In this document: positions 1 through 64,000 of the stretch, one piece after another
How the letters are laid out: each line of letters opens with the position of its first letter
Position numbering within the stretch: the first letter of the stretch is position 1
NCBI RefSeq assembly: GCF_000019845.1
Contig: NC_010581.1
Span: 3,479,501 to 3,543,500, forward strand
DNA from: Beijerinckia indica subsp. indica ATCC 9039
GTDB taxonomy: Bacteria > Pseudomonadota > Alphaproteobacteria > Rhizobiales > Beijerinckiaceae
Reading direction: 5' to 3'
Length of the DNA: 64,000 nucleotides
Notes under the pieces: model-generated
The model's database searches: none
What the model saw: only the letters and a program-made list of their open reading frames with translations
Told to the model about the DNA's origin: nothing
Position numbers and translations under genes: made by a program

Positions 1-2
1 CG

Positions 3-821
3 GCCAGCGAGCTAGAAACAAAAGACGGCGCTGCAAGCCAGAAGATCGATTATGCCGTTATTCTGATCGGCAGCAATGACAGGCAGTCCTTATCCGAAGA
101 CGACAAAACCTATGACCTTCTCTCAGAGCCCTGGCAAGAGGCCTATGGTCGCCGCATCGAGTCCATGGCGGAAGCCTTCCACGCCCATCATGTTCCCCTG
201 CTCTGGGTCGGCCTGCCGATCGTCAAGAGCGACAAGCTGGCCGTCGATTTCAGCGCCTTCAATACGCTTTACGAGGATATGGCCGGCAAAGCAGGTGCGA
301 TCTTTGTCGATGTCTGGGAGGCTTTCGCGGACGAGAAAGGCGACTATCGCGCTTTCGGCCCCGGCATCGACGGACAGATCACACGGCTTCGGACCTCCGA
401 GGGCCTTTATTTTACCGAGGCTGGGGCCCGCAAGCTCGCGCATTTTGTGGAGGGGGAGATCCGCCGCGCCTACGAGGAAAAAACCAATCCCGCAGCAGCC
501 CCAACAAATGAAGCCCCAAGCGTCGAGCCGCCGCAAACCATTACAGGTGAGCCTTCCGATGCATCCTCAGGAACACCGGCACCGAATGGCCTCGCGCCGA
601 ACGCAGCGCTGCCCGCCCCGCCACCAGCCAAGCCGGCGATCGGCCCGCTCCAATCCCTGACCGGCCCCGTCTTGAGTCACGGAGGTCTCCTTGCCCAGCC
701 GGATACAAAACCAGTGGTCAGCGGAAACAGCGCCGAACAGTTTCTGATCAAGGGCAGGATTGACGCCGAACCGACGCCAAAGCCCGGACAAGCCTCTGAT
801 TTTTCCTGGCCGCGCCAATGA
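3..821 (+). CDS. DUF459 / SGNH-hydrolase-like protein, 5' truncated by window edge
   Basis: The reading frame is open from base 3 and ends at TGA 819-821, so the N terminus lies outside the window. The visible start contains IGSNDRQ, the DUF459 form of the SGNH block that normally carries a catalytic Asn. The block WVGLP and the late segment EGLYFTEAGARKLAHFV are also typical of the family. The last 100 residues are a Pro/Ala/Ser-rich low-complexity tail with no visible domain. DUF459 proteins are exported esterase/acyltransferase-like proteins of alphaproteobacteria with no firm substrate, often linked to the envelope. The L,D-transpeptidase downstream fits an envelope role, which is an inference. 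The internal ATG at 165 is not the start, because the conserved block lies upstream of it. Confidence 0.8.
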   Translation, partial: ASELETKDGAASQKIDYAVILIGSNDRQSLSEDDKTYDLLSEPWQEAYGRRIESMAEAFHAHHVPLLWVGLPIVKSDKLAVDFSAFNTLYEDMAGKAGAIFVDVWEAFADEKGDYRAFGPGIDGQITRLRTSEGLYFTEAGARKLAHFVEGEIRRAYEEKTNPAAAPTNEAPSVEPPQTITGEPSDASSGTPAPNGLAPNAALPAPPPAKPAIGPLQSLTGPVLSHGGLLAQPDTKPVVSGNSAEQFLIKGRIDAEPTPKPGQASDFSWPRQ

Positions 822-1049
822 GGACTTCAGCCCATCGCATTGAAGACACAAACATTTGAAAAGGAGAACGCCAACCGTTTCTCATCACGTCCAGTGACAA
901 GATCGGCATCGCTCCTGCTTGGCCAGGGTTCTTGCCTGCACTATAGTTTCTTCCATTTTGAGGCATGGTTTTGAAACATCTTTCAAGAGAACCCACCTCA
1001 CCTTGGTTTTACCTTTACTTTTAGCGCCTGCTTCTATCGGATTGCCTCG

Positions 1050-1772
1050 ATGCCTAAGAAAATCGTTCCCCTCGTCGGCTCCTTGGTTTTTCTCGCCGGT
1101 CTTACCGCGACCGCCATGCCTGCTTTCGCTCAATGGCCTTATTATTCCGGCTATCAACGCGCGCGCCCGCCTTTTCCCAGCGTCGAATCCGATGATGACC
1201 AGATCCAGCCGCCGGACGATCTTTATGACAGCCGGCCTCCGGCCGCTTATCCACGCGGTGCCTATTCCCGAACGCCCGACGGCTATGAACGGAATGATTA
1301 CGATCTCAATGTCCGTTCCTCGCAAAGGACCGCGGCGCTGGTTCCCAATCCGACCGAGGAAGGCCCCGGCACCATTGTCATCGACACGAAATCGCGCCAG
1401 CTCTACTATATTCAGCCGGACGGCATGGCTATTCGCTACGGTATTGGCGTAGGACGCGAAGGTTTCGCCTGGAAGGGCACAGCGCGGGTCGGCCGCAAAG
1501 CCGAATGGCCGCGGTGGATTCCCCCGAAGGAAATGCTGAAACGGCGCCCGGATCTGCCCACTTCCATGGAAGGCGGCGTGGAAAACCCCTTGGGCGCGCG
1601 GGCACTCTACCTCTACCAGGGCGAGCGGGATACCTTGTTTCGCATTCACGGCACCAATGAGCCGGATACAATCGGCAAGGCAGTCTCCTCCGGCTGTATC
1701 CGGATGATGAATGCCGATGTCATTGATCTGTTTCAACGTGTGCCTGTGGGAACGAGAGTCGTCGTTCTGTAA
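1050..1772 (+). CDS. L,D-transpeptidase (ErfK/YbiS/YcfS/YnhG family)
   Basis: This 240-aa exported protein should form or remodel 3-3 peptidoglycan cross-links, or attach proteins to peptidoglycan, in the periplasm. It starts with a signal peptide (charged MPKK, hydrophobic core, cleavage near AFA at about residue 27). Residues 28-100 are a Pro/Tyr/Arg-rich linker. The YkuD catalytic domain fills about residues 105-240. It shows the expected HGT motif (His200) and SSGCIRM with the nucleophile Cys216. Length and domain order are normal for the alphaproteobacterial type. A palindrome 13 bp after the stop probably ends the transcript. The physiological substrate cannot be deduced. Confidence 0.93.
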
Positions 1773-1785
1773 TGATTTCGACCCT

Positions 1786-1825
1786 GCAGCATCGCTCGTC
1801 CATTCGGATTCATGAGCGATGCTGC
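1786..1825 (+). terminator. 12-bp palindrome after the L,D-transpeptidase gene
   Basis: GCAGCATCGCTC (1786-1797) and GAGCGATGCTGC (1814-1825) are perfect inverted arms around a 16-base loop, followed by CGTCTTTATG. The position just after a stop codon suggests a terminator. The arms and the 3' flank closely match the outer arms of the repeat element at 2812-2934, so this is probably also a short member of that repeat family. Confidence 0.6.
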
Positions 1826-2336
1826 CGTCTTTATGATCGCCTCAAATATCCATGGCTGCTGGGTCCGGATGATCGGGAGATATGCAATTGTCTGCCAAGA
1901 TCCCTGTGTATCCACTGAACCCGGGGAGCAATAGCCTCCGCCTCTCTGTTTCGCCAGGATGGAAGACATAACCGCCGCTAGGCGCGAAACGCCGTCGGCC
2001 ACTGCCTGCCCGTGTCGTCCTCATACCCGCCCACCCAAGATCGGCCCCTTCGTTCCAGGCTCTTCCTCTTATTCGCCTATTTTGAGATATTTCCCGCGTT
2101 CAAAGTGAGGGGATAGTGTCTGTCTGCAGACATCGTTGCGGCGACTCCCAAAAAGAGCAGACGCTTTTTGAGCGCCATTGCGCGATGGTAAAAATTTGGA
2201 AATAGTCTCTTTCGATTATTTCTCTATTTTATTCATTGGTAGACGTCTATCTTGCACCTGTGGACGGACCCTTGAGGCCGACGTCCTCCTTCTTCACTTC
2301 CTTGCCGCGAACAGCGGTGAAACTAGAGTCATCGAT
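1826..2336. other. Intergenic region upstream of doxX-like gene
   Basis: No convincing gene is seen. The left part is C-rich and has no long open frame with a ribosome-binding site. From about 2170 to 2260 the sequence becomes AT-rich, which would suit a promoter for the DoxX gene. A frame open from 2178 into that gene lacks the family start and is better read as leader sequence. Confidence 0.5.
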
Positions 2337-2786
2337 ATGTACACTTTCCCGACATTCGCGCAGAACATGCTTTTGCTGACAGGCCGTATCCTTCTCGCTT
2401 TGCTTTTTGTGCTTATGGGTTGGAGCAAGATAAACGACTTTAATGGCACTGTCGCATACATGCTCCACACAGGTGCCCCCTTTCCCCCTCTTGCGGCCTC
2501 GATCGCCATCATAACGGAGCTGGGGGTGGGACTGGCCATCGTCTTCGGCGTGCTAACGCGTCCGCTGGCCTTGATCCTCGCGGTTTACACGATCGCCACG
2601 GGACTGATCGGCCATAACTTCTGGACGATGGAGGGCATGGTTCGCTATGATAATATGCTGCATTTCTACAAGAACATCAGCATAGCCGGTGGGCTTTTGT
2701 CGCTCGCAGCGGCCGGGGCAGGCCTTTTCTCGGTCGATACATTGATCGAAAAATGGTTGAAGACCCGCTCATCTCATCAGCTTTGA
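2337..2786 (+). CDS. DoxX family membrane protein
   Basis: This is a 149-aa integral membrane protein with about four hydrophobic segments. The start (MYTFPTFAQNMLLLTGRILL) and the GWSKINDFNGTVAYM block are typical of DoxX proteins, whose length is usually 130-160 aa. DoxX proteins are loosely associated with redox or quinone biology in bacteria, but no reaction can be assigned here. The in-frame extension upstream to 2178 adds 53 residues with no family similarity. ATG 2337 was chosen because the hydrophobic core starts immediately after it, although no strong Shine-Dalgarno is seen. The gene stands alone, convergent with the thiolase gene. Confidence 0.85.
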   Translation: MYTFPTFAQNMLLLTGRILLALLFVLMGWSKINDFNGTVAYMLHTGAPFPPLAASIAIITELGVGLAIVFGVLTRPLALILAVYTIATGLIGHNFWTMEGMVRYDNMLHFYKNISIAGGLLSLAAAGAGLFSVDTLIEKWLKTRSSHQL

Positions 2787-2811
2787 AGAGCCCATCGGGC
2801 ATAAAACAGCG

Positions 2812-2934
2812 ACAGCATCGTTCCTAGTATCCACCCTCATTGAAGCGCGCCTCGTCGCGGTTCAATGAGGGTGGATACGATTTAAAAATGACGGATCGAG
2901 AATCCGTGATTCTCGATCCGAGGAGCGATGCTGT
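2812..2934 (+). repeat. Nested palindromic repeat element, copy 1
   Basis: Three nested inverted repeats lie between convergent genes. The outer arms are 2812-2825 and 2921-2934 (13 of 14 complementary; ACAGCATCGTTCCT on the left). Hairpin A has perfect 18-bp arms at 2827-2844 and 2861-2878 (GTATCCACCCTCATTGAA). Hairpin B has 13-bp arms at 2892-2904 and 2908-2920. A and B are separated by GATTTAAAAATGA. The A-B unit recurs at 26737-26834 (inverted) and 63399-63495. Only this copy carries the outer arms, which match the palindrome at 1786-1825. It may be a REP-like or MITE-like element that also works as a bidirectional terminator. Confidence 0.85.
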
Positions 2935-2978
2935 CTGTCTTTATGGCCGCATCAAACTTACCCAAAGAGGACGCCCGA

Positions 2979-4163
2979 TTAGGCAGCCTCAAACGCGAGG
3001 GCAATCCCCTGCCCTCCCCCAATGCAGAGCGTCACGATTCCTCGCTTGAGGCCATCGCGTTTCATCGAGTGGAGAAGCCTGGTCGTCAGCACCGCGCCGG
3101 TCGCACCAATCGGGTGACCATGCGCGACGGCTCCCCCTTCGACATTGATAATATCCTGCGGCAAGCCAAGCTCTTTCGCGACGGCAAGCGGTACAGCCGC
3201 AAAGGCTTCATTGATTTCGATCCGCTCGATATCGGAAAGTTTCCAGCCAGCCCGCTCAAGCGCCTTGCGGACGGCTGGCACCGGGCCGAGCCCAAACAAG
3301 CCCGGCTCAACCGCCGCAACTCCAAACGCCACCAGATGCGCCATGGGCGTTACGCCTTTTGCTTCGGCGAAGGCGCGATCAGCCACGATCATCGCAGCCG
3401 CACCGCTGTTGAGCCCAGGCGCATTACCAGCGGTGATCGTCCCATCTTTGCGGAAGGCGGGCTTAAGCTTGGTCAGGATCTCGAGCGTCGTATCTGGGCG
3501 CGGCGCCTCGTCGGATTCGAAGCGCTCCGGCCCCTTCTTGCCTTTTACCTCCACCGCGACAATTTCGTCCTTGAAATGCCCCGCTTTTTGGGCCTCCGAA
3601 AAGCGCTGCTGCGAGCGAACGGCAAAACGGTCCTGTGATTCACGCGTAATCTGTAATTGCGTGACGAGATCTTCCGTATGCCAGCCGGAATGCTCACCCG
3701 AAAAGGCATCATTCAGCCCATCCGTCAGCATGGCGTCGAGGATTTCGGCGGGACCCATCCGATAGCCCCAGCGTCCCCCTTCCATCAGATAAGGCGCACG
3801 GTCCATATTCTCCATGCCTCCCGCCACAGCCGCATCGATCTCGCCTATCGCGATCTCCTGAGCGGCGGTGACAATGGCCTGGGCACCAGAACCACAGACA
3901 CGATTCACCGTCATGGCGGGAACGGAGACCGGCGTACCACCGCCGATCGCGGCTTGACGGGCGGGATTCATCCTGTTGCCCGCCTGAATGACATTGCCCA
4001 TTACAACAGAACCGATCTCGCTGGATTCGAGTCCTGCCCTCTTCAGGGTCTCACGCACCACAATGGCGCCAAGTTCGGTCGCGGGTGTGTTCTTGAGCGA
4101 GCCATTATAATTGCCGATCGCGGTCCGAACCGGACTGCACAGAACAATATCGCGCTGGGTCAT
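2979..4163 (-). CDS. Acetyl-CoA acetyltransferase (thiolase)
   Basis: This is a 394-aa biosynthetic-type thiolase that condenses two acetyl-CoA to acetoacetyl-CoA, or works on related short-chain substrates, in the cytoplasm. The diagnostic residues are present: nucleophile Cys90 in NRVCGSGAQAI, NEAFA, His350 in AHGHPIGATG and Cys380 in LCIGGGQGIA. Length is normal. The start was set at 4163 because GGAGGAG lies 7-8 bases upstream. The frame can be extended by 20 residues, but these have no family similarity. No phaB or phaC is adjacent, so a role in polyhydroxybutyrate synthesis cannot be claimed from context. Confidence 0.95.
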   Translation of the reverse strand: MTQRDIVLCSPVRTAIGNYNGSLKNTPATELGAIVVRETLKRAGLESSEIGSVVMGNVIQAGNRMNPARQAAIGGGTPVSVPAMTVNRVCGSGAQAIVTAAQEIAIGEIDAAVAGGMENMDRAPYLMEGGRWGYRMGPAEILDAMLTDGLNDAFSGEHSGWHTEDLVTQLQITRESQDRFAVRSQQRFSEAQKAGHFKDEIVAVEVKGKKGPERFESDEAPRPDTTLEILTKLKPAFRKDGTITAGNAPGLNSGAAAMIVADRAFAEAKGVTPMAHLVAFGVAAVEPGLFGLGPVPAVRKALERAGWKLSDIERIEINEAFAAVPLAVAKELGLPQDIINVEGGAVAHGHPIGATGAVLTTRLLHSMKRDGLKRGIVTLCIGGGQGIALAFEAA

Positions 4164-4841
4164 GACAAGTCTCCTCCGTAAGCTCCAAAGACTTCGTTCT
4201 TGCCGACGGTCCCATCGGGTCACGCCAGCTCTTATGGGTCATTGTGGAGACGGCAGTGCACCTGCCCTGGAAACCCCTCGCATCGAGACTGCGCTCCGGT
4301 CCTCTCAACTCATGTCTTGGGCCCGCTGTTCCCGTCGAATGCCACGCACCGCCACAAGAACGGCACAGCCAGGATGAGAGCGTGTGGTGTTACGAACTCA
4401 AAGGCAGCAAAGCGAATCGGAGTCTCATCGCGGGAATGTCACGAGTGGTTAATTCTTTATTTATAACATTTTCGTGACTTTATCGCAGTCTGGCCTTCCA
4501 ACGGATACCAGCGTGTCAGAAAGGATTCACGAATGATCTGGAGGCGATCCAGGATATTTCGATGCGCGACAGCCGCCATATTTTGAGCTTTTTATAAACA
4601 AAATGCCCAAAGTTAGCTCAAATCCTTCGCATTTCGGCACGTAATAAGTGCATCACAATGGCTTGATCTTATGCGAAGCTGTTCCTAAAGATACAGCGAT
4701 ATCAAGTCATATATTTATGTGAATGGGCCATCCGGGTCCACCTTGTCCCCACCCCAAACGCCGTACGACTCATGCGGCAGTTTGTCGGGCGTTCTCTATA
4801 AGTCACTGAATTCTCCAGCTCATTTTTGAGAACCCTTTGCC
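4164..4841. promoter_or_regulatory. Divergent intergenic region between thiolase and adhesin genes
   Basis: This 678-bp gap holds no supportable gene. Bases 4440-4740 are clearly AT-richer than the surroundings. An inverted repeat, GTCACGA (about 4438) with TCGTGAC (about 4471), flanks a TTAATTCTTTATTTATAACA core and could be a regulator site or part of a promoter. It probably carries the transcription start of the adhesin operon. No clean -35/-10 pair could be fixed by eye. Confidence 0.4.
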
Positions 4842-7800
4842 ATGCCTCGCTCGAAGTCCGTCCAGAAAACCACCAGACAGAATCCGGTGATGTCCTTTTC
4901 GAGCCCTGGCTCCGTGATGATGCGTAAAAAACGCCGTCCTCTCACGGCCTTGACAGCTCTGGCGGCGCTCATGGCTCTGCCACGCCCGGTTGCAGCAGGG
5001 CCTGACGGTGGCTCGGTGGTCGCGGGACAGGCGACCATCTCGCAGGCGGGCAGTGTCACCAATATCACGCAAGGGTCGAACCGGGCGATCATCAATTGGA
5101 ACAGCTTCTCCATCAATCAGCATGAGACGGTGAACTTCAACCAGCCTTCAAGCAGCGCCGCCATCCTGAACCGTGTCACCGGCAACGAACAGAGCGTCAT
5201 CGCCGGCGCCCTCAATGCCAATGGCCAGGTGTTTCTGGTCAATCCGGCAGGTATTCTGTTTTCTTCCACCGCACAGGTGAATGTCGGTGGCATCGTCGCC
5301 TCGACGCTCGACATCGCCAACAAGGATTTCATGGCGGGGAAATATACGTTCTCCGGCACATCCCAAGCCTCGGTCATCAACCAGGGCCATATCCATGCCC
5401 ATTCCGGCGGCTATGTCGCCTTGCTCGGCAAGACGGTTGAGAATGATGGGGTGATCTCGGCCAAAATGGGCACGGTGGCGCTAGCCTCGGGCGAAAAGAT
5501 CACCCTCAATTTCAATGGCGATTCCTTGATTGATGTGACTATCGACAAGGGCACGCTCGACGCTTTGGTTGCCAATAAAAGGGCGATCAAGGCGGATGGC
5601 GGACGAGTGATCATGACCGCCAAGGCGGCCGATCAATTGCTCTCGGCGCAGGTCAACAACACGGGCATTATCCAGGCGCGCACGCTCTCCGACCTCACCG
5701 GTGGGCATGGCACGGCTTCCGGCACAAGCGGCTCGGTGCATGTCGGCACGATCAAGCTGCTGGCGCAGGGCGGGACCACGAAGGTGGCGGGCACGCTCGA
5801 TGCCTCGGCCCCGAAGGGCGGCAAGGGCGGCTCAATCGAGACCTCCGGCGATAAGGTTCAGGTCGCATCCGACGCGCTCATCACCACCAAATCGGCCTCC
5901 GGCCAAAACGGCTCCTGGCTCATCGATCCGACCGATTTCACCATTGGTTACGGGAGCGATTCCCTGACGTCGAGCGGCATTGGCGCGACGACCTTGCAGA
6001 ACATGCTGGCGAACACCAATGTGACCATTGTCACCTCGTCGGGCGGGTCGGGCAACGGCGATCTCACTGTCGCGGCGCCGGTCTCCTGGAGTTCGGGCAA
6101 TTCACTGACGCTGGCCGCAATCAATAATCTCGACGTTAACGCCGCCGTCAGCTGGTCGGGCGGAGCCCTGACTCTCAACGCCGGCAAGAATGTCTATGTC
6201 AACGCCGCACTGACCGCGAGCGGAACCGCATCGCTCGCGGTCAATTATGGTCAAGCGATCAACGCAGACGGCTCGGTCTCCTCTACAGCGACCGTCGGCC
6301 AGAACGACTATGGCTCTCCCTATGGGCTTTACATGTCGCTCGGCGGCGGACAGGGGGCATTTCAGGGCAAGATCACGCTCGGCAGCGCCAATTCGGTGAC
6401 GTTGAATGGCGCGGCCTATACGGTCGTCACCGACGCCGCCGGGCTGGCGGCGATCAAGAACGACCTCTCCGGCAAATATGTCCTCGGCACTGATATTTCA
6501 GGGCTGAACTGGACCGACGGCATTGGCGCGACGACGGCTTTCACCGGCGCGCTTAATGGTTTCGGCCATGTCATCGATTCCGCGACTTTCACAGGAACCG
6601 GTCTGTTCGGTACGATCGGCGCCGGCGGCCTGCTGGCCAATCTCGGCGTAACCAATTCCACCGTCAATTCGCCGGCGAGCGGAACCGTCGCCTCGGTCGG
6701 CCTCGTGGTCAATGTCAATGACGGGACTCTGGTCAATGTCTTTACCGACGCCAGCACGATCAACAATCGCGACAATGGTTCGGGAGTCGCCCCGTACCTG
6801 ATTGCCGGCGGCCTGGTCGGAACCAACGCCGGGCTGATTGCTGACAGCTACGCCTCCACCATCGTCTCCGCGGGAGGGACCGCGGGCGGCTTCGTCGGCC
6901 TGAATCAGGCGACCGGAACCATTACTGACAGCTATGTCCGGAGCTCCGTGAACTGGGATACTAACGAAGTCTATGGCTCGGTCGTCAGCCCCGCCGTCGG
7001 CGTGGTGAATGCAGCGGGCGGTTTCGTCGGCGAGAATGATGGCGTGATCCGCACTTCGTGGGCGAGCAATGTCGTTCAGATCGCCGCATCGATGACCGGG
7101 GTCATGGCGGGCGGTTTCGTCGGCCTGAACAAGGGGACGATCGACCAGTCCTACAGCGACAACGGAACGTCGGACGCGGCCTTCAGCCATGGGCCCAATC
7201 TCGCGGGTTTCGTCGGGACCAATACCGCGACCGGCGTCATCACCAATTCTTATACCACCAGCCTTTATCAGTATGATGGGGCGGAGAATTGGTCGGCCGG
7301 CTTCGTCTATTCCAACGCCGGAAAGATCTCCAGCTCCTATGCGACTGGCTATCTCTTGAAATCCCTCACTACCGCCGGCTTTGCCGCGATCAATACCGGC
7401 GTGATCTCCAACGATTATTATTATGTCGCCACGAACCTCCCCGGAGCCAGCGTGTCCGACAGGTCGGGCGCGATCGCGCTGGATGCCTCGACAGCCACGC
7501 AATTTTCGAGCTATGCCGGCTTCGATTCATCGGTCTGGGCGCAATCCTCGTCCGGTTTCCCGGTCCTGTCCAACATTCTGATCCATCTCTCCGGCAGCGT
7601 CTCCTATAATTTCGCGCAGAGCGCAGCGAGCTTCGGCTTTTCGACCCCGGATTTCCAGGGCGGCGGCGGCTATGGCTACGGGTCTGATTATTTCAACGCC
7701 TCGGCCTCTGACGGCACTGCGATCTATAATGTCGCGCTCCACAACGGCTATGTTGACGCCGGCGCATGGACCGCGAGCAGCCTCCTGTCCTCCTCGGTCT

Positions 7801-10800
7801 ATAAGAGATTTGACGGCGTGGCCACGGTCACGCCCGCCACACTGACCCTGTCCAGCGCCACCGGCAATGTCGTCTCCGGCAAAACCTATGACGGAACCAC
7901 GACGGCGCAGATCAATAACGACCAGATCAACCTGGACGGCTTCGCTTCCGGCCAGTCCTTCACCCTTTCGCATCTCTCGGCGTCCTTCGCCGACCCCAAT
8001 GCCGGAACCGGAAAGAAGGTGATCCTGAACTATGTCATCACCGCAGCCGCCGGAACCAATCCCAATAATTACATCATCAACGATATTACTGCCACGATCA
8101 CGCCAAAGAGCGTGATCGTGGCAGGCGTCGAAACGACCAGCCGGTCCTATAATGGGGAGACGGGGACCACTGTACTCAATTCCACTTTGTCCGGCGTCAT
8201 CCCCGGCGACAACGTCTCGATCGCCAATGGCTACTCGGCCAATTTCACCGACGCCAATGCCGGCACCGACAAGAGCGTCGTTCTTTCCAATCTGTCGCTC
8301 ACCGGCGCCAGCGCCGGCAATTACGCCATCGCCTCGAGCGTGACTCTGCCGACGACAGCGGCGATAACGCCCCTGGCGATCACTTTGCTCGGCGTGAAAC
8401 CAGCCGATGGTTCGACCAGCGTTTCCGGCGCCAATCTCGTCGCCGCCAATGCAGTCGGCGGCGATCAGGTGGTTTTCAACGGCTCGGTGACGCTCGCCAG
8501 CGCGAGCGCCGGCCTGCAACCCATCGTCAGCCTCGGCAATCTGACGCAAAACAACCCCAATTATACTTTGGTCGGAGCGGTCGGCACGGTCACTGTCAGC
8601 AATCAAAGCCTGATTCCCGCCCATACCGACCCCGCAACGGGGATCATTTCCACTTCCGGAACGGCGACGATTTCCACTGTGGGAACGGTGACGACGATCA
8701 ACCAGTCCACGGAGAAGGCGATCATCGATTGGCTGCGCTTCTCGCTGGGCGCCGGCGAAAGCCTGAAATTCGACCAGCCGTCGTCGAGCTCGATCACGCT
8801 CAATCGGGTCATCAGTCAGGAAGCCAGCGTGATCGCCGGTTCGCTGTCCGCCAATGGCCGCGTCTTCATCCTCAATCCCAATGGCATTCTGTTTTCGGCC
8901 GGGTCGAGCGTCAATGTCGGCGCCCTGGTCGCCTCGACACAGACCATGGCGGACCAGGATTTCCTGAATGGCAATTATCTGTTCCAGGTTTCCAATACCA
9001 CAGCCTCGGTGGTCGCCAACGGCGACATCGTGATCGCCGACGGTGGATTCCTTGCGCTGCTGAGCCAAAATGGCGTGACGAGCTCGGGCAGCGTGGCCGC
9101 CCACAACGGGACCGCCATTCTCGCGGCCACGCAAAGCCTGACCTTGACCCTCAATGACAATGACAATGGTCTTGCAGGCTTTGCTTTGGGCAATTTGACC
9201 GGAACGACGACGGCGGGCGGCGCGATCGATCTCGCTTCGGCCGCCGGAACCGGAGGCCGGCTTGAGACCGCCGGCCTCACGGTTTCCGCCAAGGGTTTGG
9301 CGCTGACCGGCGCCGGCGGGGGTTGGACATGGTCTCAGCCGAGCATCGTGGTCGGCACGGGCGGTGTCGACGCCGGTCTGGTGAATGCCCAGCTCGCGAC
9401 AGGTAATTTCGTCCTGGAGGCGGTTTCCGGCAATCTCACGGTCAATTCGGCTTTGTCGTGGATCGCCGACCACAGCCTGACCCTGTCGGCGACCAAGGAT
9501 ATCACGATCAACGCGCCGGTGAGCTGGTCCGCCAATACGCTCACGATCAATGCCGGGGCCAATATTTACGTCAATGCGGTCATGACGGCGAGCGGGACAG
9601 CCAGTTTCGCCGGGATCTATGGCAACGCGACCAATGCCGACGGCAATCCGAACGGGCTTTACATGAGCTTTGGCGTCGATGCCACCGGCCTCGGTAATGG
9701 AACGTTCTCCGGCCGCCTCGATTTCAACAGCACCGGCACTCTGTCGCTGAACAACCAGATCTATACCCTGATCAAAGATTGGAGCCAGCTCACGGCGATC
9801 AGCGGCAATTATGGCTATTACGCTTTAGCCAACAATCTGACCGCCCCGGCAGGGACCTTAAGCGCAGCCCCGGTTCAGGATTTAACCAGCCCGATGTTCG
9901 ACGGTCTGGGCCACACCATCGATAAACTGACCATCGTTGACGCGACCGGCCAGGGCTACAACGGCCTGTTCGGTACGATCGATTACAATACGACCGTCCG
10001 CAATATCGGCCTGACGGGGGTTTCGATCACCGACAATGGCGGCTACGCGGACGGCGCGCTGGCCGGGCTCAGCAATCCCGGCAGTTTCGTCAGCCATGTC
10101 TTCGCGACCGGCACGATCGACGGCGGGAACCGGACCGGCGGACTGATCGGCTGGAATTTCAGCCCGATCTATGATTCTTACGCCTCGGTCACGGTGTCGG
10201 CGGCCAATTCCTATTACATTGGCGGGTTGGTCGGCTTTAATTCGGGTGGCACCATTGTGCGCTCCTACGCGACCCGCGACGTCACCGGGCTCCAGATCGT
10301 CGGCGGTTTGATCGGCCTGAACATTAATGGCGCCAGCGTCAGCTATTCCTTCGCCACCGGCAATGTGGCCGGAACCGGCGGCCACAATACATGGGGCAAC
10401 ATCGGCGGCCTGGTCGGCGAGAACGATGATGGCGCGCTCGACCACGATCATGCGACAGGCAATGTGCAGGGCAATGGCGGCGTCGGCGGGCTTGCCGGTT
10501 CCAGCGGCGGGCCGATCTCCTATTCCTACGCCACCGGCGAGGTCAAGGCCAATGACAATACCGGCCGCGATATCGGCGGTCTGGTCGGCAGAGGGGGCGA
10601 TATTTCCTATTCCTACGCCACCGGCAATGTGACGGGCGGCTATAATGTCGGCGGCCTCGCCGGCTCCGCCGGCGCCATCTCCTATTCCTACGCGACCGGC
10701 ACTGTGACCGGCAATGGCGAGCCGGGCGTTTTTCCGGCTTCCGGGGTGCTCGGCGATATCATAGTCTCGGCCAACGCTGTCGGCGGCCTGGCGGGCGCGG

Positions 10801-12005
10801 CCGGCTCGATCAGCTATTCCTATGCGACCGGCACTGTCACCGCGATCGGCGACGGCGTCGGCGGATTGGCCGGCGTGGCCGGAACCATCACCAATTCCTA
10901 TGAAACTGGCAATGTGTCGGGCCGCTACAACGTCGGCGGCCTGGTCGGCATCTCCAATGGGGACATCACCAATTCCTATGAAACCGGCAATGTCACCGGC
11001 CTCGACGGTGTCGGCGGCATCGCCGGCGGCGCGGCCGTCGGGATATTCAACGGCCTGACCGTCTATGGCAACGTCAGCGGACGCAGTTTTGTCGGCGGCA
11101 TCGTCGGCGAAATCATGAGCGACGTGCAGCAAACGGATCCAAACGTCATTCCCCCCGCCTCTCTGACCATCGAAAATTCGGTGGTCTATGGCAATGTGAC
11201 GGCCAGCGGCGATTATGCCGGCAGCCTGGTCGGATTTATCATGATCGCGACCCAGAAGGGTTATAAGACGGTGGTCGATATTACCAATAACACCACCCAC
11301 GGAACGCTGACCTGCGTGGGGGGCCTCGGCTCAGGAAGCCATTGTGGTGGCGACGTCGGCTATTCCGTCAACAATTTCGGCACGGTTTCCGGAAATAACT
11401 ACATTCCACCCTTGCCCCCGACCCCGCCCCCGCCCCCGCCCCCGAACGGGTCCGGGACGGGAAATCCCTCCGGCAGCAACACAGGGACAAACACCAGCGC
11501 CACCAATACCAATACCAATACCAATACAGGCACGAATACAAACACGGGCACGAATACAAACACGGGCACGAATACAAACACGGGCACCGGCACCGGAAAC
11601 AATACATCCGGGCAGACGGCCACGGGCACGTCCTCCACATCGCGGGCGCAATTGGCGCCCGGGGCGGCGCAGGCTTTGTCCTCGATGGGTTCGATCACCA
11701 CCACCAATACGACGCTCTCGGCGACGCAACTTCCGTCGCCCGATCTGGCAGCGGCGGGTAAGTCGGGGGTTCTCGCCGAGGCGCCTAAAATCCAGGACAA
11801 TATCCAGGTCGAAGCGCCCCCAGTGGTAACGCCCCCGCCGCAGGTGGTCGAGCAACACCGGAAGCCCGCCCCGCAAACGTCGAGCCATGCAGGCCATCAA
11901 GGCCGGGGCGATGGGGGCAGCTACGGCGCATCGATCCGCTCGATCGAAGTCGATGGTCAGCGCTTCGACCTGAGCGGTGGCGGCAAGGTCAAGCCAGCAC
12001 CCTGA
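4842..12005 (+). CDS. Giant TpsA adhesin (filamentous haemagglutinin family) with two TPS domains
   Basis: This is a 2387-aa secreted exoprotein of two-partner secretion. The signal region is long (basic RKKRRP, hydrophobic stretch, cleavage near PVAA at about residue 52). TPS domain 1 spans roughly residues 55-260 (ILNRVTG..., NPAGILFSS). It is followed by a beta-rich segment and GLUG-type repeats (about 645-855, GGLVG/SYAS). Two YDG/MBG-like units (about 1010-1180, KTYDGTT) come next. A second complete TPS domain lies at about 1260-1445 (NPNGILFSA), then the same beta segment and a second GLUG array (about 1740-2150). The C terminus has a Pro-rich stretch, an Asn/Thr/Gly repeat and a basic tail. 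A single TPS domain is the norm, so modules A and B look like an internal duplication. Its TpsB follows directly. The start may be 4917 rather than 4842. Confidence 0.93.
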   Translation: MPRSKSVQKTTRQNPVMSFSSPGSVMMRKKRRPLTALTALAALMALPRPVAAGPDGGSVVAGQATISQAGSVTNITQGSNRAIINWNSFSINQHETVNFNQPSSSAAILNRVTGNEQSVIAGALNANGQVFLVNPAGILFSSTAQVNVGGIVASTLDIANKDFMAGKYTFSGTSQASVINQGHIHAHSGGYVALLGKTVENDGVISAKMGTVALASGEKITLNFNGDSLIDVTIDKGTLDALVANKRAIKADGGRVIMTAKAADQLLSAQVNNTGIIQARTLSDLTGGHGTASGTSGSVHVGTIKLLAQGGTTKVAGTLDASAPKGGKGGSIETSGDKVQVASDALITTKSASGQNGSWLIDPTDFTIGYGSDSLTSSGIGATTLQNMLANTNVTIVTSSGGSGNGDLTVAAPVSWSSGNSLTLAAINNLDVNAAVSWSGGALTLNAGKNVYVNAALTASGTASLAVNYGQAINADGSVSSTATVGQNDYGSPYGLYMSLGGGQGAFQGKITLGSANSVTLNGAAYTVVTDAAGLAAIKNDLSGKYVLGTDISGLNWTDGIGATTAFTGALNGFGHVIDSATFTGTGLFGTIGAGGLLANLGVTNSTVNSPASGTVASVGLVVNVNDGTLVNVFTDASTINNRDNGSGVAPYLIAGGLVGTNAGLIADSYASTIVSAGGTAGGFVGLNQATGTITDSYVRSSVNWDTNEVYGSVVSPAVGVVNAAGGFVGENDGVIRTSWASNVVQIAASMTGVMAGGFVGLNKGTIDQSYSDNGTSDAAFSHGPNLAGFVGTNTATGVITNSYTTSLYQYDGAENWSAGFVYSNAGKISSSYATGYLLKSLTTAGFAAINTGVISNDYYYVATNLPGASVSDRSGAIALDASTATQFSSYAGFDSSVWAQSSSGFPVLSNILIHLSGSVSYNFAQSAASFGFSTPDFQGGGGYGYGSDYFNASASDGTAIYNVALHNGYVDAGAWTASSLLSSSVYKRFDGVATVTPATLTLSSATGNVVSGKTYDGTTTAQINNDQINLDGFASGQSFTLSHLSASFADPNAGTGKKVILNYVITAAAGTNPNNYIINDITATITPKSVIVAGVETTSRSYNGETGTTVLNSTLSGVIPGDNVSIANGYSANFTDANAGTDKSVVLSNLSLTGASAGNYAIASSVTLPTTAAITPLAITLLGVKPADGSTSVSGANLVAANAVGGDQVVFNGSVTLASASAGLQPIVSLGNLTQNNPNYTLVGAVGTVTVSNQSLIPAHTDPATGIISTSGTATISTVGTVTTINQSTEKAIIDWLRFSLGAGESLKFDQPSSSSITLNRVISQEASVIAGSLSANGRVFILNPNGILFSAGSSVNVGALVASTQTMADQDFLNGNYLFQVSNTTASVVANGDIVIADGGFLALLSQNGVTSSGSVAAHNGTAILAATQSLTLTLNDNDNGLAGFALGNLTGTTTAGGAIDLASAAGTGGRLETAGLTVSAKGLALTGAGGGWTWSQPSIVVGTGGVDAGLVNAQLATGNFVLEAVSGNLTVNSALSWIADHSLTLSATKDITINAPVSWSANTLTINAGANIYVNAVMTASGTASFAGIYGNATNADGNPNGLYMSFGVDATGLGNGTFSGRLDFNSTGTLSLNNQIYTLIKDWSQLTAISGNYGYYALANNLTAPAGTLSAAPVQDLTSPMFDGLGHTIDKLTIVDATGQGYNGLFGTIDYNTTVRNIGLTGVSITDNGGYADGALAGLSNPGSFVSHVFATGTIDGGNRTGGLIGWNFSPIYDSYASVTVSAANSYYIGGLVGFNSGGTIVRSYATRDVTGLQIVGGLIGLNINGASVSYSFATGNVAGTGGHNTWGNIGGLVGENDDGALDHDHATGNVQGNGGVGGLAGSSGGPISYSYATGEVKANDNTGRDIGGLVGRGGDISYSYATGNVTGGYNVGGLAGSAGAISYSYATGTVTGNGEPGVFPASGVLGDIIVSANAVGGLAGAAGSISYSYATGTVTAIGDGVGGLAGVAGTITNSYETGNVSGRYNVGGLVGISNGDITNSYETGNVTGLDGVGGIAGGAAVGIFNGLTVYGNVSGRSFVGGIVGEIMSDVQQTDPNVIPPASLTIENSVVYGNVTASGDYAGSLVGFIMIATQKGYKTVVDITNNTTHGTLTCVGGLGSGSHCGGDVGYSVNNFGTVSGNNYIPPLPPTPPPPPPPNGSGTGNPSGSNTGTNTSATNTNTNTNTGTNTNTGTNTNTGTNTNTGTGTGNNTSGQTATGTSSTSRAQLAPGAAQALSSMGSITTTNTTLSATQLPSPDLAAAGKSGVLAEAPKIQDNIQVEAPPVVTPPPQVVEQHRKPAPQTSSHAGHQGRGDGGSYGASIRSIEVDGQRFDLSGGGKVKPAP
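11503..11584 (+). repeat. In-frame short tandem repeats in the adhesin C terminus
   Basis: CCAATA is repeated four times (11503-11526). After a 4-base junction, an 18-base unit beginning CACGAATACAAACACGGG is present three times perfectly (11531-11548, 11549-11566, 11567-11584). Both unit lengths are multiples of three, so copy-number change would alter the length of the Asn/Thr/Gly stalk without breaking the frame. Confidence 0.9.
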
Positions 12006-12099
12006 GCTCGACTCGTGAACGCGGCGGTCTTCTCCCCGGCCACCGCGTGGCCCTCCCATAACAACCATGCCCCAGAACGGGGTCCCAAAGGTTCCTCCC

Positions 12100-13872
12100 A
12101 TGCGTCTTTCTCTCGGCCGTTTCCATGGCCAGTCCGCTTTTGCCGCATCGCTGCTGAACTGCGCCGCTGTTCTTCCCGCTTTCTCTCCGGCTCTGGCGCA
12201 GACGGCAGGGCAGCCAAGCCCAGCGCGGGTGCTGGTGGAATTGCCTTACAATATCGGTGATGCGGTGCGGCAGGCCAATGCGGCGTACCAGCCACCGCTC
12301 GCCCAACTCCCCGCGGTGCCAGTGCTGCCGCAGCTCGTCGAGCCACAACTCACGCTGCCCAGCAACGAGAAGCTGATGATCCGGCACATCGAGGTCGACG
12401 GGGCGGACGCGGCGAGCCAGGAGGAAGTCCGAGCGCTGCTGGCCCCCTACGAGGGGCGGTGGCTGACCTTGAGTGAGATCTATGAGGCAGCCGACAAGAT
12501 CACCACGCTCTACCGCGAGCGCGGCTTCCTCGTCGCCAAAGCCTATGTGCCGGCCCAGGACGCCCGCAAAGGCACCTTGCGCATCAAGCTGGTGGCCGGC
12601 CGTTTCGGCCAGGTGAGCGTGAAGGATGAGTCGCTGGTGCGCGAGGATTTCCTGAAGGATGTCATCGACACGGCTCTTGCGGATGATCCGCAGATCCATA
12701 AGGCCGCGCTGGAACGGGCCATGCTGCTCGTCTCCGATCTTCCGGGCGCCGGCATGCCGCGCGTCGCCATCGCACCGGGCCAGCAGCCGGAGACGTCCGA
12801 CTTCGTATTTTCGGTGCCGCAGGGCAAGAGTGTCGACGGTTACCTTCTCGGCGACAATGGCGGCTCGCGCTATACCGGCCGCGACCGGCTGAGCGGCGGA
12901 CTCAACATCAATTCGCCGCTCGGCTTCGGCGATCGCCTGTCGCTCTTCGGTGTCATCTCGCAAACGAAGGGCCTGCTCAACGGGCGCGCGGCCTATTCCT
13001 TTCCCATCGGTTATGACGGGCTGCGCGGCGAGATCGGCGCCTACAAGACCACCTATGTGCTGGGTGGTATCTATAGCGGGCTCGATGCGACGGGCGACGC
13101 CAGCGCCATTTATGCCACGCTCAATTATGCGATCCTGCGCTCGCGCGAGGAGAGCCTCTATGTGTCGGGCATCTTCACCCACAAGAGCCTCGACGACAGA
13201 GTGTTCGGCATCTCGACGGCGAGCCGGGAGATCAATCTCGGCACTATCAATCTCACCAACGATACATTTGGTGTGATCAACGGCATGCCTTTGTCGACCA
13301 GCGTATCGCTGTCCTATACGGCGGGCTATGTCAATTTCGCCGATCCGGAGCAGCTGCTTGCCAACGAGCAGACGATCCGCACGGCCGGTCATTACGACCG
13401 TCTGAACCTTTATGCGAACGCCAATCTCGGGCTTTCGGAGAATTTATCGTTCCTCATGCTGCTCCGCGGCCAGAAGGCCCTGAGCGGTAGCCTCGACACC
13501 AGCGAACAGATGACGCTCTCAGGCTTTTGGGGTGTGCGCTCCTACGATGAAGGCCTTTCCGCCGATAGCGGCTATCTGGTGATGCCGGAATTCCGTCTCG
13601 CTCTGCCGGCGCTGCCGCAATATCAGCATTCTCTTGGCTTTTTCACCGATGTGGCGGGCGGCTGGCTGGAGAATGCCACCTATTCGACGGTGCAGCGGCG
13701 TTTCACCCAGATCAATGACATTGGGCTTGGCTATTACATGACCTATGAATATATGCCGGGCCGGTTTCTGACTGGCAAGGGTCTGCTGGCGCATACCTAT
13801 GGTTCGAACGGCGGCCTCACCAGCTACGACCGCGAGACCAAGGGGCTCGTCCAGATCGGCATTACTTTCTAA
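12100..13872 (+). CDS. TpsB outer-membrane transporter (FhaC/ShlB/HecB family)
   Basis: This is the outer-membrane partner that should thread the adjacent adhesin to the surface. From ATG 12100 it is 590 aa: signal peptide (cleavage near PALAQ), short linker helix, POTRA region (starting near IRHIEVDG, about residues 90-235, with RERGFLVAKAYVP), then a 16-strand-type barrel to a terminal GITF. In this family loop L6 carries VRGY/F; here the equivalent is VRSYDEG, a Gly-to-Ser change. Start 12100 was preferred because AAAGG precedes it and a normal signal peptide follows; 12067 adds 11 residues. It lies 94 bp after the adhesin stop and 55 bp before exbB, so it is probably in the same operon. 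Confidence 0.92.
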   Translation: MRLSLGRFHGQSAFAASLLNCAAVLPAFSPALAQTAGQPSPARVLVELPYNIGDAVRQANAAYQPPLAQLPAVPVLPQLVEPQLTLPSNEKLMIRHIEVDGADAASQEEVRALLAPYEGRWLTLSEIYEAADKITTLYRERGFLVAKAYVPAQDARKGTLRIKLVAGRFGQVSVKDESLVREDFLKDVIDTALADDPQIHKAALERAMLLVSDLPGAGMPRVAIAPGQQPETSDFVFSVPQGKSVDGYLLGDNGGSRYTGRDRLSGGLNINSPLGFGDRLSLFGVISQTKGLLNGRAAYSFPIGYDGLRGEIGAYKTTYVLGGIYSGLDATGDASAIYATLNYAILRSREESLYVSGIFTHKSLDDRVFGISTASREINLGTINLTNDTFGVINGMPLSTSVSLSYTAGYVNFADPEQLLANEQTIRTAGHYDRLNLYANANLGLSENLSFLMLLRGQKALSGSLDTSEQMTLSGFWGVRSYDEGLSADSGYLVMPEFRLALPALPQYQHSLGFFTDVAGGWLENATYSTVQRRFTQINDIGLGYYMTYEYMPGRFLTGKGLLAHTYGSNGGLTSYDRETKGLVQIGITF

Positions 13873-13927
13873 GTTCGGTTCATCTCATTCAGTTCCTTCA
13901 ACCTGAATTTCCAAGGAAAATATTGCG

Positions 13928-14356
13928 ATGCAAATGGATTGGCTCTCATCGGCGATCGACTACGGTATTCTGGGGCTGCTTGGCTGCATGAGCGTGGTCG
14001 TGGTCGCCATCGCTTTGGAGCGCATATTCTTCTTCCGCTCGATCGAACTGGCCGGTTTCAAGAATATCAAGGCGCTTGAACTGGCGTTGACGAAAAGACT
14101 TATTGTCGTCGCCTCTGTGGCCAGCAATGCCCCCTATATCGGCCTGCTTGGCACCGTGCTCGGCATCATGTTGACATTCTATAATATGAACCTCGAAGCG
14201 AATGCGGATGCGGGCAAGATCATGGTCGGCCTGGCGCTCGCTCTGAAGGCAACAGCCGTGGGCCTGATCGTCGCTCTTGTATCCGTGGTTGCTTATAACG
14301 GTCTCGTGCGCAAGGCGAAGGTCTTGATGCTCCAATGGGAGATCGCCAATGGATGA
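13928..14356 (+). CDS. exbB: ExbB / TolQ / MotA-family proton channel
   Basis: This 142-aa inner-membrane protein has three hydrophobic segments (about 10-32, 60-85 and 98-125). The block [20 protein letters not shown] is the MotA/TolQ/ExbB signature, and [17 protein letters not shown] matches the last helix. With ExbD it should convert proton motive force into TonB movement. It is short compared with the enterobacterial protein (about 240 aa) but resembles the compact ExbB form. It overlaps exbD by 8 bases, so the two are translationally coupled. A TolQ-like role cannot be excluded from this protein alone, but the following tonB gene favours ExbB. Confidence 0.9.
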
Positions 14357-14732
14357 GAAGCCGTTCGAAACCATGAACGTCATTCCCTTTGTGGATATCA
14401 TGCTGGTGCTGCTGGCAATGGTTCTGACGACCGCGAGTTTTATCGCGACGGGACGGATTCCGATCAATTTGCCGCAAGCCTCGAAAGCACCCGTCGAGAA
14501 GCATAATGACAAGATCATCGAACTGGCGGCGAACGGGGACACCTATTTCGATGGCAAGCCGGTCTCGAAGGATGAGATCAAAAGCCAATTGGGGGGCATG
14601 CCGCCAGATACGTCTTTCCTGATCCGCGCCGACCGTAATGTCACCTTTCAGAATTTCATCGATGTAGCCGATCTTCTCAAACGATTGAATTTCAACAAGG
14701 TCGCCGTGCAGACCGAGAGCGTTTCCAGGTAG
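14349..14732 (+). CDS. exbD: ExbD / TolR-family protein
   Basis: This is a 127-aa inner-membrane protein with one N-terminal transmembrane helix and a periplasmic domain. The helix starts [13 protein letters not shown] and contains Asp16, equivalent to the proton-carrying Asp of ExbD. The periplasmic part has the usual LPQA, FDGKPVS and [16 protein letters not shown] blocks. It forms the proton channel with ExbB and passes energy to TonB. It starts inside the end of exbB and ends 4 bases before the tonB start, so the three genes are one unit. Confidence 0.92.
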
Positions 14733-14736
14733 CGCC

Positions 14737-15531
14737 ATGTCTCAGGGAAAATCCTTCGGGAGAACAACCAAATTTACCCTCTATCATGGCTTTGCGCTTT
14801 CGCTGGGCCTGCACGCAGCGCTGGCCATACCGTTTGGCTTGCACGCCCTTGAGCATCCTCCCGAGGAGGAGGATATCCCGCCCCTCGTCGTCGAGCTGCA
14901 AGGCCTGGTGTCCACAAACCAATCCAACGAAAAGCTGCTTCAAGAGACAAAGGGGGAAGCGAAACAGGCTGATGCGGCCTCGGCCGCGCAGCCAGAAGCG
15001 AAGCCAATGCAGGACGATGGCCCGCAACCAGAGACGGATCAGCCGACGCAGTTGAAGGCGTCGGAACAGGACAAAACCGAAAAGAAGGACCCTGAGAAGG
15101 AAAAAGTGCCCGAGGTCGCGGAGACCTCTGCGCCGAGTCCGGCCCATACAGCCTCGAATTCAAGCAGCGCAGGAACGAACAACACCAAGGGCACCGAGGA
15201 ACAGCAAAAGGCGCAAACGATCAGGAATGAACGTGAAGCGGAACTGAACCGCCTCAAGGAGTATATCAAATCGCTGACGAAGAAGGTGCAGACCAACCTC
15301 GCTTATCCCGACCAAGCACGTCAAAGCGGTCTGCAGGGGACGCCGACAGTCTCTTTCACAGTTTTGCCAAGCGGACAGATTCGCATGGAATCCCTGCGGA
15401 TTGTCGCCAGTAGCGGTAAGCCGGAATTGGATCAGGCCGCGGTGAAAACCGTCCGCGCGAGTGTGCCCTTCAACCCACCGCCCAAGGAAATGACCGTGGC
15501 GATTGCTGTGTCTTTCGGTCGTAAACACTAG
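14737..15531 (+). CDS. tonB: TonB energy-transducing protein
   Basis: This is a 264-aa TonB protein anchored by an N-terminal hydrophobic helix (about 17-33). Residues about 70-150 are rich in Gln, Pro, Glu and Lys, the periplasm-spanning region. The C-terminal domain (about 175-264) has the TonB_C features AYPDQARQSGLQGTPTVSF, LDQAAVKTVRASVPFNPPP and a terminal beta strand. TonB powers outer-membrane transporters. Here it sits directly behind a TpsA/TpsB pair, which do not normally need it. The only TonB-dependent receptor in the window is 31 kb away (46795). A terminator-like hairpin follows the stop. Confidence 0.93.
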   Translation: MSQGKSFGRTTKFTLYHGFALSLGLHAALAIPFGLHALEHPPEEEDIPPLVVELQGLVSTNQSNEKLLQETKGEAKQADAASAAQPEAKPMQDDGPQPETDQPTQLKASEQDKTEKKDPEKEKVPEVAETSAPSPAHTASNSSSAGTNNTKGTEEQQKAQTIRNEREAELNRLKEYIKSLTKKVQTNLAYPDQARQSGLQGTPTVSFTVLPSGQIRMESLRIVASSGKPELDQAAVKTVRASVPFNPPPKEMTVAIAVSFGRKH

Positions 15532-15536
15532 AACAC

Positions 15537-15557
15537 GACCCGAACCGGGTCTCTTTT
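15537..15557 (+). terminator. Hairpin with T-run between tonB and the PpiC gene
   Basis: GACCCG (15537-15542) and CGGGTC (15546-15551) pair around AAC, followed by TCTTTT. It begins 5 bases after the tonB stop and ends 22 bases before the next start. It may end or attenuate the operon and lower expression of the isomerase gene. Confidence 0.6.
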
Positions 15558-15579
15558 GGATTAAATCAAGGATTTGGAG

Positions 15580-16491
15580 ATGCTCCGTAAAACACTTCTG
15601 TCGATGATCCCTGTCTTGTCATTGACGACGCCCGTCTTCGCCGTGGATGATGACATTGTGGGCCGTGCTGGCGGAATGGATGTCTCCATGAAAGAGATCC
15701 GTGCACGTATCGATCTTTTGCCGGAGACCGACCGGGCCACGCTCACCAAGGATCCGGCTCAATTGACGCAATTCGTGCGCGGTTATCTCGCTGATCGTGT
15801 GCTGCTAAGGGAAGCGCATGACACAGGTTTTGATCAGAAGACCCCGATCAAAGCCCGTCTCGACCAGGCGCATGACGCTTTGCTGATGGAACTCTATCTG
15901 CAATCTGTGACGCATGTCCCCGACACTTATCCGACCGAGGCCGAAGTTCGCGCGGCCTATGACGCCAATAAAAGCGCTCTCATCGCGCCACGCCGCTATC
16001 AGTTAGCGCAGATCTTCATCGCCGCTCCCAAAATTGACCAGACCAAGGACGATAAGACGAAGGACGAGAAAACCAGCGCGCGTCTCGACGAACTCATGAA
16101 AAAACTGCAGGGGAAAAGCGGCGATTTCGAAGTGTTGGCAAGGGAATATTCCGATGCCAAGGCAGAAGCCGCCAAAGGTGGCGAGATCGGCTGGCTGGCG
16201 GAACCTTCGTTGATGCCAGAGATTCGGCAGGCGGTTTCAGGGCTCACGAAAGGAGCGACAACCGCGCCAATCCGGCTCAACGACGGCTGGCACATCCTGC
16301 ATATCCTCGACATCCGGGAAGCCGGCAGCGAGCCTCTGCCGTTCACCGAAGTCAAAGGCCCCCTCGCCGAACAGATGCGACGCCAACGTCTGACCAACGA
16401 GCGCCAAACCTATCTCACCCATCTCCTCAAGCAGAAAGTCCCTGTCGTCAATGAACTGGCGCTCACGAAACTCGCGCCGACACTGAAATGA
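15580..16491 (+). CDS. Peptidyl-prolyl cis-trans isomerase, parvulin (PpiC/SurA) type
   Basis: This is a 303-aa exported folding factor. It has a signal peptide (MLRKTLLSMIPVLSLTTPVFA) and a helical SurA-like N-terminal part (about 25-135, including VRGYLADRVLLREA). The parvulin domain (about 135-250) has YQLAQIFIAAP, FEVLAREYSDAKAEAAKGGEIGWL and GWHILHILDIREA. The domain carries a Lys/Asp-rich insertion (KDDKTKDEKTS). Start 15580 was chosen over an in-frame TTG six bases earlier because AAGGA lies at the right distance. Position directly after the TPS/TonB genes suggests it chaperones the secreted adhesin or TpsB in the periplasm, which is an inference. Confidence 0.9.
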   Translation: MLRKTLLSMIPVLSLTTPVFAVDDDIVGRAGGMDVSMKEIRARIDLLPETDRATLTKDPAQLTQFVRGYLADRVLLREAHDTGFDQKTPIKARLDQAHDALLMELYLQSVTHVPDTYPTEAEVRAAYDANKSALIAPRRYQLAQIFIAAPKIDQTKDDKTKDEKTSARLDELMKKLQGKSGDFEVLAREYSDAKAEAAKGGEIGWLAEPSLMPEIRQAVSGLTKGATTAPIRLNDGWHILHILDIREAGSEPLPFTEVKGPLAEQMRRQRLTNERQTYLTHLLKQKVPVVNELALTKLAPTLK

Positions 16492-17041
16492 AGGCTACCC
16501 ATTAAAACCACTGAAGAAGCCACCTTCAGTGTCACGATATCACCAGCCGCGACCACTGAACCGTTACTACCGGCCGCGGCGACATATAATTGCTTTTCAG
16601 AATGTAGTCATTCGAGGACGCTCTGCGTGCGTTTCTGTATGCAAATGACTCAGTCGAACCGCTCTCATTTACAAAATAAGTTTTAATTCAAATTTACTTG
16701 AAGCCGGCAGCAAGCTATAATCTCATCAATATAAGTTTTAACTCATCAGCATGGTGTCTCCCAAAGCTCCTGCTGTGGCTGACGAGCCAGCATCTTGGTT
16801 CCTCAGTCGACCATGATGGTGTGCTTTCATAGGATTACGATTACTCCGAGCCAAACATCATTTTGCGTCGACGGCTCTGCCGGCCGCCGACTGTTTCACT
16901 GATGGCCTACCGCATCCTACAAGGAAGCGGTTTCGGCACTGTTCTTTTCAAGAATAGAAATCGCCTGCTCACCTTTCCTGCCACAGCTTCTCTTCACACG
17001 TTGCTTTAGCACCACGCTCATTTTCCGCCTGGGATCGCGAA
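16492..17041. other. Intergenic region before the GT41 gene
   Basis: No gene is seen in this 550-bp gap. A small hairpin (CACTGAAG at 16509-16516 with CTTCAGTG at 16524-16531) follows the isomerase gene. A 15-base direct repeat of the type ATAAGTTTTAAtTCA occurs at 16676-16690 and 16731-16745 (one mismatch) in an AT-rich stretch, which may be the promoter/operator area of the glycosyltransferase gene. Confidence 0.4.
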
Positions 17042-19246
17042 ATGGCCGAGAATCTTAATTCACTCCTGCACTCACACCCTTCTCGATTCGGCGTGGGGCC
17101 TCAACAGCAAATCTTGCTGCAAGCAATGACTCCCCCCATCCAGATCCGTCGCGGTCGTAAACATCATGCAAAAGGTGTCGAATACGCTCGCGAAAACCGA
17201 TGGAGACAAGCCCTCCATGAATTCGAAGAGGCAGCGCGCCGAGCACCACATGAACCGAATTTTCATTATTCGCACGGGGTCGCATTATGTCACTTCAACC
17301 GGTTTGCCGAAGCCATCAAAGCCTTTGAGCGTGAGCTTGCAGTCATACCTGAGCATGGATCAGCGCTGACTGAATTGGGTGCCTGTTTTGCACGAATAGG
17401 TCGCACCCGGGAAGGCATTTCCTATCTACGGAAAGGCCTCAAACTGATGCCTTATCTGCCACAGGCTCAATTTAATCTCGGACTCGCTCTGCTGACCGAA
17501 AGCCGCCGCCAAGAGGCGATCGAGGCATGTGACCGGGCGATCGAACTTGATGCGAACTATGCGGATGTCTATCGGCTGCGCGGCCTAGCCTATGCGATGA
17601 GTGATGAGGACGAGAAGTCCTTTCATGACCTGCGTATAGCGGCCGTTCTCGACAACAAAAATTACGACATTCTAGTAAAACTCGGCACGCAGAATAGCGA
17701 AAAATCGAATCTGCCACAAGCGAGTCGCCTCCTTGAAGTGGCAGCGAAAGTCGCTCCGAAAATGGCTCTGGCGCAATATGCCTGGGGCCACTTTCTCATC
17801 GGTCATCGTATGTACGAACTTGGATTAAGTTTCGTCGACCGTGCTATCGAATTAGATCCGTTGCAATGGGCACCGTATCTTGCACGCGCCTTGGGCTTTC
17901 TGGGGCAAGGCCGTATCGAAGAGGCAATGGGATGCTATCGCCGAGCAAGCGAGATAGCACCCGACAATATAGACGTTGCAGGTGCGCCACTTTTTACTTT
18001 GCAGCATAAGCCGGGGGTTACAGAGGCGGATTTGTTGCAGGCCCATAAAAAATGGGGAAAACTGGCTCAGCCTCACGCGTCGAAAGATAGACTGTCTTTT
18101 ACGAACAATCCCGACCCACAACGGAAACCACGGATAGGGCTGGTGTCAGGCGACATGCATCGCCATGCCGTGGCCTTCTTGACCCTACGGGCATTCGAGC
18201 AACTCGCGACGCTAGGCTATGAGATTTTTTGTTATAAGACGGACCCAAAGCGCCGTGACGACGATTTCAGCGAGCGATATAAAGCCTTTGCGAAATCCTG
18301 GCATGATATATCCGAGCTCAATGATACCGAACTTGCCGAGTTGATTGCCGAGCAAGAAATCGACATACTTTTCGACCTCGCTGGGCACACAAGCGGAAAC
18401 CGCCTCTCCTTATTCGCCATGCGTGCGGCGCCCATCCAGTTGACCTGGGCCGGCTATGTCGGCACGGTTGGGCTCGATACTTACGATGGCATTATTGCCG
18501 ACCCGGTTGAAATTCCGCTTGAGCATGATTCGTTCTATCTGGAACCGGTCATCCGTTTACCTGATTGCTATGTTTGCTATCATCCACCGACTCAAGAGGT
18601 TGATGTCGGTCCGCTCCCCTATACTAAGACAGGAACTTTCACGTTCAGCTGTTTCAACCGCCCCGCGAAACTCAATAGTGAAGTGGCTCGGGCTTGGTCC
18701 AAGATCCTGGAACAAGTGCCAAACGCACGTATTCTGATGGTCTATGGCGGTTTGGGCGAGGCGAGCACACAGGAAGCCATCTATAAAGTCCTTGAAAGCG
18801 GGGGGCTTGCACGTGAACGCGTGGAACTTGTTGGCGAAACCAATCAATTGAAACTTCTTGAGGCTTATGCCGAGAGAGTTGATCTCGCGCTTGATCCCTT
18901 CCCCTATTCAGGAGGGGTCACGACACTCGAAGCCATGTGGATGGGTGTCCCGACGATTACATGCGTCGGCGATACTTTTGCTGGACGTCATTCCGCGTCA
19001 CATCTGACCGCGGCAGGGCTTGCGGATTTCTGCACCCCTACCGTGGAAGCCTATATTAATTTGGCCGTGGAATGGACCAAACGGCCACACGAACTGGCCG
19101 CCTTGCGCGCCAGCCTGCGCGATAAAGTCGCTGCATCGCCCTTAAATAATCATGTTCTCTTTGGTCATCATCTTGATGAAGCATTAACACAACTATGGAG
19201 AGAATGGTGCATGGTGCGCATTGCGAAATCAGATCTTGAAATCTGA
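17042..19246 (+). CDS. TPR-repeat GT41 glycosyltransferase (O-GlcNAc-transferase / SPINDLY-like)
   Basis: This is a 734-aa cytoplasmic protein. About residues 40-330 are tetratricopeptide repeats (for example FNLGLALLTESRRQEAIEAC and ELDANYADVYRLRGLAYA). About 360-734 form a GT41 catalytic domain with all main OGT blocks: RIGLVSGDMHRHAV, DLAGHTSGNRLSLFAMRAAP, TWAGYVGT, FNRPAKLN, DPFPYSGGVTTLEAMWMGVP and GRHSASHLTAAGL. GT41 enzymes use UDP-GlcNAc or UDP-hexoses to modify Ser/Thr, or Asn in the HMW1C branch. The neighbouring TpsA adhesin is rich in Asn, Ser and Thr, so it is the obvious candidate substrate. This is an inference by analogy with HMW1A/B/C of Haemophilus. A strong hairpin covers the stop codon. 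Confidence 0.88.
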   Translation: MAENLNSLLHSHPSRFGVGPQQQILLQAMTPPIQIRRGRKHHAKGVEYARENRWRQALHEFEEAARRAPHEPNFHYSHGVALCHFNRFAEAIKAFERELAVIPEHGSALTELGACFARIGRTREGISYLRKGLKLMPYLPQAQFNLGLALLTESRRQEAIEACDRAIELDANYADVYRLRGLAYAMSDEDEKSFHDLRIAAVLDNKNYDILVKLGTQNSEKSNLPQASRLLEVAAKVAPKMALAQYAWGHFLIGHRMYELGLSFVDRAIELDPLQWAPYLARALGFLGQGRIEEAMGCYRRASEIAPDNIDVAGAPLFTLQHKPGVTEADLLQAHKKWGKLAQPHASKDRLSFTNNPDPQRKPRIGLVSGDMHRHAVAFLTLRAFEQLATLGYEIFCYKTDPKRRDDDFSERYKAFAKSWHDISELNDTELAELIAEQEIDILFDLAGHTSGNRLSLFAMRAAPIQLTWAGYVGTVGLDTYDGIIADPVEIPLEHDSFYLEPVIRLPDCYVCYHPPTQEVDVGPLPYTKTGTFTFSCFNRPAKLNSEVARAWSKILEQVPNARILMVYGGLGEASTQEAIYKVLESGGLARERVELVGETNQLKLLEAYAERVDLALDPFPYSGGVTTLEAMWMGVPTITCVGDTFAGRHSASHLTAAGLADFCTPTVEAYINLAVEWTKRPHELAALRASLRDKVAASPLNNHVLFGHHLDEALTQLWREWCMVRIAKSDLEI

Positions 19247-19256
19247 TTTCGCAATG
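19219..19256 (+). terminator. 16-bp perfect hairpin overlapping the GT41 stop codon
   Basis: CATTGCGAAATCAGAT (19219-19234) and ATCTGATTTCGCAATG (19241-19256) pair perfectly around CTTGAA. The TGA stop (19244-19246) lies inside the right arm. No clear T-run follows, so this may be a terminator or an mRNA 3'-end stabiliser. Confidence 0.6.
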
Positions 19257-19916
19257 GCCGGACCGTAAAATAATCGCGGCGTAAACGTCATTATAAAGCG
19301 CCGAAAATTAGTACAAAATGTGGCAACAGGCTGGCAAAAGCGATTGACTTTGTCACTTTCAATGATACATATAGATACAGCTTAACTTGATATAGGGCAT
19401 CCGCTATCCAATTTCGGCATTGACGTGTTCTCTCAGAGCATAGCCCGATCAAAGATGACATTCTTTGATCGAAAAGAAGATGCTTAAACTTATGAACCTG
19501 AAGCAATTTCAGCCGATCGAATGATTTCATTCAATCGGAAAATATTACAGATTCAAGGCGCTTTCATCGCTCCCAAAAAATTTCTGATTGATGACTACTC
19601 CTGAATACAGAACGAGAGTCATGAGCTGGAACGACATCTCGCTCGGTCGCTTGTTTTCAAGGTGACACATACGGGTAACACTCCTTTTTATATCGGTATG
19701 TTAGCGATAAAAATCGCCCTCCCCATTGCACGAATGGACCGAAGACGATTCCAGTTGAGCCATTGTTTAAAGCGTTCGGCCAGCGAGCAAAGTATTCGCC
19801 GTTTCACCCGAAATCCGCCGCCCATAAATAGAGAAATTTCGTGGTGAATTTTCCAACTTGCGGCTTGCGGGCGGCGGGCTGCGATCATTAATCCAAGTAT
19901 TCGTAAAGGAAGGACT
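19257..19916. other. Long intergenic region with two hairpins before the ModA-like gene
   Basis: No gene can be supported. Two palindromes stand out: CGATCAAAGA (19446-19455) with TCTTTGATCG (19462-19471), and CCGATCGAAT (19513-19522) with ATTCAATCGG (19529-19538, one mismatch). They look like dispersed intergenic motifs. A ribosome-binding site (AAAGGAAGG) precedes the next gene at 19917. Confidence 0.4.
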
Positions 19917-20861
19917 ATGTTCAATAGAAACATGAAGCATTTGGTGCCTGCCGCCGCTTCGGCGGCCATGTTACTATCTGCCGGGGTCGAAGCGAATGCG
20001 ACGACAACGATCAATCTCGCTGTAGCTTCGAATTTCTACGGGACGACCAGCGGCTTCCCAACAACGAGCCCAATCGGCAATATTATTTCCGCCTTTGTTC
20101 TCGCCAATCCTTCCTATAGCGTTGTCGTGGTTCAGAACGGATCTTCTGCTTCGCTCGAGACCCAAATCACGAGCAGCGGCAATAGCCTGAACGTCGATCT
20201 CTTTCTATCGGCCGATACAACAAGACCATTCGATCTCTACAATAACTACAATGCCGATGTCGAAGGTATCCCATTTACTTACGCCATCGGCACTCTCGCA
20301 TTCTGGAGCAATACCAGTACCGTTAATGCCGCGAATGGCTATTCCACAGGCGGCTTCACCAGCGTAGCAGTCGCCGACCCGACAAAAGCGCCCTATGGCG
20401 AAGCGACGTTGGAATATCTGGAGAATCAATTCGGCTCAACGACATTTCCTGCGACCTTCGTCACCTATACGAATATTGATGCGGTTTACAGCGCGGTCAG
20501 CACGGGGGCAAAGCCCGTCGGGTTTATCGCCGCATCAGCGATTTGCACCGGAACGACCGCTGGATCCGTTGGATATTTTCCAAATGGCGCGCCGAAGACC
20601 GGGCAATCGGCTCGAATATATCCGGCCATCGAGTTTTCGGCTGGTTATAATGGCACATCTTCAAGTCAGGGCAGCGTCAAGACTAACTACACCGCGATCC
20701 TTCAGTCCGCCATCAGGGTAAACCGATCTTCTACTGGGGGAGGTAGTGCTCCTACATACCGAGATCCAGGAACGGAGGCCGCGCTAAATACCTTCGTCAG
20801 TTATCTAACATCCACATCCGTCGCGGGTACTCTAGCAAAATACTGTTATACGGCACCCTAA
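19917..20861 (+). CDS. ModA-like periplasmic or secreted substrate-binding protein
   Basis: This is a 314-aa exported protein with a signal peptide (MFNRNMKHLVPAAASAAMLL, cleavage near EANA). The body has the ModA fold markers INLAVASNFYG, VVQNGSSASLETQI, DLFLSADTTRP, DPTKAPYGEATLEYLE and PVGFIAASAI. ModA proteins bind molybdate or tungstate for an ABC transporter. No modB or modC is adjacent. Ser/Thr/Asn content is high and the start of the mature protein is divergent, so the ligand may differ. The next gene is a type II secretion secretin, so extracellular export is possible. The ribosome-binding site AAAGGAAGG supports the start. Confidence 0.75.
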   Translation: MFNRNMKHLVPAAASAAMLLSAGVEANATTTINLAVASNFYGTTSGFPTTSPIGNIISAFVLANPSYSVVVVQNGSSASLETQITSSGNSLNVDLFLSADTTRPFDLYNNYNADVEGIPFTYAIGTLAFWSNTSTVNAANGYSTGGFTSVAVADPTKAPYGEATLEYLENQFGSTTFPATFVTYTNIDAVYSAVSTGAKPVGFIAASAICTGTTAGSVGYFPNGAPKTGQSARIYPAIEFSAGYNGTSSSQGSVKTNYTAILQSAIRVNRSSTGGGSAPTYRDPGTEAALNTFVSYLTSTSVAGTLAKYCYTAP

Positions 20862-20872
20862 AGAATATTGCG

Positions 20873-20900
20873 GGGCTGCATCGTTCGCGGTGCAGCCCTT
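20873..20900 (+). terminator. Terminator hairpin after the ModA-like gene
   Basis: GGGCTGCA (20873-20880) and TGCAGCCC (20891-20898) pair around a 10-base loop, with TTT following. It lies 12 bases after the stop codon. Confidence 0.65.
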
Positions 20901-20915
20901 TCGCGCATCTCATCA

Positions 20916-20960
20916 TGTCTACGCTGCCACTCATGCCTGTGTGACAGCGTAGACATTTTT
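20916..20960 (+). terminator. Second rho-independent terminator
   Basis: TGTCTACGCTG (20916-20926) and CAGCGTAGACA (20945-20955) are perfect 11-bp arms followed by TTTTT. Two hairpins in tandem insulate the secretin gene from the upstream transcript. Confidence 0.7.
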
Positions 20961-21145
20961 GCGTTCAACTCAACAATATGAAATGATCTCGAGCTCGGGA
21001 AATGAACGGGCGATTGTCGTGTCCTTTGAGCATGAGTAAACGCGCGCTGCTCGGCGCCGACTTCGAAATTTAATCAAGAATCCACGATGCACCTTGCTTT
21101 GCCGCTCACATTGTGGACTTTTGCGACCGAGGATGACTTCATCGG

Positions 21146-23557
21146 GTGAACCAAGTGAACGGACATTTCCTGACGCGCTATCCGCGTCAGTCTCTGTCTT
21201 CCCTCTTAGACGGACCGGGCAGTGCTCGCCAAGGAACTGGCGCAGCACAGGCGGTTCTTGCATGGCTATCTCGGCGATCGACGCTGATGACCCTGTTGTT
21301 TGCTCTTTCGACGATTCTTGCAGGCTGTAATGGAATTACTGGACCGGAAGTGGCTAGTCAGGTCAAACCGATGAATGGCTTTGGCGGGCAGGATCTGGCT
21401 GCGCGTTCCAGCACGAATGGAAACGATACCTTTGGCGCTTCGCCGCTCCCCGCGGCTCCGGGACCCATCATTTCTCGCGGAGGAATCGCTGGCGCTGCCC
21501 AAGCCAATGCGAGCGATTTCGCGGAAAACGGCGCGAGCGCGGTTACGGGTAATGTCACGCTGACGCCTGTGGAGAGCGCGGGCGATTATCAGTTGAATTT
21601 CGAAAATGCCGAGGCCACAGCCGTCATCAAGACCGTGCTGGGCGATGTCCTGCAGGTCAATTATGTCATCGATCCGCGCGTGAATGGGCAGATCAGCTTG
21701 ACCTCATCCCGGCCGGTTCCACGCAAATCCCTGATTAGACTGTTGGAATCGGCCTTGAGCGGGATCAATGCCGTCATCCTCAAGCAAAACGGCCTTTACC
21801 GGGTCGTGCCGGCCGGCGACGCCACCACGATTCAGAATGTCCACTACCATGAAGCGGGCGAAGGCTTTGGCGTGACGGTCATCGGCATGAAGAATGTCCC
21901 CGTCGCGCTGGCCGGACGCGTTCTCGAAGGATTGGGGAGCCGTGGCGGCTCGGTCCGGATGGAGGCCGATTCCAATCTTCTGATCTTTCAGGGAACGGCC
22001 TCAGAGCGGCAGGCCGCGCTCGATGCGGCCTCCATGGTCGATGTCGATTGGCTCAAAACTCGATCCGTCGCCATTCTGCCTCTCACCAATTCGGCGCCGG
22101 ACACGGTCATTGCCGAAGTCCATCGTATCCTTGGCACTGGCGAAGGCGGTTTGAGCAAGGATATTGTCCAGATGCAGCCGATCAACCGGCTGAACGCGGT
22201 GCTGGCCGTTTCGCGAAACCATGCCGCCATCGATAAAGTGACACGGTGGGTTTCCAAGCTGGACAAGGCGGATTACGCCGCCCTCGGCGTCAACGTGTAC
22301 AAGCTGCAATATGCCAATGCCAAAAACGTCGCGGCCATGCTGAACCAGATCTATGGCGGCAGCGGCGGCCAAACCGGCCAGGATCAGGATAAGAATGTGC
22401 TTCAGCCGGGTGACTCATCCAGCTCAAGTATGCAGGCAGGCTTCAGCAAGAGCGGGAGTGGTTCCAGCCAGGAACCAAGCAGTCAATCAAGCAATCAAAG
22501 TGGAAGCGGCCGAGTCACAGCAGGATCCCTGTTCGCGAACGCAGGATTGAGATCCAGCTCGGCCAACTCGAATCCTTACGGAAGCCTCAGCCCTGCAACA
22601 GCTGCGCAGACCTCTGGCACACGCACTGATAATACGAGTTCGCAAGCGCCCGATGACCGTCAAAGCAAGGTTATACGCATTACGCCCGATATCTCGACTA
22701 ATTCGCTGCTGATCCACGCTAATCGGCTCGATTATCGATTGATAGAACGCACCATTCACGCCATGGACCGGCCACCGGTCCAGGTCGAGATCGAAGTGAC
22801 CGTCGCCGAAGTCACCCTGACGGATGCGCTCAATTACGGCGTACAAGCCTATCTCAACAGTTCCGCCGGCTCGTTGCAGATGCTTGGAAGCGCCGGTATT
22901 TCCAATGCCAGCATTCCCCTGGTCACGCCCCATCCGGCGGTGAACCTGATGATCGGTCAGATCGCCAATCCGCGTGTGGTGATCAATGCTTTGTCGAATA
23001 TCACGGATGTCAAGGTTCTCTCGACACCTTCGCTCGTCGTGCTCGACCGGCAGCCCGCCGTGCTCCAGGTCGGTAATCAGGTGCCCATCCTCAGTCAGCA
23101 GGCGACCTCGACACAAACGGCGAACCCGGCGATCGTCAACAGCGTCAATTACAAGGATACCGGCATTATCCTGAATGTGCTGCCGCGTGTGAATGCCAAT
23201 GGCGTGGTGGCGCTGGATATCGAGCAGCAAATCAGCGCGGTGACAAACCCCGACCCGACGAATTTGACACCGACGATTTCGCAACGGCGGGTTCGCAGCA
23301 CCATTGCCATTCCCAATGGTCAGACGGTTCTGCTCGCCGGGCTGATCCAGGAAACAACCAATGGAACCCGGTCCGGCCTCCCCATCATCAGCAAGATCCG
23401 TTTCCTGAACGATCTCGTCACCAATCATAATTCATCTGACAGCCGCACCGAATTGATCATGTTCATCAAGCCTCAGATCCTCCGCAATGGTTTCGACTCG
23501 CAGCAGGTTTCCGAGGAATTTCGTGAGCGCTTGCAGATGATGCGCAGTCACCCGTGA
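21146..23557 (+). CDS. gspD: Type II secretion secretin GspD (lipoprotein form)
   Basis: This is the outer-membrane channel of a type II secretion system, up to 803 aa. A lipoprotein signal (LFALSTILAGC, lipid-modified Cys near residue 61 from the GTG start) is followed by a low-complexity linker and N0/N1/N2 domains (FENAEATAVIKTVLGDVLQV and following). A Ser/Gly/Gln-rich insertion lies at about 415-505, then N3 and the secretin core (VEIEVTVAEVTLTDALNYGV, STPSLVVLDRQPAVLQVGNQ, VPILSQQ, TVLLAGLIQE). The start is uncertain: GTG 21146 or ATG 21287, the latter giving a compact lipoprotein signal. No other gsp gene is present in the window, and transposase debris follows, so the rest of the system must be elsewhere or lost. 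Confidence 0.9.
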   Translation: MNQVNGHFLTRYPRQSLSSLLDGPGSARQGTGAAQAVLAWLSRRSTLMTLLFALSTILAGCNGITGPEVASQVKPMNGFGGQDLAARSSTNGNDTFGASPLPAAPGPIISRGGIAGAAQANASDFAENGASAVTGNVTLTPVESAGDYQLNFENAEATAVIKTVLGDVLQVNYVIDPRVNGQISLTSSRPVPRKSLIRLLESALSGINAVILKQNGLYRVVPAGDATTIQNVHYHEAGEGFGVTVIGMKNVPVALAGRVLEGLGSRGGSVRMEADSNLLIFQGTASERQAALDAASMVDVDWLKTRSVAILPLTNSAPDTVIAEVHRILGTGEGGLSKDIVQMQPINRLNAVLAVSRNHAAIDKVTRWVSKLDKADYAALGVNVYKLQYANAKNVAAMLNQIYGGSGGQTGQDQDKNVLQPGDSSSSSMQAGFSKSGSGSSQEPSSQSSNQSGSGRVTAGSLFANAGLRSSSANSNPYGSLSPATAAQTSGTRTDNTSSQAPDDRQSKVIRITPDISTNSLLIHANRLDYRLIERTIHAMDRPPVQVEIEVTVAEVTLTDALNYGVQAYLNSSAGSLQMLGSAGISNASIPLVTPHPAVNLMIGQIANPRVVINALSNITDVKVLSTPSLVVLDRQPAVLQVGNQVPILSQQATSTQTANPAIVNSVNYKDTGIILNVLPRVNANGVVALDIEQQISAVTNPDPTNLTPTISQRRVRSTIAIPNGQTVLLAGLIQETTNGTRSGLPIISKIRFLNDLVTNHNSSDSRTELIMFIKPQILRNGFDSQQVSEEFRERLQMMRSHP

Positions 23558-23689
23558 GGCATGTCAAATCGCTAGGCCGCAGTGGCGATTTAGCTATTCG
23601 AGTCAGGTGGCGATAGCAGCGAGTTTGACGAACCCTCCACTCGCCACTCCATCAGGCTTTGCTTGATGGAGCCTCTGGCTCCTTCCGCC

Positions 23690-23855
23690 CATGAAGTTGG
23701 CGACAGCGATCCTACCGGTGGGATGGTCGGCGTTCTATCCCTTGTCGGCCATGGTGTCGCCAGCTTCGATGCCGTCGCTCAGGTTATGGGCAAAGGCGAT
23801 GTCGTTGCGCTGGCCAGGAAAGCTGATCAGGCGAACTGGCGGGCCAGGGGTCTGG
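23690..23855 (-). pseudogene. IS5-family transposase remnant
   Basis: On the minus strand, bases from about 23850 down to 23730 translate to PPVRLISFPGQRNDIAFA, then HNLSDGIEAGDTMADKG, an in-frame TAG (23735-23737) where Tyr is expected, and NAD. This matches the conserved core of IS5-group DDE transposases (NPVR...LTPGQ.HD...ADKGYDAD). The rest is unrecognisable. It is a short dead fragment, with no terminal repeats visible. Confidence 0.6.
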
Positions 23856-23891
23856 GCCCTGGGCATCCGCCCCCTTTTACAAATTGATGTT

Positions 23892-25112
23892 CTAGCCGGG
23901 GGCAGCACCTTGAGTCTGGACTTGCAATATATAAAGCGATTGGCTTGCAGTCATGAAGAGATGATTTCTCTTTGGCCCTCCAAAGGCTACATTGGCACAA
24001 ACCTCCGGAAGGCGTAGGCGACCTATCAACTTACCAGATGGATTGAAGACTAAAACGCCTGAATAACCGAGCGGTCCGTTTGATGAACACCAAAGATTAC
24101 CAAAAATATCTGCCCGTAATCCGTCCGGTCCGCAATGTACCCCATCAACGACCATGTCCGTGAACAAACGCATATTACGTGGCCGGTCACCTTGCACATC
24201 AAATGCATATATAACGCCTTTGCCACCGGGGCCATTATCGCTTGGTGCTTTTGCAGTGCTTACGACATAAAGTGTCTTGTAATCCGGCGAGAAGCAAAGG
24301 CCATTGGGATCTGGCACTTGGCTCTCCTGAATAACCGCATCGAGATGGCCATCTGGTGAGAGTCGATAGACATTGCTCGGCAATTCCCGCTTTTGTCCTC
24401 CGATCAGATCGCTATTCTCAGCCCCGAGGCGCGGATTGAAAAATCCCTGCGGATTAGCGGGGCCTCTGGCCATGTCTGGGTGACCTTCGGAAAGCGTCAT
24501 GCCATAGGCGGGATCCGTAAACCACAGGCTGCCATCAGGATGAGGGACAATATCATTTGGAGAATTCAAAGATTTGCCTTCAAATTGAGAGGATAGCACA
24601 GTCATGCTGCCATCATGTTCCCATCGCACCAACCGTCGAAAAAAATCCTGAGTGGATATTTGCCGTCCTTGAAAATCAAAAGTATTACCGTTGCTATTAT
24701 GCGAAGGCTGCCGATACGGAATGACCTGATTAGTCTCCCAAATATAACGATATTGTATATCAGCTTGTACATCACTGAAGACGAGATAATGACCTTGGCT
24801 TGACCACGCTGGTCCTTCCAACCAACGACCACCCGTCCAGACGCGGCGGATTGCTGTAATTCCCAAGAGCAGGTCGTTGAAAGATGGATCGAGAACAAGG
24901 ATATCAGGGTCGGGATAGGGAGAAGGAGGTGCGGTTGGTCCCCATTGCCGTGGGGGTTGAGTAATCACGCTTGGAGGTGTTCCGAACTTGGCGTCATTCT
25001 GTGTCTTGCCAAGGCCTGGAAAGGCCATCGCACCCGCCAAGCCAAAAGTTGAACGCATCAGAATACGCCGCGAAATAAAAAGCGCGCGAGATTTTGCATC
25101 AGCATTGTACAT
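23892..25112 (-). CDS. SMP-30/gluconolactonase-like exported protein
   Basis: This is a 406-aa protein with an N-terminal export signal of possible Tat type (SRRILMRSTFGLAGAMAFPG). The mature part is a six-bladed beta-propeller of the SMP-30/gluconolactonase/LRE class: WLEGPAWSSQGHYLVFSDV, SPNDIVPHPDGSLWFTDPAYG, DPNGLCFSPDYKTLYVVST and GPDGLRADIFGNLWCSS. The acidic and Asn residues expected to bind the catalytic metal are in these blocks. The family hydrolyses sugar lactones in the periplasm, and the nearby oxidative sugar genes are consistent with that. GGGGAGGA precedes ATG 25112. It is transcribed alone, convergent to the transposase scar. Confidence 0.82.
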   Translation of the reverse strand: MYNADAKSRALFISRRILMRSTFGLAGAMAFPGLGKTQNDAKFGTPPSVITQPPRQWGPTAPPSPYPDPDILVLDPSFNDLLLGITAIRRVWTGGRWLEGPAWSSQGHYLVFSDVQADIQYRYIWETNQVIPYRQPSHNSNGNTFDFQGRQISTQDFFRRLVRWEHDGSMTVLSSQFEGKSLNSPNDIVPHPDGSLWFTDPAYGMTLSEGHPDMARGPANPQGFFNPRLGAENSDLIGGQKRELPSNVYRLSPDGHLDAVIQESQVPDPNGLCFSPDYKTLYVVSTAKAPSDNGPGGKGVIYAFDVQGDRPRNMRLFTDMVVDGVHCGPDGLRADIFGNLWCSSNGPLGYSGVLVFNPSGKLIGRLRLPEVCANVAFGGPKRNHLFMTASQSLYILQVQTQGAAPG

Positions 25113-25285
25113 ATAAGAACTATCCTCCCCAATACTGACTACTCAGTCAGCGCCCGCTTTTACCTTTTGTGGTTTTGTAAAAGCATAGAATACTGGATGA
25201 AAGCGGTACATCAACATACAAGTAACATAAAAACTTGGCGACGATACATCACCCTTGTTGAAGGCAAAGCCTTGCCTTGAAAGCT

Positions 25286-26653
25286 TCAGAAATTAATGAC
25301 AGTTTTCACACCGAGGATGGCCACATCCGGTTTGTTACAAACACCACCTGGGCAGTGAATCCATTGGAAGTTCGGACGCACATCGATGCCGTTATAGGCA
25401 TGGAAGTTGTAGTAGATTTCCAAGGGATATTCGGCGCGTCGCACGACGGCTGAGCCAGGCACGAGGACATTGGACAGGATCGCGGCATTGGTCAGGCGCG
25501 AATTGACCTCCGTGCGGCCCCAGGCAATGGCGATTTCATCGCCCTGACGGTTCTCGAACGGTCCGTGATAGACGAGGCCGATGGTCTCTTGGTTGTTGAG
25601 CGTCGAGGTCGCCCGATCAAGCATCACCATGCTGCCGATCAGGCTCAGGCCCTGTTTGGGATGATCATCGGAAGGATGCGTGAGCTGCTGCGACATCTGG
25701 AAGCTCACGCCCCAGCGGCCACCCACCGGCAGATCGCTGAGCGGCACGAGATTCGGATAATTGAGGGCCACGACGTCCTGAGCCTGCTGCGAGCCATACC
25801 AGGCGGTGAATTGGTAGACACCGGGCAGACGGCCTCCATCAAAAGCCGGCAGCCAGCCGAATTCGATCGGCAGCAGGACCCCGTTGCCGCCGCTGAAATC
25901 GAAATTCACCCCATAGCTTTGTTTCAAGACGTTGGGGTTCATCTGATAGGCCGCCAGGGTGAAATAGGCTTCCGGCGCGTTGAAGCGCACCCGCGTGCCC
26001 CATTGGCCGATCGGATAATTGAAGAAATAATTGCCGGCGAGGCCGCGGCCCGGCGCCGAGCCGCAGAACGACAGGTTCATGAACACGCAAGGATATTGGG
26101 TGATGTCTTCACTCACCGCCATCTTGCCGATTTTCCAATCGATCACGCCATTGGCGAATTTCTGATCGTACCAGAATTGCGTCAGGCGCCAGATGTCACC
26201 GCGGCCATAGACTTCCTGCGGCTGGACCAGCATGTCGAGGCCGGCATCATGATTGAGATTGCGGCCCTCGCGCTTATCGAAGGTCATCTGGAAGATGGCA
26301 CCCGGATCGCCGAATAATTTTTCCAGATCGAAGGTGACGCCAAGGTTCAACTGGCCGGCCTGGGCGATGCGGTTTTCCGCGCCGCCGGTCATGTTATAGG
26401 CGACTTCGCTGACCCAGACGAATTGGAAATCGATACCCTTGCGATAAAGATCGGAGCGCACCCCGCCCCAAGTCCCCAAGGCCCAGTCATGTTCCGGGAC
26501 GGGAGGCGCGGGCGACACCGCCACTTGGGCTGGCGGCGCGACATCCGCGGCCCGTGCTGCCGTCCCGCCCTGCGTCAGTCCAAAACCCAAGGCCAAAATC
26601 CCCGCGATTCTCGTGGCCCGCAGAAGCTGCCGCCCTGCTTTTTTCGATGCCAT
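25286..26653 (-). CDS. oprB: OprB-family carbohydrate-selective porin
   Basis: This is a 455-aa outer-membrane porin for uptake of sugars. After the signal peptide (MASKKAGRQLLRATRIAGIL, cleavage near TAARAAD) come the family blocks WALGTWGGVRSDLYRKGIDF, YNMTGGAENRIAQAGQLNLG, YDQKFANGVIDWKIGKMAVS, NYPIGQWGTRVRFNAPEAYF and a terminal TVINF, the aromatic C-terminal beta signal. Start 26653 was preferred because AAGGGGGG is 6 bases upstream; an upstream in-frame Met would add 24 residues before the signal peptide. Its position beside sugar-binding and ABC genes suggests it feeds the same substrates. A repeat element lies just upstream. Confidence 0.92.
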   Translation of the reverse strand: MASKKAGRQLLRATRIAGILALGFGLTQGGTAARAADVAPPAQVAVSPAPPVPEHDWALGTWGGVRSDLYRKGIDFQFVWVSEVAYNMTGGAENRIAQAGQLNLGVTFDLEKLFGDPGAIFQMTFDKREGRNLNHDAGLDMLVQPQEVYGRGDIWRLTQFWYDQKFANGVIDWKIGKMAVSEDITQYPCVFMNLSFCGSAPGRGLAGNYFFNYPIGQWGTRVRFNAPEAYFTLAAYQMNPNVLKQSYGVNFDFSGGNGVLLPIEFGWLPAFDGGRLPGVYQFTAWYGSQQAQDVVALNYPNLVPLSDLPVGGRWGVSFQMSQQLTHPSDDHPKQGLSLIGSMVMLDRATSTLNNQETIGLVYHGPFENRQGDEIAIAWGRTEVNSRLTNAAILSNVLVPGSAVVRRAEYPLEIYYNFHAYNGIDVRPNFQWIHCPGGVCNKPDVAILGVKTVINF

Positions 26654-26736
26654 TCTCACCCCCCTTGAGGCTTCATGCCGTCCATCCTGGTACGCGGATG
26701 ATGTCAGCCGGATGAAGCCTTTCAATCCCCTGCCTC

Positions 26737-26834
26737 GTATCGAGAATCACAGATTCTCGAACCGTCACTTTTTAAACCGTATCCACTTGTCCTTATTGAA
26801 CCGTGACGAGTCGCGCTTCAATAAGAATGGATAC
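26737..26834 (-). repeat. Two-hairpin palindromic repeat, copy 2 (inverted)
   Basis: In minus orientation this is the same unit as 2827-2920: hairpin A arms at 26779-26800 and 26817-26834, the TTTAAAAAGTG linker, and hairpin B arms at 26740-26748 and 26752-26760. Hairpin A has 3-4 extra bases in one arm (the AAG/CTT bulge before GTGGATAC), a feature shared with copy 3. It lies between a binding-protein gene and oprB. Confidence 0.85.
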
Positions 26835-26863
26835 TGGAGCAACTGTTCCAGCTCTTTGAAACG

Positions 26864-26900
26864 CATCAACCGCAAAGAGGTCTCCCTTTTGCGGTTGATG
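26864..26900 (-). terminator. Terminator-like hairpin after the ribose-type binding-protein gene
   Basis: CATCAACCGCAAA (26864-26876) and TTTGCGGTTGATG (26888-26900) form a 13-bp stem just after the stop codon of the minus-strand gene at 26913. Confidence 0.6.
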
Positions 26901-26912
26901 TTGGTGCGCTGG

Positions 26913-27842
26913 TTAACGCTCGGCCCGCCAACCCTTGTATTCAGCGACATTCTCACGCGTGACCAGTTTCGGCGCGATGAGAATGACATCCTGCTCGGGC
27001 TTCTTGCCGTTCAGAAGATCATTGCCGAGATCAACGGCAAGCTGGGCAATCGCATAGGGATCTTGGCTGGCCGAGGCATGGATGCAGGTGTTCTTCGCCT
27101 TGAGAGCGACCTCGATATCAGGCGCGCCATCGACCGAAGTAATGATGAGATCGTTGCGATGGAGGCGCTGCGCGGCAAAATCAGAGCCAATCGCCTGCCG
27201 GTCATTGATCGTGAAGACCGCATCGATCTTCGCAAACTGGGAAAGATGGTCCTGCATGACATTCATGCCATGCCGATGCGATCCTTTGGCATTTTGATCG
27301 CTTGAAAGGACCGCGATCTCCGGAGCATTCGCAAGCGCCTTCTTGCAGCCCTCAACACGCTCGCGCACGGAAGACACCTGCGGACCGTTCTGAATGATGA
27401 CATTGCCCTTGCCGCCGAGCTTGTCGACGATATATTGACAGGCGATTTCCCCCGCCTGCCGATTATCCGTGGTGATGGTGATATCGGCGCCTTTGGCTGC
27501 TGCATCGACAGCGATGACGGGAATACCGGCGGCATGGGCCCGTTGGATCGCCGGCTCCAGAGCCGCGGGATCGCCCGGATTGAGCAGGATCAAATCGACC
27601 CCCGAGGCAATGAGACTATCGATCTGGGTGGCCTGTTTGTTCAGATCATAATCGAAATCAAGCGTATTGATCTTGACATTCGGATTGATTTTCTGGGCAC
27701 TTGCCGTAGCGCCCTTGGCCATGGCGACGAAATAGGGATTATCCATCGAGGCGAGCGAGAGGCCGATTGATTTGAGGTCTTTCGCCGATGCGTGCGCCGT
27801 CATGAGAGCCACCGCCGCGGCAGCCACCAGCACCTTGTTCAT
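26913..27842 (-). CDS. Ribose-type (RbsB family) sugar ABC substrate-binding protein
   Basis: This is a 309-aa periplasmic binding protein. Signal peptide MNKVLVAAAAVALMTAHASA is followed by a peripla_BP_4/RbsB body: IGLSLASMDNPYFVAMAKGA, LIASGVDLILLNPGDPAALEP, AAGIPVIAVDAAAKGAD, VFTINDRQAIGSDFAA and ITSVDGAPDIEVALK. It captures a pentose or hexose for an ABC importer. It has no ATPase or permease of its own; gguB ends 195 bp upstream on the same strand, so it may share GguAB with ChvE. ATG 27842 has GGGAGGA seven bases upstream; an in-frame ATG two codons earlier is too close to the site. Confidence 0.88.
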   Translation of the reverse strand: MNKVLVAAAAVALMTAHASAKDLKSIGLSLASMDNPYFVAMAKGATASAQKINPNVKINTLDFDYDLNKQATQIDSLIASGVDLILLNPGDPAALEPAIQRAHAAGIPVIAVDAAAKGADITITTDNRQAGEIACQYIVDKLGGKGNVIIQNGPQVSSVRERVEGCKKALANAPEIAVLSSDQNAKGSHRHGMNVMQDHLSQFAKIDAVFTINDRQAIGSDFAAQRLHRNDLIITSVDGAPDIEVALKAKNTCIHASASQDPYAIAQLAVDLGNDLLNGKKPEQDVILIAPKLVTRENVAEYKGWRAER

Positions 27843-28037
27843 CTTCATTTCCTCCCTTGCTTATTAACTCTCTCGCCACGTTCATGGGCAAAATGAGAAA
27901 CGCTTTATATAGCTCACGGAAATGACGGAGAGGCAATCAGCTTCTCCGCGAATCTTTTTCGTAAAGCTTACTATGGCCATAACGCTCGGCACAAGTTACC
28001 ATCCAATGTAATCCAGAAAAGCAAATGATACGCACAA

Positions 28038-29228
28038 TCATCGCTTCTGATTATAAACATCAAAGCAGACAGCACCGAGAAGGACAAGCCCCTTGATGAC
28101 TTGCTGATAATCGATCCCGATTCCAAGAATTGACATGCCATTGTTCATGACACCCATGATAAGCGCGCCGATCACCGCTCCCGTAACGCGTCCAACGCCG
28201 CCATAAGCCGAAGCGCCGCCAATGAAACAAGCTGCTATGACATCAAGCTCGAAACCAAGACCAGCCTTCGGGGTCGCGGTATTGAGACGCGCGGCAAAGA
28301 CAAGACCGGCAAGCGCAGAGAGCACGCCCATATTCACAAAGGTCAAAAACGTCAGCCGTTCGGTCTTGATACCTGAGAGCTTGGCAGCCTTCTCGTTGCC
28401 ACCAATTGCATAGATCTGGCGACCTATTGTCGTGCGTGATGTAAGGAAGCCATAGAGTGCGATGAGCGCCATCATGATGACGAGCACATTGGGCAGGCCG
28501 CGGTGCGAAGCGATGAGATAGGTAAAATAAAGAACGACCGCGAAGAGCACCAGATTCTTGAAGATGAAAAAACCATTGGGTTCGACATTGATGTCATGGC
28601 TAAGCTGGCGTGCCCGATTTTTGTAGTTCGTATAGACCAGCACGAGAGCGACAGCGGCACCCATAAGGAGAGAGGTCGGATAGAGCGTGCCGGTGTCAGT
28701 GAAAACTTCTGGAATGAAACCAGAAGACAGTTTTTGAAAAGTCTGTGGAAAAGGACCGACCGACTGACCTTGTAGAATCGCCAGCGCCAGGCCTTTGAAG
28801 ACGAGCATTCCCGCCAAAGTGACAATGAAGGAGGGAATTTTGAAATAAGCCACCCAATAGCCCTGTGCCGCGCCGATCAAGCCGCCAAGGACGAGGCAGA
28901 TGAGGCTGGCAGGAACGAAAGGCAGATGGTAGTGCACCATGAGCACGGCAGCCACGGCGCCGATGAACCCAGCCACCGAGCCGACCGAAAGATCGATATG
29001 GCCAGTCACGATCACCAGGAGCATCCCGAGCGCCATGATGACAATATAGCTGTTTTGCAGGACAAGATTGGTGAGATTGAGTGGGCGTAGCAACGTGCCC
29101 TGGGTCATGACTTCGAAAAACAGCATGATGGCAAACAGCGATAGCAGCATGCCATATTCACGCAGATTGTCTTTTAGAAAGCTGATGTGGATAGGCTTCT
29201 CGCCGAGTGCGATCGTCTTGTTGCTCAC
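28038..29228 (-). CDS. gguB: Multiple-sugar ABC transporter permease GguB (XylH/MmsB type)
   Basis: This is a 396-aa inner-membrane permease with about ten hydrophobic helices. Typical blocks are [59 protein letters not shown] and the late [20 protein letters not shown]. It is the membrane channel for sugars delivered by ChvE. ATG overlaps the gguA stop by 4 bases (ATGA), which indicates translational coupling. Its length matches the XylH/GguB branch. In Agrobacterium this transporter takes up arabinose, galactose, glucose and related sugars, which fits the arabinose operon that follows upstream. Confidence 0.94.
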
Positions 29229-30760
29229 TGCCGTTTCTCCCCTTTGCGCATGATGGAGCGCATGATTTTTTCTTGTGTGGCTTCCGCTGTCGGGAATTCT
29301 CCGACAAAGGCGCCTTCGTTCATGACGTAGATACGGTCACTGATGCCAAGCAGCTCCGGCATTTCCGACGAAATCACGACGACGCCTTTTCCGGCGTTGG
29401 CGAGATCGTTTATGATGCAGTAAATTTCATATTTGGCGCCGATGTCGATGCCACGAGTTGGCTCATCGAGGATCAGAATTTCCGGACCGGCGAACAGCCA
29501 TTTCGACAGAACCACCTTCTGCTGATTGCCGCCCGAGAGCTTACCGACCTCCTGATAAACCCCTGAACTGCGTATGCGCATGCGGCTACGATAATCGCTT
29601 GCGACCTTGAATTCCTTCATGTCATCAATGACACGCTGGTTCGCAACACCCTCGAGATTTGCGAGCGTCACATTCTTGCGGATATCATCGGAGAGAAGCA
29701 GACCAAGCTCCTTACGGTCCTCCGTGACATAGGCAAGGCCGGCATTGATGGCTCGGCTGACCGTCGAGAGATCGACCTCACGACCATTGAGAACAGCCCG
29801 GCCGGTGATCTTTTGCCCCCACGACCGCCCGAAGACGCTCATGGCGAATTCCGTGCGCCCTGCTCCCATCAAGCCGGCGATCCCGACGATCTCACCCCGC
29901 TTCACGTGAAAATTCACATTCTTGATCAGTTGGCGGTCAGGATGCTGGGGGTGATAAACCGACCAATTTTCGATTGAGAAGATCGCTGCACCAATCTTGG
30001 GCTCGCGCTTTGGATAGCGGTGCTCGAGATCACGATCGACCATCTTGCGGATGATGCGATCTTCCTCGATTGCCTCGGCATGGCAATCCATGGTGTCGAC
30101 GGTACGGCCGTCCCGCAGAACAGTGATCTGGTCGGCAACGCGGGAGACTTCGTTCAGTTTGTGCGAGATCAGGATGGACGTAATCCCCTGCGCGCGGAAT
30201 TCGATAAGAAGATCGAGTAAAGCCTCGCTATCATTCTCATTCAGGCTAGCCGTCGGCTCATCGAGAATGAGCAAGCGCACTTTCTTCGAAAGCGCCTTGG
30301 CGATTTCGACCAATTGCTGTTTGCCGACGCCGATATTGGTAATGAGCGTGTCGGGAGCTTCATTAAGTCCGACCTTGGCCAACAGTTCCTTCGCGCGCGT
30401 ATACACCGTATCGCGGTCGATCACACCAAATCGCGAGGGTGGATTGGCGATAAAGATATTCTCGGCGATAGACATCAAGGGGATCAGTGCAAGTTCCTGA
30501 TGAATGATGATGATGCCGAGTGCCTCCGTATCATTGATATCGTGAAAGTGCCGCTCCTCACCATCGTAGAAGATCGCCCCTTCATAGCTCCCATGGGGAT
30601 AAACGCCACTCAGCACTTTCATGAGGGTGGACTTGCCGGCGCCGTTCTCACCGACGAGAGCATGGATTTCTCCTGCCTTCACAGTGAGGTTCACGTCATT
30701 GAGCGCTTTCACGCCGGTGAAGCTCTTGCTGATGCCCCGCATTTCCAGGATCGCATTCAT
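29225..30760 (-). CDS. gguA: Multiple-sugar ABC transporter ATPase GguA (double ABC domain)
   Basis: This is a 511-aa cytoplasmic ATPase with two fused nucleotide-binding domains. The first has Walker [10 protein letters not shown], a [14 protein letters not shown] signature and Walker [11 protein letters not shown]. The second has the degenerate [10 protein letters not shown]-loop usual in this family, [15 protein letters not shown] and [12 protein letters not shown]. It powers sugar import through GguB. It lies between chvE (74 bp) and gguB (overlapping), which sets the operon order chvE-gguA-gguB. Confidence 0.96.
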
Positions 30761-30788
30761 TACCTGGTTCCTTCAAGATTTTTGGGGG

Positions 30789-30816
30789 AAGCGGTCGCGC
30801 AAGAACGCGACCGCTT
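30789..30816 (-). promoter_or_regulatory. Intercistronic stem-loop between chvE and gguA
   Basis: AAGCGGTCGCG (30789-30799) and CGCGACCGCTT (30806-30816) form a perfect 11-bp GC-rich stem in the 73-bp chvE-gguA gap. On the minus strand it follows a short run of AAAAG and is followed by CCCCC, not T. It most likely stabilises the upstream chvE message, so that more binding protein than ATPase is made. Confidence 0.65.
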
Positions 30817-30833
30817 TTCTCAATGCGAGGAGA

Positions 30834-31898
30834 TTAGTTGATCTCTGCCTTGCCGTAATAGCCACTGCCGATCAGGATCTCTTGCCAGTTGCTCTTGTCG
30901 ACAACCACGGGCTTGAGCAGATAAGCAGGCACGACCTTCACGCCATTATTATAGGTTTTTGTATCGTTGACCTTCACCGGCTGGTTGCTCAGCATGGCAT
31001 CGACCATGTCAGCGGTGACTTTGGCGAGTTCGCGTGTATCCTTGAAAATGGTCGAATATTGTTCGCCAGCCAGGATCGATTTCATGGAGGGCACTTCGGC
31101 GTCCTGGCCCGTCACGATCGGCATCTTCATGTTGCCGCTTCCATATCCCACCCCCTTCAAAGAGGACAGGATACCGATGGACAATCCATCGAAAGGCGAC
31201 AGTACGGCATCGACACGCTTGTTGGTGTAATAGGCGCTGAGCAGATTATCCATGCGAGCCTGGGCGGTCGCCGGATCCCAGCGCAATGTCGCGACCTTGT
31301 CCATGCCCTTCTGGCCGCTCTGCACGACAAGCGTACCGCGATCGATATAGGGCTGCAGCACGGACATCGCGCCATTATAGAAGAAGTAGGCATTGTTATC
31401 GTCGGGCGAGCCACCGAACAGCTCGATATTGAAGGGGCCCTTTGCCTCCGGCAGGCCGAGCGCCTTCACGATCGATTCTGCCTGCAGCACGCCGACCTGG
31501 AAATTATCGAATGTCGAATAATAATCGACATTCGGCGTGTCCCGGATCAGGCGATCATAAGCAATGACCTTGATGTTCTTTGCCGCGGCCTGCTTGAGGA
31601 CATCTGAAAGGGTCGTTCCGTCGATCGAGCCGATCACCAGGACTTTCGCCCCTTTCGTCACCATGTTCTCGATCTGGGCAAGCTGATTTGGAATATCGTC
31701 TTCAGCATATTGCAGGTCGGTTTCGTAGCCGCGGTCTTTCAAGACCTTGGCCATGTTGGCTCCATCCGCAATCCAGCGCGCCGAAGACTTGGTCGGCATG
31801 GCGATGCCGACGATCCCCTTATCGGCGGCCTGAGTCTGAGCCGAAAGAATGATCGCGCCAAACGCGCATGCGGACAAGACTGTACTGACGATTCTCAT
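30834..31898 (-). CDS. chvE: ChvE multiple-sugar-binding periplasmic protein
   Basis: This is a 354-aa periplasmic binding protein with a signal peptide ([20 protein letters not shown], cleavage near TQAA). Blocks [79 protein letters not shown] and [14 protein letters not shown] are those of Agrobacterium ChvE. ChvE binds arabinose, galactose, glucose and related sugars in pyranose form, both for uptake through GguAB and, in Agrobacterium, for signalling through VirA. No vir gene is seen here, so uptake is the supported role. A divergent AT-rich inverted repeat lies 110 bp upstream. Confidence 0.95.
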
Positions 31899-32007
31899 GT
31901 TTGTTCCCCCCTGAAACTTTGTGGTTGAAACGGCTGTTTCGCCGTCTCGCTCCTTGTTGGAGCAGGCTCTGAGGCACCTGACTTGGTATCAAATCCCTCA
32001 ATCCTAA

Positions 32008-32038
32008 TTTTGTAAAGATACTTTATTTATTTACAAAA
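32008..32038. promoter_or_regulatory. Inverted repeat upstream of chvE
   Basis: TTTTGTAAA (32008-32016) and TTTACAAAA (32030-32038) are perfect 9-bp arms with a 13-base AT-rich spacer, about 110 bp upstream of the chvE start. It may be an operator or upstream promoter element for the transporter operon. No cognate regulator is identified. Confidence 0.45.
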
Positions 32039-32178
32039 GACGATGCCCTTTTGCATGAAGGTCAAAAATTATCGGATAGAGCTGCATTAAAAGTTTTTTC
32101 ATTGCGGATCGTTGCGGCCTTCCAACATTCGAACCGAATGAATTGAATACGTTATTATTCAAGCGCTAGCATGCGCTA

Positions 32179-33111
32179 TCACGGATCGGCAGCAAGCTTG
32201 ACGCGAGGCTCCGGCCGGCCTTTCGCACCGATATCCAACAGAAAGGTGCAGCCGTGATGCGGATCAGCAGCGCGCGCCGAAATATCCATATCCTGATAGG
32301 CCGAGGTGACCAGAAGCCGTGTATAACCAGGGCCGACAAAGACTGGGCAACTCGTATTGAGCGCGGGGGCGGCCACGGTGCGCAGGTGAGCGCCATCCGG
32401 CGAAAAGGCTTCGACGCAGGCCCCGCCCCAGCAGGCGCACCAGATGAGACCGTCCGCATCAGTCACCGCGCCATCAAGCCAACCCGGTGTCTCGCGCCGA
32501 TGGAGCGCGGAGGGCCCTCCTGACGGCAAACCCGTCGCCAGATCGAGCGGCACACGGTAGAGCACATTTTCATAGGTATCGGCGAAATAGCCCATCGTCC
32601 CGTCCGGAGAAAAGCAGATGGCGTTGGGGATGGTGAGACCGGTGAACAGGCGTTGCAGCGCGCCGCGATGCAACGCATAGATGGAGCCTGCTCCGACTTC
32701 GGCTTTACGCCCCATGGTGCTGGTCCAGAACGTGCCGCTCGGATGTGCCCGCGAGTCGTTGGACCGGGTGATCGGATTGTCCGGCTCGATCGCCACGAGT
32801 TGTTGCAGCACCCCGCTGTCCTTGGTCCGCAGATAGAGACCATCTTCGGCTGCCATCAGTTGGCGCCTATCGTCGACGTGAGCAAGAGCGCTCGCCATAA
32901 AGGGCAACGGATGGATGAAGATCTCGCTGTCGCCAAGCCTGGCTTCGAACAGGCGGCGTTCCACTATATCGAACCACCAGGCCGTATCGCTCGCCTCATC
33001 ATAGGCTGGGCCCTCGCCAAGATGGCAGCGCTCCGCGCACAAGAGCGTGGCCGCAACCTGTTCGATCGACCTGCCCTTTCCCATGTCGCTGCATCCGTCA
33101 ATGGCTGTCAT
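32179..33111 (-). CDS. Sugar lactonase, SMP-30/regucalcin family (probable L-arabinolactonase)
   Basis: This is a 310-aa cytoplasmic beta-propeller without a signal peptide. Family blocks are CHLGEGPAYDEASDTAWWFDI (metal-binding Glu), NDSRAHPSGTFWTSTMG, IPNAICFSPDGTMGYFADT, LDGAVTDADGLIWCACWGG and LLVTSAY. It should hydrolyse the sugar 1,4-lactone made by the neighbouring dehydrogenase to the aldonic acid. It is the last gene of the arabinose operon, 33 bp after the mutarotase. AAGG precedes the ATG. In Azospirillum nomenclature this step is AraB. Galactonolactonase activity is equally possible. Confidence 0.88.
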   Translation of the reverse strand: MTAIDGCSDMGKGRSIEQVAATLLCAERCHLGEGPAYDEASDTAWWFDIVERRLFEARLGDSEIFIHPLPFMASALAHVDDRRQLMAAEDGLYLRTKDSGVLQQLVAIEPDNPITRSNDSRAHPSGTFWTSTMGRKAEVGAGSIYALHRGALQRLFTGLTIPNAICFSPDGTMGYFADTYENVLYRVPLDLATGLPSGGPSALHRRETPGWLDGAVTDADGLIWCACWGGACVEAFSPDGAHLRTVAAPALNTSCPVFVGPGYTRLLVTSAYQDMDISARAADPHHGCTFLLDIGAKGRPEPRVKLAADP

Positions 33112-33144
33112 GTTCGTTGCCTTGCATCCGTGGTCTCCCCCGGT

Positions 33145-34233
33145 TCAGGTTGAGTAAAAACGGTAGAAGGAAAGGTGCCGGTAAACTTCGCCTGGATCGA
33201 GTCTGACGGAGGAGTAGTCCAGCCGATTGGGCGCATCAGGCCAAGCTTGTGGCTCAAGGCAAAAGGCATCGGCTTGCCGATAGAGGCGGCCGCGTTTTCC
33301 CGGCACCGACCCGTCAAGGAAATTGCCGGAATAGAATTGGAGACCGGGCTGATCGGTGAAAAGCTCCATCCCTCTGCCGGACGCGCGATGCAGGACTCGG
33401 GCGGCGAGCCGCGGTGCCTCGGTCCGGCCGCCTTGGAGGCAAAAATTGTGGTCGTAGCCCTGCGCAAGACGAAGCTGCTCGTGTCCGTTTCGTAGGCGCG
33501 CGCCAATCCGCTGCGGCTGACGGAAATCGAACGGAGTGCCCACAACAGGCTCCGGCCCGCCAAGCGGAATCAGGGTCTCATCAACAGGCAGATAGGCATC
33601 CGCCATCATGAGGAGCTCATGGTCGAGCACATCTTCTGCCGCATCAACGCCGGCGAGATTGAAGAATCCGTGGTGCGTGAGGTTGACGACGGTGGGTCGA
33701 TCGGTCATCGCCTCGAAGGCGATGGAGAACCCAATATCCTCGGTCACGGTATAAGTGACGCGGGCGCTGAGTGTGCCAGGATAGCCTTCTTCTCCATCGG
33801 GGCTGATATAGGCCAATGTCATCGAGGGCGCGGGATCATCCGTAAGGGCCTCGATAGACCATAGCCGCTGGTCGAACCCGGCTACACCGCCATGCAGACT
33901 GTTCACCCCATCATTGGCCGTCACCTGGAATCGCCGGCCATCGAGTAAAAAGCTGCCGTGCGCGATACGGTTAGCATAGCGACCGATAGTGGCGCCGAAA
34001 TAGCGTCGATGCGCGAAATAAGGCGCAAAATCGTCATGACCAAGCACGATGTCGGCGCAACGTCCTGTACGGTCTGGCACGTGAAGGGATTGGACAGTGG
34101 CACCAAAAGTAATGACGGCGAGTTCGAAGCCGTTTCTGCCACAGAGCCGCACACGCTCAACAGTGGCTCCGTCCGGCAGATGACCGAAGTGCTCGCGCAC
34201 GATGTTCGGACCCACTGTTTCGATGTATGTCAT
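33145..34233 (-). CDS. galM: Aldose 1-epimerase (mutarotase)
   Basis: This is a 362-aa GalM-family protein that interconverts alpha and beta anomers of aldoses, so that ChvE-imported sugar matches the dehydrogenase. Visible blocks are TFGATVQSLHVPDR, YFGATIGRYANRIAHGSFLL, NDGVNSLHGGVAGFDQRLW, VNLTHHGFFNL with the catalytic His, and DQPGLQFYSGNFLDG. Glu equivalents occur near the end. GAGGA is 6 bases upstream of ATG 34233, which overlaps the end of the dehydrogenase gene (stop 34236-34238 lies just before it), so translation is probably coupled. An in-frame TTG at 34239 is a less likely start. Confidence 0.93.
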   Translation of the reverse strand: MTYIETVGPNIVREHFGHLPDGATVERVRLCGRNGFELAVITFGATVQSLHVPDRTGRCADIVLGHDDFAPYFAHRRYFGATIGRYANRIAHGSFLLDGRRFQVTANDGVNSLHGGVAGFDQRLWSIEALTDDPAPSMTLAYISPDGEEGYPGTLSARVTYTVTEDIGFSIAFEAMTDRPTVVNLTHHGFFNLAGVDAAEDVLDHELLMMADAYLPVDETLIPLGGPEPVVGTPFDFRQPQRIGARLRNGHEQLRLAQGYDHNFCLQGGRTEAPRLAARVLHRASGRGMELFTDQPGLQFYSGNFLDGSVPGKRGRLYRQADAFCLEPQAWPDAPNRLDYSSVRLDPGEVYRHLSFYRFYST

Positions 34234-34235
34234 GG

Positions 34236-35207
34236 TCAATCCTCGAACGGCTCGACCAATGTGCGGCGGCCCAGCATGAAGGCATCCGCGACATGTTGGA
34301 GGGGGACGAGGTCGACGTCGCTCATCCCTCCGGCAATGAGTTCAACGAAACGGCGATAAATGCCGCGATATTCGGCCTCAGGCGTCTCGACGAGTTTTTT
34401 GCCGTCGTGAGCCAATTCGGCTCCCCCCTTGGAGAGGACGAGGACGCCGTCAGCCGTTTCGACCAGAATGTCCCAGCTCTGCGGCCCGGTCTGGCGGAAG
34501 TCGAATTCGGCGTGGATGGCGAGGCCGTTTGTGTCGGAGAAATCGAGATCGGCAGCGATCGGTGCCGCGCGGTTTGCCGGGAAAGCGAGTTCCGCCCGGG
34601 TGAGGAATATGGGACGTGGCAGAATCTCCGTGAGAATCGACAGGGCATTGATGCCGGGGTCGAAGACACCAAGACCGCCTGGTTCCCAGATCCAGGCCTG
34701 GCCCGGATGCCAGATCCGCACATCCTCCTTCCACGCGATGGTCACGGCGCGAAGTGTCCGTTCCGCGAGGAAGGCACGGGCGGGTTCGACGGCCGGCGCA
34801 AAGCGGGAATGCCAAGTGGCGAATAAGGTCCTGCCCGCCCGCTGAGCTTGTGCGACGAGCGGAGCGATTTCGCTTACTGTAGCGCCCGGGGGCTTCTCGA
34901 GAAGCACGTGCTTGCCTGCGGCGAGTGCGACCTCCGCCTGGGCGCGGCGGACCTGCGGCGGAGTGCAGAGTGCCACGGCATCAATCTGTGGTCCTTCGCT
35001 CAGGAGATGGTCCAAAGTCTTGAAATAGGGGATTCCCTCGAGCCCCCCATCATGGCTCGCAATGGCCGTGAGCGCGATGCCTGGTGTGGTGGCGATAGCG
35101 GGGACATGCTGATCGCGGGCGATCTTGCCAAAACCCACGATGGCGAGGCGGATCGGGGGCACCGTCTCTTCCCTGGCTGCCGGGCCGGGTTGCAGAACTT
35201 GAATCAT
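34236..35207 (-). CDS. Sugar 1-dehydrogenase, Gfo/Idh/MocA family (L-arabinose/D-galactose 1-dehydrogenase)
   Basis: This is a 323-aa NAD(P)-dependent oxidoreductase. The Rossmann motif is [12 protein letters not shown], followed by [30 protein letters not shown] (the EKP motif) and a C-terminal Gfo/Idh alpha/beta domain with [18 protein letters not shown] and [10 protein letters not shown]. The [14 protein letters not shown] pattern resembles bacterial D-galactose/L-arabinose 1-dehydrogenases. It should oxidise the pyranose to the lactone. The start overlaps the stop of the aldehyde dehydrogenase (ATGA). Azospirillum nomenclature would call it AraA. Substrate preference between arabinose and galactose cannot be read by eye. 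Confidence 0.88.
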
Positions 35208-36790
35208 GGCGCCCCTCCGAGCTCGGTCTTTCCATTGACAAGCCGGGGCAAGCCAAGAGGATTGTCGGGCTGCAGGGCTGGCGGCAGCAAGGCCGGTGGC
35301 AGGTCCTGGTAACAGACAGGTCTCAGGAAGCGGCGAATGGCCAGCGTCCCCACCGATGTCGTTCGCGGATCGGACGTGGCTGGGAACGGCCCCCCATGCA
35401 CCATGGCATCACAGACTTCCACGCCTGTGGGCCAGCCATTGGCGAGAATGCGTCCCGCTTTTTCGTCCAGTACTGGCAAAAGTGTGCGAGCAAGCGTTTC
35501 GTCGCCAGATTCGAGATGAAGAGTCGCCGTGAGTTGTCCTTCGAGCGCACGGGCGACGGCTTGCATCTCTTCCTTATCGGCGCAGCGCACGATCAGCGAT
35601 GAGGCGCCGAAGACTTCATGTGACAACTCGGATGTGGCGCAGAAGGCTTTGGCGTCGGTCGTGAACAGGGCCGGCCTGCAAGCGTTGGGGCCATTCGGAA
35701 CAGTGCCCCGGGCCAGTTCCTCCACCGCCGCTTGAGCAGCCAGCGCGTCAACGCCCCGCTGATAGGCGTCAGCGATGCCGGGTGTCAGCATAGCGGCTGC
35801 GGGGGCTCCTCCCAAAGCCACAGCGGCAGCGGCGATGAAACGGTCGAAATCCACGCCGGCGATGCCGATCGCCACGCCGGGATTGGTACAGAATTGGCCC
35901 GCCCCCAGCGTAAGGGATCCGACGAAGGCGGTGCCGAGTTGATCGGCTCTTGCAGCGAGCGCGCCGGGCAGCAGAAACACAGGATTGATGCTGCTCATCT
36001 CCGCATAGACCGGGATCGGCACCGGGCGCTGCGCGGCAATACGCGAGAGCGCAAGGCCGCCGCCCCTTGAGCCCGTAAAGCCGACGGCCATGATGCGCGG
36101 ATCCGCGACCAACGAGGTTCCGAGTGTATGGCTGGTGCCCGAAAGCAGGGAGAAGACGCCTTCCGGTAGGCCCGAGGCCTCTACAGCCGATCTTACGGCG
36201 CGGCCGACCAGTTCCGAAGTGCCGGGATGAGCGGGATGGCCTTTCACCACCACCGGGCAGCCAGCGGCCAGCGCCGAAGCCGTGTCACCCCCTGCCACCG
36301 AGAAGGCAAGCGGGAAGTTGCTTGCGCCGAAGACGGCCACCGGACCGACGCCGATCTGTCGCATTCGAAGGTCGGAGCGCGGCAAAGGTTCGCGTTTGGG
36401 CAAAGCGGGATCGATGCGCGCATCGACCCAGTCGCCGCGCCGAAGAACCGTGCTGAATAGCCGGAGTTGCCCCGTGGTCCGCCCGCGCTCGCCGGTGAGG
36501 CGAGCCTTAGGCAGCCCGGTTTCCTGCATGGCACGGTCGATCAGCTCATCCCCGATCGCCTCGATCGCATCGGCGATAGCCTCAAGGAAAGCCGCGCGCG
36601 CCGATGGCGTGGTCTCGCGGAAGATCGGGAAGGCTTCCGCTGCGAGTTGCGCGGCGGCCTCGACGTCCGCCTCTCCTGCTTCGGCGAAGGGCGGCTCGAT
36701 CGTGAGGCCGGTCGCGGGATTGACGGCGTGGAAGGTCTGTACTGTCGACACGTCGCGGCTCCCGATCAGGCTCTCTCCTTTTATCGCCAT
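35204..36790 (-). CDS. 2-oxoglutarate (alpha-ketoglutaric) semialdehyde dehydrogenase
   Basis: This is a 528-aa aldehyde dehydrogenase of the KGSADH branch. It has the cofactor segment [35 protein letters not shown], the [10 protein letters not shown] turn, catalytic Glu in [13 protein letters not shown] and catalytic Cys in [14 protein letters not shown]. The reaction is 2-oxoglutarate semialdehyde to 2-oxoglutarate, the last step of non-phosphorylating pentose oxidation. It follows the MFS gene by 5 bp and has a good ribosome-binding site (AAGGAGATAAGACCT). Presence of this enzyme rather than a keto-deoxy aldolase points to the pathway ending in 2-oxoglutarate. Confidence 0.93.
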
Positions 36791-36795
36791 AGGTC

Positions 36796-38169
36796 TTATC
36801 TCCTTGATTTAAGGGCCTGTGTTTTGTCTAGCGAAGCGCGCACGACGAAGGCCATGAACACGCCGAACAACAGCACGGCCGCGAGAAAATAGAGGCCCGC
36901 GGCGGTGCTGCCTGTCGCGTCCTTCAAGAGGCCAATGCCATAGGGCCCGATGTAGCCGCCAAGATTGGCGAGGGAGTTGATGGTGGCGATACCCACCGCG
37001 GCACTCGCGCCGGTGAGGAAGACACCGGGCAGCGTCCAGATCACGGCCTGGATCGGATAGATGCAGAAGGCCGCCAAAGACAGGAAGAGCAGTTGCAGCG
37101 CCGGCGTCTCAACAAAAGCACTGGCGGCAAGGGTCACGGCTGCCAGAGCCGCGACGACGACAATGTGCCAGTGACGCTCACCGCGGGCATCGGAATGGGC
37201 GGGAATGATGCACAAGCCCGCGACCGCAAACAGATAGGGGACCGTCGACAGGAAGCCAATTGCAAGGTCGCTGACGCCGAACTGCTTGATGATGGTCGGC
37301 AGCCACAGTGACAGACCATAGATGGCGAGCGGGAACGGCAGGAACAGAAGGGCAAGAAGCAGAACCCTCCTGTCGGTGATGGCCCGGAGCGGATTGCTGT
37401 GGGACTCGAGCTTCAAGGTGGTTTTCTCCGCGGCGAGCTCCCTTTCGATCCAGGACAATTGGTGCGGCGTAAGCCAGCGGGCATGACGCGGCGACGCGGG
37501 CAGGATCCATAATGTCGGCAGCGCCAGGAGCATCGCGGGCAGTCCGCAGACGATGAACAGGACCTGCCAGTTGCTCAGCCCGAAGGCGCCCGGAGTGGAA
37601 AGGATCAGCCCGGCGATGGGTCCGGTCACGATCAGCGCAATGGGCTGGGCCAGCACCAGAAGGCCGATGATCCGCGCCCTGTGGCGCAGCGGGAACCATT
37701 TGGTGAGGACGTAGAGGATACCCGGATAGAGGCCAGCCTCCGCCGCGCCTAGAAGGAAGCGCAAAATATAGAAAGACAGCGGGCCGGAAATGAGCGACAT
37801 GGCGATCGTGATGAGGCCCCAGGTCGCGAGAATACGGGCGAACCAAAGCCGGGGACCAAAACGCTCCAAGGCGAGATTGCTCGGGACTTCGCACAGGAAG
37901 TAGCCGACGAAGAACAACCCCGCGCCAAGGCCGTAGGCAGCATCTCCAATGCCCACATCCGCATTCATATGCAGCTTGGCGAAGCCGAGCACCGCCCGAT
38001 CCACGTAAGCAACAATGTAGATCACCGCCAGAAAAGGCAGCAACTTCCGGCTGATGAGCCCGATGATCTGCCGTTCTTCCGAGGAATGAGCACCGGACGC
38101 CATGGCTGCAGGGCGAAGCTGCGATCGGGAAGACGATCTTGAAACATGATTGACGATTGTCTCTGACAT
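36796..38169 (-). CDS. MFS transporter, anion:cation symporter (ACS/GudP-like) type
   Basis: This is a 457-aa inner-membrane transporter with 12 predicted helices. The first helices read [26 protein letters not shown], with [23 protein letters not shown] in helix 4-5, both typical of the ACS family of sugar-acid and carboxylate permeases. Its position inside the operon suggests import of aldonates such as arabonate or galactonate, bypassing the dehydrogenase and lactonase. This is an inference. AAGGGGAAGGAA precedes the start, and the gene sits 79 bp after the keto-deoxy acid dehydratase. Confidence 0.9.
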
Positions 38170-38248
38170 TTCCTTCCCCTTTGGCCGTGATTGTCCTGGC
38201 CATGATTTTGTTTATTGTCGTTGTATGTGCCTGGGAGCGTCGCCGCCC

Positions 38249-39181
38249 TCACCTGCCCCATTGCAAGACGAGTGGGTTGAGCCTTTGCGCGATCTCGATG
38301 AGGCCGGCACGGATGGCGGGATGCGGCGGCTGCAGGGGTGCCCGCACGGTGTCGTGGGCGATGACACCGCCTTCTTTCATGAGCGCCTTGCAGGCCGAAA
38401 GACCGCACTGGCGGTTCTCGTAATTAATGAGGGGCAGCCAGCGCTGATAAGCATCCATCGCCGCTTCCCGGTCGCCGGCGAAATAAGCGTCAGTGATTTG
38501 GCGGATGCCATCGGGATAACCGCCGCCAGTCATCGCTCCGGTCGCACCGGCGTCGAGGTCTGCCATCAGCGTGATCGCCTCTTCGCCATCCCATGGCCCT
38601 TCTATGGCGTCGCCGCCTTCCGCGATCAGCGCCCTGAGCTTGGCCGCTGCCTGCGGGACCTCGATCTTGAAATAGGCGAGATTCTCGATCTCTCGTGCCA
38701 TGTGCGCGAGGAACGGCACCGGGAGCGGTGTCCCGGCCACCGGCGCGTCCTGCACCATGATCGGAATCGACACGGCATCGGAGACGGCGCGATAGAAATC
38801 GAAGATGGCGGCCTCGGGCACGCGGAAGGTAGCGCCGTGATAGGGCGGCATGATCATGACCATGGCTGCACCGGCATTCTGCGCCCGGCGCGAGCGCTCG
38901 GCGCAGACCGCGGTAGCGAAATGCGTCGTAGTGACGATGACCGGCACGCGGCCGGCCACATGCTCCAGCACGGTGACAGTCACCGCCTCGCGCTCGGCGT
39001 CGGTCAGCACGAATTGCTCGGAGAAATTGGCGAGAATGCAGAGTCCATTGGAGCCGGCATCGATCATGAAATCGATGGCGCGCTTCTGGCCATCGAGATC
39101 GAGAGCTCCATTGGCGTCGAACACTGTCGGAGCGACGGGAAAGACACCGCGATGGGGGCGCTTCAAGGGAGAGGTGGACAT
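38249..39181 (-). CDS. 2-keto-3-deoxy-L-arabonate dehydratase (DHDPS/NAL family)
   Basis: This is a 310-aa TIM-barrel lyase of the dihydrodipicolinate synthase family. Visible blocks are VFPVAPTVFDANGALDLDGQ, DAGSNGLCILANFSEQFVLT, VIVTTTHFATAVCAERSRRA, MIMPPYHG, MVQDAPVAGTPL and the Schiff-base Lys in LAYFKIEVP. The match to L-KDA dehydratases (AraD of Azospirillum) is supported by its operon position. It converts 2-keto-3-deoxy-arabonate to 2-oxoglutarate semialdehyde. It lies 9 bp after the aldonate dehydratase, with GAGGG upstream of the start. Confidence 0.9.
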   Translation of the reverse strand: MSTSPLKRPHRGVFPVAPTVFDANGALDLDGQKRAIDFMIDAGSNGLCILANFSEQFVLTDAEREAVTVTVLEHVAGRVPVIVTTTHFATAVCAERSRRAQNAGAAMVMIMPPYHGATFRVPEAAIFDFYRAVSDAVSIPIMVQDAPVAGTPLPVPFLAHMAREIENLAYFKIEVPQAAAKLRALIAEGGDAIEGPWDGEEAITLMADLDAGATGAMTGGGYPDGIRQITDAYFAGDREAAMDAYQRWLPLINYENRQCGLSACKALMKEGGVIAHDTVRAPLQPPHPAIRAGLIEIAQRLNPLVLQWGR

Positions 39182-39190
39182 TGATGACCC

Positions 39191-40927
39191 TCAATGATTG
39201 TCGCGCGGCACGGGCGCGCCGGAACGCCCGACGAGGAAATCGAAATCGGCGCCGCGATCGGCCTGCAGCACGTGGTCGATATAGAGGCGGGCGTAGCCGC
39301 GATCGGCGTGAGGAACGGGTGGCTTCCACACGGCGCGGCGCGCGGCGAGCTCTTCCTGGCTCACATGCAGGTGGAGCGAGCGAGCCGGTACGTCGAGGGT
39401 GATCAGATCGCCGTTGCGGACCAAGGCCAAGGGGCCGCCGGCCGTGGCCTCCGGTGCGACATGCAACACTACTGTGCCATAAGCAGTGCCCGACATACGC
39501 GCATCCGAGATACGGATCATATCGCGCACACCTTGACGCAGCAGCTTGGCCGGCAGCGGCATGTTGCCGACCTCGGCCATGCCTGGATAGCCCTTCGGTC
39601 CGCAGTTCTTGAGCACCATAATGCAGGAGGCGTCGATGTCGAGCGTCTCGTCGTTCACCGCATGATGCATCTCTTCCACATTCTCAAAAACCACGGCGCG
39701 GCCGGTGTGGCTCATCAGTTCGGGGGAGGCAGCGGAAGGCTTGATCACCGCTCCGTCGGGCGCAAGGTTACCCTTGAGGATGGCGATGCCTGCGTCAGCC
39801 TTGAACGCTTTGTCGAAGGGTGTGATCACCTCATTGTTCCAACAGGGCGCATTCGCGACATTCTCCCAAATGCTTTGCCCATTGACCGTCCGTGCATCAC
39901 GATGGAGGAGGCCACGCTCGCCCAGCGTGCGCAGCACGGCCGGCAGGCCACCCGCATAATAGAAATCCTCCATCAGAAAACGGCCGGACGGCATGAGATC
40001 CACGAGGCAGTGAATGCCACGACCCAGCTGGTCGAAATCATCGAGCGTGAGCTCGACGCCGATGCGCCCGGCAATAGCAAGGAGGTGAACCACTGCATTG
40101 GTGGAGCCGCCGATAGCAGCGAGCGTTCGGATCGCGTTCTCGAAGGCGGCACGGGTAAGGATGTCCGAAGGCTTCAGATCCTCATGCACCATGTCAACGA
40201 TGCGCCGTCCCGCCATGCGAGCGATGAGGTTACGGCGGGCGTCGGCGGCGGGAATGGCGGCATTCTCGGGCAGTCCGATGCCGAGAGCTTCCACCATGGA
40301 GGCCATAGTGGAGGCGGTTCCCATGGTCATGCAGCTGCCCGCAGAGCGGTTCATCGCGGCTTCGGCTTCATGGAACTCGGCGAGGGTGATCTCGCCAGCC
40401 CGCAGCTGCTCGCTCATGGAAATGATGTTAGTTCCAGAGCCGATGATCTCACCGCGATAGACGCCGCGCAGCTGCGGTCCGCCCGAAACCCCAATGGTCG
40501 GAATGTCCGCCGAGGCGGCACCCATCAGCAGCGCGGGGGTGGTTTTGTCGCAACCCATCAACAGCACGACGCCGTCAAGCGGATGCGCGCGGATCGCCTC
40601 CTCGACATCCATTGACGCAAGATTGCGGAACAACATTGCGGTCGGGCGCATGGTCACTTCGCCGAGCGAGGAAACCGGGAATTCCAGCGGAAAGCCACCC
40701 GCTTCCAACACGCCGTAGCGCACATGCTCCGCAATGGTGCGGAAATGGGCATTGCAGGGTGTGAGCTCGGACCAGGTGTTGCAGATGCCGATGACCGGGC
40801 GCCCGTCGAACTGGTCCTGCGGGAAGCCGCTATTCTTCAGAAAGGAGCGGTAATAGAAGCCCATTTTATCCTGCCGACCGAACCAGGCCTGACTGCGCAG
40901 AGGCTTGTGGGGAATGTCGTCTTTCAT
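39191..40927 (-). CDS. Aldonate dehydratase, IlvD/Edd family (L-arabonate dehydratase)
   Basis: This is a 578-aa Fe-S and Mg dependent dehydratase. Blocks include WFGRQDKMGFYYRSF, ICNTWSELTPCNAHF (Cys49 and Cys58), LMGCDKTTPALLMGA (cluster Cys), GSCMTMGTASTMASMVEALG (cluster Cys) and KNCGPKGYPGMAEVG. The N-terminal GRQDKMGF and NTWSELTPC are characteristic of the sugar-acid branch rather than IlvD. It dehydrates L-arabonate to 2-keto-3-deoxy-L-arabonate. ATG 40927 has GGA upstream and leaves 16 bp to the regulator; an upstream in-frame start would overlap it. Azospirillum nomenclature is AraC. Confidence 0.92.
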   Translation of the reverse strand: MKDDIPHKPLRSQAWFGRQDKMGFYYRSFLKNSGFPQDQFDGRPVIGICNTWSELTPCNAHFRTIAEHVRYGVLEAGGFPLEFPVSSLGEVTMRPTAMLFRNLASMDVEEAIRAHPLDGVVLLMGCDKTTPALLMGAASADIPTIGVSGGPQLRGVYRGEIIGSGTNIISMSEQLRAGEITLAEFHEAEAAMNRSAGSCMTMGTASTMASMVEALGIGLPENAAIPAADARRNLIARMAGRRIVDMVHEDLKPSDILTRAAFENAIRTLAAIGGSTNAVVHLLAIAGRIGVELTLDDFDQLGRGIHCLVDLMPSGRFLMEDFYYAGGLPAVLRTLGERGLLHRDARTVNGQSIWENVANAPCWNNEVITPFDKAFKADAGIAILKGNLAPDGAVIKPSAASPELMSHTGRAVVFENVEEMHHAVNDETLDIDASCIMVLKNCGPKGYPGMAEVGNMPLPAKLLRQGVRDMIRISDARMSGTAYGTVVLHVAPEATAGGPLALVRNGDLITLDVPARSLHLHVSQEELAARRAVWKPPVPHADRGYARLYIDHVLQADRGADFDFLVGRSGAPVPRDNH

Positions 40928-40943
40928 GTTGTTTCCGTTTGCT

Positions 40944-41669
40944 TCAGTCCGCTGCCCGGTGGCGGCGCTGGCCTGAGAAAATGACATTGGTCATCGCAGC
41001 CGCTGCCGACTCGGAATTCTTTTCAGCGATGGCGTCGACGATGCGCTCATGGGCGGCGACGGAGATTTCAAATTCGCGTTCATCGCGGGGAGCGCTGAGA
41101 CGAAAGGACACGCGCAAGGCCGCCTCGATGACCGCACCGATGGAGCGCATGAACGGATTGCCGGAGGCATTCGCAATGAGAAGATGAAAACCGAGATCTG
41201 CTTCCGCGAAATTTTCCGCCCCTCGTGAAGCAGCTGCATACATGTTGGTGATGATTGCGCGCATCAGGGCGATGTCTTGGTCGGTCCGCCGCTCAGCGGC
41301 CAAAGCAGCCGCCCGTGGCTCGACAGCGAGCCGGATTTCGGAGAGATCGCGCAGGAAGCGGGCGTCGATGCCGGCATCGAGATGCCAGGCCAGCACGTCA
41401 GGATCGAACATGTTCCAGGCGGCGCGTTCACGCACCACCGTGCCCACCCGGGCCTTCGTGCTGAGCAGCCCCTTGGCGACGAGGGTTTTTACACTCTCGC
41501 GCAGGACCGGACGCGATATGCCGAACAGCATGGTGAGTTCGGCGTCTCCGGGCAGTTTGGCGCCTTCCTTGTAACGGCTGGCAATGATGTCGATGCCGAT
41601 GATGCGTGCCACTTCCGCATTATTGGAGTTGGTTCTGCGACTGGGAATGACAACGAGCGGGGACGTCAT
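40944..41669 (-). CDS. GntR-family transcriptional regulator (FadR/FCD type)
   Basis: This is a 241-aa DNA-binding protein heading the arabinose operon. It has an N-terminal winged helix (EVARIIGIDIIASRYKEGAKLPGDAELTML, then FGISRPVLRESVKTLVAKGL) and a C-terminal all-helical FCD ligand domain (LAWHLDAGIDARFLRDLSEIRLAVEPRAA, then FHLLIANASGNPFM). FCD members usually bind a sugar acid or carboxylate and release DNA. The open frame extends much further 5', but that part has no similarity; AGGAG sits 10 bases before 41669. It probably controls its own operon through the inverted repeats near 42087-42126. Confidence 0.92.
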   Translation of the reverse strand: MTSPLVVIPSRRTNSNNAEVARIIGIDIIASRYKEGAKLPGDAELTMLFGISRPVLRESVKTLVAKGLLSTKARVGTVVRERAAWNMFDPDVLAWHLDAGIDARFLRDLSEIRLAVEPRAAALAAERRTDQDIALMRAIITNMYAAASRGAENFAEADLGFHLLIANASGNPFMRSIGAVIEAALRVSFRLSAPRDEREFEISVAAHERIVDAIAEKNSESAAAAMTNVIFSGQRRHRAAD

Positions 41670-41794
41670 GATATTGTAACTCCTGCGGAACGGATGTCTG
41701 ATCGCCTCGAGGTCGAGCCTGGCCTTTTGGAAGGCGATGTCGTGGCAAGCGGCACATCTCCCGCTCTCGCACGAACCCGAAACGCGTCGGCTGC

Positions 41795-42025
41795 CTACAA
41801 AGGAAGAGGGTCCGCGCCACTGACAGATTCGGCGGCAGATGAGGTGTCGGCGATTTTGAGAGTGATGATGCGCTTTTGGGCCGAGACGGAGGTCTCGGTG
41901 GCTCGCCCGCCCGATTCCAAATCGATCTGTGAGATGCCGATGACAAGGTCGGCGGCAGCGCGGGCGTCTGTCGCAAGCAGCGCGCCGGCAATGAAGCTGA
42001 CAAGCAGCAATGCCTTGAGAAGCAT
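41795..42025 (-). CDS. Small exported protein of unknown function (76 aa)
   Basis: This is a short open frame with a textbook signal peptide (MLLKALLLVSFIAGALLA, cleavage near DARA) and a strong ribosome-binding site (GGAGGAACGTC before the ATG), both arguing that it is real. The mature part is about 53 residues, rich in Ser, Ala and Ile, with no cysteine and no domain that I recognise. It ends 125 bp before the GntR gene on the same strand, so it may be the first gene of the arabinose operon or the source of its leader. Function unknown. Confidence 0.6.
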   Translation of the reverse strand: MLLKALLLVSFIAGALLATDARAAADLVIGISQIDLESGGRATETSVSAQKRIITLKIADTSSAAESVSGADPLPL

Positions 42026-42086
42026 GACGTTCCTCCGGTGAATAGAGCCGCCATGCCTCTGCCGGGCCGGTCGGCCCCATGCTTAT

Positions 42087-42126
42087 GGCATGTTTTAGAA
42101 TGCCTGAATAGTCATATTATTTGACT
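42087..42126 (-). promoter_or_regulatory. Candidate operator/promoter of the arabinose operon
   Basis: Two inverted repeats lie 60-100 bp upstream of the small exported gene: GGCAT (42087-42091) with ATGCC (42100-42104), and AGTCA (42110-42114) with TGACT (42122-42126), the latter next to a run of T. GntR regulators usually bind short palindromes of this kind. Assignment to this regulator is an inference. Confidence 0.35.
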
Positions 42127-42324
42127 TTTTTAGACGCTTGAAGCAAGGCTGCCGGATCGTCAAGTACCGCGCTTCTCTCTTCGGCGCCGCCAGCCTATTG
42201 CGGTCGTCATGGTTGTGAGATGAGGGGCTGAAGGCCGTGCCAAGGGCTTGCGGCATCAATGCGGATCGACCGCAGTGCGGCTTGCTGAAGAACCGCAGCC
42301 GCTTCTCAATCAGGGTTCAAGCGC

Positions 42325-42726
42325 CTAGCGAGGTGGCAATGCAGCCGATTCAGGGTGGCGTTCCTCATAACGCTTCTCAGCGGTCTGTGCCCCCTCCATC
42401 AAAAGCGGACCGAGCCGCCAGAATTCACGGAGCGGAGCAGGATCATCTGGGCCGGCATCCCATTCATAATCGCGGCGAAGCTGACCAAGCAGGCCGGATT
42501 TGCGGATCAATTCAGGGTCGACGGGTTCTGGCCCCTGCTGGATTGGACCGACATAGATCGCGTCCTTTTCGCAATAGAGCTCGCACATGAAACAGGTCTG
42601 GCATTGGTCCTGACGTGCTATGAGCGGAACCCTGCCCGCTTCCGCCGGATCAAGAACATGCGTGGGACAGGCTGCAACGCATGCATTGCAGCCTGTGCAG
42701 AGATCTTCGAAAATATGCACGATCAT
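42325..42726 (-). CDS. Two-cluster 4Fe-4S ferredoxin, AprB-like
   Basis: This is a 133-aa cytoplasmic electron carrier with two 4Fe-4S motifs: CTGCNACVAACP (residues 10-21) and CQTCFMCELYC (about 42-52). The remainder (LRRDYEWDAGPDDPAPLREF) is a C-terminal tail like that of adenylylsulfate-reductase beta-type partners. ATG overlaps the flavoprotein stop by 4 bases, so the two are made as a complex. It should pass electrons to or from the FAD subunit. True dissimilatory APS reductase would need more neighbours (sat, dsr), which are absent. Confidence 0.85.
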   Translation of the reverse strand: MIVHIFEDLCTGCNACVAACPTHVLDPAEAGRVPLIARQDQCQTCFMCELYCEKDAIYVGPIQQGPEPVDPELIRKSGLLGQLRRDYEWDAGPDDPAPLREFWRLGPLLMEGAQTAEKRYEERHPESAALPPR

Positions 42727-44303
42727 GCAATAGCCTTCATTGTCGTATCTGTTTCATAGCGCGTCCAAAGATGATCCGAGTCCAGACCGCCAACAAGCAA
42801 ACGGCTCGTATATTCCGGAACCGTATCCGTCCTGTCAGCACGCGAATGAATACCGCGGCTTTCCTCGCGTGCGAGTGCGGCCGCGGTACATAAACGCGCC
42901 ACCGAGGTCATTGCCGCTGTCTCACGGGCAGCGACGATCCCAAGACCTTCAGCATGGCCATACACAATAATCTCACGCCATGCCTCATCCAGAAGAACGC
43001 TTGTGTTCGACAGGTCTTTGGATGTGCGCCAAAGAGCACGCTCCAATGGCAGGACCTGATCTTGCACGCGCTGAACAATCGCCTGCATGTCGATCGGTTT
43101 GGCTGTGCCAGAGGGACGCAGCGCGGCTGCACCCGCAGGCTTAATGGTCTCAGTGGAGCGGCGACCTAACCGACGCGCCAAATGTGCGGCACCTTTGCCA
43201 GACAGGATGCCCGATGTTAACGCCCAAGCGGCGTTTTGTGCACCGCCGCCGCTTGTCGCACCAGCGATAAGCTCCCGCGTCGCTGTATCTCCCGCCGCAT
43301 AAAGTCCCGCAATACTTGTCTCGCAATGCGCCCCGGTGATTTTCAATCCCCCCGTCCCACGCACCGTCCCTTCGCCAAAAAGTTTCACCTCGAAACGATC
43401 CTCGAAGATCTTGATCCCCTTCCGCTCGAAAGGAGCGATGGTTGCGGGCTGAATGTGCCGCAGTATCGATTTCAAATCGACAGGAGCGTCATGCAAATCC
43501 GCATAGACAGGCCCTGCGGCAAACGCTTTCGCGAGAGCCTTCAAATAAGCGGTCCCTGACCTGAACGGTGGAATATCAAGCTCCTGACCGGACACATCGT
43601 AATAGCGTGCTCCTGTATACGGAAGCGTGCGTGTTGAAATCCAGGCCGGAGAAATCGAATAGGCAACGTTGAATTCCATGCCAGAAAATTCGGCGCCGAC
43701 CTCGCCAGCCATCAAATGACCATCGCCTGTGTTGGTATAGCTGCCGATCAAACCCGAACGAAAAGCACAGCCACCCGTCGCCAGAATCACGGCTCCGGCG
43801 CGAATTTGCCAATGTTGCCTTTCAAGTCGCGCATAGCCTGCTGCACCGGCAATGGACCCATCCTTGTGAACCAGGAGTTCAAGAGCCGGATGCTGATCGA
43901 AAATATGGACGCCGCTCTCCAGGGCGAGATTACGCAATGCTCGTAAATATTCGGGTCCCCTGACACCGGGATAATAAGGCTGACCTCGGCTGTCTGTGGC
44001 AAAGCGGTAATATCCAGCGAGCTGCGGTAATGTCTGCCAGGTTATATCGATGATCCTCGCCATCCATCCCTTGTCGGCAAGGCCGCAACTCGTTGCATAT
44101 CGACGTTCGACCGCGGATTCACGCTGTGCATCGTCCGGAGGAACCCACCAATGGTTCGGCCCGCCCGTCGCTGTAACACCACTGGTCCCGACGAAGCCTT
44201 TGTCCACGACAACGACATCGGCACCTTCCCGCGCGGCCGAAATAGCCGCCCAGGCTGCTGCCATTCCGCCACCGATGACAAGAACATCTGTATCAACAAT
44301 CAT
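42723..44303 (-). CDS. FAD-dependent oxidoreductase, AprA / fumarate-reductase flavoprotein-like
   Basis: This is a flavoprotein of about 526 aa. The N-terminal dinucleotide fold is MIVDTDVLVIGGGMAAAWAA. Later blocks include GFVGTSGVTATGG, AVILATGGCAFRSGLIGSYTNTGDGH and the second nucleotide segment IAGLYAAGDTATRELIAGAT. The family covers adenylylsulfate reductase alpha, fumarate reductase and L-aspartate oxidase. The tight coupling to a two-cluster ferredoxin resembles AprAB-like pairs found with sulfonate genes, but the reaction is unknown. ATG 44303 follows GGA closely; ATG 44315 is an alternative. It is divergent from tauD. Confidence 0.82.
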   Translation of the reverse strand: MIVDTDVLVIGGGMAAAWAAISAAREGADVVVVDKGFVGTSGVTATGGPNHWWVPPDDAQRESAVERRYATSCGLADKGWMARIIDITWQTLPQLAGYYRFATDSRGQPYYPGVRGPEYLRALRNLALESGVHIFDQHPALELLVHKDGSIAGAAGYARLERQHWQIRAGAVILATGGCAFRSGLIGSYTNTGDGHLMAGEVGAEFSGMEFNVAYSISPAWISTRTLPYTGARYYDVSGQELDIPPFRSGTAYLKALAKAFAAGPVYADLHDAPVDLKSILRHIQPATIAPFERKGIKIFEDRFEVKLFGEGTVRGTGGLKITGAHCETSIAGLYAAGDTATRELIAGATSGGGAQNAAWALTSGILSGKGAAHLARRLGRRSTETIKPAGAAALRPSGTAKPIDMQAIVQRVQDQVLPLERALWRTSKDLSNTSVLLDEAWREIIVYGHAEGLGIVAARETAAMTSVARLCTAAALAREESRGIHSRADRTDTVPEYTSRLLVGGLDSDHLWTRYETDTTMKAIA

Positions 44304-44782
44304 GTCAATTTCCATCGAAACAGGGAGTCAGAACAACCAGGGGGCAGCATTTCACCAACGTCCCTTGGAAACCAAAATCCCAAAAGGCCTGGCCACGAAA
44401 TGTCGTCACGGCTTTGACGAGCGAGGCAGAGGGTGCACCGGCAGCGAAGCCATAAAGCGCATTGTGTCGTGAAGTCCTGGGTCTCAGCGATCCCATATAT
44501 GCACTAAATCGATAGACTTAATTACAACAAGGCCAAGCCAGATAAACCGCGAATTTCCAAAGCCAAGAATATGGAAAACTCATCAATAGACCAAGCAACA
44601 CGACCTTGGAAGCTCCCTAACTGAAGCGAAGGCCTTGTGCGCGCGAGCGTTTTTCGCCTGGTATTCACTTCCTTTATATTAACTAAACAATTTCAATAGA
44701 AATTATCGATTGTTAAGGCCTCGCTCATCCGTTCAACTGACCTGGAAAGAGGATCCACCTTCTTTCCAGGCAGGAGAAATAC
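44304..44782. promoter_or_regulatory. Divergent promoter region between flavoprotein and tauD-like genes
   Basis: This 479-bp region contains no well-supported gene. Near 44660-44720 it is AT-rich and holds a palindrome AATTTC (44689-44694) AATA GAAATT (44699-44704), flanked by AACAAT (44686-44691) and ATTGTT (44709-44714). This is 78 bp upstream of the TauD start and is a plausible site for a LysR-type sulfur regulator, which is an inference. A 63-codon frame 44305-44496 was considered and not accepted. Confidence 0.4.
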
Positions 44783-45655
44783 ATGAGCGCTGTCGCCCAA
44801 CTGCAATCTGAAGCCTCGTTCCCCCTCACGATCTCCCCCTTGCAGCCCACCATCGGCGCCGAGATCGCCGGCGTCGACCTGCGTGAACCCCTTACGCCTG
44901 CTTTGCGCGACGAGATCAAGGCGGCCATTCTCAAATACAAAGTCGTGTTCTTCCGTGACCAGCATATCACCCGTGAACAACAGGCCGCCTTCGCCCGTCA
45001 GTTCGGTCCGCTGTACACCCATCCGACGACCAAACAAACGGATACGGGAGTGGACGCCTCCATCCATCGGATCGCCGCCGTTGATTTTCAGCTCTATGAA
45101 AAAGAAGCGGCGGTGCGCGCAAAGGACGAAATTCAGGAATTCTATCATACTGATACGAGCTGGCGCTTGGTGCCGACCTGGGGCGCTGTGCTGCGTGCTG
45201 TGACTCTCCCGGACGTCGGCGGCGACACGATCTGGGTGGATGCCGGTCTTGCCTACCGCAATCTGCCTGATGACATTCGCGAGCGGCTCGAGGGCCTGCA
45301 TGTCACACATGATTTCCGCAACGCCTTGCTGTGCGCAGGCCATGATTATCCGATTGTTGCCCACAAGATCGTGCGGACTCACCGCGAGACCGGAGAGAAA
45401 ATCCTCTGGGTGAATTTCAGCCAGCATCCGACGATTATCGGGCTCGACCGAGCCGAGAGCCGTGCCCTGCTGGAAGAAGTCGCTGCCGTTTACCGCCGCC
45501 CGGAACATCAGGTTCGCTTCAGCTGGCGGCCGGGATCAATCGCCTTCTGGGATAATCGGGCGAGTGTCCATTATGCCGTCCGCAATTATGGCGATTTTCC
45601 ACGCCTGCTCGAACGCATCCTTATTCAGGACGAGAAACTCTACGCCGATCTGTAA
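44783..45655 (+). CDS. TauD-family Fe(II)/2-oxoglutarate dioxygenase (sulfonate or alkylsulfate)
   Basis: This is a 290-aa non-haem iron dioxygenase. The iron facial triad is visible as HTD (His122, Asp124) and the distal His263 in ASVHYAV; the 2-oxoglutarate-binding Arg falls in PRLLERILI. The N-terminal PTIGAEIAGVDLREPL and VVFFRDQHI are standard TauD blocks. Members release sulfite from taurine or cleave alkyl sulfates (AtsK) under sulfur limitation. AGGAG precedes the start. The next gene is a sulfonate-type binding protein 21 bp on. The exact substrate is not readable from sequence. Confidence 0.92.
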   Translation: MSAVAQLQSEASFPLTISPLQPTIGAEIAGVDLREPLTPALRDEIKAAILKYKVVFFRDQHITREQQAAFARQFGPLYTHPTTKQTDTGVDASIHRIAAVDFQLYEKEAAVRAKDEIQEFYHTDTSWRLVPTWGAVLRAVTLPDVGGDTIWVDAGLAYRNLPDDIRERLEGLHVTHDFRNALLCAGHDYPIVAHKIVRTHRETGEKILWVNFSQHPTIIGLDRAESRALLEEVAAVYRRPEHQVRFSWRPGSIAFWDNRASVHYAVRNYGDFPRLLERILIQDEKLYADL

Positions 45656-45676
45656 CATCACACCAAGGTGGCAATC

Positions 45677-46741
45677 ATGACGAGACGCATAACAGTGTTT
45701 TGCGCACGACGTACCCCTGTCATGCGTCTCGGTCTCCTTCTCGCCCTGGTTCTGTATGTGATTACCAGTCTATCGACCGTATGGGCCGACGACACAGACG
45801 TTTTGAAAATCGGCGATCAAAAGGGCGGCACGCATGCCTTGATGCAAGCGGCCGGTGTGCTTGATGACATTCCTTATCGTCTTGAATGGCGGGTCTTTGC
45901 GGCCGCCGCTCCCCTGACCGAGGCTTTGGCTGCGGGTGCCATTGATGCGGGCCTTTTGGGTGATGCACCATTTCTTTTCGCCTATGCGAGCGGCGCGCCG
46001 ATCCGGGTGATTGCAGCGGCGGCACCCGATGGCGAGAAAAGTGCGGGCGTGGCAATTCTCGTCCCCAAAAACTCGCAGATCAAATCACCTCAAGAGCTCA
46101 AGGGCCATTTGCTTGGCACGATCCGTGGTTCGGCCGGTCATCATTTCGCGCTCCTTGCGCTGGAACATTTCGGCATCGATCCACGCGATGTCAAATTCGT
46201 CTTTCTCGGCCCGGCTGAGGCCAAGGCCGCCTTGAGTACCGGCGCGATCGACGCCTGGTCGATCTGGGATCCCTACCTCACCCTAGCCGAAATGCAGGAT
46301 GGCGCGCGCCCCCTCGTTGATGGGCCGGAGGTGCCGCGAACCGGCTTCGTCATCGAGGCGGCCAATATTGACGCCATCAATAAGAAACAGGCGCTCCTTG
46401 AAAATTTTCTAGGCCGCTTCCGTCAAGCCAGGACTTGGCTCGGCACACATATCGCTGATTATGCGCAGGTATGGGCCAAGGAAACCGGCTTGCCTGTCGA
46501 GGTCGCGAATGTCGTCGCACAACGCCATTACGCATTATTCAAAAGGGATATTACCCTCGATCACACGCTGTCTGATCAGCTTGCGGCTGTGTTCGACATT
46601 TATCGCCGGCTCGGGGTCGTGACACTGGAGCATGGTGTGCCTGATATCGATAAGGCACTAGCACCAGTCTTCAATTCCGTTCTGTCAGCTTCTTCCAATC
46701 GGACAGGGCAATCCTTTTCGTCGCAAAAGATCACAGAGTAA
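45677..46741 (+). CDS. SsuA/TauA-like substrate-binding protein (sulfonate type)
   Basis: This is a 354-aa periplasmic protein with a signal peptide (about residues 1-38, cleavage near VWA). The body starts DVLKIGDQKGGTHALMQAAG and continues GAIDAGLLGDAPFLFAYASG, KSAGVAILVPKNSQIKSPQEL, LGTIRGSAGHHFALLALEHFG, GAIDAWSIWDPYLTLAE. This is the NMT1/SsuA/TauA fold for aliphatic sulfonates, taurine or sulfate esters. No permease or ATPase is adjacent. ATG 45677 has AAGGTG at 7 bases and is preferred to GTG 45668. It is probably co-transcribed with the dioxygenase and the receptor. Confidence 0.88.
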   Translation: MTRRITVFCARRTPVMRLGLLLALVLYVITSLSTVWADDTDVLKIGDQKGGTHALMQAAGVLDDIPYRLEWRVFAAAAPLTEALAAGAIDAGLLGDAPFLFAYASGAPIRVIAAAAPDGEKSAGVAILVPKNSQIKSPQELKGHLLGTIRGSAGHHFALLALEHFGIDPRDVKFVFLGPAEAKAALSTGAIDAWSIWDPYLTLAEMQDGARPLVDGPEVPRTGFVIEAANIDAINKKQALLENFLGRFRQARTWLGTHIADYAQVWAKETGLPVEVANVVAQRHYALFKRDITLDHTLSDQLAAVFDIYRRLGVVTLEHGVPDIDKALAPVFNSVLSASSNRTGQSFSSQKITE

Positions 46742-46794
46742 AATGACCATTTGCTGCCGATACGCATTCCCGAGCCGCAATCGAAAATACCTCA

Positions 46795-49302
46795 ATGAAA
46801 ACGCTCTACACATCCTATAATGACGACCCGCAATCCAAGCTTTTGGCCCAAGTCAATCGGGAACTGATTGCTATCAAGGCAGAGCGGCGCCATTGGCCTA
46901 ACGGAACAAGGCGCTCCTTAAACCACTGCCTCGCAATAAGTCATCTGTGGACAGGGCTTTGCCTCTCGCAATCCGTATTAGCCCAACAGGCTTCTTCCAC
47001 ACAAGCAACGCCCAGCGGAGCGCAATTACAGGTCGAGGATGTCCAAGTCATTGGATCCAATCAAGTTGATCAAAACCAAAATGTCCCGATACCGATAACA
47101 ACAATTTCGGCCAGTCAAATCCAAGCGACACATGTCTTCAATCTGCGCCAGATAGCGGCGCAAGTGCCAAGTCTCCAGATTCAAGGCTTCAATCCACGCA
47201 ATGCCACATTAACGATCCGTGGCCTGGGCAGCAATACCGGTATCGTGAACTCAGGCCTGGAACAGGGTGTCGGAATCTATATTGATGGCGTTTATTATGC
47301 GCGTCCCGCAATTACCGTTTTTGATCTCTGGGATCTCAGCGGCGTCGAAGTGCTGCGTGGCCCGCAAGGGACGGCCTTTGGTAAAAATGCGACTGCGGGA
47401 GCCATTAATATTTCCACAGAGCTGCCGACCTTCGCGCGGACGATGAAGGCAGATTTTTCCGTTGGAAACTGGGGATATACGCAATTTCGCGGCGCTGTCA
47501 GCAGCCGTATCGCGGATAGTGATTTTGCTTTCCGTCTTGCTGGCTATGTCACGAACCGAAATGGCAATATCTATAATTCCACTCACCACGAATATTGGAA
47601 TGATCTTCATTCAGGAGGTGTCAAGGCACAGATCCTTTTTGAACCCAGTGAAGATCTCCGTGTCCGTGTGATTGGAGATTACAATGCACAAAAAGAGGAA
47701 AGCGGCTTTTCCATTATCAAACAAGCCTTGCCGACAACACTTGCTAATGGATCAAGTGTCGTCGGTTATTATGAAAAAGCTGCACGTTTTCCAGACTATA
47801 ATGCTGTGATTGCCAATCCTTCTGACCGTGTGACACCGATTGATTCTGATCATACCCTTGTCATGAACACAGGCGGCATTTCGGTTCAGGCCGATGCGAA
47901 GATCTTCGACGCACACCGCTTGACCTCGATCACCGCCTTTCGCTGGTGGGGCTGGAACTCCTCACTGGATGGTGACTCCCTGGGGCTGCCGATCCAGACC
48001 GCGGCCAATCTGCCGACGTTCCAGCGACAGGTCAGCCAGGAAATCCGTCTCGCCTCCCCTGAAGGAGGAGCGCTCGACGGTCATCTTGATTATACGCTCG
48101 GCTTTTTCTATTTCTGGCAACATAATCGAGAGCATCAGTACAATGCCTGGGGACAGGCCGCGAGTACCTGGTATCTTGGTGCCAACGCTCCCATCTCGGC
48201 CTTGAATGGCCTGACGTCCCTCGGCGATATTTCTTCGACAACGAACAGCTATTCTGGTTTTGGTCAGGCCACTTTTCATATCCTGCCAGATTTCGACCTG
48301 ACGGCAGGTCTGCGTTACAATGACGATGTCAAGAACGGAACCTACAATGCCTGGCAGGGAAACAACGCGGTTCCAATCGCGCAACTGCCCGCTGCTTATC
48401 AAGCTTCCGCGGCGAGTCTGCGGAATAATCTAGCACCCACCACAGCCTATTCGGCCTTTGCTGAGAGCGGGAATTTTTCTGGCACCGCCAAATTGTCCTA
48501 CCGCTTCAACGACCAGCTTTTTGGTTACGCAAGTTATGCGCATGGATTTATCGGCCCAGGACTCAATCTCACTCCTGTGACTGGAACGTCCGGGATTAGT
48601 CCGGTTGTCGCGCCGGAAACTGTCGATTCCTACGAAGTCGGTGTCAAGACCGATTGGTTGGATCACCGACTCAGCCTCAATGCCAATTTGTTTCTGCAAC
48701 TGGCCGATAATTACCAAGCATCCACCTATGCCTATATTGGATCCCGTTATGTCTCTTATATCGGTAATGTCGGGCGGATCAGGACGCGCGGCTTTGAGAT
48801 CGATTCCCATGCACAAATTACAGATGATCTGACGGCGACATTTTCGGCCACCTATAATGATGCGACCTTTCTTTCCTATCCCAAGGCGCAATGTCCGTTT
48901 GCCTATTCCTATCTATCGACCTGTGATCTTTCTGGCCAACCTCTCACCGGCGTTTCTCGCTTCGCTCTCTTTCTTGGCGCGGAATACAAGCATTCCATAG
49001 GGCATTATGCAGACCAGGATATTATTGGTTATATCGGTGGAGATTTGACCTATCGCTCATCGTTCTTTTCCACACTCAATGATGACCCTTTTGGTCTCGT
49101 GCCTGCCTATAGTGTCATCGGCCTCCACGCCGGCTTCCGCACACAAGATGGTAATTATGATGTAGCCTTCTGGGTGAAGAATCTCGCCAACACGACTTAT
49201 TACGCGCAAATCTCTGTTGGCAGCTCCAGTGCGGTGCCCGTGGCGACAGCAATCCTTGGTGATCCACGTCAGGTTGGCATGACAATCAGTGCCAAGTTCT
49301 AA
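46795..49302 (+). CDS. TonB-dependent outer-membrane receptor
   Basis: This is an 835-aa receptor. The unusually long N terminus (about 65 residues before QQASS) contains the export signal. A plug domain follows (VEDVQVIGSNQVDQNQNVPI, FNLRQIAAQVPSLQIQGFNP, IRGLGSN, VEVLRGPQGTAFGKNATAGA), then a 22-strand-type barrel ending in GDPRQVGMTISAKF, with the terminal aromatic. The TonB box may be the VEDVQVIG segment. The plug and barrel resemble the FecA/FpvA-unlike, catecholate-unlike receptors often found with sulfonate or sulfate-ester genes. Position 53 bp after the binding protein suggests import of an organosulfur compound. This is an inference; iron chelates remain possible. Confidence 0.9.
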   Translation: MKTLYTSYNDDPQSKLLAQVNRELIAIKAERRHWPNGTRRSLNHCLAISHLWTGLCLSQSVLAQQASSTQATPSGAQLQVEDVQVIGSNQVDQNQNVPIPITTISASQIQATHVFNLRQIAAQVPSLQIQGFNPRNATLTIRGLGSNTGIVNSGLEQGVGIYIDGVYYARPAITVFDLWDLSGVEVLRGPQGTAFGKNATAGAINISTELPTFARTMKADFSVGNWGYTQFRGAVSSRIADSDFAFRLAGYVTNRNGNIYNSTHHEYWNDLHSGGVKAQILFEPSEDLRVRVIGDYNAQKEESGFSIIKQALPTTLANGSSVVGYYEKAARFPDYNAVIANPSDRVTPIDSDHTLVMNTGGISVQADAKIFDAHRLTSITAFRWWGWNSSLDGDSLGLPIQTAANLPTFQRQVSQEIRLASPEGGALDGHLDYTLGFFYFWQHNREHQYNAWGQAASTWYLGANAPISALNGLTSLGDISSTTNSYSGFGQATFHILPDFDLTAGLRYNDDVKNGTYNAWQGNNAVPIAQLPAAYQASAASLRNNLAPTTAYSAFAESGNFSGTAKLSYRFNDQLFGYASYAHGFIGPGLNLTPVTGTSGISPVVAPETVDSYEVGVKTDWLDHRLSLNANLFLQLADNYQASTYAYIGSRYVSYIGNVGRIRTRGFEIDSHAQITDDLTATFSATYNDATFLSYPKAQCPFAYSYLSTCDLSGQPLTGVSRFALFLGAEYKHSIGHYADQDIIGYIGGDLTYRSSFFSTLNDDPFGLVPAYSVIGLHAGFRTQDGNYDVAFWVKNLANTTYYAQISVGSSSAVPVATAILGDPRQVGMTISAKF

Positions 49303-49346
49303 AGGCCTTGTCGCAAAAATTTTGCAAGCGATAGATGGCTGAGGTG

Positions 49347-49528
49347 TCAATGCTCAACAGCGGGCCGACTGACCAGGCCTGATGGGCGATTTGCAAGACT
49401 GGTCAGTGTTTCACCAGAGAAGAGGATGATCCGAGCCGCTGAACATGAACGGTCGGCACAGTCGGCAATGCCAACAAACTCTTGCGATCTTCGGCTGAGA
49501 TGATGACGCTAAAGGTCAGAGCCATCAT
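49347..49528 (-). pseudogene. IS630-family transposase N-terminal remnant
   Basis: On the minus strand from 49528, the frame reads VIISAEDRKSLLALPT...TVHVQR, then after a one-base frameshift ARIILFSGETLTSLANRPSG followed by LVSRPAVEH and a stop. This matches the N-terminal helix-turn-helix of IS630-type transposases (AEDR..L..L..R....RARIVL.SAEG.T...IA...G.SR..V). It is frameshifted and truncated, so it is dead. It lies between the receptor gene and tRNA-Arg. Confidence 0.5.
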
Positions 49529-50120
49529 GCCGCCAGACTAGCATAGTCCTCAGATTCGAAGCCTGCGTCAGCGTCAGTGCGCTCGCTAAGAAAAGCCGGC
49601 CGGCAAGCAATGTCCGGAACGCCCGATCGCGGACGACAAGACGGTCAAAGTGACGGTGGAGCGGCCCGCAACCCTCCATTGCGACTGCCCCCCTACACCG
49701 AGATTCTTGGCGTCGTTGCGATCACGACGACGTCGGTAACGATATAGGTCCGGTGACGCATTGCCTTCGCTTATGGGACAGTGCTGCCGACACATTGACG
49801 AGAGTAGAATCTATGTGGCGATACCTGTCAGATAACGTCAGGTAGCCTATGGCCTAGCTGGCCCTCTTCGCATTTATGTCGTCGGAGGAATCCGCATTCT
49901 CTGGCTCACCCACCGGCATGGGCGTGACGCACGTGGGTTTTCGTGGAGCCTTGCGCCGCTAAAGGTAAATAGGCAGTCGCAGAGCTATTCTGAAGGGCGA
50001 ACTCTGGCGCCCCGCGCCTCATCGGCGACCAGCATCCCTGTGGTCAGGGTCGACGGGGTCAAGAACCCCGCTTGGCGAACCAGCTGCGCTGCTTCTTTCT
50101 TTGAGAACGGAGATAAGGAG
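49529..50120. other. Gene-free region between transposase debris and tRNA-Arg
   Basis: About 600 bp with no intact gene. Several short frames on both strands have no ribosome-binding site and no recognisable domain. The region looks degenerate and is probably residue of past insertions next to the tRNA gene. Confidence 0.45.
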
Positions 50121-50123
50121 AAT

Positions 50124-50142
50124 GCCAGTCTCGTTGAGAGAC

Positions 50143-50146
<4 letters not shown>
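50124..50146 (-). terminator. Terminator hairpin of tRNA-Arg
   Basis: GCCAGTCTC and GAGACTGGC pair around a 5-base loop and overlap the CCA end of the tRNA on the minus strand, followed by ATTCTCC. Confidence 0.6.
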
Positions 50147-50219
<73 letters not shown>

Positions 50220-50391
50220 AACGCGCGCACTTTAGCCCAGTTTGACGGCAAACGCCAAGGGGCTTCCTGATAAAAGTATTCTTCACGCCCCCTCTTGAGA
50301 GGGAACGGCTTTTGCTTCGATCTCAATGGCTTATGATCGATGGCACCACGCCGGTCATGCCCCGGCGAAAGAAACTGGAGAGAATCACACG

Positions 50392-51012
50392 ATGGAAGTG
50401 CCCGATGCCCGGCTGCACGCGCCAGCGGCGTTGCGCAATCGCGATCCGATTCTCGCTATTCTCCAGGCCCATCTGCCGCCGCAGGGACATTTGCTGGAAA
50501 TCGCCAGCGGGTCCGGCGAACATTGCATCTATTTCGCCCGCGCCCTGCCAGACTATATCATCCAGCCGAGTGATCAGGATCCCAAGGCCCGTGCGAGCAT
50601 CGAAGCTTGGATCGCCGCTTCGGGTGTGCCCAACGTCCTGCCGCCCCTGGCCCTCGACGCCACGGCCCCAAATTGGATAAGCGCCCTGGGAAACTGGGCC
50701 CCGACCACCATCCTGTGCATCAATATGATCCATATTTCGCCCTGGGAAGCCACCGAAGGTCTTTTCAAGGGCGCGGCCTTACTGCTCTCGCCTGGCCAAT
50801 TTCTATTCACCTATGGCCCCTATAAGCGCGAGGGCCAGCATACAAGCGAAAGCAATGCGCGCTTCGATGCGGATTTGCGTCGCGAAAATCCGCGATGGGG
50901 CATTCGCGATCTTGAATCCGTCACCGCTTGCGCAAAGGAGCATGGCTTTGGCGCGCCCGAGGTGGCGCAAATGCCGGCCAATAATCTCACGCTGACATTT
51001 CGACGGTTGTGA
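50392..51012 (+). CDS. DUF938 family SAM-dependent methyltransferase-like protein
   Basis: This is a 206-aa cytoplasmic protein. The SAM-binding motif I is LLEIASGSGEHCIYFARALP, with an acidic post-motif (QPSDQDP), and later INMIHISPWEATEGLFKGAA and LFTYGPYKREGQHTSESNARF, which define DUF938. Family members are predicted class I methyltransferases of unknown substrate. GGAGAG precedes ATG 50392; the frame is open 22 codons further upstream without similarity. It ends 6 bp before the convergent kinase gene, with no obvious terminator between them. Confidence 0.9.
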   Translation: MEVPDARLHAPAALRNRDPILAILQAHLPPQGHLLEIASGSGEHCIYFARALPDYIIQPSDQDPKARASIEAWIAASGVPNVLPPLALDATAPNWISALGNWAPTTILCINMIHISPWEATEGLFKGAALLLSPGQFLFTYGPYKREGQHTSESNARFDADLRRENPRWGIRDLESVTACAKEHGFGAPEVAQMPANNLTLTFRRL

Positions 51013-51018
51013 CCGCAA

Positions 51019-52746
51019 TTATGCGTCGCTCTCCAGCGGGATCAGGAGATGCAACCGAAAACCCTTGGGGTCGTAATCGGCTGTCACTTCGGCGCGGATC
51101 TGCTGTGAAAGGACACGCTGCAGCAACATGGAACCGAACCCCTGCGCCAAAGGCGGTGTAACGAGAGGACCGTCGCTTTCCTCCCAATCGCAAGACAAAG
51201 CGTCGGTGCCATCCTTCTTGGTCAGGGACCATGTGACCTTGAGCCGCCCCTCATCATGAACCAGCGCGCCATGTTTGACAGCATTGGTGGTCAATTCATG
51301 AATGGCCATGCCGAGCGGCACGCCGATTTGCGAAGGCAGATCGACGGCCGGGCCGGAGAGCATGATCCGGCCACCGCGATCAAGACCATAAGGCTCCAGT
51401 TCCTGGACGAGTAAATGCCGGAACTCGACCGATTGCTGTAATTCCTCGGTCATGGCCGCGTGGGTCTTCGCCAGCGAGGCGATGCGGCCAGCAAAGGCGG
51501 CTTGAAAATCCTCGATCGAGGCCGAGCTTTTCGCCGTCGTGTTCATCACTCCTTGCACAATGGCAAGGGTATTACGCACGCGGTGATGCAGTTCACGAAT
51601 CAGAAGCGCCTGGTAATCTTCCGCCAGAACCTGATCGGTCACGTCATTGCCGACAATGAAAATACCATTGACCTCGCCCTCGATCCCCAAAATGGGCTGC
51701 AAGACGAAATCCAGATAATGGTCATGCAATGGTCCTTCAGAATCATCATCATCATGCAGCTGAACTTTCATCCTGCGGCCGAGGAAAGCCTTGCCGGTCT
51801 TGAACACATGATCGAGCAGCGCGACATAATGTTGATCTGCAATCTCAGGCAGAATGTCCGCGACGGTCTTGCCGACGAGGTCTCGTTTACCCACCAGTTT
51901 GAGCGAGGCAAGGTTGGCCAGCTCGAAACGATGGTCCGGCCCGCGCAGGACGGACATGAAACTCGGTGCCTGCATGAAGAGGCCACGCAGATGATGGGTT
52001 TCGGCGAGCAGGCTTTCGTTCAGGCTTTCAAGTGGCGTTTCGGGGTTGAAACCGTCTTGGCATACTCCGCTCCCTATAGGTAGGGACGCGGAAGGGAATT
52101 GCGTCGTGGCGACAGCCGTCATGTCCTGGGCATTTTGCAGAATGAAAGCAATCTTGCCGTCAGCGTCCCGTAGCGGGCTATGCGTGAAGCTCCAGTAACG
52201 TCGTTCGAGCGCGCCATCGACATGGATCGGCAAGCGCAAGAGAGGCATGACATCTTTCACATTGTCCGAAAGCACGCGTTCCAACGAGGCCTCGATCAGA
52301 ACGCGTACCGATCCGTCCATGCAAAAGATCCCGGCAAGCGTCTTTCCCAAAACCTCGGGCGTTTGCCGCGTGATCTTCCGATAGGCCCCGTTCATCGCGA
52401 CAATGGTCTGGTCCGGAGCGAGAACCATAAGAGGGATCGGCAAGGTCTCGAAGAGCGCTTGGAAGTCCAGGGTATCATCAGAAGGTCTCACGCGGCGACT
52501 CCGATGCTCACGCGGCAACGCCACGGACGGTCCTGTCGCGCCAATGTCCGTTTCCTCCCGTTTTGGTTTGTCCATGCGGGATGGATCATTCGCATCCCGC
52601 TGCCCATCGTCGCAGCCAATATCACACGGCAAAAAGGTCGAGGGCTCGGTCGGTTGGATAGCATGCGTCGATCTCATGGCCCGAATTCTGGTTCCAAGCT
52701 CTTGTTCATCCTCGTTCACACGCGGCGTCGGGTCCTCGATAATCAT
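51019..52746 (-). CDS. PAS-domain sensor histidine kinase, HWE family
   Basis: This is a soluble kinase of about 575 aa. The N-terminal 85 residues are low-complexity. PAS domain 1 (about 95-215) begins FQALFETLPIPLMVLAPDQT, and PAS domain 2 (about 250-375) begins RGLFMQAPSFMSVLRGPDHR. The kinase core starts with LIRELHHRVRNTLAIVQGVM, with the phospho-acceptor at His387, and has the N box ELTTNAVKHGAL, CDWEESDGP and GFGSMLLQRVL. ELHHRVRN and the WEE element place it in the HWE class, common in alphaproteobacteria for light, stress or redox sensing. No response regulator is adjacent. The start is uncertain (52746, or TTG 52782). Confidence 0.9.
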   Translation of the reverse strand: MIIEDPTPRVNEDEQELGTRIRAMRSTHAIQPTEPSTFLPCDIGCDDGQRDANDPSRMDKPKREETDIGATGPSVALPREHRSRRVRPSDDTLDFQALFETLPIPLMVLAPDQTIVAMNGAYRKITRQTPEVLGKTLAGIFCMDGSVRVLIEASLERVLSDNVKDVMPLLRLPIHVDGALERRYWSFTHSPLRDADGKIAFILQNAQDMTAVATTQFPSASLPIGSGVCQDGFNPETPLESLNESLLAETHHLRGLFMQAPSFMSVLRGPDHRFELANLASLKLVGKRDLVGKTVADILPEIADQHYVALLDHVFKTGKAFLGRRMKVQLHDDDDSEGPLHDHYLDFVLQPILGIEGEVNGIFIVGNDVTDQVLAEDYQALLIRELHHRVRNTLAIVQGVMNTTAKSSASIEDFQAAFAGRIASLAKTHAAMTEELQQSVEFRHLLVQELEPYGLDRGGRIMLSGPAVDLPSQIGVPLGMAIHELTTNAVKHGALVHDEGRLKVTWSLTKKDGTDALSCDWEESDGPLVTPPLAQGFGSMLLQRVLSQQIRAEVTADYDPKGFRLHLLIPLESDA

Positions 52747-53100
52747 CAAGGACCAGCGGGCGTTCCATGGTCCGAGGGACAAGATTGCCTGTCAATGCGC
52801 GGCGTACCGTTTGGTTCGGTGTTGTGGACAAGCTTAAACAAACTCTTTAGGATAACTTCATTAAATCCGAAACCGGGTGACGGTTCCCGCCCCTCTGTTT
52901 CCGGCAATAAAGTGCCCCTGCCTCCGGGGAACGCATAAGATATTTCGCTAAACGGTTCTCGGGCGGAGCGGCCATCGCGCCTCCCAGTGCCTGTTGCCTA
53001 TAGGGTGGGAACGGCAATCAGGCTCCTTTATACCGTCGTCTGCTAAGCCAAAAGCCTCGGCTTTCGGTGGCATACACGGGTCCCGCCGAGGGTTTCTTTC
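52747..53100. other. Intergenic region between kinase and efflux operon
   Basis: No gene is seen. The 354 bp should contain both divergent promoters. No clear operator or TetR-type repressor gene is present for the efflux operon. Confidence 0.4.
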
Positions 53101-54381
53101 TTGCGCCTCTTGCGTTTCTCTTCCTCTTGTCTTTTTCTCATCCAGGCCTCCGTCGCCGTGGCGCAAATGCCTCCCGCCGGACCACCTGCCGTCGGCGTGG
53201 CGCGGGTCGAAAAAAAGCCGATCACCCAAACCAATGAATTTCTAGGCCGTATCCAGGGTATCGAACGCGTCGATATTGTCGCGCGTGTGACCGCCTTCCT
53301 CGATGAGGTCGCGTTCCGGGACGGTGCCGAGGTCAAGACCGGCGATGTCCTCTATCGGCTCGAACGGGGTCCCTTCGAGGCGACACTCGCCGCACGCCAA
53401 GCGGTCGCCGACCAGTTTCGCGCCCAGCTCACCAATGCCAAGATCGCCCTGGCGCGCGCCGAGGCCCTGTTACGAACGCCTGCCGGCACGCAGGCGAATG
53501 TCGATACGGCGACCGCCAATTCCCGCGCCCTGGAAGCGCAGGTGCAAGGCGCGGAGGCCGACACGAAAAACGCACGGATCAATCTCGATTATACGACCAT
53601 TACCTCCCCGATTGACGGCAAGATCGGCCGCACGGCCGTACGCATCGGCAATGTCGTCAGCCCCTCGAGCGGCACGCTCGTCACAATCGTCGGGCAAGAC
53701 CCGATGTATGTCGTCTTCCCTGTTTCGGTACGCACTATTCTCGATCTGCGTGATCGCTATCGCACGCAATCAGAGAAAGATCCGGAGCATACAGGCCAGC
53801 TCGTCGTCCGTCTGCGGCTGCCTGATGGCCGCATGTATGGACAGACCGCGCATGTGGATTTCATCGACAATAGCGTGCAGTCCGCAACCGATACGATCCT
53901 TTTGCGCGCGACGATTGCCAATCCCCTCATTCCCGTCAACAGCGCCACACCGAATTCGCTGCGCGAATTGACGGATGGCGAATTCGTCAATGTCGTCCTC
54001 GAAGGCGCGCAGCCGATCGTCGTCCTGGCCATTCCCCGCGCCGCTGTGCTCACCGATCAAGAAAGCGATTTCGTCTATATCGTCGATAAAGAGGGCAAGG
54101 CACAGCGCCGCAATATCAAGCTGGGACAATCAACGCCCACCGTCGCTTCGGTCATTACCGGCCTCCAGGAAGGCGAACTCGTGATCGCCGAGGGCTTGCA
54201 AAACGTCCGTCCGGGCCAGCCTGTCTCGGCGAGCCCGATGACCCCTGGCCCCTCGCTCGGTCCTGAAACAGCCGCACCCGGGACAGGTACATCTGGAACC
54301 GCGACACCAGTCACCAAAGCACCAGGAACCAAAGCGCCCAGCGAATCCGCCCCCTCTCGCGCCGCGCCTGAAAAACCCTGA
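53101..54381 (+). CDS. RND efflux periplasmic adaptor (MFP/HlyD family)
   Basis: This is a 426-aa periplasmic adaptor that joins the RND pump to an outer-membrane channel. It has a signal peptide (about residues 1-21), a first lipoyl half (FLGRIQGIERVDIVARVTAF, LYRLERGPF), a helical hairpin (about 95-165, coiled coil) and the second lipoyl half (TITSPIDGKIGRTAVRIGNV). The beta-barrel and membrane-proximal domains follow (AVLTDQESDFVYIVDKEGKA). The C-terminal tail is Pro/Thr/Ala-rich. The start is a TTG with GAGGG upstream. It precedes the pump gene by 61 bp. The usual partner outer-membrane factor is not in this window. Confidence 0.93.
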   Translation: MRLLRFSSSCLFLIQASVAVAQMPPAGPPAVGVARVEKKPITQTNEFLGRIQGIERVDIVARVTAFLDEVAFRDGAEVKTGDVLYRLERGPFEATLAARQAVADQFRAQLTNAKIALARAEALLRTPAGTQANVDTATANSRALEAQVQGAEADTKNARINLDYTTITSPIDGKIGRTAVRIGNVVSPSSGTLVTIVGQDPMYVVFPVSVRTILDLRDRYRTQSEKDPEHTGQLVVRLRLPDGRMYGQTAHVDFIDNSVQSATDTILLRATIANPLIPVNSATPNSLRELTDGEFVNVVLEGAQPIVVLAIPRAAVLTDQESDFVYIVDKEGKAQRRNIKLGQSTPTVASVITGLQEGELVIAEGLQNVRPGQPVSASPMTPGPSLGPETAAPGTGTSGTATPVTKAPGTKAPSESAPSRAAPEKP

Positions 54382-54442
54382 ACGCGGCGCGCCGGTTCAC
54401 GCCGGCGATGCGATCGTTTTCCTCTTCATGAAATGAAGCGCC

Positions 54443-57400
54443 ATGTTTTCCTCGATCTTCATCGATAGGCCACGCCTTGCCATCGTCATCGCCATTGTGA
54501 TCACCATCGCCGGCGCGATTTCGATGACCCGGATTCCGGTATCACAATTCCCCGATATCGTGCCGCCGCAAGTGCAGGTCACGGCGCGTTATCCGGGTGC
54601 CTCGGCCGGCGTCGTCGAAGCCTCCGTCGCGCAGCCGCTCGAGGCACAGATCGTCGGCGTCGACAAAATGCTCTATATGAAATCAGCGAGCGGCGACGAT
54701 GGCAGTTATACGCTGACCGCGACCTTCGATCTGTCGAGCAATCCCGACATCGATACGGTCAATGTCAATAATCGCGTGCAGACGGCCACGCCGCTCCTGC
54801 CGCCGGAGGTGCGCCAGCAGGGCCTGACGGTGCAGAAACGCTCGTCGGCGGTTTTGCAATTCATGATGCTCTACAGCGACAATGGCGCGCAGGACCCGCT
54901 GTTCATCACCAATTACGCGACGATCAACGTGCTCGATGAAATTTCGCGCACACCCGGCGTCGGCCAGGCGAGCCTCTTCGGCAATCTCAAATATTCGATG
55001 CGGATCTGGTTCGATACGAGCCGGCTTGTCAGCCTCAATCTGGCCCCTTCCGATGTGATCGCCGCGATCAGTAATCAGAATGTCCAGGCGCCGATCGGAC
55101 GTATCGGCGCGAGACCCATTGCCGACGATCAGCAATTCCAGTTCAATCTGCAGACACTGGGGAGGCTGCAGACACCGGAGGAATTCGGTGCAATCGTGAT
55201 CCGCGCCAATCCCGATGGATCGGTGCTGCGCGTGCGCGATGTCGCGCGGGTGGAAATGGGCGCCCAGAGCGAGGATGCCGAGGGCCGCTATTCCGGCAAG
55301 CCGGCGGTCGGCATCGGCATTTATCTGTCTCCCGGTGCCAATGCCGTGCAAACCGCGGCCGCCGTGGGCAAGGTCCTGGAACGGGTCGGCAAACGCTTTC
55401 CCGAGGGGTTGAAATCCACCGTCGTCTATGATGCGACGACCTTCGTGTCGGATACGGTACGCGAGGTCTTGCACACCTTGATCGAAGCTTTCGTCCTCGT
55501 CGTCCTCGTCGTCTTTCTGTTTCTCGGCAGTGTCCGCGCGACGGTCATTCCAACGATCGCCATTCCGGTCAGCCTCATCGGAACATTCGCCATCCTCCTC
55601 GCACTCGGCTTTTCAGCCAATACGGTCTCGCTGCTCGCTTTGGTTCTGGCCATCGGCATAGTCGTCGACGATGCGATCGTGGTTGTCGAGAATGTCGAGC
55701 GCGTGATGGAGGAGGAGCCGGATCTGACACCGGCCGAGGCCACCAAAAAAGCCATGGCGCAGATCACCGCGCCGATCATCGCCATCACCTTGGTCCTGCT
55801 CTCGGTCTTCGTTCCGATTGCCTTCATTCCTGGCACGTCGGGCGTCTTATTCCGTCAATTCGCGGTGACGATCAGCGCCGCCATGCTGATCTCGGCGCTC
55901 AATGCCTTGACCCTTTCGCCCGCGCTTTGCGCCATCGTTTTGAAACGGGGCCGGCCGCGGCGCGGCCTCATGCATCTCGTGCTGCAGGGCATCGACAAGG
56001 TCCGCGACGGCTATGCCCGCGTCGTCGTCAGGCTCCTGCGCTTTTCCTTCCTCGCCGTATTGCTTGTCCTCGTCTTCGGCGCGGGCATTTATGGCCTGTC
56101 CTTCAAGACGCCGACCGGCTTCCTGCCCGAGGAAGATCAGGGCGCCTTCTTCATCGCGATCCAATTGCCCGATGGCGCCTCGGTGGCACGCACCAGCGAG
56201 GTCATCAAGCGGGTCGAGAAAATTCTGCTCGGCATGCCGCAGGTCAAGGCGACTTTCGCCATTACCGGCTTTTCCCTCATCGATGGCGCCAACGAAGCCA
56301 ATAATGGGTTCATGGTCGCCAATCTGAAGCCTTTCGAGGATCGCAAGGCCGCCATGGACTCGGCGCAGGCCTTGATCGCCCAGGTGTTCATGCGCGCCGC
56401 CACCGAAATCCGGACGGCCCGCGTCATCGCCTTCAACCTGCCGCCGATCATCGGCCTTTCGACCAGCGGCGGCTTCGAATTCATGCTCGAAGGGCTTGAA
56501 GGCCAGGAACCCGCCCAGCTCTCGAGCGTCATGCAGAGCCTGATCATCGGCGCCAATCAAAGGCCCGAGCTCACGCGCGTCTTTTCGACCTTTACCGCGA
56601 CCAATCCATCGATCTTCCTCGAAATCGATCGCGACAAGGCGCAGGCGCTCGGCATCAATATTGCCGATCTGTTCAATGCCCTGAACACGACGTTAGGGGG
56701 CTATTACATCAACGACTTCAATCTTTATGGCCGAACCTGGCAGGTCAATATCCAGGGCGAGGCCGCCGACCGGCGCGATATTTCCTCAATCTGGCAGATC
56801 TATATCCGCAACAATAGGAATACGATGGTGCCCATGGCCTCGCTCGCCACGGTGCGCATGGTCCAAGGGCCACAGATCATCACGCGCTATAATAATTACC
56901 GCGCCATTCTCATTAACGGATCGCCCGCGGCAGGCGTTTCCTCGGGCTCGGCCTTGGAGGCCATGGGCACGCTGGCCGATCAGACGCTGCCCCCCGGCTT
57001 TTCCTTCGAATGGACCGGCACGGCCTATCAGGAATCACAGGTCTCCGGCCAGACGGGCTTCATCCTCGCCTTCGCCTTGCTGTTTGCCTATCTCTTTCTC
57101 GTTGGTCTCTATGAGAGCTGGGTCATTCCAGTGCCGGTCCTGCTCTCTGTCTCCGTCGCGGTGTTCGGTGCCTTTCTCGGCATTATCGTGGCTGGCGTAT
57201 CGCTCGACCTTTATGCTCAGATCGGCCTCGTGGTGCTGATCGCGCTCGCCGCGAAAAATGGTATTCTGATCGTGGAATTTGCAAAGGAACAACGCGAGCA
57301 CGGAGCCACGATCATCGAAGCAGCGGCCCTTGGCGCGGAAATGCGGTTCCGGGCCGTCATGATGACATCGCTCGCCTTCCTGCTCGGCCTCATTCCGCTG

Positions 57401-57613
57401 ATTCGGGCGACCGGTGCCGCGCAATTGAGCCGCCGCGCGGTTGGCACGCCCGTCTTTGCCGGCATGCTGGCGGCCAGCACTATCGGCGTCTTTCTCATCC
57501 CCATGCTGTATGTGGTTTTCCAGAAAATGGTCGAACGCGTCAGCAGTGCAAAGCCGAAGACACAAAAGGTACTCGCGCAAACAGGCGAGCCGCCTGCCCC
57601 TCGTTCGGCCTGA
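54443..57613 (+). CDS. RND multidrug efflux pump, HAE-1 (AcrB/MexF) family
   Basis: This is a 1056-aa inner-membrane proton-driven pump with 12 helices and two large periplasmic loops. Diagnostic segments are [56 protein letters not shown] (TM4 with the paired Asp of the proton relay), [18 protein letters not shown] and [15 protein letters not shown] (TM10 Lys region). Length is standard for HAE-1. Substrate specificity cannot be assigned. It is followed 2 bp later by a lytic transglycosylase, apparently in the same transcript. Confidence 0.96.
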
Positions 57614-57615
57614 CC

Positions 57616-58884
57616 ATGCCGACGGCAGGCCCCCCACCCCAACTCGTAAGCCGGCGGCATGCCAACGGCTTCCTGATGGGTTTTGTTGGGGGCCTTATCG
57701 CCAGCCTTTGCTCCCTCTCCCTTCACGCGGAGGGGGTCTCTTCTACCCCGTTAGCGAGCCGGTCCTCATTCGCCTCTTTTCTCGCGGGGCTTTGGCCGGA
57801 AGCCCAGAAGGCCGGGATCAAACGCCAGACTTTCGACTCGGCTTTCGACGGCCTCACCTATGATCCCGCCCCCGCGCGGGCGGCTATGGCGCAGCCGGAA
57901 TTCGACCGGCCCTTACGCCTCTATTTCGCTCAGGCAGCGAGCCCCCCTCGGCGCGATCGCGGCCAAGTGTTACGCAAACAGTTCAATCCAGAACTGACCG
58001 CTCTGGAACAAAGATATGGCGTCCCGGCAGAGATCATCGTCGCCGCCTGGGGCATGGAAAGCGATTACGGGCGTCTGCGGGGCGACAATGACATTATCCG
58101 TTCGCTGGCCAGTCTCGCCTTCGCCCTGCCCGAGCGCCCTCTCTATCGTCAGGAATTGCTCGCCGCGCTTGTCATCCTCGACAGCGGACAGGTGAAACGC
58201 AATGACATGCGTGGATCTTGGGCGGGTGCCATGGGCGATCCGCAATTCCTGCCCTCCGCCTATCTCACCTATGGCATCGGTTTCGATGGAAAACCTTTTC
58301 CCGATCTCTGGCACAAGGCGGCCGATAGCCTCGCCTCGATCGCCTCATTCCTGGCGCGCTCCGGCTGGAAACCAGGCCTGCCCTGGGGGCTTGAAGTGCG
58401 CCTGCCACAAAATGCCGATCTCTCCTCCCTGCATCGAGATTTTTCCACCTGGACCAAGCTCGGCGTGGATGCGGCATCAAACGGCACCCTCCCCGTCAAA
58501 GGCGAGGCGACGCTGTTCCTGCCAGCCGGCCGCCAAGGCCCCGCATTTCTTCTCTCGGATAATTATTGGGTTCTGAAGCTCTATAATAATTCTGATGCCT
58601 ATGCGCTTTCGCTTGCATGGTTGGCGCAGGAAATCAAAGGGGAAGGCGGTTTACGAGGCTCGTGGCCTGAGACTGGGCCGGAACTCAGCCGGAAGGAAAA
58701 GGCGGCAATCCAACAACGTTTGCAAAAACTTGGATTCTATCAAGGCACGCTCGACGGCCGTTTCGGCCAAGCCTCGCGCGATGCGATCCATGCCTATCAA
58801 CTGCGTGTAGATCCGGGCAAAGCGGACGGCTTTGCCACGCAGGCCCTCTATCGGCAATTGCTGTCCGCCATGCCGGAACCGTGA
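57616..58884 (+). CDS. Lytic murein transglycosylase, MltB-like, with C-terminal peptidoglycan-binding domain
   Basis: This is a 422-aa periplasmic enzyme that cleaves the MurNAc-GlcNAc bond to form 1,6-anhydroMurNAc. The N terminus has a hydrophobic export segment (GFVGGLIASLCSLSLHA). The SLT_2 domain (about 50-320) has the catalytic Glu148 in AWGMESDYG, then MRGSWAGAMGDPQFLPSAYL and a KAADSLASIASFLARSGW block. A PG_binding_1 domain (about 355-415) shows QQRLQKLGFYQGTLDGRFGQ. The gene starts 2 bases after the pump stop. Coupling to the pump may help install the trans-envelope complex, an inference. Confidence 0.92.
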   Translation: MPTAGPPPQLVSRRHANGFLMGFVGGLIASLCSLSLHAEGVSSTPLASRSSFASFLAGLWPEAQKAGIKRQTFDSAFDGLTYDPAPARAAMAQPEFDRPLRLYFAQAASPPRRDRGQVLRKQFNPELTALEQRYGVPAEIIVAAWGMESDYGRLRGDNDIIRSLASLAFALPERPLYRQELLAALVILDSGQVKRNDMRGSWAGAMGDPQFLPSAYLTYGIGFDGKPFPDLWHKAADSLASIASFLARSGWKPGLPWGLEVRLPQNADLSSLHRDFSTWTKLGVDAASNGTLPVKGEATLFLPAGRQGPAFLLSDNYWVLKLYNNSDAYALSLAWLAQEIKGEGGLRGSWPETGPELSRKEKAAIQQRLQKLGFYQGTLDGRFGQASRDAIHAYQLRVDPGKADGFATQALYRQLLSAMPEP

Positions 58885-58985
58885 GAGGCCGGTGCAGCCC
58901 TCCCCGTTCCGCACGTTTAAAAGGATTATCCGTTAGAACAATAAGATAAAGACTGTTCTCTGAAGCAATGGAAGCAGAAAGTAGT

Positions 58986-59279
58986 CTAGGATGTTTGAGT
59001 CAAAAGCGGACATCCCTTTTTAGACCAACCCTTTGTTTCTTCAAAGATCGGAAGCATCGGGCAGGGTTCAACCTGAATATCCGAGACTTCAGGAGCGTCC
59101 ACTATTTTGGATTCAGGTCTCTCCAAAACCGAAACAGTCATGGCCAAGAGCATTTCACGATGAGCTATTCTTTCTTTGAGCGCCTCTCTTGCATCGGGAC
59201 TGCACACATCGATCGAAGAGTGCAGATGAGAGAGACCATTCAGAAGCTCTGAATAAGCATTAAAAACCAAGCGTTTCAT
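58986..59279 (-). CDS. Small hypothetical protein (97 aa)
   Basis: This is a 97-aa open frame with a helical, charged middle (DAREALKERIAHREMLLAMT) and a Cys/Pro-containing tail. No domain is recognised and there is no signal peptide. GGGAGAAGAG lies 9-13 bases before the ATG, and an AT-rich region with a strong palindrome sits upstream, which favours a real gene. An opposing frame 58968-59252 has no ribosome-binding site and is less convincing. Confidence 0.5.
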   Translation of the reverse strand: MKRLVFNAYSELLNGLSHLHSSIDVCSPDAREALKERIAHREMLLAMTVSVLERPESKIVDAPEVSDIQVEPCPMLPIFEETKGWSKKGCPLLTQTS

Positions 59280-59667
59280 TGGCTTCTCTTCTCCCTTCCT
59301 GTATAAATTATTGCCATATTAGATTATATTTTAATATTTTTATCGGAATTTCCCATTTATTCCACATGCACGCAATAGCATAGAAAATAATTATGTAATA
59401 TTATAACTCTATGAAGTTATAATATGGTAAAATACTCCTACACGGCCATGGAATACTTAATAAAAGCGGAGTATATTTTTATCACGGCGAGTAATGCTAA
59501 GCTCTCGCTTTTCCAGTAATATTAATATATGCGTAATACGTATTAGTCTCGCCCGCAATACCTTACAGGCACTTTTTAAGCCAGCTCAACCAAAAGTACC
59601 CTCCCCTTTTGGTTGAGGCTCTGCACGATCGGACATTCAATTAGATGCGTGGGCGAACTGTAAGCGC
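59280..59667. promoter_or_regulatory. AT-rich intergenic region with perfect palindrome
   Basis: Base composition is far more AT-rich than the surroundings for about 270 bp. TATTATAACT (59399-59408) and AGTTATAATA (59415-59424) are perfect 10-bp arms around CTATGA. Both flanking genes point to the left, so this probably carries the promoter of the 97-aa gene, with a regulator site. The composition could also mark foreign DNA or a nucleoid-protein binding site. Confidence 0.5.
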
Positions 59668-61263
59668 TTACGCTGGCACGCTTTCTTTCCAGCGCGCAAT
59701 CTCCGACAGCTCCGCTTCCGGACGATCGATGAGAAGCTTGCCGCGTCCCGAGAAAATCGTCCCCGCCCCGCCATCGATGGAGAGCCAATCGCCTTCTTTG
59801 ATCGGCAGGTCGTGCAAACGGGCTGTATGTCCGGCAACATCGACATTAAGGCCGGCGCAGCCGACCAGACAGGGTTTGCCTAATTGCCGCGCTACGAGTG
59901 CCGCATGGGCGGTGCGGCCGCCAACTGCGGTCACAATTCCCGCCGAGGCGGCAAAACCCGCGACGTCAGCGGTGCTGATTTCCGGCCGCAGGAGAATGAC
60001 GGGATCTCCCGCTTTTGCCAAGCGTTGAGCGCTCGTGGAATCGAAAGCCGCGCGACCGATCGCGACGCCCGTGGAAGCGCCGGTTCCATGCCCCACAGGC
60101 TCGCCAACCGCGCTCAGTCTTTGATTGGCGAGATGTTCGATATCCCGCGTGAAATCGATATTTTCCAGCCGCTGCAACGCCTCCTTGGGCGTAATGAGCC
60201 CCTCCTTGACGAAGGCCACGGCGAAACGCAAAGCCGCCGCCGGTGTGCGTTTCGCACTGCGGGTTTGCAGAAACCACAATTTGCCGTTTTCAATCGTGAA
60301 TTCGACATCCTGCACATCACCGAAGGCCTGTTCAAGCCGTGCGAGCGTCGCCACCAATTCCTTGGCGGCGGCGGGCACGGTACGCGCCAAAGCCGCTTCC
60401 GGTTCCGGCGTGCGGCGGCCAGAGACGACATCCTCGCCTTGCGATTCAAACAGGACATCGATTACCGGCGTCGCCGCGCCCGTCGATGGATCACGCGAAA
60501 AGGCGACACCGGCCCCCGATGTCAGCCCAACATTGCCGAACACCATGGCCTGGACCGTAACAGCCGTGCCGCCAAGCGCCTCGAGATGTTCCAGTTTGCG
60601 ATAGGTTTTGGCTTTGTCACTTTCCCACGAGCCAAAGACCATGCGCGCGGCCGCCTCGACCTGGCGCATCGGCTCTTCCGGTATGAATCCGCCGTTGCTC
60701 TCGATCACCTGCAGATAGGCCCCGGCAAGCCGTTCCAGCGCCTCACTGTCGAGATCACCCGCATCAAGGACCCCTTCTTCGGCCATGATCTGATCGCGTC
60801 GTTTGCGCAAAAGCGCCTGATCAAGGCCAAGGACGACATCGGCATAGCTGTCGAGAAACCGGCAGCGACAATCCCAGGCAAAACGCGGATGACCGGTCTG
60901 ACGCACGAGGCCCAACACAACAGAAGGCGTGCAGCCAACATCGAGCACGGTTTCCAACATGCCGGGCATGGACCGCGCCGCTCCCGAACGCACGGAAATG
61001 AGCAGCGGATGGCGGTGATCACCAAACCGTCTGCCGGTGGCCTCTTCGAGATAAGCGATCCCTTCTTCGAGACCCTTGACCAAGGCCTTTTCCGCCTCGG
61101 GCTCACTGCGCAGGATCGCGGAACAAAGCGTGATCGGCAGGACGAAGGCCGGCGGAACGGGAAGGCCGAGCGCAGCCATGCGCTCCAGATTGGCAGCCTT
61201 CGCTCCGATGAGATCTGCGGAATGTGCCTCGTTCGTTCCGGTCGCGATACGCACGATCTGCAT
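59668..61263 (-). CDS. PPDK-like ATP-grasp / phosphohistidine protein lacking the PEP-pyruvate domain
   Basis: This is a 531-aa cytoplasmic protein matching the first two-thirds of pyruvate phosphate dikinase. The N-terminal ATP-grasp part (about 1-350) has GAKAANLERMAALGLPVPPA, SVRSGAARSMPGMLETVLDV, GGTAVTVQAMVFGN, SGAGVAFSRDPSTG, GEDVVSGRRTPEP and DVQDVEFTIENGKLWFLQTR. The swivelling domain (about 410-500) has the phospho-acceptor His453 in GGRTAHAALVARQLGKPCLV, where normal PPDK has GGMTSHAAVV. The protein stops there: the C-terminal PEP/pyruvate barrel of full PPDK (about 870 aa) is missing. ATG 61263 was chosen because similarity begins there. It is 31 bp after the DUF47-like gene, so the two are co-transcribed. 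Confidence 0.85.
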   Translation of the reverse strand: MQIVRIATGTNEAHSADLIGAKAANLERMAALGLPVPPAFVLPITLCSAILRSEPEAEKALVKGLEEGIAYLEEATGRRFGDHRHPLLISVRSGAARSMPGMLETVLDVGCTPSVVLGLVRQTGHPRFAWDCRCRFLDSYADVVLGLDQALLRKRRDQIMAEEGVLDAGDLDSEALERLAGAYLQVIESNGGFIPEEPMRQVEAAARMVFGSWESDKAKTYRKLEHLEALGGTAVTVQAMVFGNVGLTSGAGVAFSRDPSTGAATPVIDVLFESQGEDVVSGRRTPEPEAALARTVPAAAKELVATLARLEQAFGDVQDVEFTIENGKLWFLQTRSAKRTPAAALRFAVAFVKEGLITPKEALQRLENIDFTRDIEHLANQRLSAVGEPVGHGTGASTGVAIGRAAFDSTSAQRLAKAGDPVILLRPEISTADVAGFAASAGIVTAVGGRTAHAALVARQLGKPCLVGCAGLNVDVAGHTARLHDLPIKEGDWLSIDGGAGTIFSGRGKLLIDRPEAELSEIARWKESVPA

Positions 61264-61294
61264 GAAGAAGTTCCGATGATGGAGTTTGAAAAAA

Positions 61295-63238
61295 TTATTT
61301 CGAGAGATCGGCCAGCACGTGGTCACGCAGCAGGCCACCCGCGCCAGCCAGCCGATCGGTCGCGCGTTCAAGGGCGCGCGCTAATTCCATGACGGAGAGA
61401 GAGGTCCGCAGATCGAAACTGCCGCGCAACACCAGGCGCGTGAGCGTGCGTTCGGCTTCATCCGCCCGATGTTCGTAATCGGCCAGTTGAACACAGGCCT
61501 CAAGCGCGTCCTCCGTATCGACACGCTGGCCTTGCGGAACATCCATGGCCGCGACGGCGCCGATGGCCATGGCCTGCGTGCTCCCCACCGCCGCCGCACT
61601 CAGATCGCCAAGCGGTTTCAACAGATCGGCCGGCAAATCTTCCGGAATCAGCGAGGCGATGAAGGCCGCTTGTTCGAATTCGTCGATCGTCTCTTCCACG
61701 CGGTTGACGAGGCTTTCAATCGCGCGGTCGGCATTGAGCCGGGCGATTTCAACCCGCGCCGCGACCGCCATGCGGTCGGCTTTCTCTTCGATATGCCGCG
61801 CATTCGCGGCCGCCCGGTCAGCATCGATCGCCTGCCCCTTGCTCCGCGCCGCGATCAAATGGGCGATAGCGTCAGCAATATCACGCGCAAGGCCCGCCTG
61901 GCGCACAACGATCGACAACAAAGAACTGTCGACGCTTTGCAGCCGCCGCATCAGATCGGCTTCGATGCGATCGCGCGCCAGCCGGACTGAACTGCCGGCG
62001 AGCAAGGTTTCGCTCGCGACGCGCAGCGCGTTTTTGAGGAAATCCACCGCCGCCTCACGGCCGAGCGCATGATCGAGACGCTCACCGAAGCCAATCCGTG
62101 TGGGCGTCGTATTGCGCACCGCCGAGGCGATAAGATCGCCACCGCCCAATTCGAGAAAGGCGCGATGGCCGAAACGGTTACGAGCCGCCCATTCGAGAAT
62201 GTGTCCGGCATCGGCCTTGGACATCCAGGTCCGCAGGAGCTTGCGGGCCTTGTTCCAATCGATCAGAAACACCAGGCTGGAGCCAAGCGCCGCCAGGAAA
62301 GCGGAGCGATGCGCCTGATCTACCGCCGCAAAACGGCCGGTCGTGAGATAGAAAGGTTCCTCGTCGCCGATGCCTTGAGCGTCCTTGCGTTCAAGGCCGC
62401 TCCATTGCACGGCGAAAGCGTCGAACAAGTTGGCAAAGAATCGCGCGCGATCGAGATGCACATCCGTATACGTGATGGTGACAGCAGCCGGATCTATGGT
62501 AATGACCACCACATGCGCTTCGGTCTCTCCGATATCGTTCTGGATGACCAATTTGCCGGTGCTGCGCATGGCCGTGGTGGCGAGGCCCGGATGGTTGAAT
62601 TTCAGTTTCCGGGTCGACTCCAACCCGCGCATGAAGGCCTCGACCAGGGGGCGATCCTCTGGCGTCAGACCATAGACATGAGCGCCGGCGCAAATCTCTT
62701 CCGCATGGGCCGCCGCAAGCTGGTTCAAGGCCTTATGGAGATCCATGACAAGGCGATGCAGACTATCCTCATGGTGTGCGGAAAGAGCACCCAATTGGGC
62801 GATCCGCGTCACGGCCATAGTGTCGGCGGGGCCCTGGTTTTCCGGCTTGTCTTTCAAGGCCGCCTGCAAGGCTGCAAGACGAGCAAGCCCGGCCTCACCG
62901 GCGGTCTGGTCTCCGGCCTTGACGGAATTGGCCATGGTCGTGACATCCTGCCAGATCGCGGCGGCGAGCGTGTCGAGGCCGGGCGCACTGATCCTGCCGG
63001 GATCCACAAGCCGCGCGTTCTGAACCAGCGTTTCCATCGGCAAGGGATCAATGCCGGCAGCGCGGCATTCATCCTGGAGGTCGAAGGGAGGCACTGTAGG
63101 GTTTTGGGCACGCCGGGCGGCTGCTTGCAGAACGGCAAGACGAAGCTTGACCTGATCGTTCGCGTGCAGACCATCCTGGATAAGCGATGGCAGGAGGATT
63201 TCACTCTCTCCAAGCCGTTCGATGATATCGGATTTCAT
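61295..63238 (-). CDS. Conserved protein with DUF47/PhoU-like C-terminal domain
   Basis: This is a 647-aa predicted cytoplasmic, mostly helical protein. The first 430 residues are not recognised; they include LKFNHPGLATTAMRSTGKLV, a Trp-rich segment (VFLIDWNKARKLLRTWMSKA) and ILEWAARNRFGHRAFLELGG. The C terminus (about 440-640) resembles DUF47/PhoU-like helical bundles: ARHIEEKADRMAVAARVEIA, ESLVNRVEETIDEFEQAAFI, LADYEHRADEAERTLTR. Such bundles bind metal clusters and regulate phosphate transport. It precedes the PPDK-like gene. Start 63238 (AGGG eight bases upstream) was preferred; an upstream in-frame start adds 27 residues. Function unknown. Confidence 0.75.
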   Translation of the reverse strand: MKSDIIERLGESEILLPSLIQDGLHANDQVKLRLAVLQAAARRAQNPTVPPFDLQDECRAAGIDPLPMETLVQNARLVDPGRISAPGLDTLAAAIWQDVTTMANSVKAGDQTAGEAGLARLAALQAALKDKPENQGPADTMAVTRIAQLGALSAHHEDSLHRLVMDLHKALNQLAAAHAEEICAGAHVYGLTPEDRPLVEAFMRGLESTRKLKFNHPGLATTAMRSTGKLVIQNDIGETEAHVVVITIDPAAVTITYTDVHLDRARFFANLFDAFAVQWSGLERKDAQGIGDEEPFYLTTGRFAAVDQAHRSAFLAALGSSLVFLIDWNKARKLLRTWMSKADAGHILEWAARNRFGHRAFLELGGGDLIASAVRNTTPTRIGFGERLDHALGREAAVDFLKNALRVASETLLAGSSVRLARDRIEADLMRRLQSVDSSLLSIVVRQAGLARDIADAIAHLIAARSKGQAIDADRAAANARHIEEKADRMAVAARVEIARLNADRAIESLVNRVEETIDEFEQAAFIASLIPEDLPADLLKPLGDLSAAAVGSTQAMAIGAVAAMDVPQGQRVDTEDALEACVQLADYEHRADEAERTLTRLVLRGSFDLRTSLSVMELARALERATDRLAGAGGLLRDHVLADLSK

Positions 63239-63398
63239 CGGTGCACCCTGGGACCTTGGTGAATAATGATCCCCCTTGAACGATTCGTGCGTCAGCCGTG
63301 TGACAGTTGAATGACGCATTCTCCCTTATAGAAGATTGAAAATATTGAACCTGGAGCACCGGGCACGGCTCACGGTGAACGTCCAGCGTTCTGATCTA

Positions 63399-63495
63399 GT
63401 ATCCACCCTCATTGAAGCGCGACTCGTCGCGGTTCAATGAGGGCAAGTGGATACAGTTTAAAAAGTGGCGTATCGAGAATCTATGATCTCGATAC
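63399..63495 (+). repeat. Two-hairpin palindromic repeat, copy 3
   Basis: Hairpin A arms are 63399-63416 and 63433-63454, with the same CAA insertion before GTGGATAC as copy 2. The linker is AGTTTAAAAAGTGGC. Hairpin B is GTATCGAGA (63470-63478) with TCTCGATAC (63487-63495). The loop bases of hairpin A (GCGCGACTCGTCGCGG) nearly match copy 1, so the loop is conserved as well as the stem. It lies between the sigma-54 activator and the DUF47-like gene, both on the minus strand. Confidence 0.85.
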
Positions 63496-63535
63496 TGGGG
63501 CATCGCCTCAATCGATGGATAGGCCTGAGAACGAA

Positions 63536-64000
63536 TCAGCGGCCCGTGCCCAACCCGAAATGCTTGATCCGGCGGTAAAGCGTCGCCCGGCTCATGCCAA
63601 GATGGCTGGCAGCTTTGGCGATATCGAAACCATCCTCGGCGAGTTGCCTTGCAATGACGTCTTTTTCTGCTTGTTGCAAAGTCCCGACAGGCGCCAACCG
63701 TTCCGTGCGGGACGGCAAATCGAAATCATGACTTTCAAGGCATGGCGCCGGGGAACTCGCAAAAGCCAGTTCAAGAACCTGCCGCAATTGGCGAAGATTG
63801 CCTGGCCATTCACAAGCCTCGATCGCGCTTCGCGCCGTAGCCGAGAGATCGCGGCCCAGCGCAATCTCTCGCACAAGCCGATCAATGACCAGGCTCTTGT
63901 CCTCGCGCGACCGCAAGGGCGGGAGATCGATCGGGAGCCCTTTGAGCCGGTAATAAAGATCCGCGCGAAAGGTTCGCGCGGTGACCAGGGCTTCGAGATC
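63536..64000 (-). CDS. Sigma-54-dependent Fis-family activator, 3' part (AcoR-like), truncated by window edge
   Basis: The open frame runs off the right edge; the visible 154 codons start DLEALVTARTFRADLYYRLK, then GLPIDLPPLRSREDK. This is the end of the AAA+ sigma-54-interaction domain, followed by CEWPGNLRQLRQVLELA. The Fis-type helix-turn-helix is at the C terminus (DGFDIAKAASHLGMSRATLYRRIK). LKGLPIDLPPLRSR is like AcoR-type regulators of acetoin or alcohol catabolism. Its targets and its N-terminal sensor are outside the window. Confidence 0.9.
   Translation of the reverse strand, partial: DLEALVTARTFRADLYYRLKGLPIDLPPLRSREDKSLVIDRLVREIALGRDLSATARSAIEACEWPGNLRQLRQVLELAFASSPAPCLESHDFDLPSRTERLAPVGTLQQAEKDVIARQLAEDGFDIAKAASHLGMSRATLYRRIKHFGLGTGR

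Follow-up and report, generated by a model that had tools for sequence, protein, structure and literature searches.

A barrel-less PPDK and its PhoU-like operon partner form a conserved gene pair that suggests a two-protein phosphate-transfer device

We found that the gene for a PPDK-like protein without the pyruvate/PEP barrel (gene A) and the gene for a partner protein with a PhoU/DUF47-like half (gene B) form a real, portable module, and the pair suggests a little-known two-protein phosphate-transfer device. In the window, by which we mean the whole 64,000-nucleotide stretch of DNA that was analysed, both genes lie on the minus strand in the order B, then A, with a gap of 31 nt. One scan found 150 loci, and 80 named loci were examined. 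A directly followed B on the same strand in 80/80 of the named loci, with A interrupted by a contig end in L020, L061, and L062. The same order was seen in 15/15 further loci, where A is partial at the edge of the fetched stretch and where L009 and L093 duplicate the named loci L083 and L085, and in all three plasmid records with a B relative, one of which is from a betaproteobacterium. B without A was never seen in these 80 named loci, 15 other loci, and three plasmid records. With start codons chosen by rule, B and A overlapped in 12 of 95 loci (the window's own included), were 0–50 nt apart in 79, and were separated by 68–180 nt in 4. Within the order, B was present in 7/199 genomes, and A-type matches of at least 46% identity were found in the same 7 genomes. 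Distances among A proteins were correlated with those among B proteins (r = 0.95, 49 thinned loci), a value that includes shared species history. Thus, the two genes, which an earlier sequence-only reading had joined in one operon, are neighbours in related genomes as well.

Gene A (59668..61263, minus strand, ATG at 61263) is an open reading frame of 531 aa plus stop. Its residues 1–336 (60256..61263, minus strand) form an ATP-grasp (PPDK_N) domain, delimited by profile and alignment, and residues 384–507 (59743..60114, minus strand) form the PEP-utilizers mobile (swivel) domain, the boundaries of both being approximate; the corresponding profiles scored 130.7 bits (PF01326, cut-off 27) and 69.6 bits (PF00391, cut-off 23.1). 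The swivel domain carries the phosphohistidine motif GGxTxHAA, in which the predicted phosphohistidine His453 (codon 59905..59907, minus strand; GGRT451AH453AALVAR) lies within GGRTAHAALVAR and is unchanged in 27 aligned A proteins. K22, R92, D319, E321, Q333, R335, T451, and H453 are all invariant in these 27 proteins, and we take the first six to be catalytic residues from their roles in PPDK. In the 80 named loci, 77 A homologues are complete and measure 519–554 aa, and in the loci checked for internal stops, none was detected in the matched stretch of A.

Residues 13–507 of A were aligned by phmmer with residues 13–509 of an 874-residue PPDK (PDB 9pzl), that is, with its first two domains, and the alignment stops at PPDK residue 509, indicating that A terminates at the boundary between the His domain and the barrel. 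The PEP/pyruvate-binding barrel of PPDK had no match in the window in tblastn searches with two PPDK barrels as queries, both positive controls being matched, so a barrel encoded in a frameshifted downstream frame, which had been considered earlier, was not found. Among the 80 named loci the barrel was matched by tblastn in just one, L021, in a separate PPDK-like gene on the opposite strand. Since A lacks the barrel, its acceptor must be other than pyruvate/PEP. The sequence-only reading had given A an ATP-grasp and a phosphohistidine domain, placed the histidine at position 453, noted that the pyruvate/PEP domain is absent, and called for another acceptor, and the data bear it out on these points. 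A scored 495.6 bits against the PPDK model TIGR01828, under the cut-off of 843.45, and 446 bits against the NCBIfam short-PPDK model, just under the cut-off of 456. Rifampin phosphotransferase (RPH) also combines an ATP-grasp and a His domain with a non-pyruvate acceptor; RPH is a single chain, whereas A is PPDK-like end to end and reached 33.5 bits against the full-length RPH model NF041857 (cut-off 999). In an unrooted tree that held no Rv1127c row, the 27 A rows formed a clade with a support of 100/100, and nine short or degenerate plasmid rows formed a group apart from A with a moderate support of 93/83.

Gene B (61295..63238, minus strand) encodes 647 aa plus stop from the ATG at 63238, the start seen most often (MKSxII) among the aligned family members; an in-frame ATG is also present upstream at 63319. 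Residues 1–135 (62834..63238, minus strand) are helical in the predicted structure, and their order of elements (H12–45, H55–61, H65–73, E76–79, E82–84, H88–109) is winged-helix-like, so that this part may be a winged helix; a search by sequence gave no solved relative of it. In the family alignment, residues 158–172, DSLHRLVMDLHKALN (62723..62767, minus strand), are a helix with conserved histidines, of which H161 and H168 are, together with K169, invariant in 93/93 rows, N172 being kept in 92/93. The alpha/beta domain that follows at residues 180–335 (62234..62701, minus strand), delimited by predicted structure and family alignment, contains H216, Q233, N234, D235, H242, D259, R264, and W279, as well as D327, W328, N329, R332, and K333, all invariant in 93/93 rows. 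Sixteen polar or aromatic residues from H161 to K333 are thus kept in every row at identities down to ~31%, a pattern that looks typical of a site and not of a scaffold. This domain had no significant fold match, the YbjN / T4 MotA C-terminal fold being a candidate for residues 190–325. Residues 385–647 (61298..62086, minus strand) are predicted to form a PhoU/DUF47-like helical bundle, in which the pairs E484/D488, E589/D593, and E624/D628 (spacing 4) and D519/E522 (spacing 3) are invariant in 93/93 rows. Acidic metal motifs of the E/DxxxD type are characteristic of PhoU/DUF47 proteins. The DUF47 profile (PF01865) scored 15.7 bits against B, under the cut-off of 24.4, and among B homologues that of Methylocella passes (25.9 bits) and that of Aquabacterium fails (17.3 bits). 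The DUF47/PhoU-like bundle of the sequence-only reading therefore stands on the predicted fold but not on the Pfam score, and the N-terminal 430 residues that it had called unknown did lack a significant fold match over the whole N-terminal half, but their number is nearer 384. It is this additional half, and B's constant company with A in the loci examined, that distinguish B from PhoU and DUF47 (UPF0111) proteins. The swivel domain PF00391 was absent from B in a profile search.

We interpret A–B, with moderate confidence, as a two-component PPDK-derived dikinase in which B supplies the acceptor side, and we infer the transfer to B. In the first step, ATP would be held in the ATP-grasp domain of A, and one of its phosphoryl groups (by PPDK chemistry, the beta group) would be moved to A's own His453. 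This autophosphorylation is deduced from the intact PPDK residues and has a precedent in that of VadK, demonstrated by others (PMC13400623). The swivel domain of barrel-less A would then dock onto B, and in the third and least certain step the phosphoryl group would reach either a small molecule or a side chain at the invariant polar site of B, composed of the helix DSxHx5LHKxxN and the alpha/beta domain with QND...H...D...R...W...DWNxARK. In this way B would replace the lost barrel in trans as the second-substrate side. Metal or phosphate is probably bound by its PhoU-like C-terminal bundle, where the invariant acidic pairs lie, and this bundle would also gate the reaction. B is a plausible phosphate acceptor of A. 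The lack of a significant fold match in the N-terminal half of B, which is not known as an enzyme, speaks against this reading. We consider it rather improbable that A–B represents a new dikinase class with a new kind of acceptor protein, in which the His helix and alpha/beta pocket of B would be a second active site controlled by the PhoU-like metal bundle, the acceptor in VadK-type systems would be the same module of a wHTH plus DSxHx5[LF]H, and one unrecognised phosphotransfer module would extend from rhizobia to mycobacteria.

HpeHI, CreHI, and PpsAB are characterised two-component small-molecule dikinases (PMC12167813). Like A–B as proposed, they divide a dikinase between two proteins, use a phosphohistidine intermediate, and have the acceptor set by the second protein; there, the acceptor protein bears the swivel His and its partner consists of an ATP-grasp domain alone, whereas A carries both domains. 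The location of the HpeHI swivel histidine was counted against a dikinase reading of A–B. VadK (Rv1127c) of mycobacteria, reported in 2025/2026, is a barrel-less PPDK with the operon partner Rv1126c (PMC13400623, PMC12636432). As in A, the PEP/pyruvate barrel is missing, the ATP-grasp domain and catalytic His are retained, an immediate operon partner is present, and there is no canonical PPDK function. The report on VadK describes its autophosphorylation on His422, better solubility when it is co-expressed with its partner, and the use of 2 M NaCl for separating the two (PMC13400623). The mode of action proposed for VadK is binding to methylcitrate enzymes and not phosphate transfer to its operon partner, which counts against the dikinase reading. 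The unrooted tree without Rv1127c places A and VadK-like plasmid proteins in different clades, and the partners encoded by VadK-like plasmid genes are ~200 aa long, whereas B has 647 aa and a PhoU-like half. The B N-terminus gave two weak, collinear profile matches to the partners of VadK-like genes, residues 1–135 being matched weakly to their wHTH part; shuffles equalled the scores in 11/500 and 5/300 and in 16/400 and 8/200 cases, so that the resemblance is suggestive only. That a barrel-less PPDK has its own operon partner is not a wholly new idea, and such PPDK-derived kinases have only recently been recognised through VadK. The system had been called possibly unrecognised, and our literature search found no publication describing A with B, but VadK and HpeHI are already characterised. 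The pair, which occurs in the non-pathogens Beijerinckia, Bradyrhizobium, and Xanthobacter, points to a possible role for a conserved 'DUF47' family that has 150 genome loci by one scan. Because all examined loci carry the gene for a putative receiver beside A, the phosphate route is directly testable in vitro, with the exact residues of B and A named above as mutation targets.

It is possible, if somewhat doubtful, that A is instead a VadK-like regulator, in which phospho-A binds and tunes central-metabolism enzymes encoded elsewhere and B is an adaptor or stabilising chaperone that is never phosphorylated. VadK, which co-immunoprecipitates methylcitrate synthase and dehydratase and gains solubility from its operon partner, points this way, and a portable pair with varying neighbours and the possible (weak) winged helix of B would suit a regulator; however, the 16 invariant residues in the N-terminal half of B exceed the apparent need of an adaptor, and A forms a clade distinct from that of the VadK-like plasmid proteins. 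We regard it as unlikely that B, as a control subunit of the PhoU/DUF47 type, senses phosphate or metal and turns A on or off, or that it is an A~P phosphatase; A would in that case be an ATP/Pi/PPi-dependent switch. PPDK chemistry uses Pi, and the PhoU-like fold and acidic pairs agree with such a role, but the non-PhoU half is conserved just as strictly, and no phosphate-transport gene was seen by eye among the recurrent, partly annotated neighbour families. A could also be part of ordinary PPDK function, borrowing the barrel of a full-length PPDK in trans or serving as a decoy or inhibitor: a full-length PPDK, in an 897-aa frame, is encoded in the same genome, as is a member of the PPDK regulator family PF03618, and T451 is invariant. 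This is very improbable, as it leaves B and the strict pairing unexplained, A is a separate 100/100 clade, and the full-length PPDK lies in another region of the chromosome. Chance neighbourhood or a decaying PPDK fragment, which a short A beside an unrelated-looking gene and the damaged-looking copies in L017 (A diverges past residue 471), L076 (B broken), and L161 (A and B both broken), perhaps sequencing errors, might suggest, is contradicted by the pairing in all named and other loci, the conserved length of A, and its invariant catalytic residues, and is scarcely credible.

As for the surroundings of the pair, the C-terminal part of a GAF-sigma54-Fis regulator is encoded upstream of B in the same direction (63536..64000, minus strand) and continues beyond the window; this regulator is complete as a 626-aa ORF in L150, and Beijerinckia mobilis (L013) has a similar gene upstream of B. 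The genes flanking A–B mostly change between lineages, which counts against the two-component dikinase reading. A phosphoketolase gene is located upstream of the pair in 30/80 loci, accompanied by acetate kinase in 25 of the 30; this link is restricted to loci titled Bradyrhizobium, which also counts against the dikinase. In Bradyrhizobium sp. BTAi1 the pair comes immediately after phosphoketolase. PEP carboxylase is encoded upstream of the pair in Tistlia (L092), and together these linkages point tentatively to carbon metabolism at its acetyl-phosphate/PEP node.

The right end of the window consists of three co-directional genes on the minus strand, in the order regulator, B, A: a GAF-sigma54-Fis regulator represented by its C-terminus (63536-64000; its whole ORF was seen in the fetched locus L150), gene B (61295-63238, 647 aa) and, after a gap of 31 nt, gene A (59668-61263, 531 aa). 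In Beijerinckia mobilis, a GAF-sigma54 regulator is also located upstream of B. An AT-rich short stretch was noted by eye 3' of A (59300-59560), and an open frame of 502 aa that lies opposite A (59884-61392, plus strand) is most likely a shadow of the codon bias of A.

Screening 84,980 species genomes yielded 150 relatives of B, the best 80 of which were examined as named loci. In A, both the PPDK ATP-grasp and swivel domains exceeded Pfam cut-offs, and residues 13-507 aligned to residues 13-509 of an 874-residue PPDK (PDB 9pzl; 1kbl ties in score). When two PPDK barrels were used as tblastn queries, no barrel was detected within the window, with both positive controls found, and near the pair a barrel was detected in one of the 80 named loci, L021, on the opposite strand as part of a second, PPDK-like gene. 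These results uphold the structural part of the sequence-only reading, which had described a barrel-less PPDK adjacent to a PhoU/DUF47-like partner. The same genome encodes a full-length PPDK, which shares 41% identity with A, and a protein of the PPDK regulator family PF03618. The complete A homologues (77 among the 80 named loci) were 519-554 aa long, and no stop codons occurred inside the matched stretch in the named loci; one of the 77, A of L017, departs from the family beyond residue 471, and a frameshift is the probable cause. Nine residues (K22, R92, S93, D319, E321, Q333, R335, T451, and H453) were invariant in 27 aligned A proteins. Most of them are the catalytic residues of PPDK, in agreement with the alignment of A to 9pzl. 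As a short form of PPDK, A is intact and conserved.

A directly followed B on the same strand in all 80 named loci, the best 80 of 150; in L020, L061, and L062 the contig ends within A. The same arrangement was found in 6/6 other loci of the order survey, 8/8 of the class survey, and one locus (L132) of the phylum survey; two survey loci, L009 and L093, are the same as the named L083 and L085, and in all 15 of these survey loci the fetched stretch stops within A. Three plasmid records carried a B relative, each with A behind it: pairs in Methylocella tundrae and the betaproteobacterium Aquabacterium olei, and a third record, also from M. tundrae, with both genes in pieces. Among 95 loci including that of the window, B and A overlapped in 12, were spaced by 0-50 nt in 79, and by 68-180 nt in 4. 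Distances of A and B were correlated (r = 0.95, 49 thinned loci; raw distances, species history included). B was present in seven of 199 genomes of the order, and 195 of the 199 had some match to A; among the matches listed, A-type matches (46-100% identity) occurred in those same seven, and all others were at most 45% identical, mostly in frames of at least 850 codons. B was found in none of the six other genomes of the family in the order survey, and one genus (g39) was mixed, with B in G171 and G772 and not in G035. These results demonstrate that B-A is a real, conserved module and that it is accessory.

In an unrooted tree of 53 PPDK N-terminal parts, the A homologues of B-containing loci formed one clade (27 rows, 100/100), separate from the order's full-length PPDKs (15 rows, 100/98) and, with moderate support, from nine short or barrel-degenerate plasmid proteins (93/83). 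Since the tree was unrooted and lacked a row for the mycobacterial barrel-less PPDK VadK (Rv1127c), a single and several barrel losses both fit it. On Rhodococcus plasmids, two barrel-less PPDKs are encoded within cytochrome P450 gene clusters (L139, 4839-6551; L145, 3435-4922); that of L139 groups with a full-length PPDK (93/76), so the barrel may have been lost on several occasions. One B-A pair (L040) lies on a contig that bears the label Terriglobia (Acidobacteriota) and is close to Hyphomicrobiales pairs, by either transfer or misbinning.

PMC13400623 reports that VadK autophosphorylates on His422 and affects methylcitrate-cycle flux, that methylcitrate synthase and dehydratase co-immunoprecipitate with it, and that co-expression of its operon partner Rv1126c makes it more soluble, 2 M NaCl having served to separate them. 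In the phenol-acting two-protein dikinases HpeHI, CreHI, and PpsAB (PMC12167813), the swivel histidine is on the acceptor protein, whereas in the A-B pair swivel and ATP-grasp are both on A. No published description of this arrangement, with a PhoU-fused partner, was found in the open-access papers searched; on that basis B-A is a novel variant among the recently recognised PPDK-derived kinases without a PEP barrel. The phosphotransfer mechanism proposed for the pair earlier is a reasonable and testable hypothesis: gene structure and conservation are observed, and each transfer step is inferred. In the most likely scheme, A would use ATP to form A-His453~P, autophosphorylation having been demonstrated for VadK, and, because A has no barrel, the phosphoryl group would leave for a destination other than pyruvate or PEP. 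Since B is the constant companion and has an unexplained conserved site, B would be the acceptor side, with one of its residues or a small molecule at that site becoming phosphorylated, and its PhoU-like half, which probably binds metal or phosphate, would control the transfer.

VadK-like short plasmid PPDKs adjoin proteins of ~200 aa (L140, L141, L142, L144, L148) annotated as MarR family, transcriptional regulator or hypothetical, which we infer from position and size to be counterparts of Rv1126c. Near the C-terminus these partners carry DSYHTVWFELHEEL or a near variant, and B 158-171 is DSLHRLVMDLHKAL. Alignment of the partners with B by hhalign gave two collinear matches, one pairing B 33-99 with the winged-helix part (P 0.023) and the other pairing the B motif with the C-terminal motif (P 0.14 and 0.063); shuffled controls attained the scores in 11/500 and 16/400 cases, and 3/53 windows from other families also attained the winged-helix score. 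The similarity is no more than suggestive of kinship between the B N-terminus and these partners. The partner motif was absent from the fetched stretches of the P450-cluster loci L139 and L145, and likewise of L143 and L146. Actinobacterial and betaproteobacterial plasmids (L140, L142, L144, L148) share a set of barrel-less PPDK, ~200-aa partner, and a nearby separate PEP-utilizing enzyme, on the opposite strand in L140; the two such enzymes scanned (543 and 572 aa) have a C-terminal swivel domain only. PPDK-like proteins of ~840 aa are encoded in L143 (3905-6439, adjoining microcompartment genes), L147 (3417-5960), and L149 (3501-6008). In L143 and L149, the two that were scanned, no Pfam family matched the C-terminal ~330 residues, which by eye resemble a decayed barrel. 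By eye, L147 and L149 also encode a DSxHx5FH partner and, as a stand-alone ORF, a PEP-utilizer-like mobile domain.

The genes flanking B-A mostly differ among lineages, judging from the part of the loci listed, in which few neighbours are annotated. A co-directional phosphoketolase gene was upstream in 30/80 loci, all titled Bradyrhizobium, followed by acetate kinase in 25 of the 30; more than 1 kb separates these genes from B in L039 and L078, and other Bradyrhizobium loci have no upstream phosphoketolase. In five Bradyrhizobium loci (L028, L031, L047, L051, L081), phosphoketolase directly precedes B and no acetate kinase was found within the locus (E 1e-20), so that B-A hold the place usual for acetate kinase in most of the 25. 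A PEP carboxylase gene is upstream of the pair in Tistlia and a phosphoesterase gene in Methylocapsa acidiphila. These neighbours, mostly from one genus, hint at acetyl-phosphate/PEP metabolism. In the window, 53101-58884 encodes two proteins of 426 and 1056 aa that are probably an RND efflux pair, followed by one of 422 aa that is probably lytic transglycosylase-like, all named by eye, and 1056-aa and ~430-aa genes are likewise near the pair in B. mobilis (L013).
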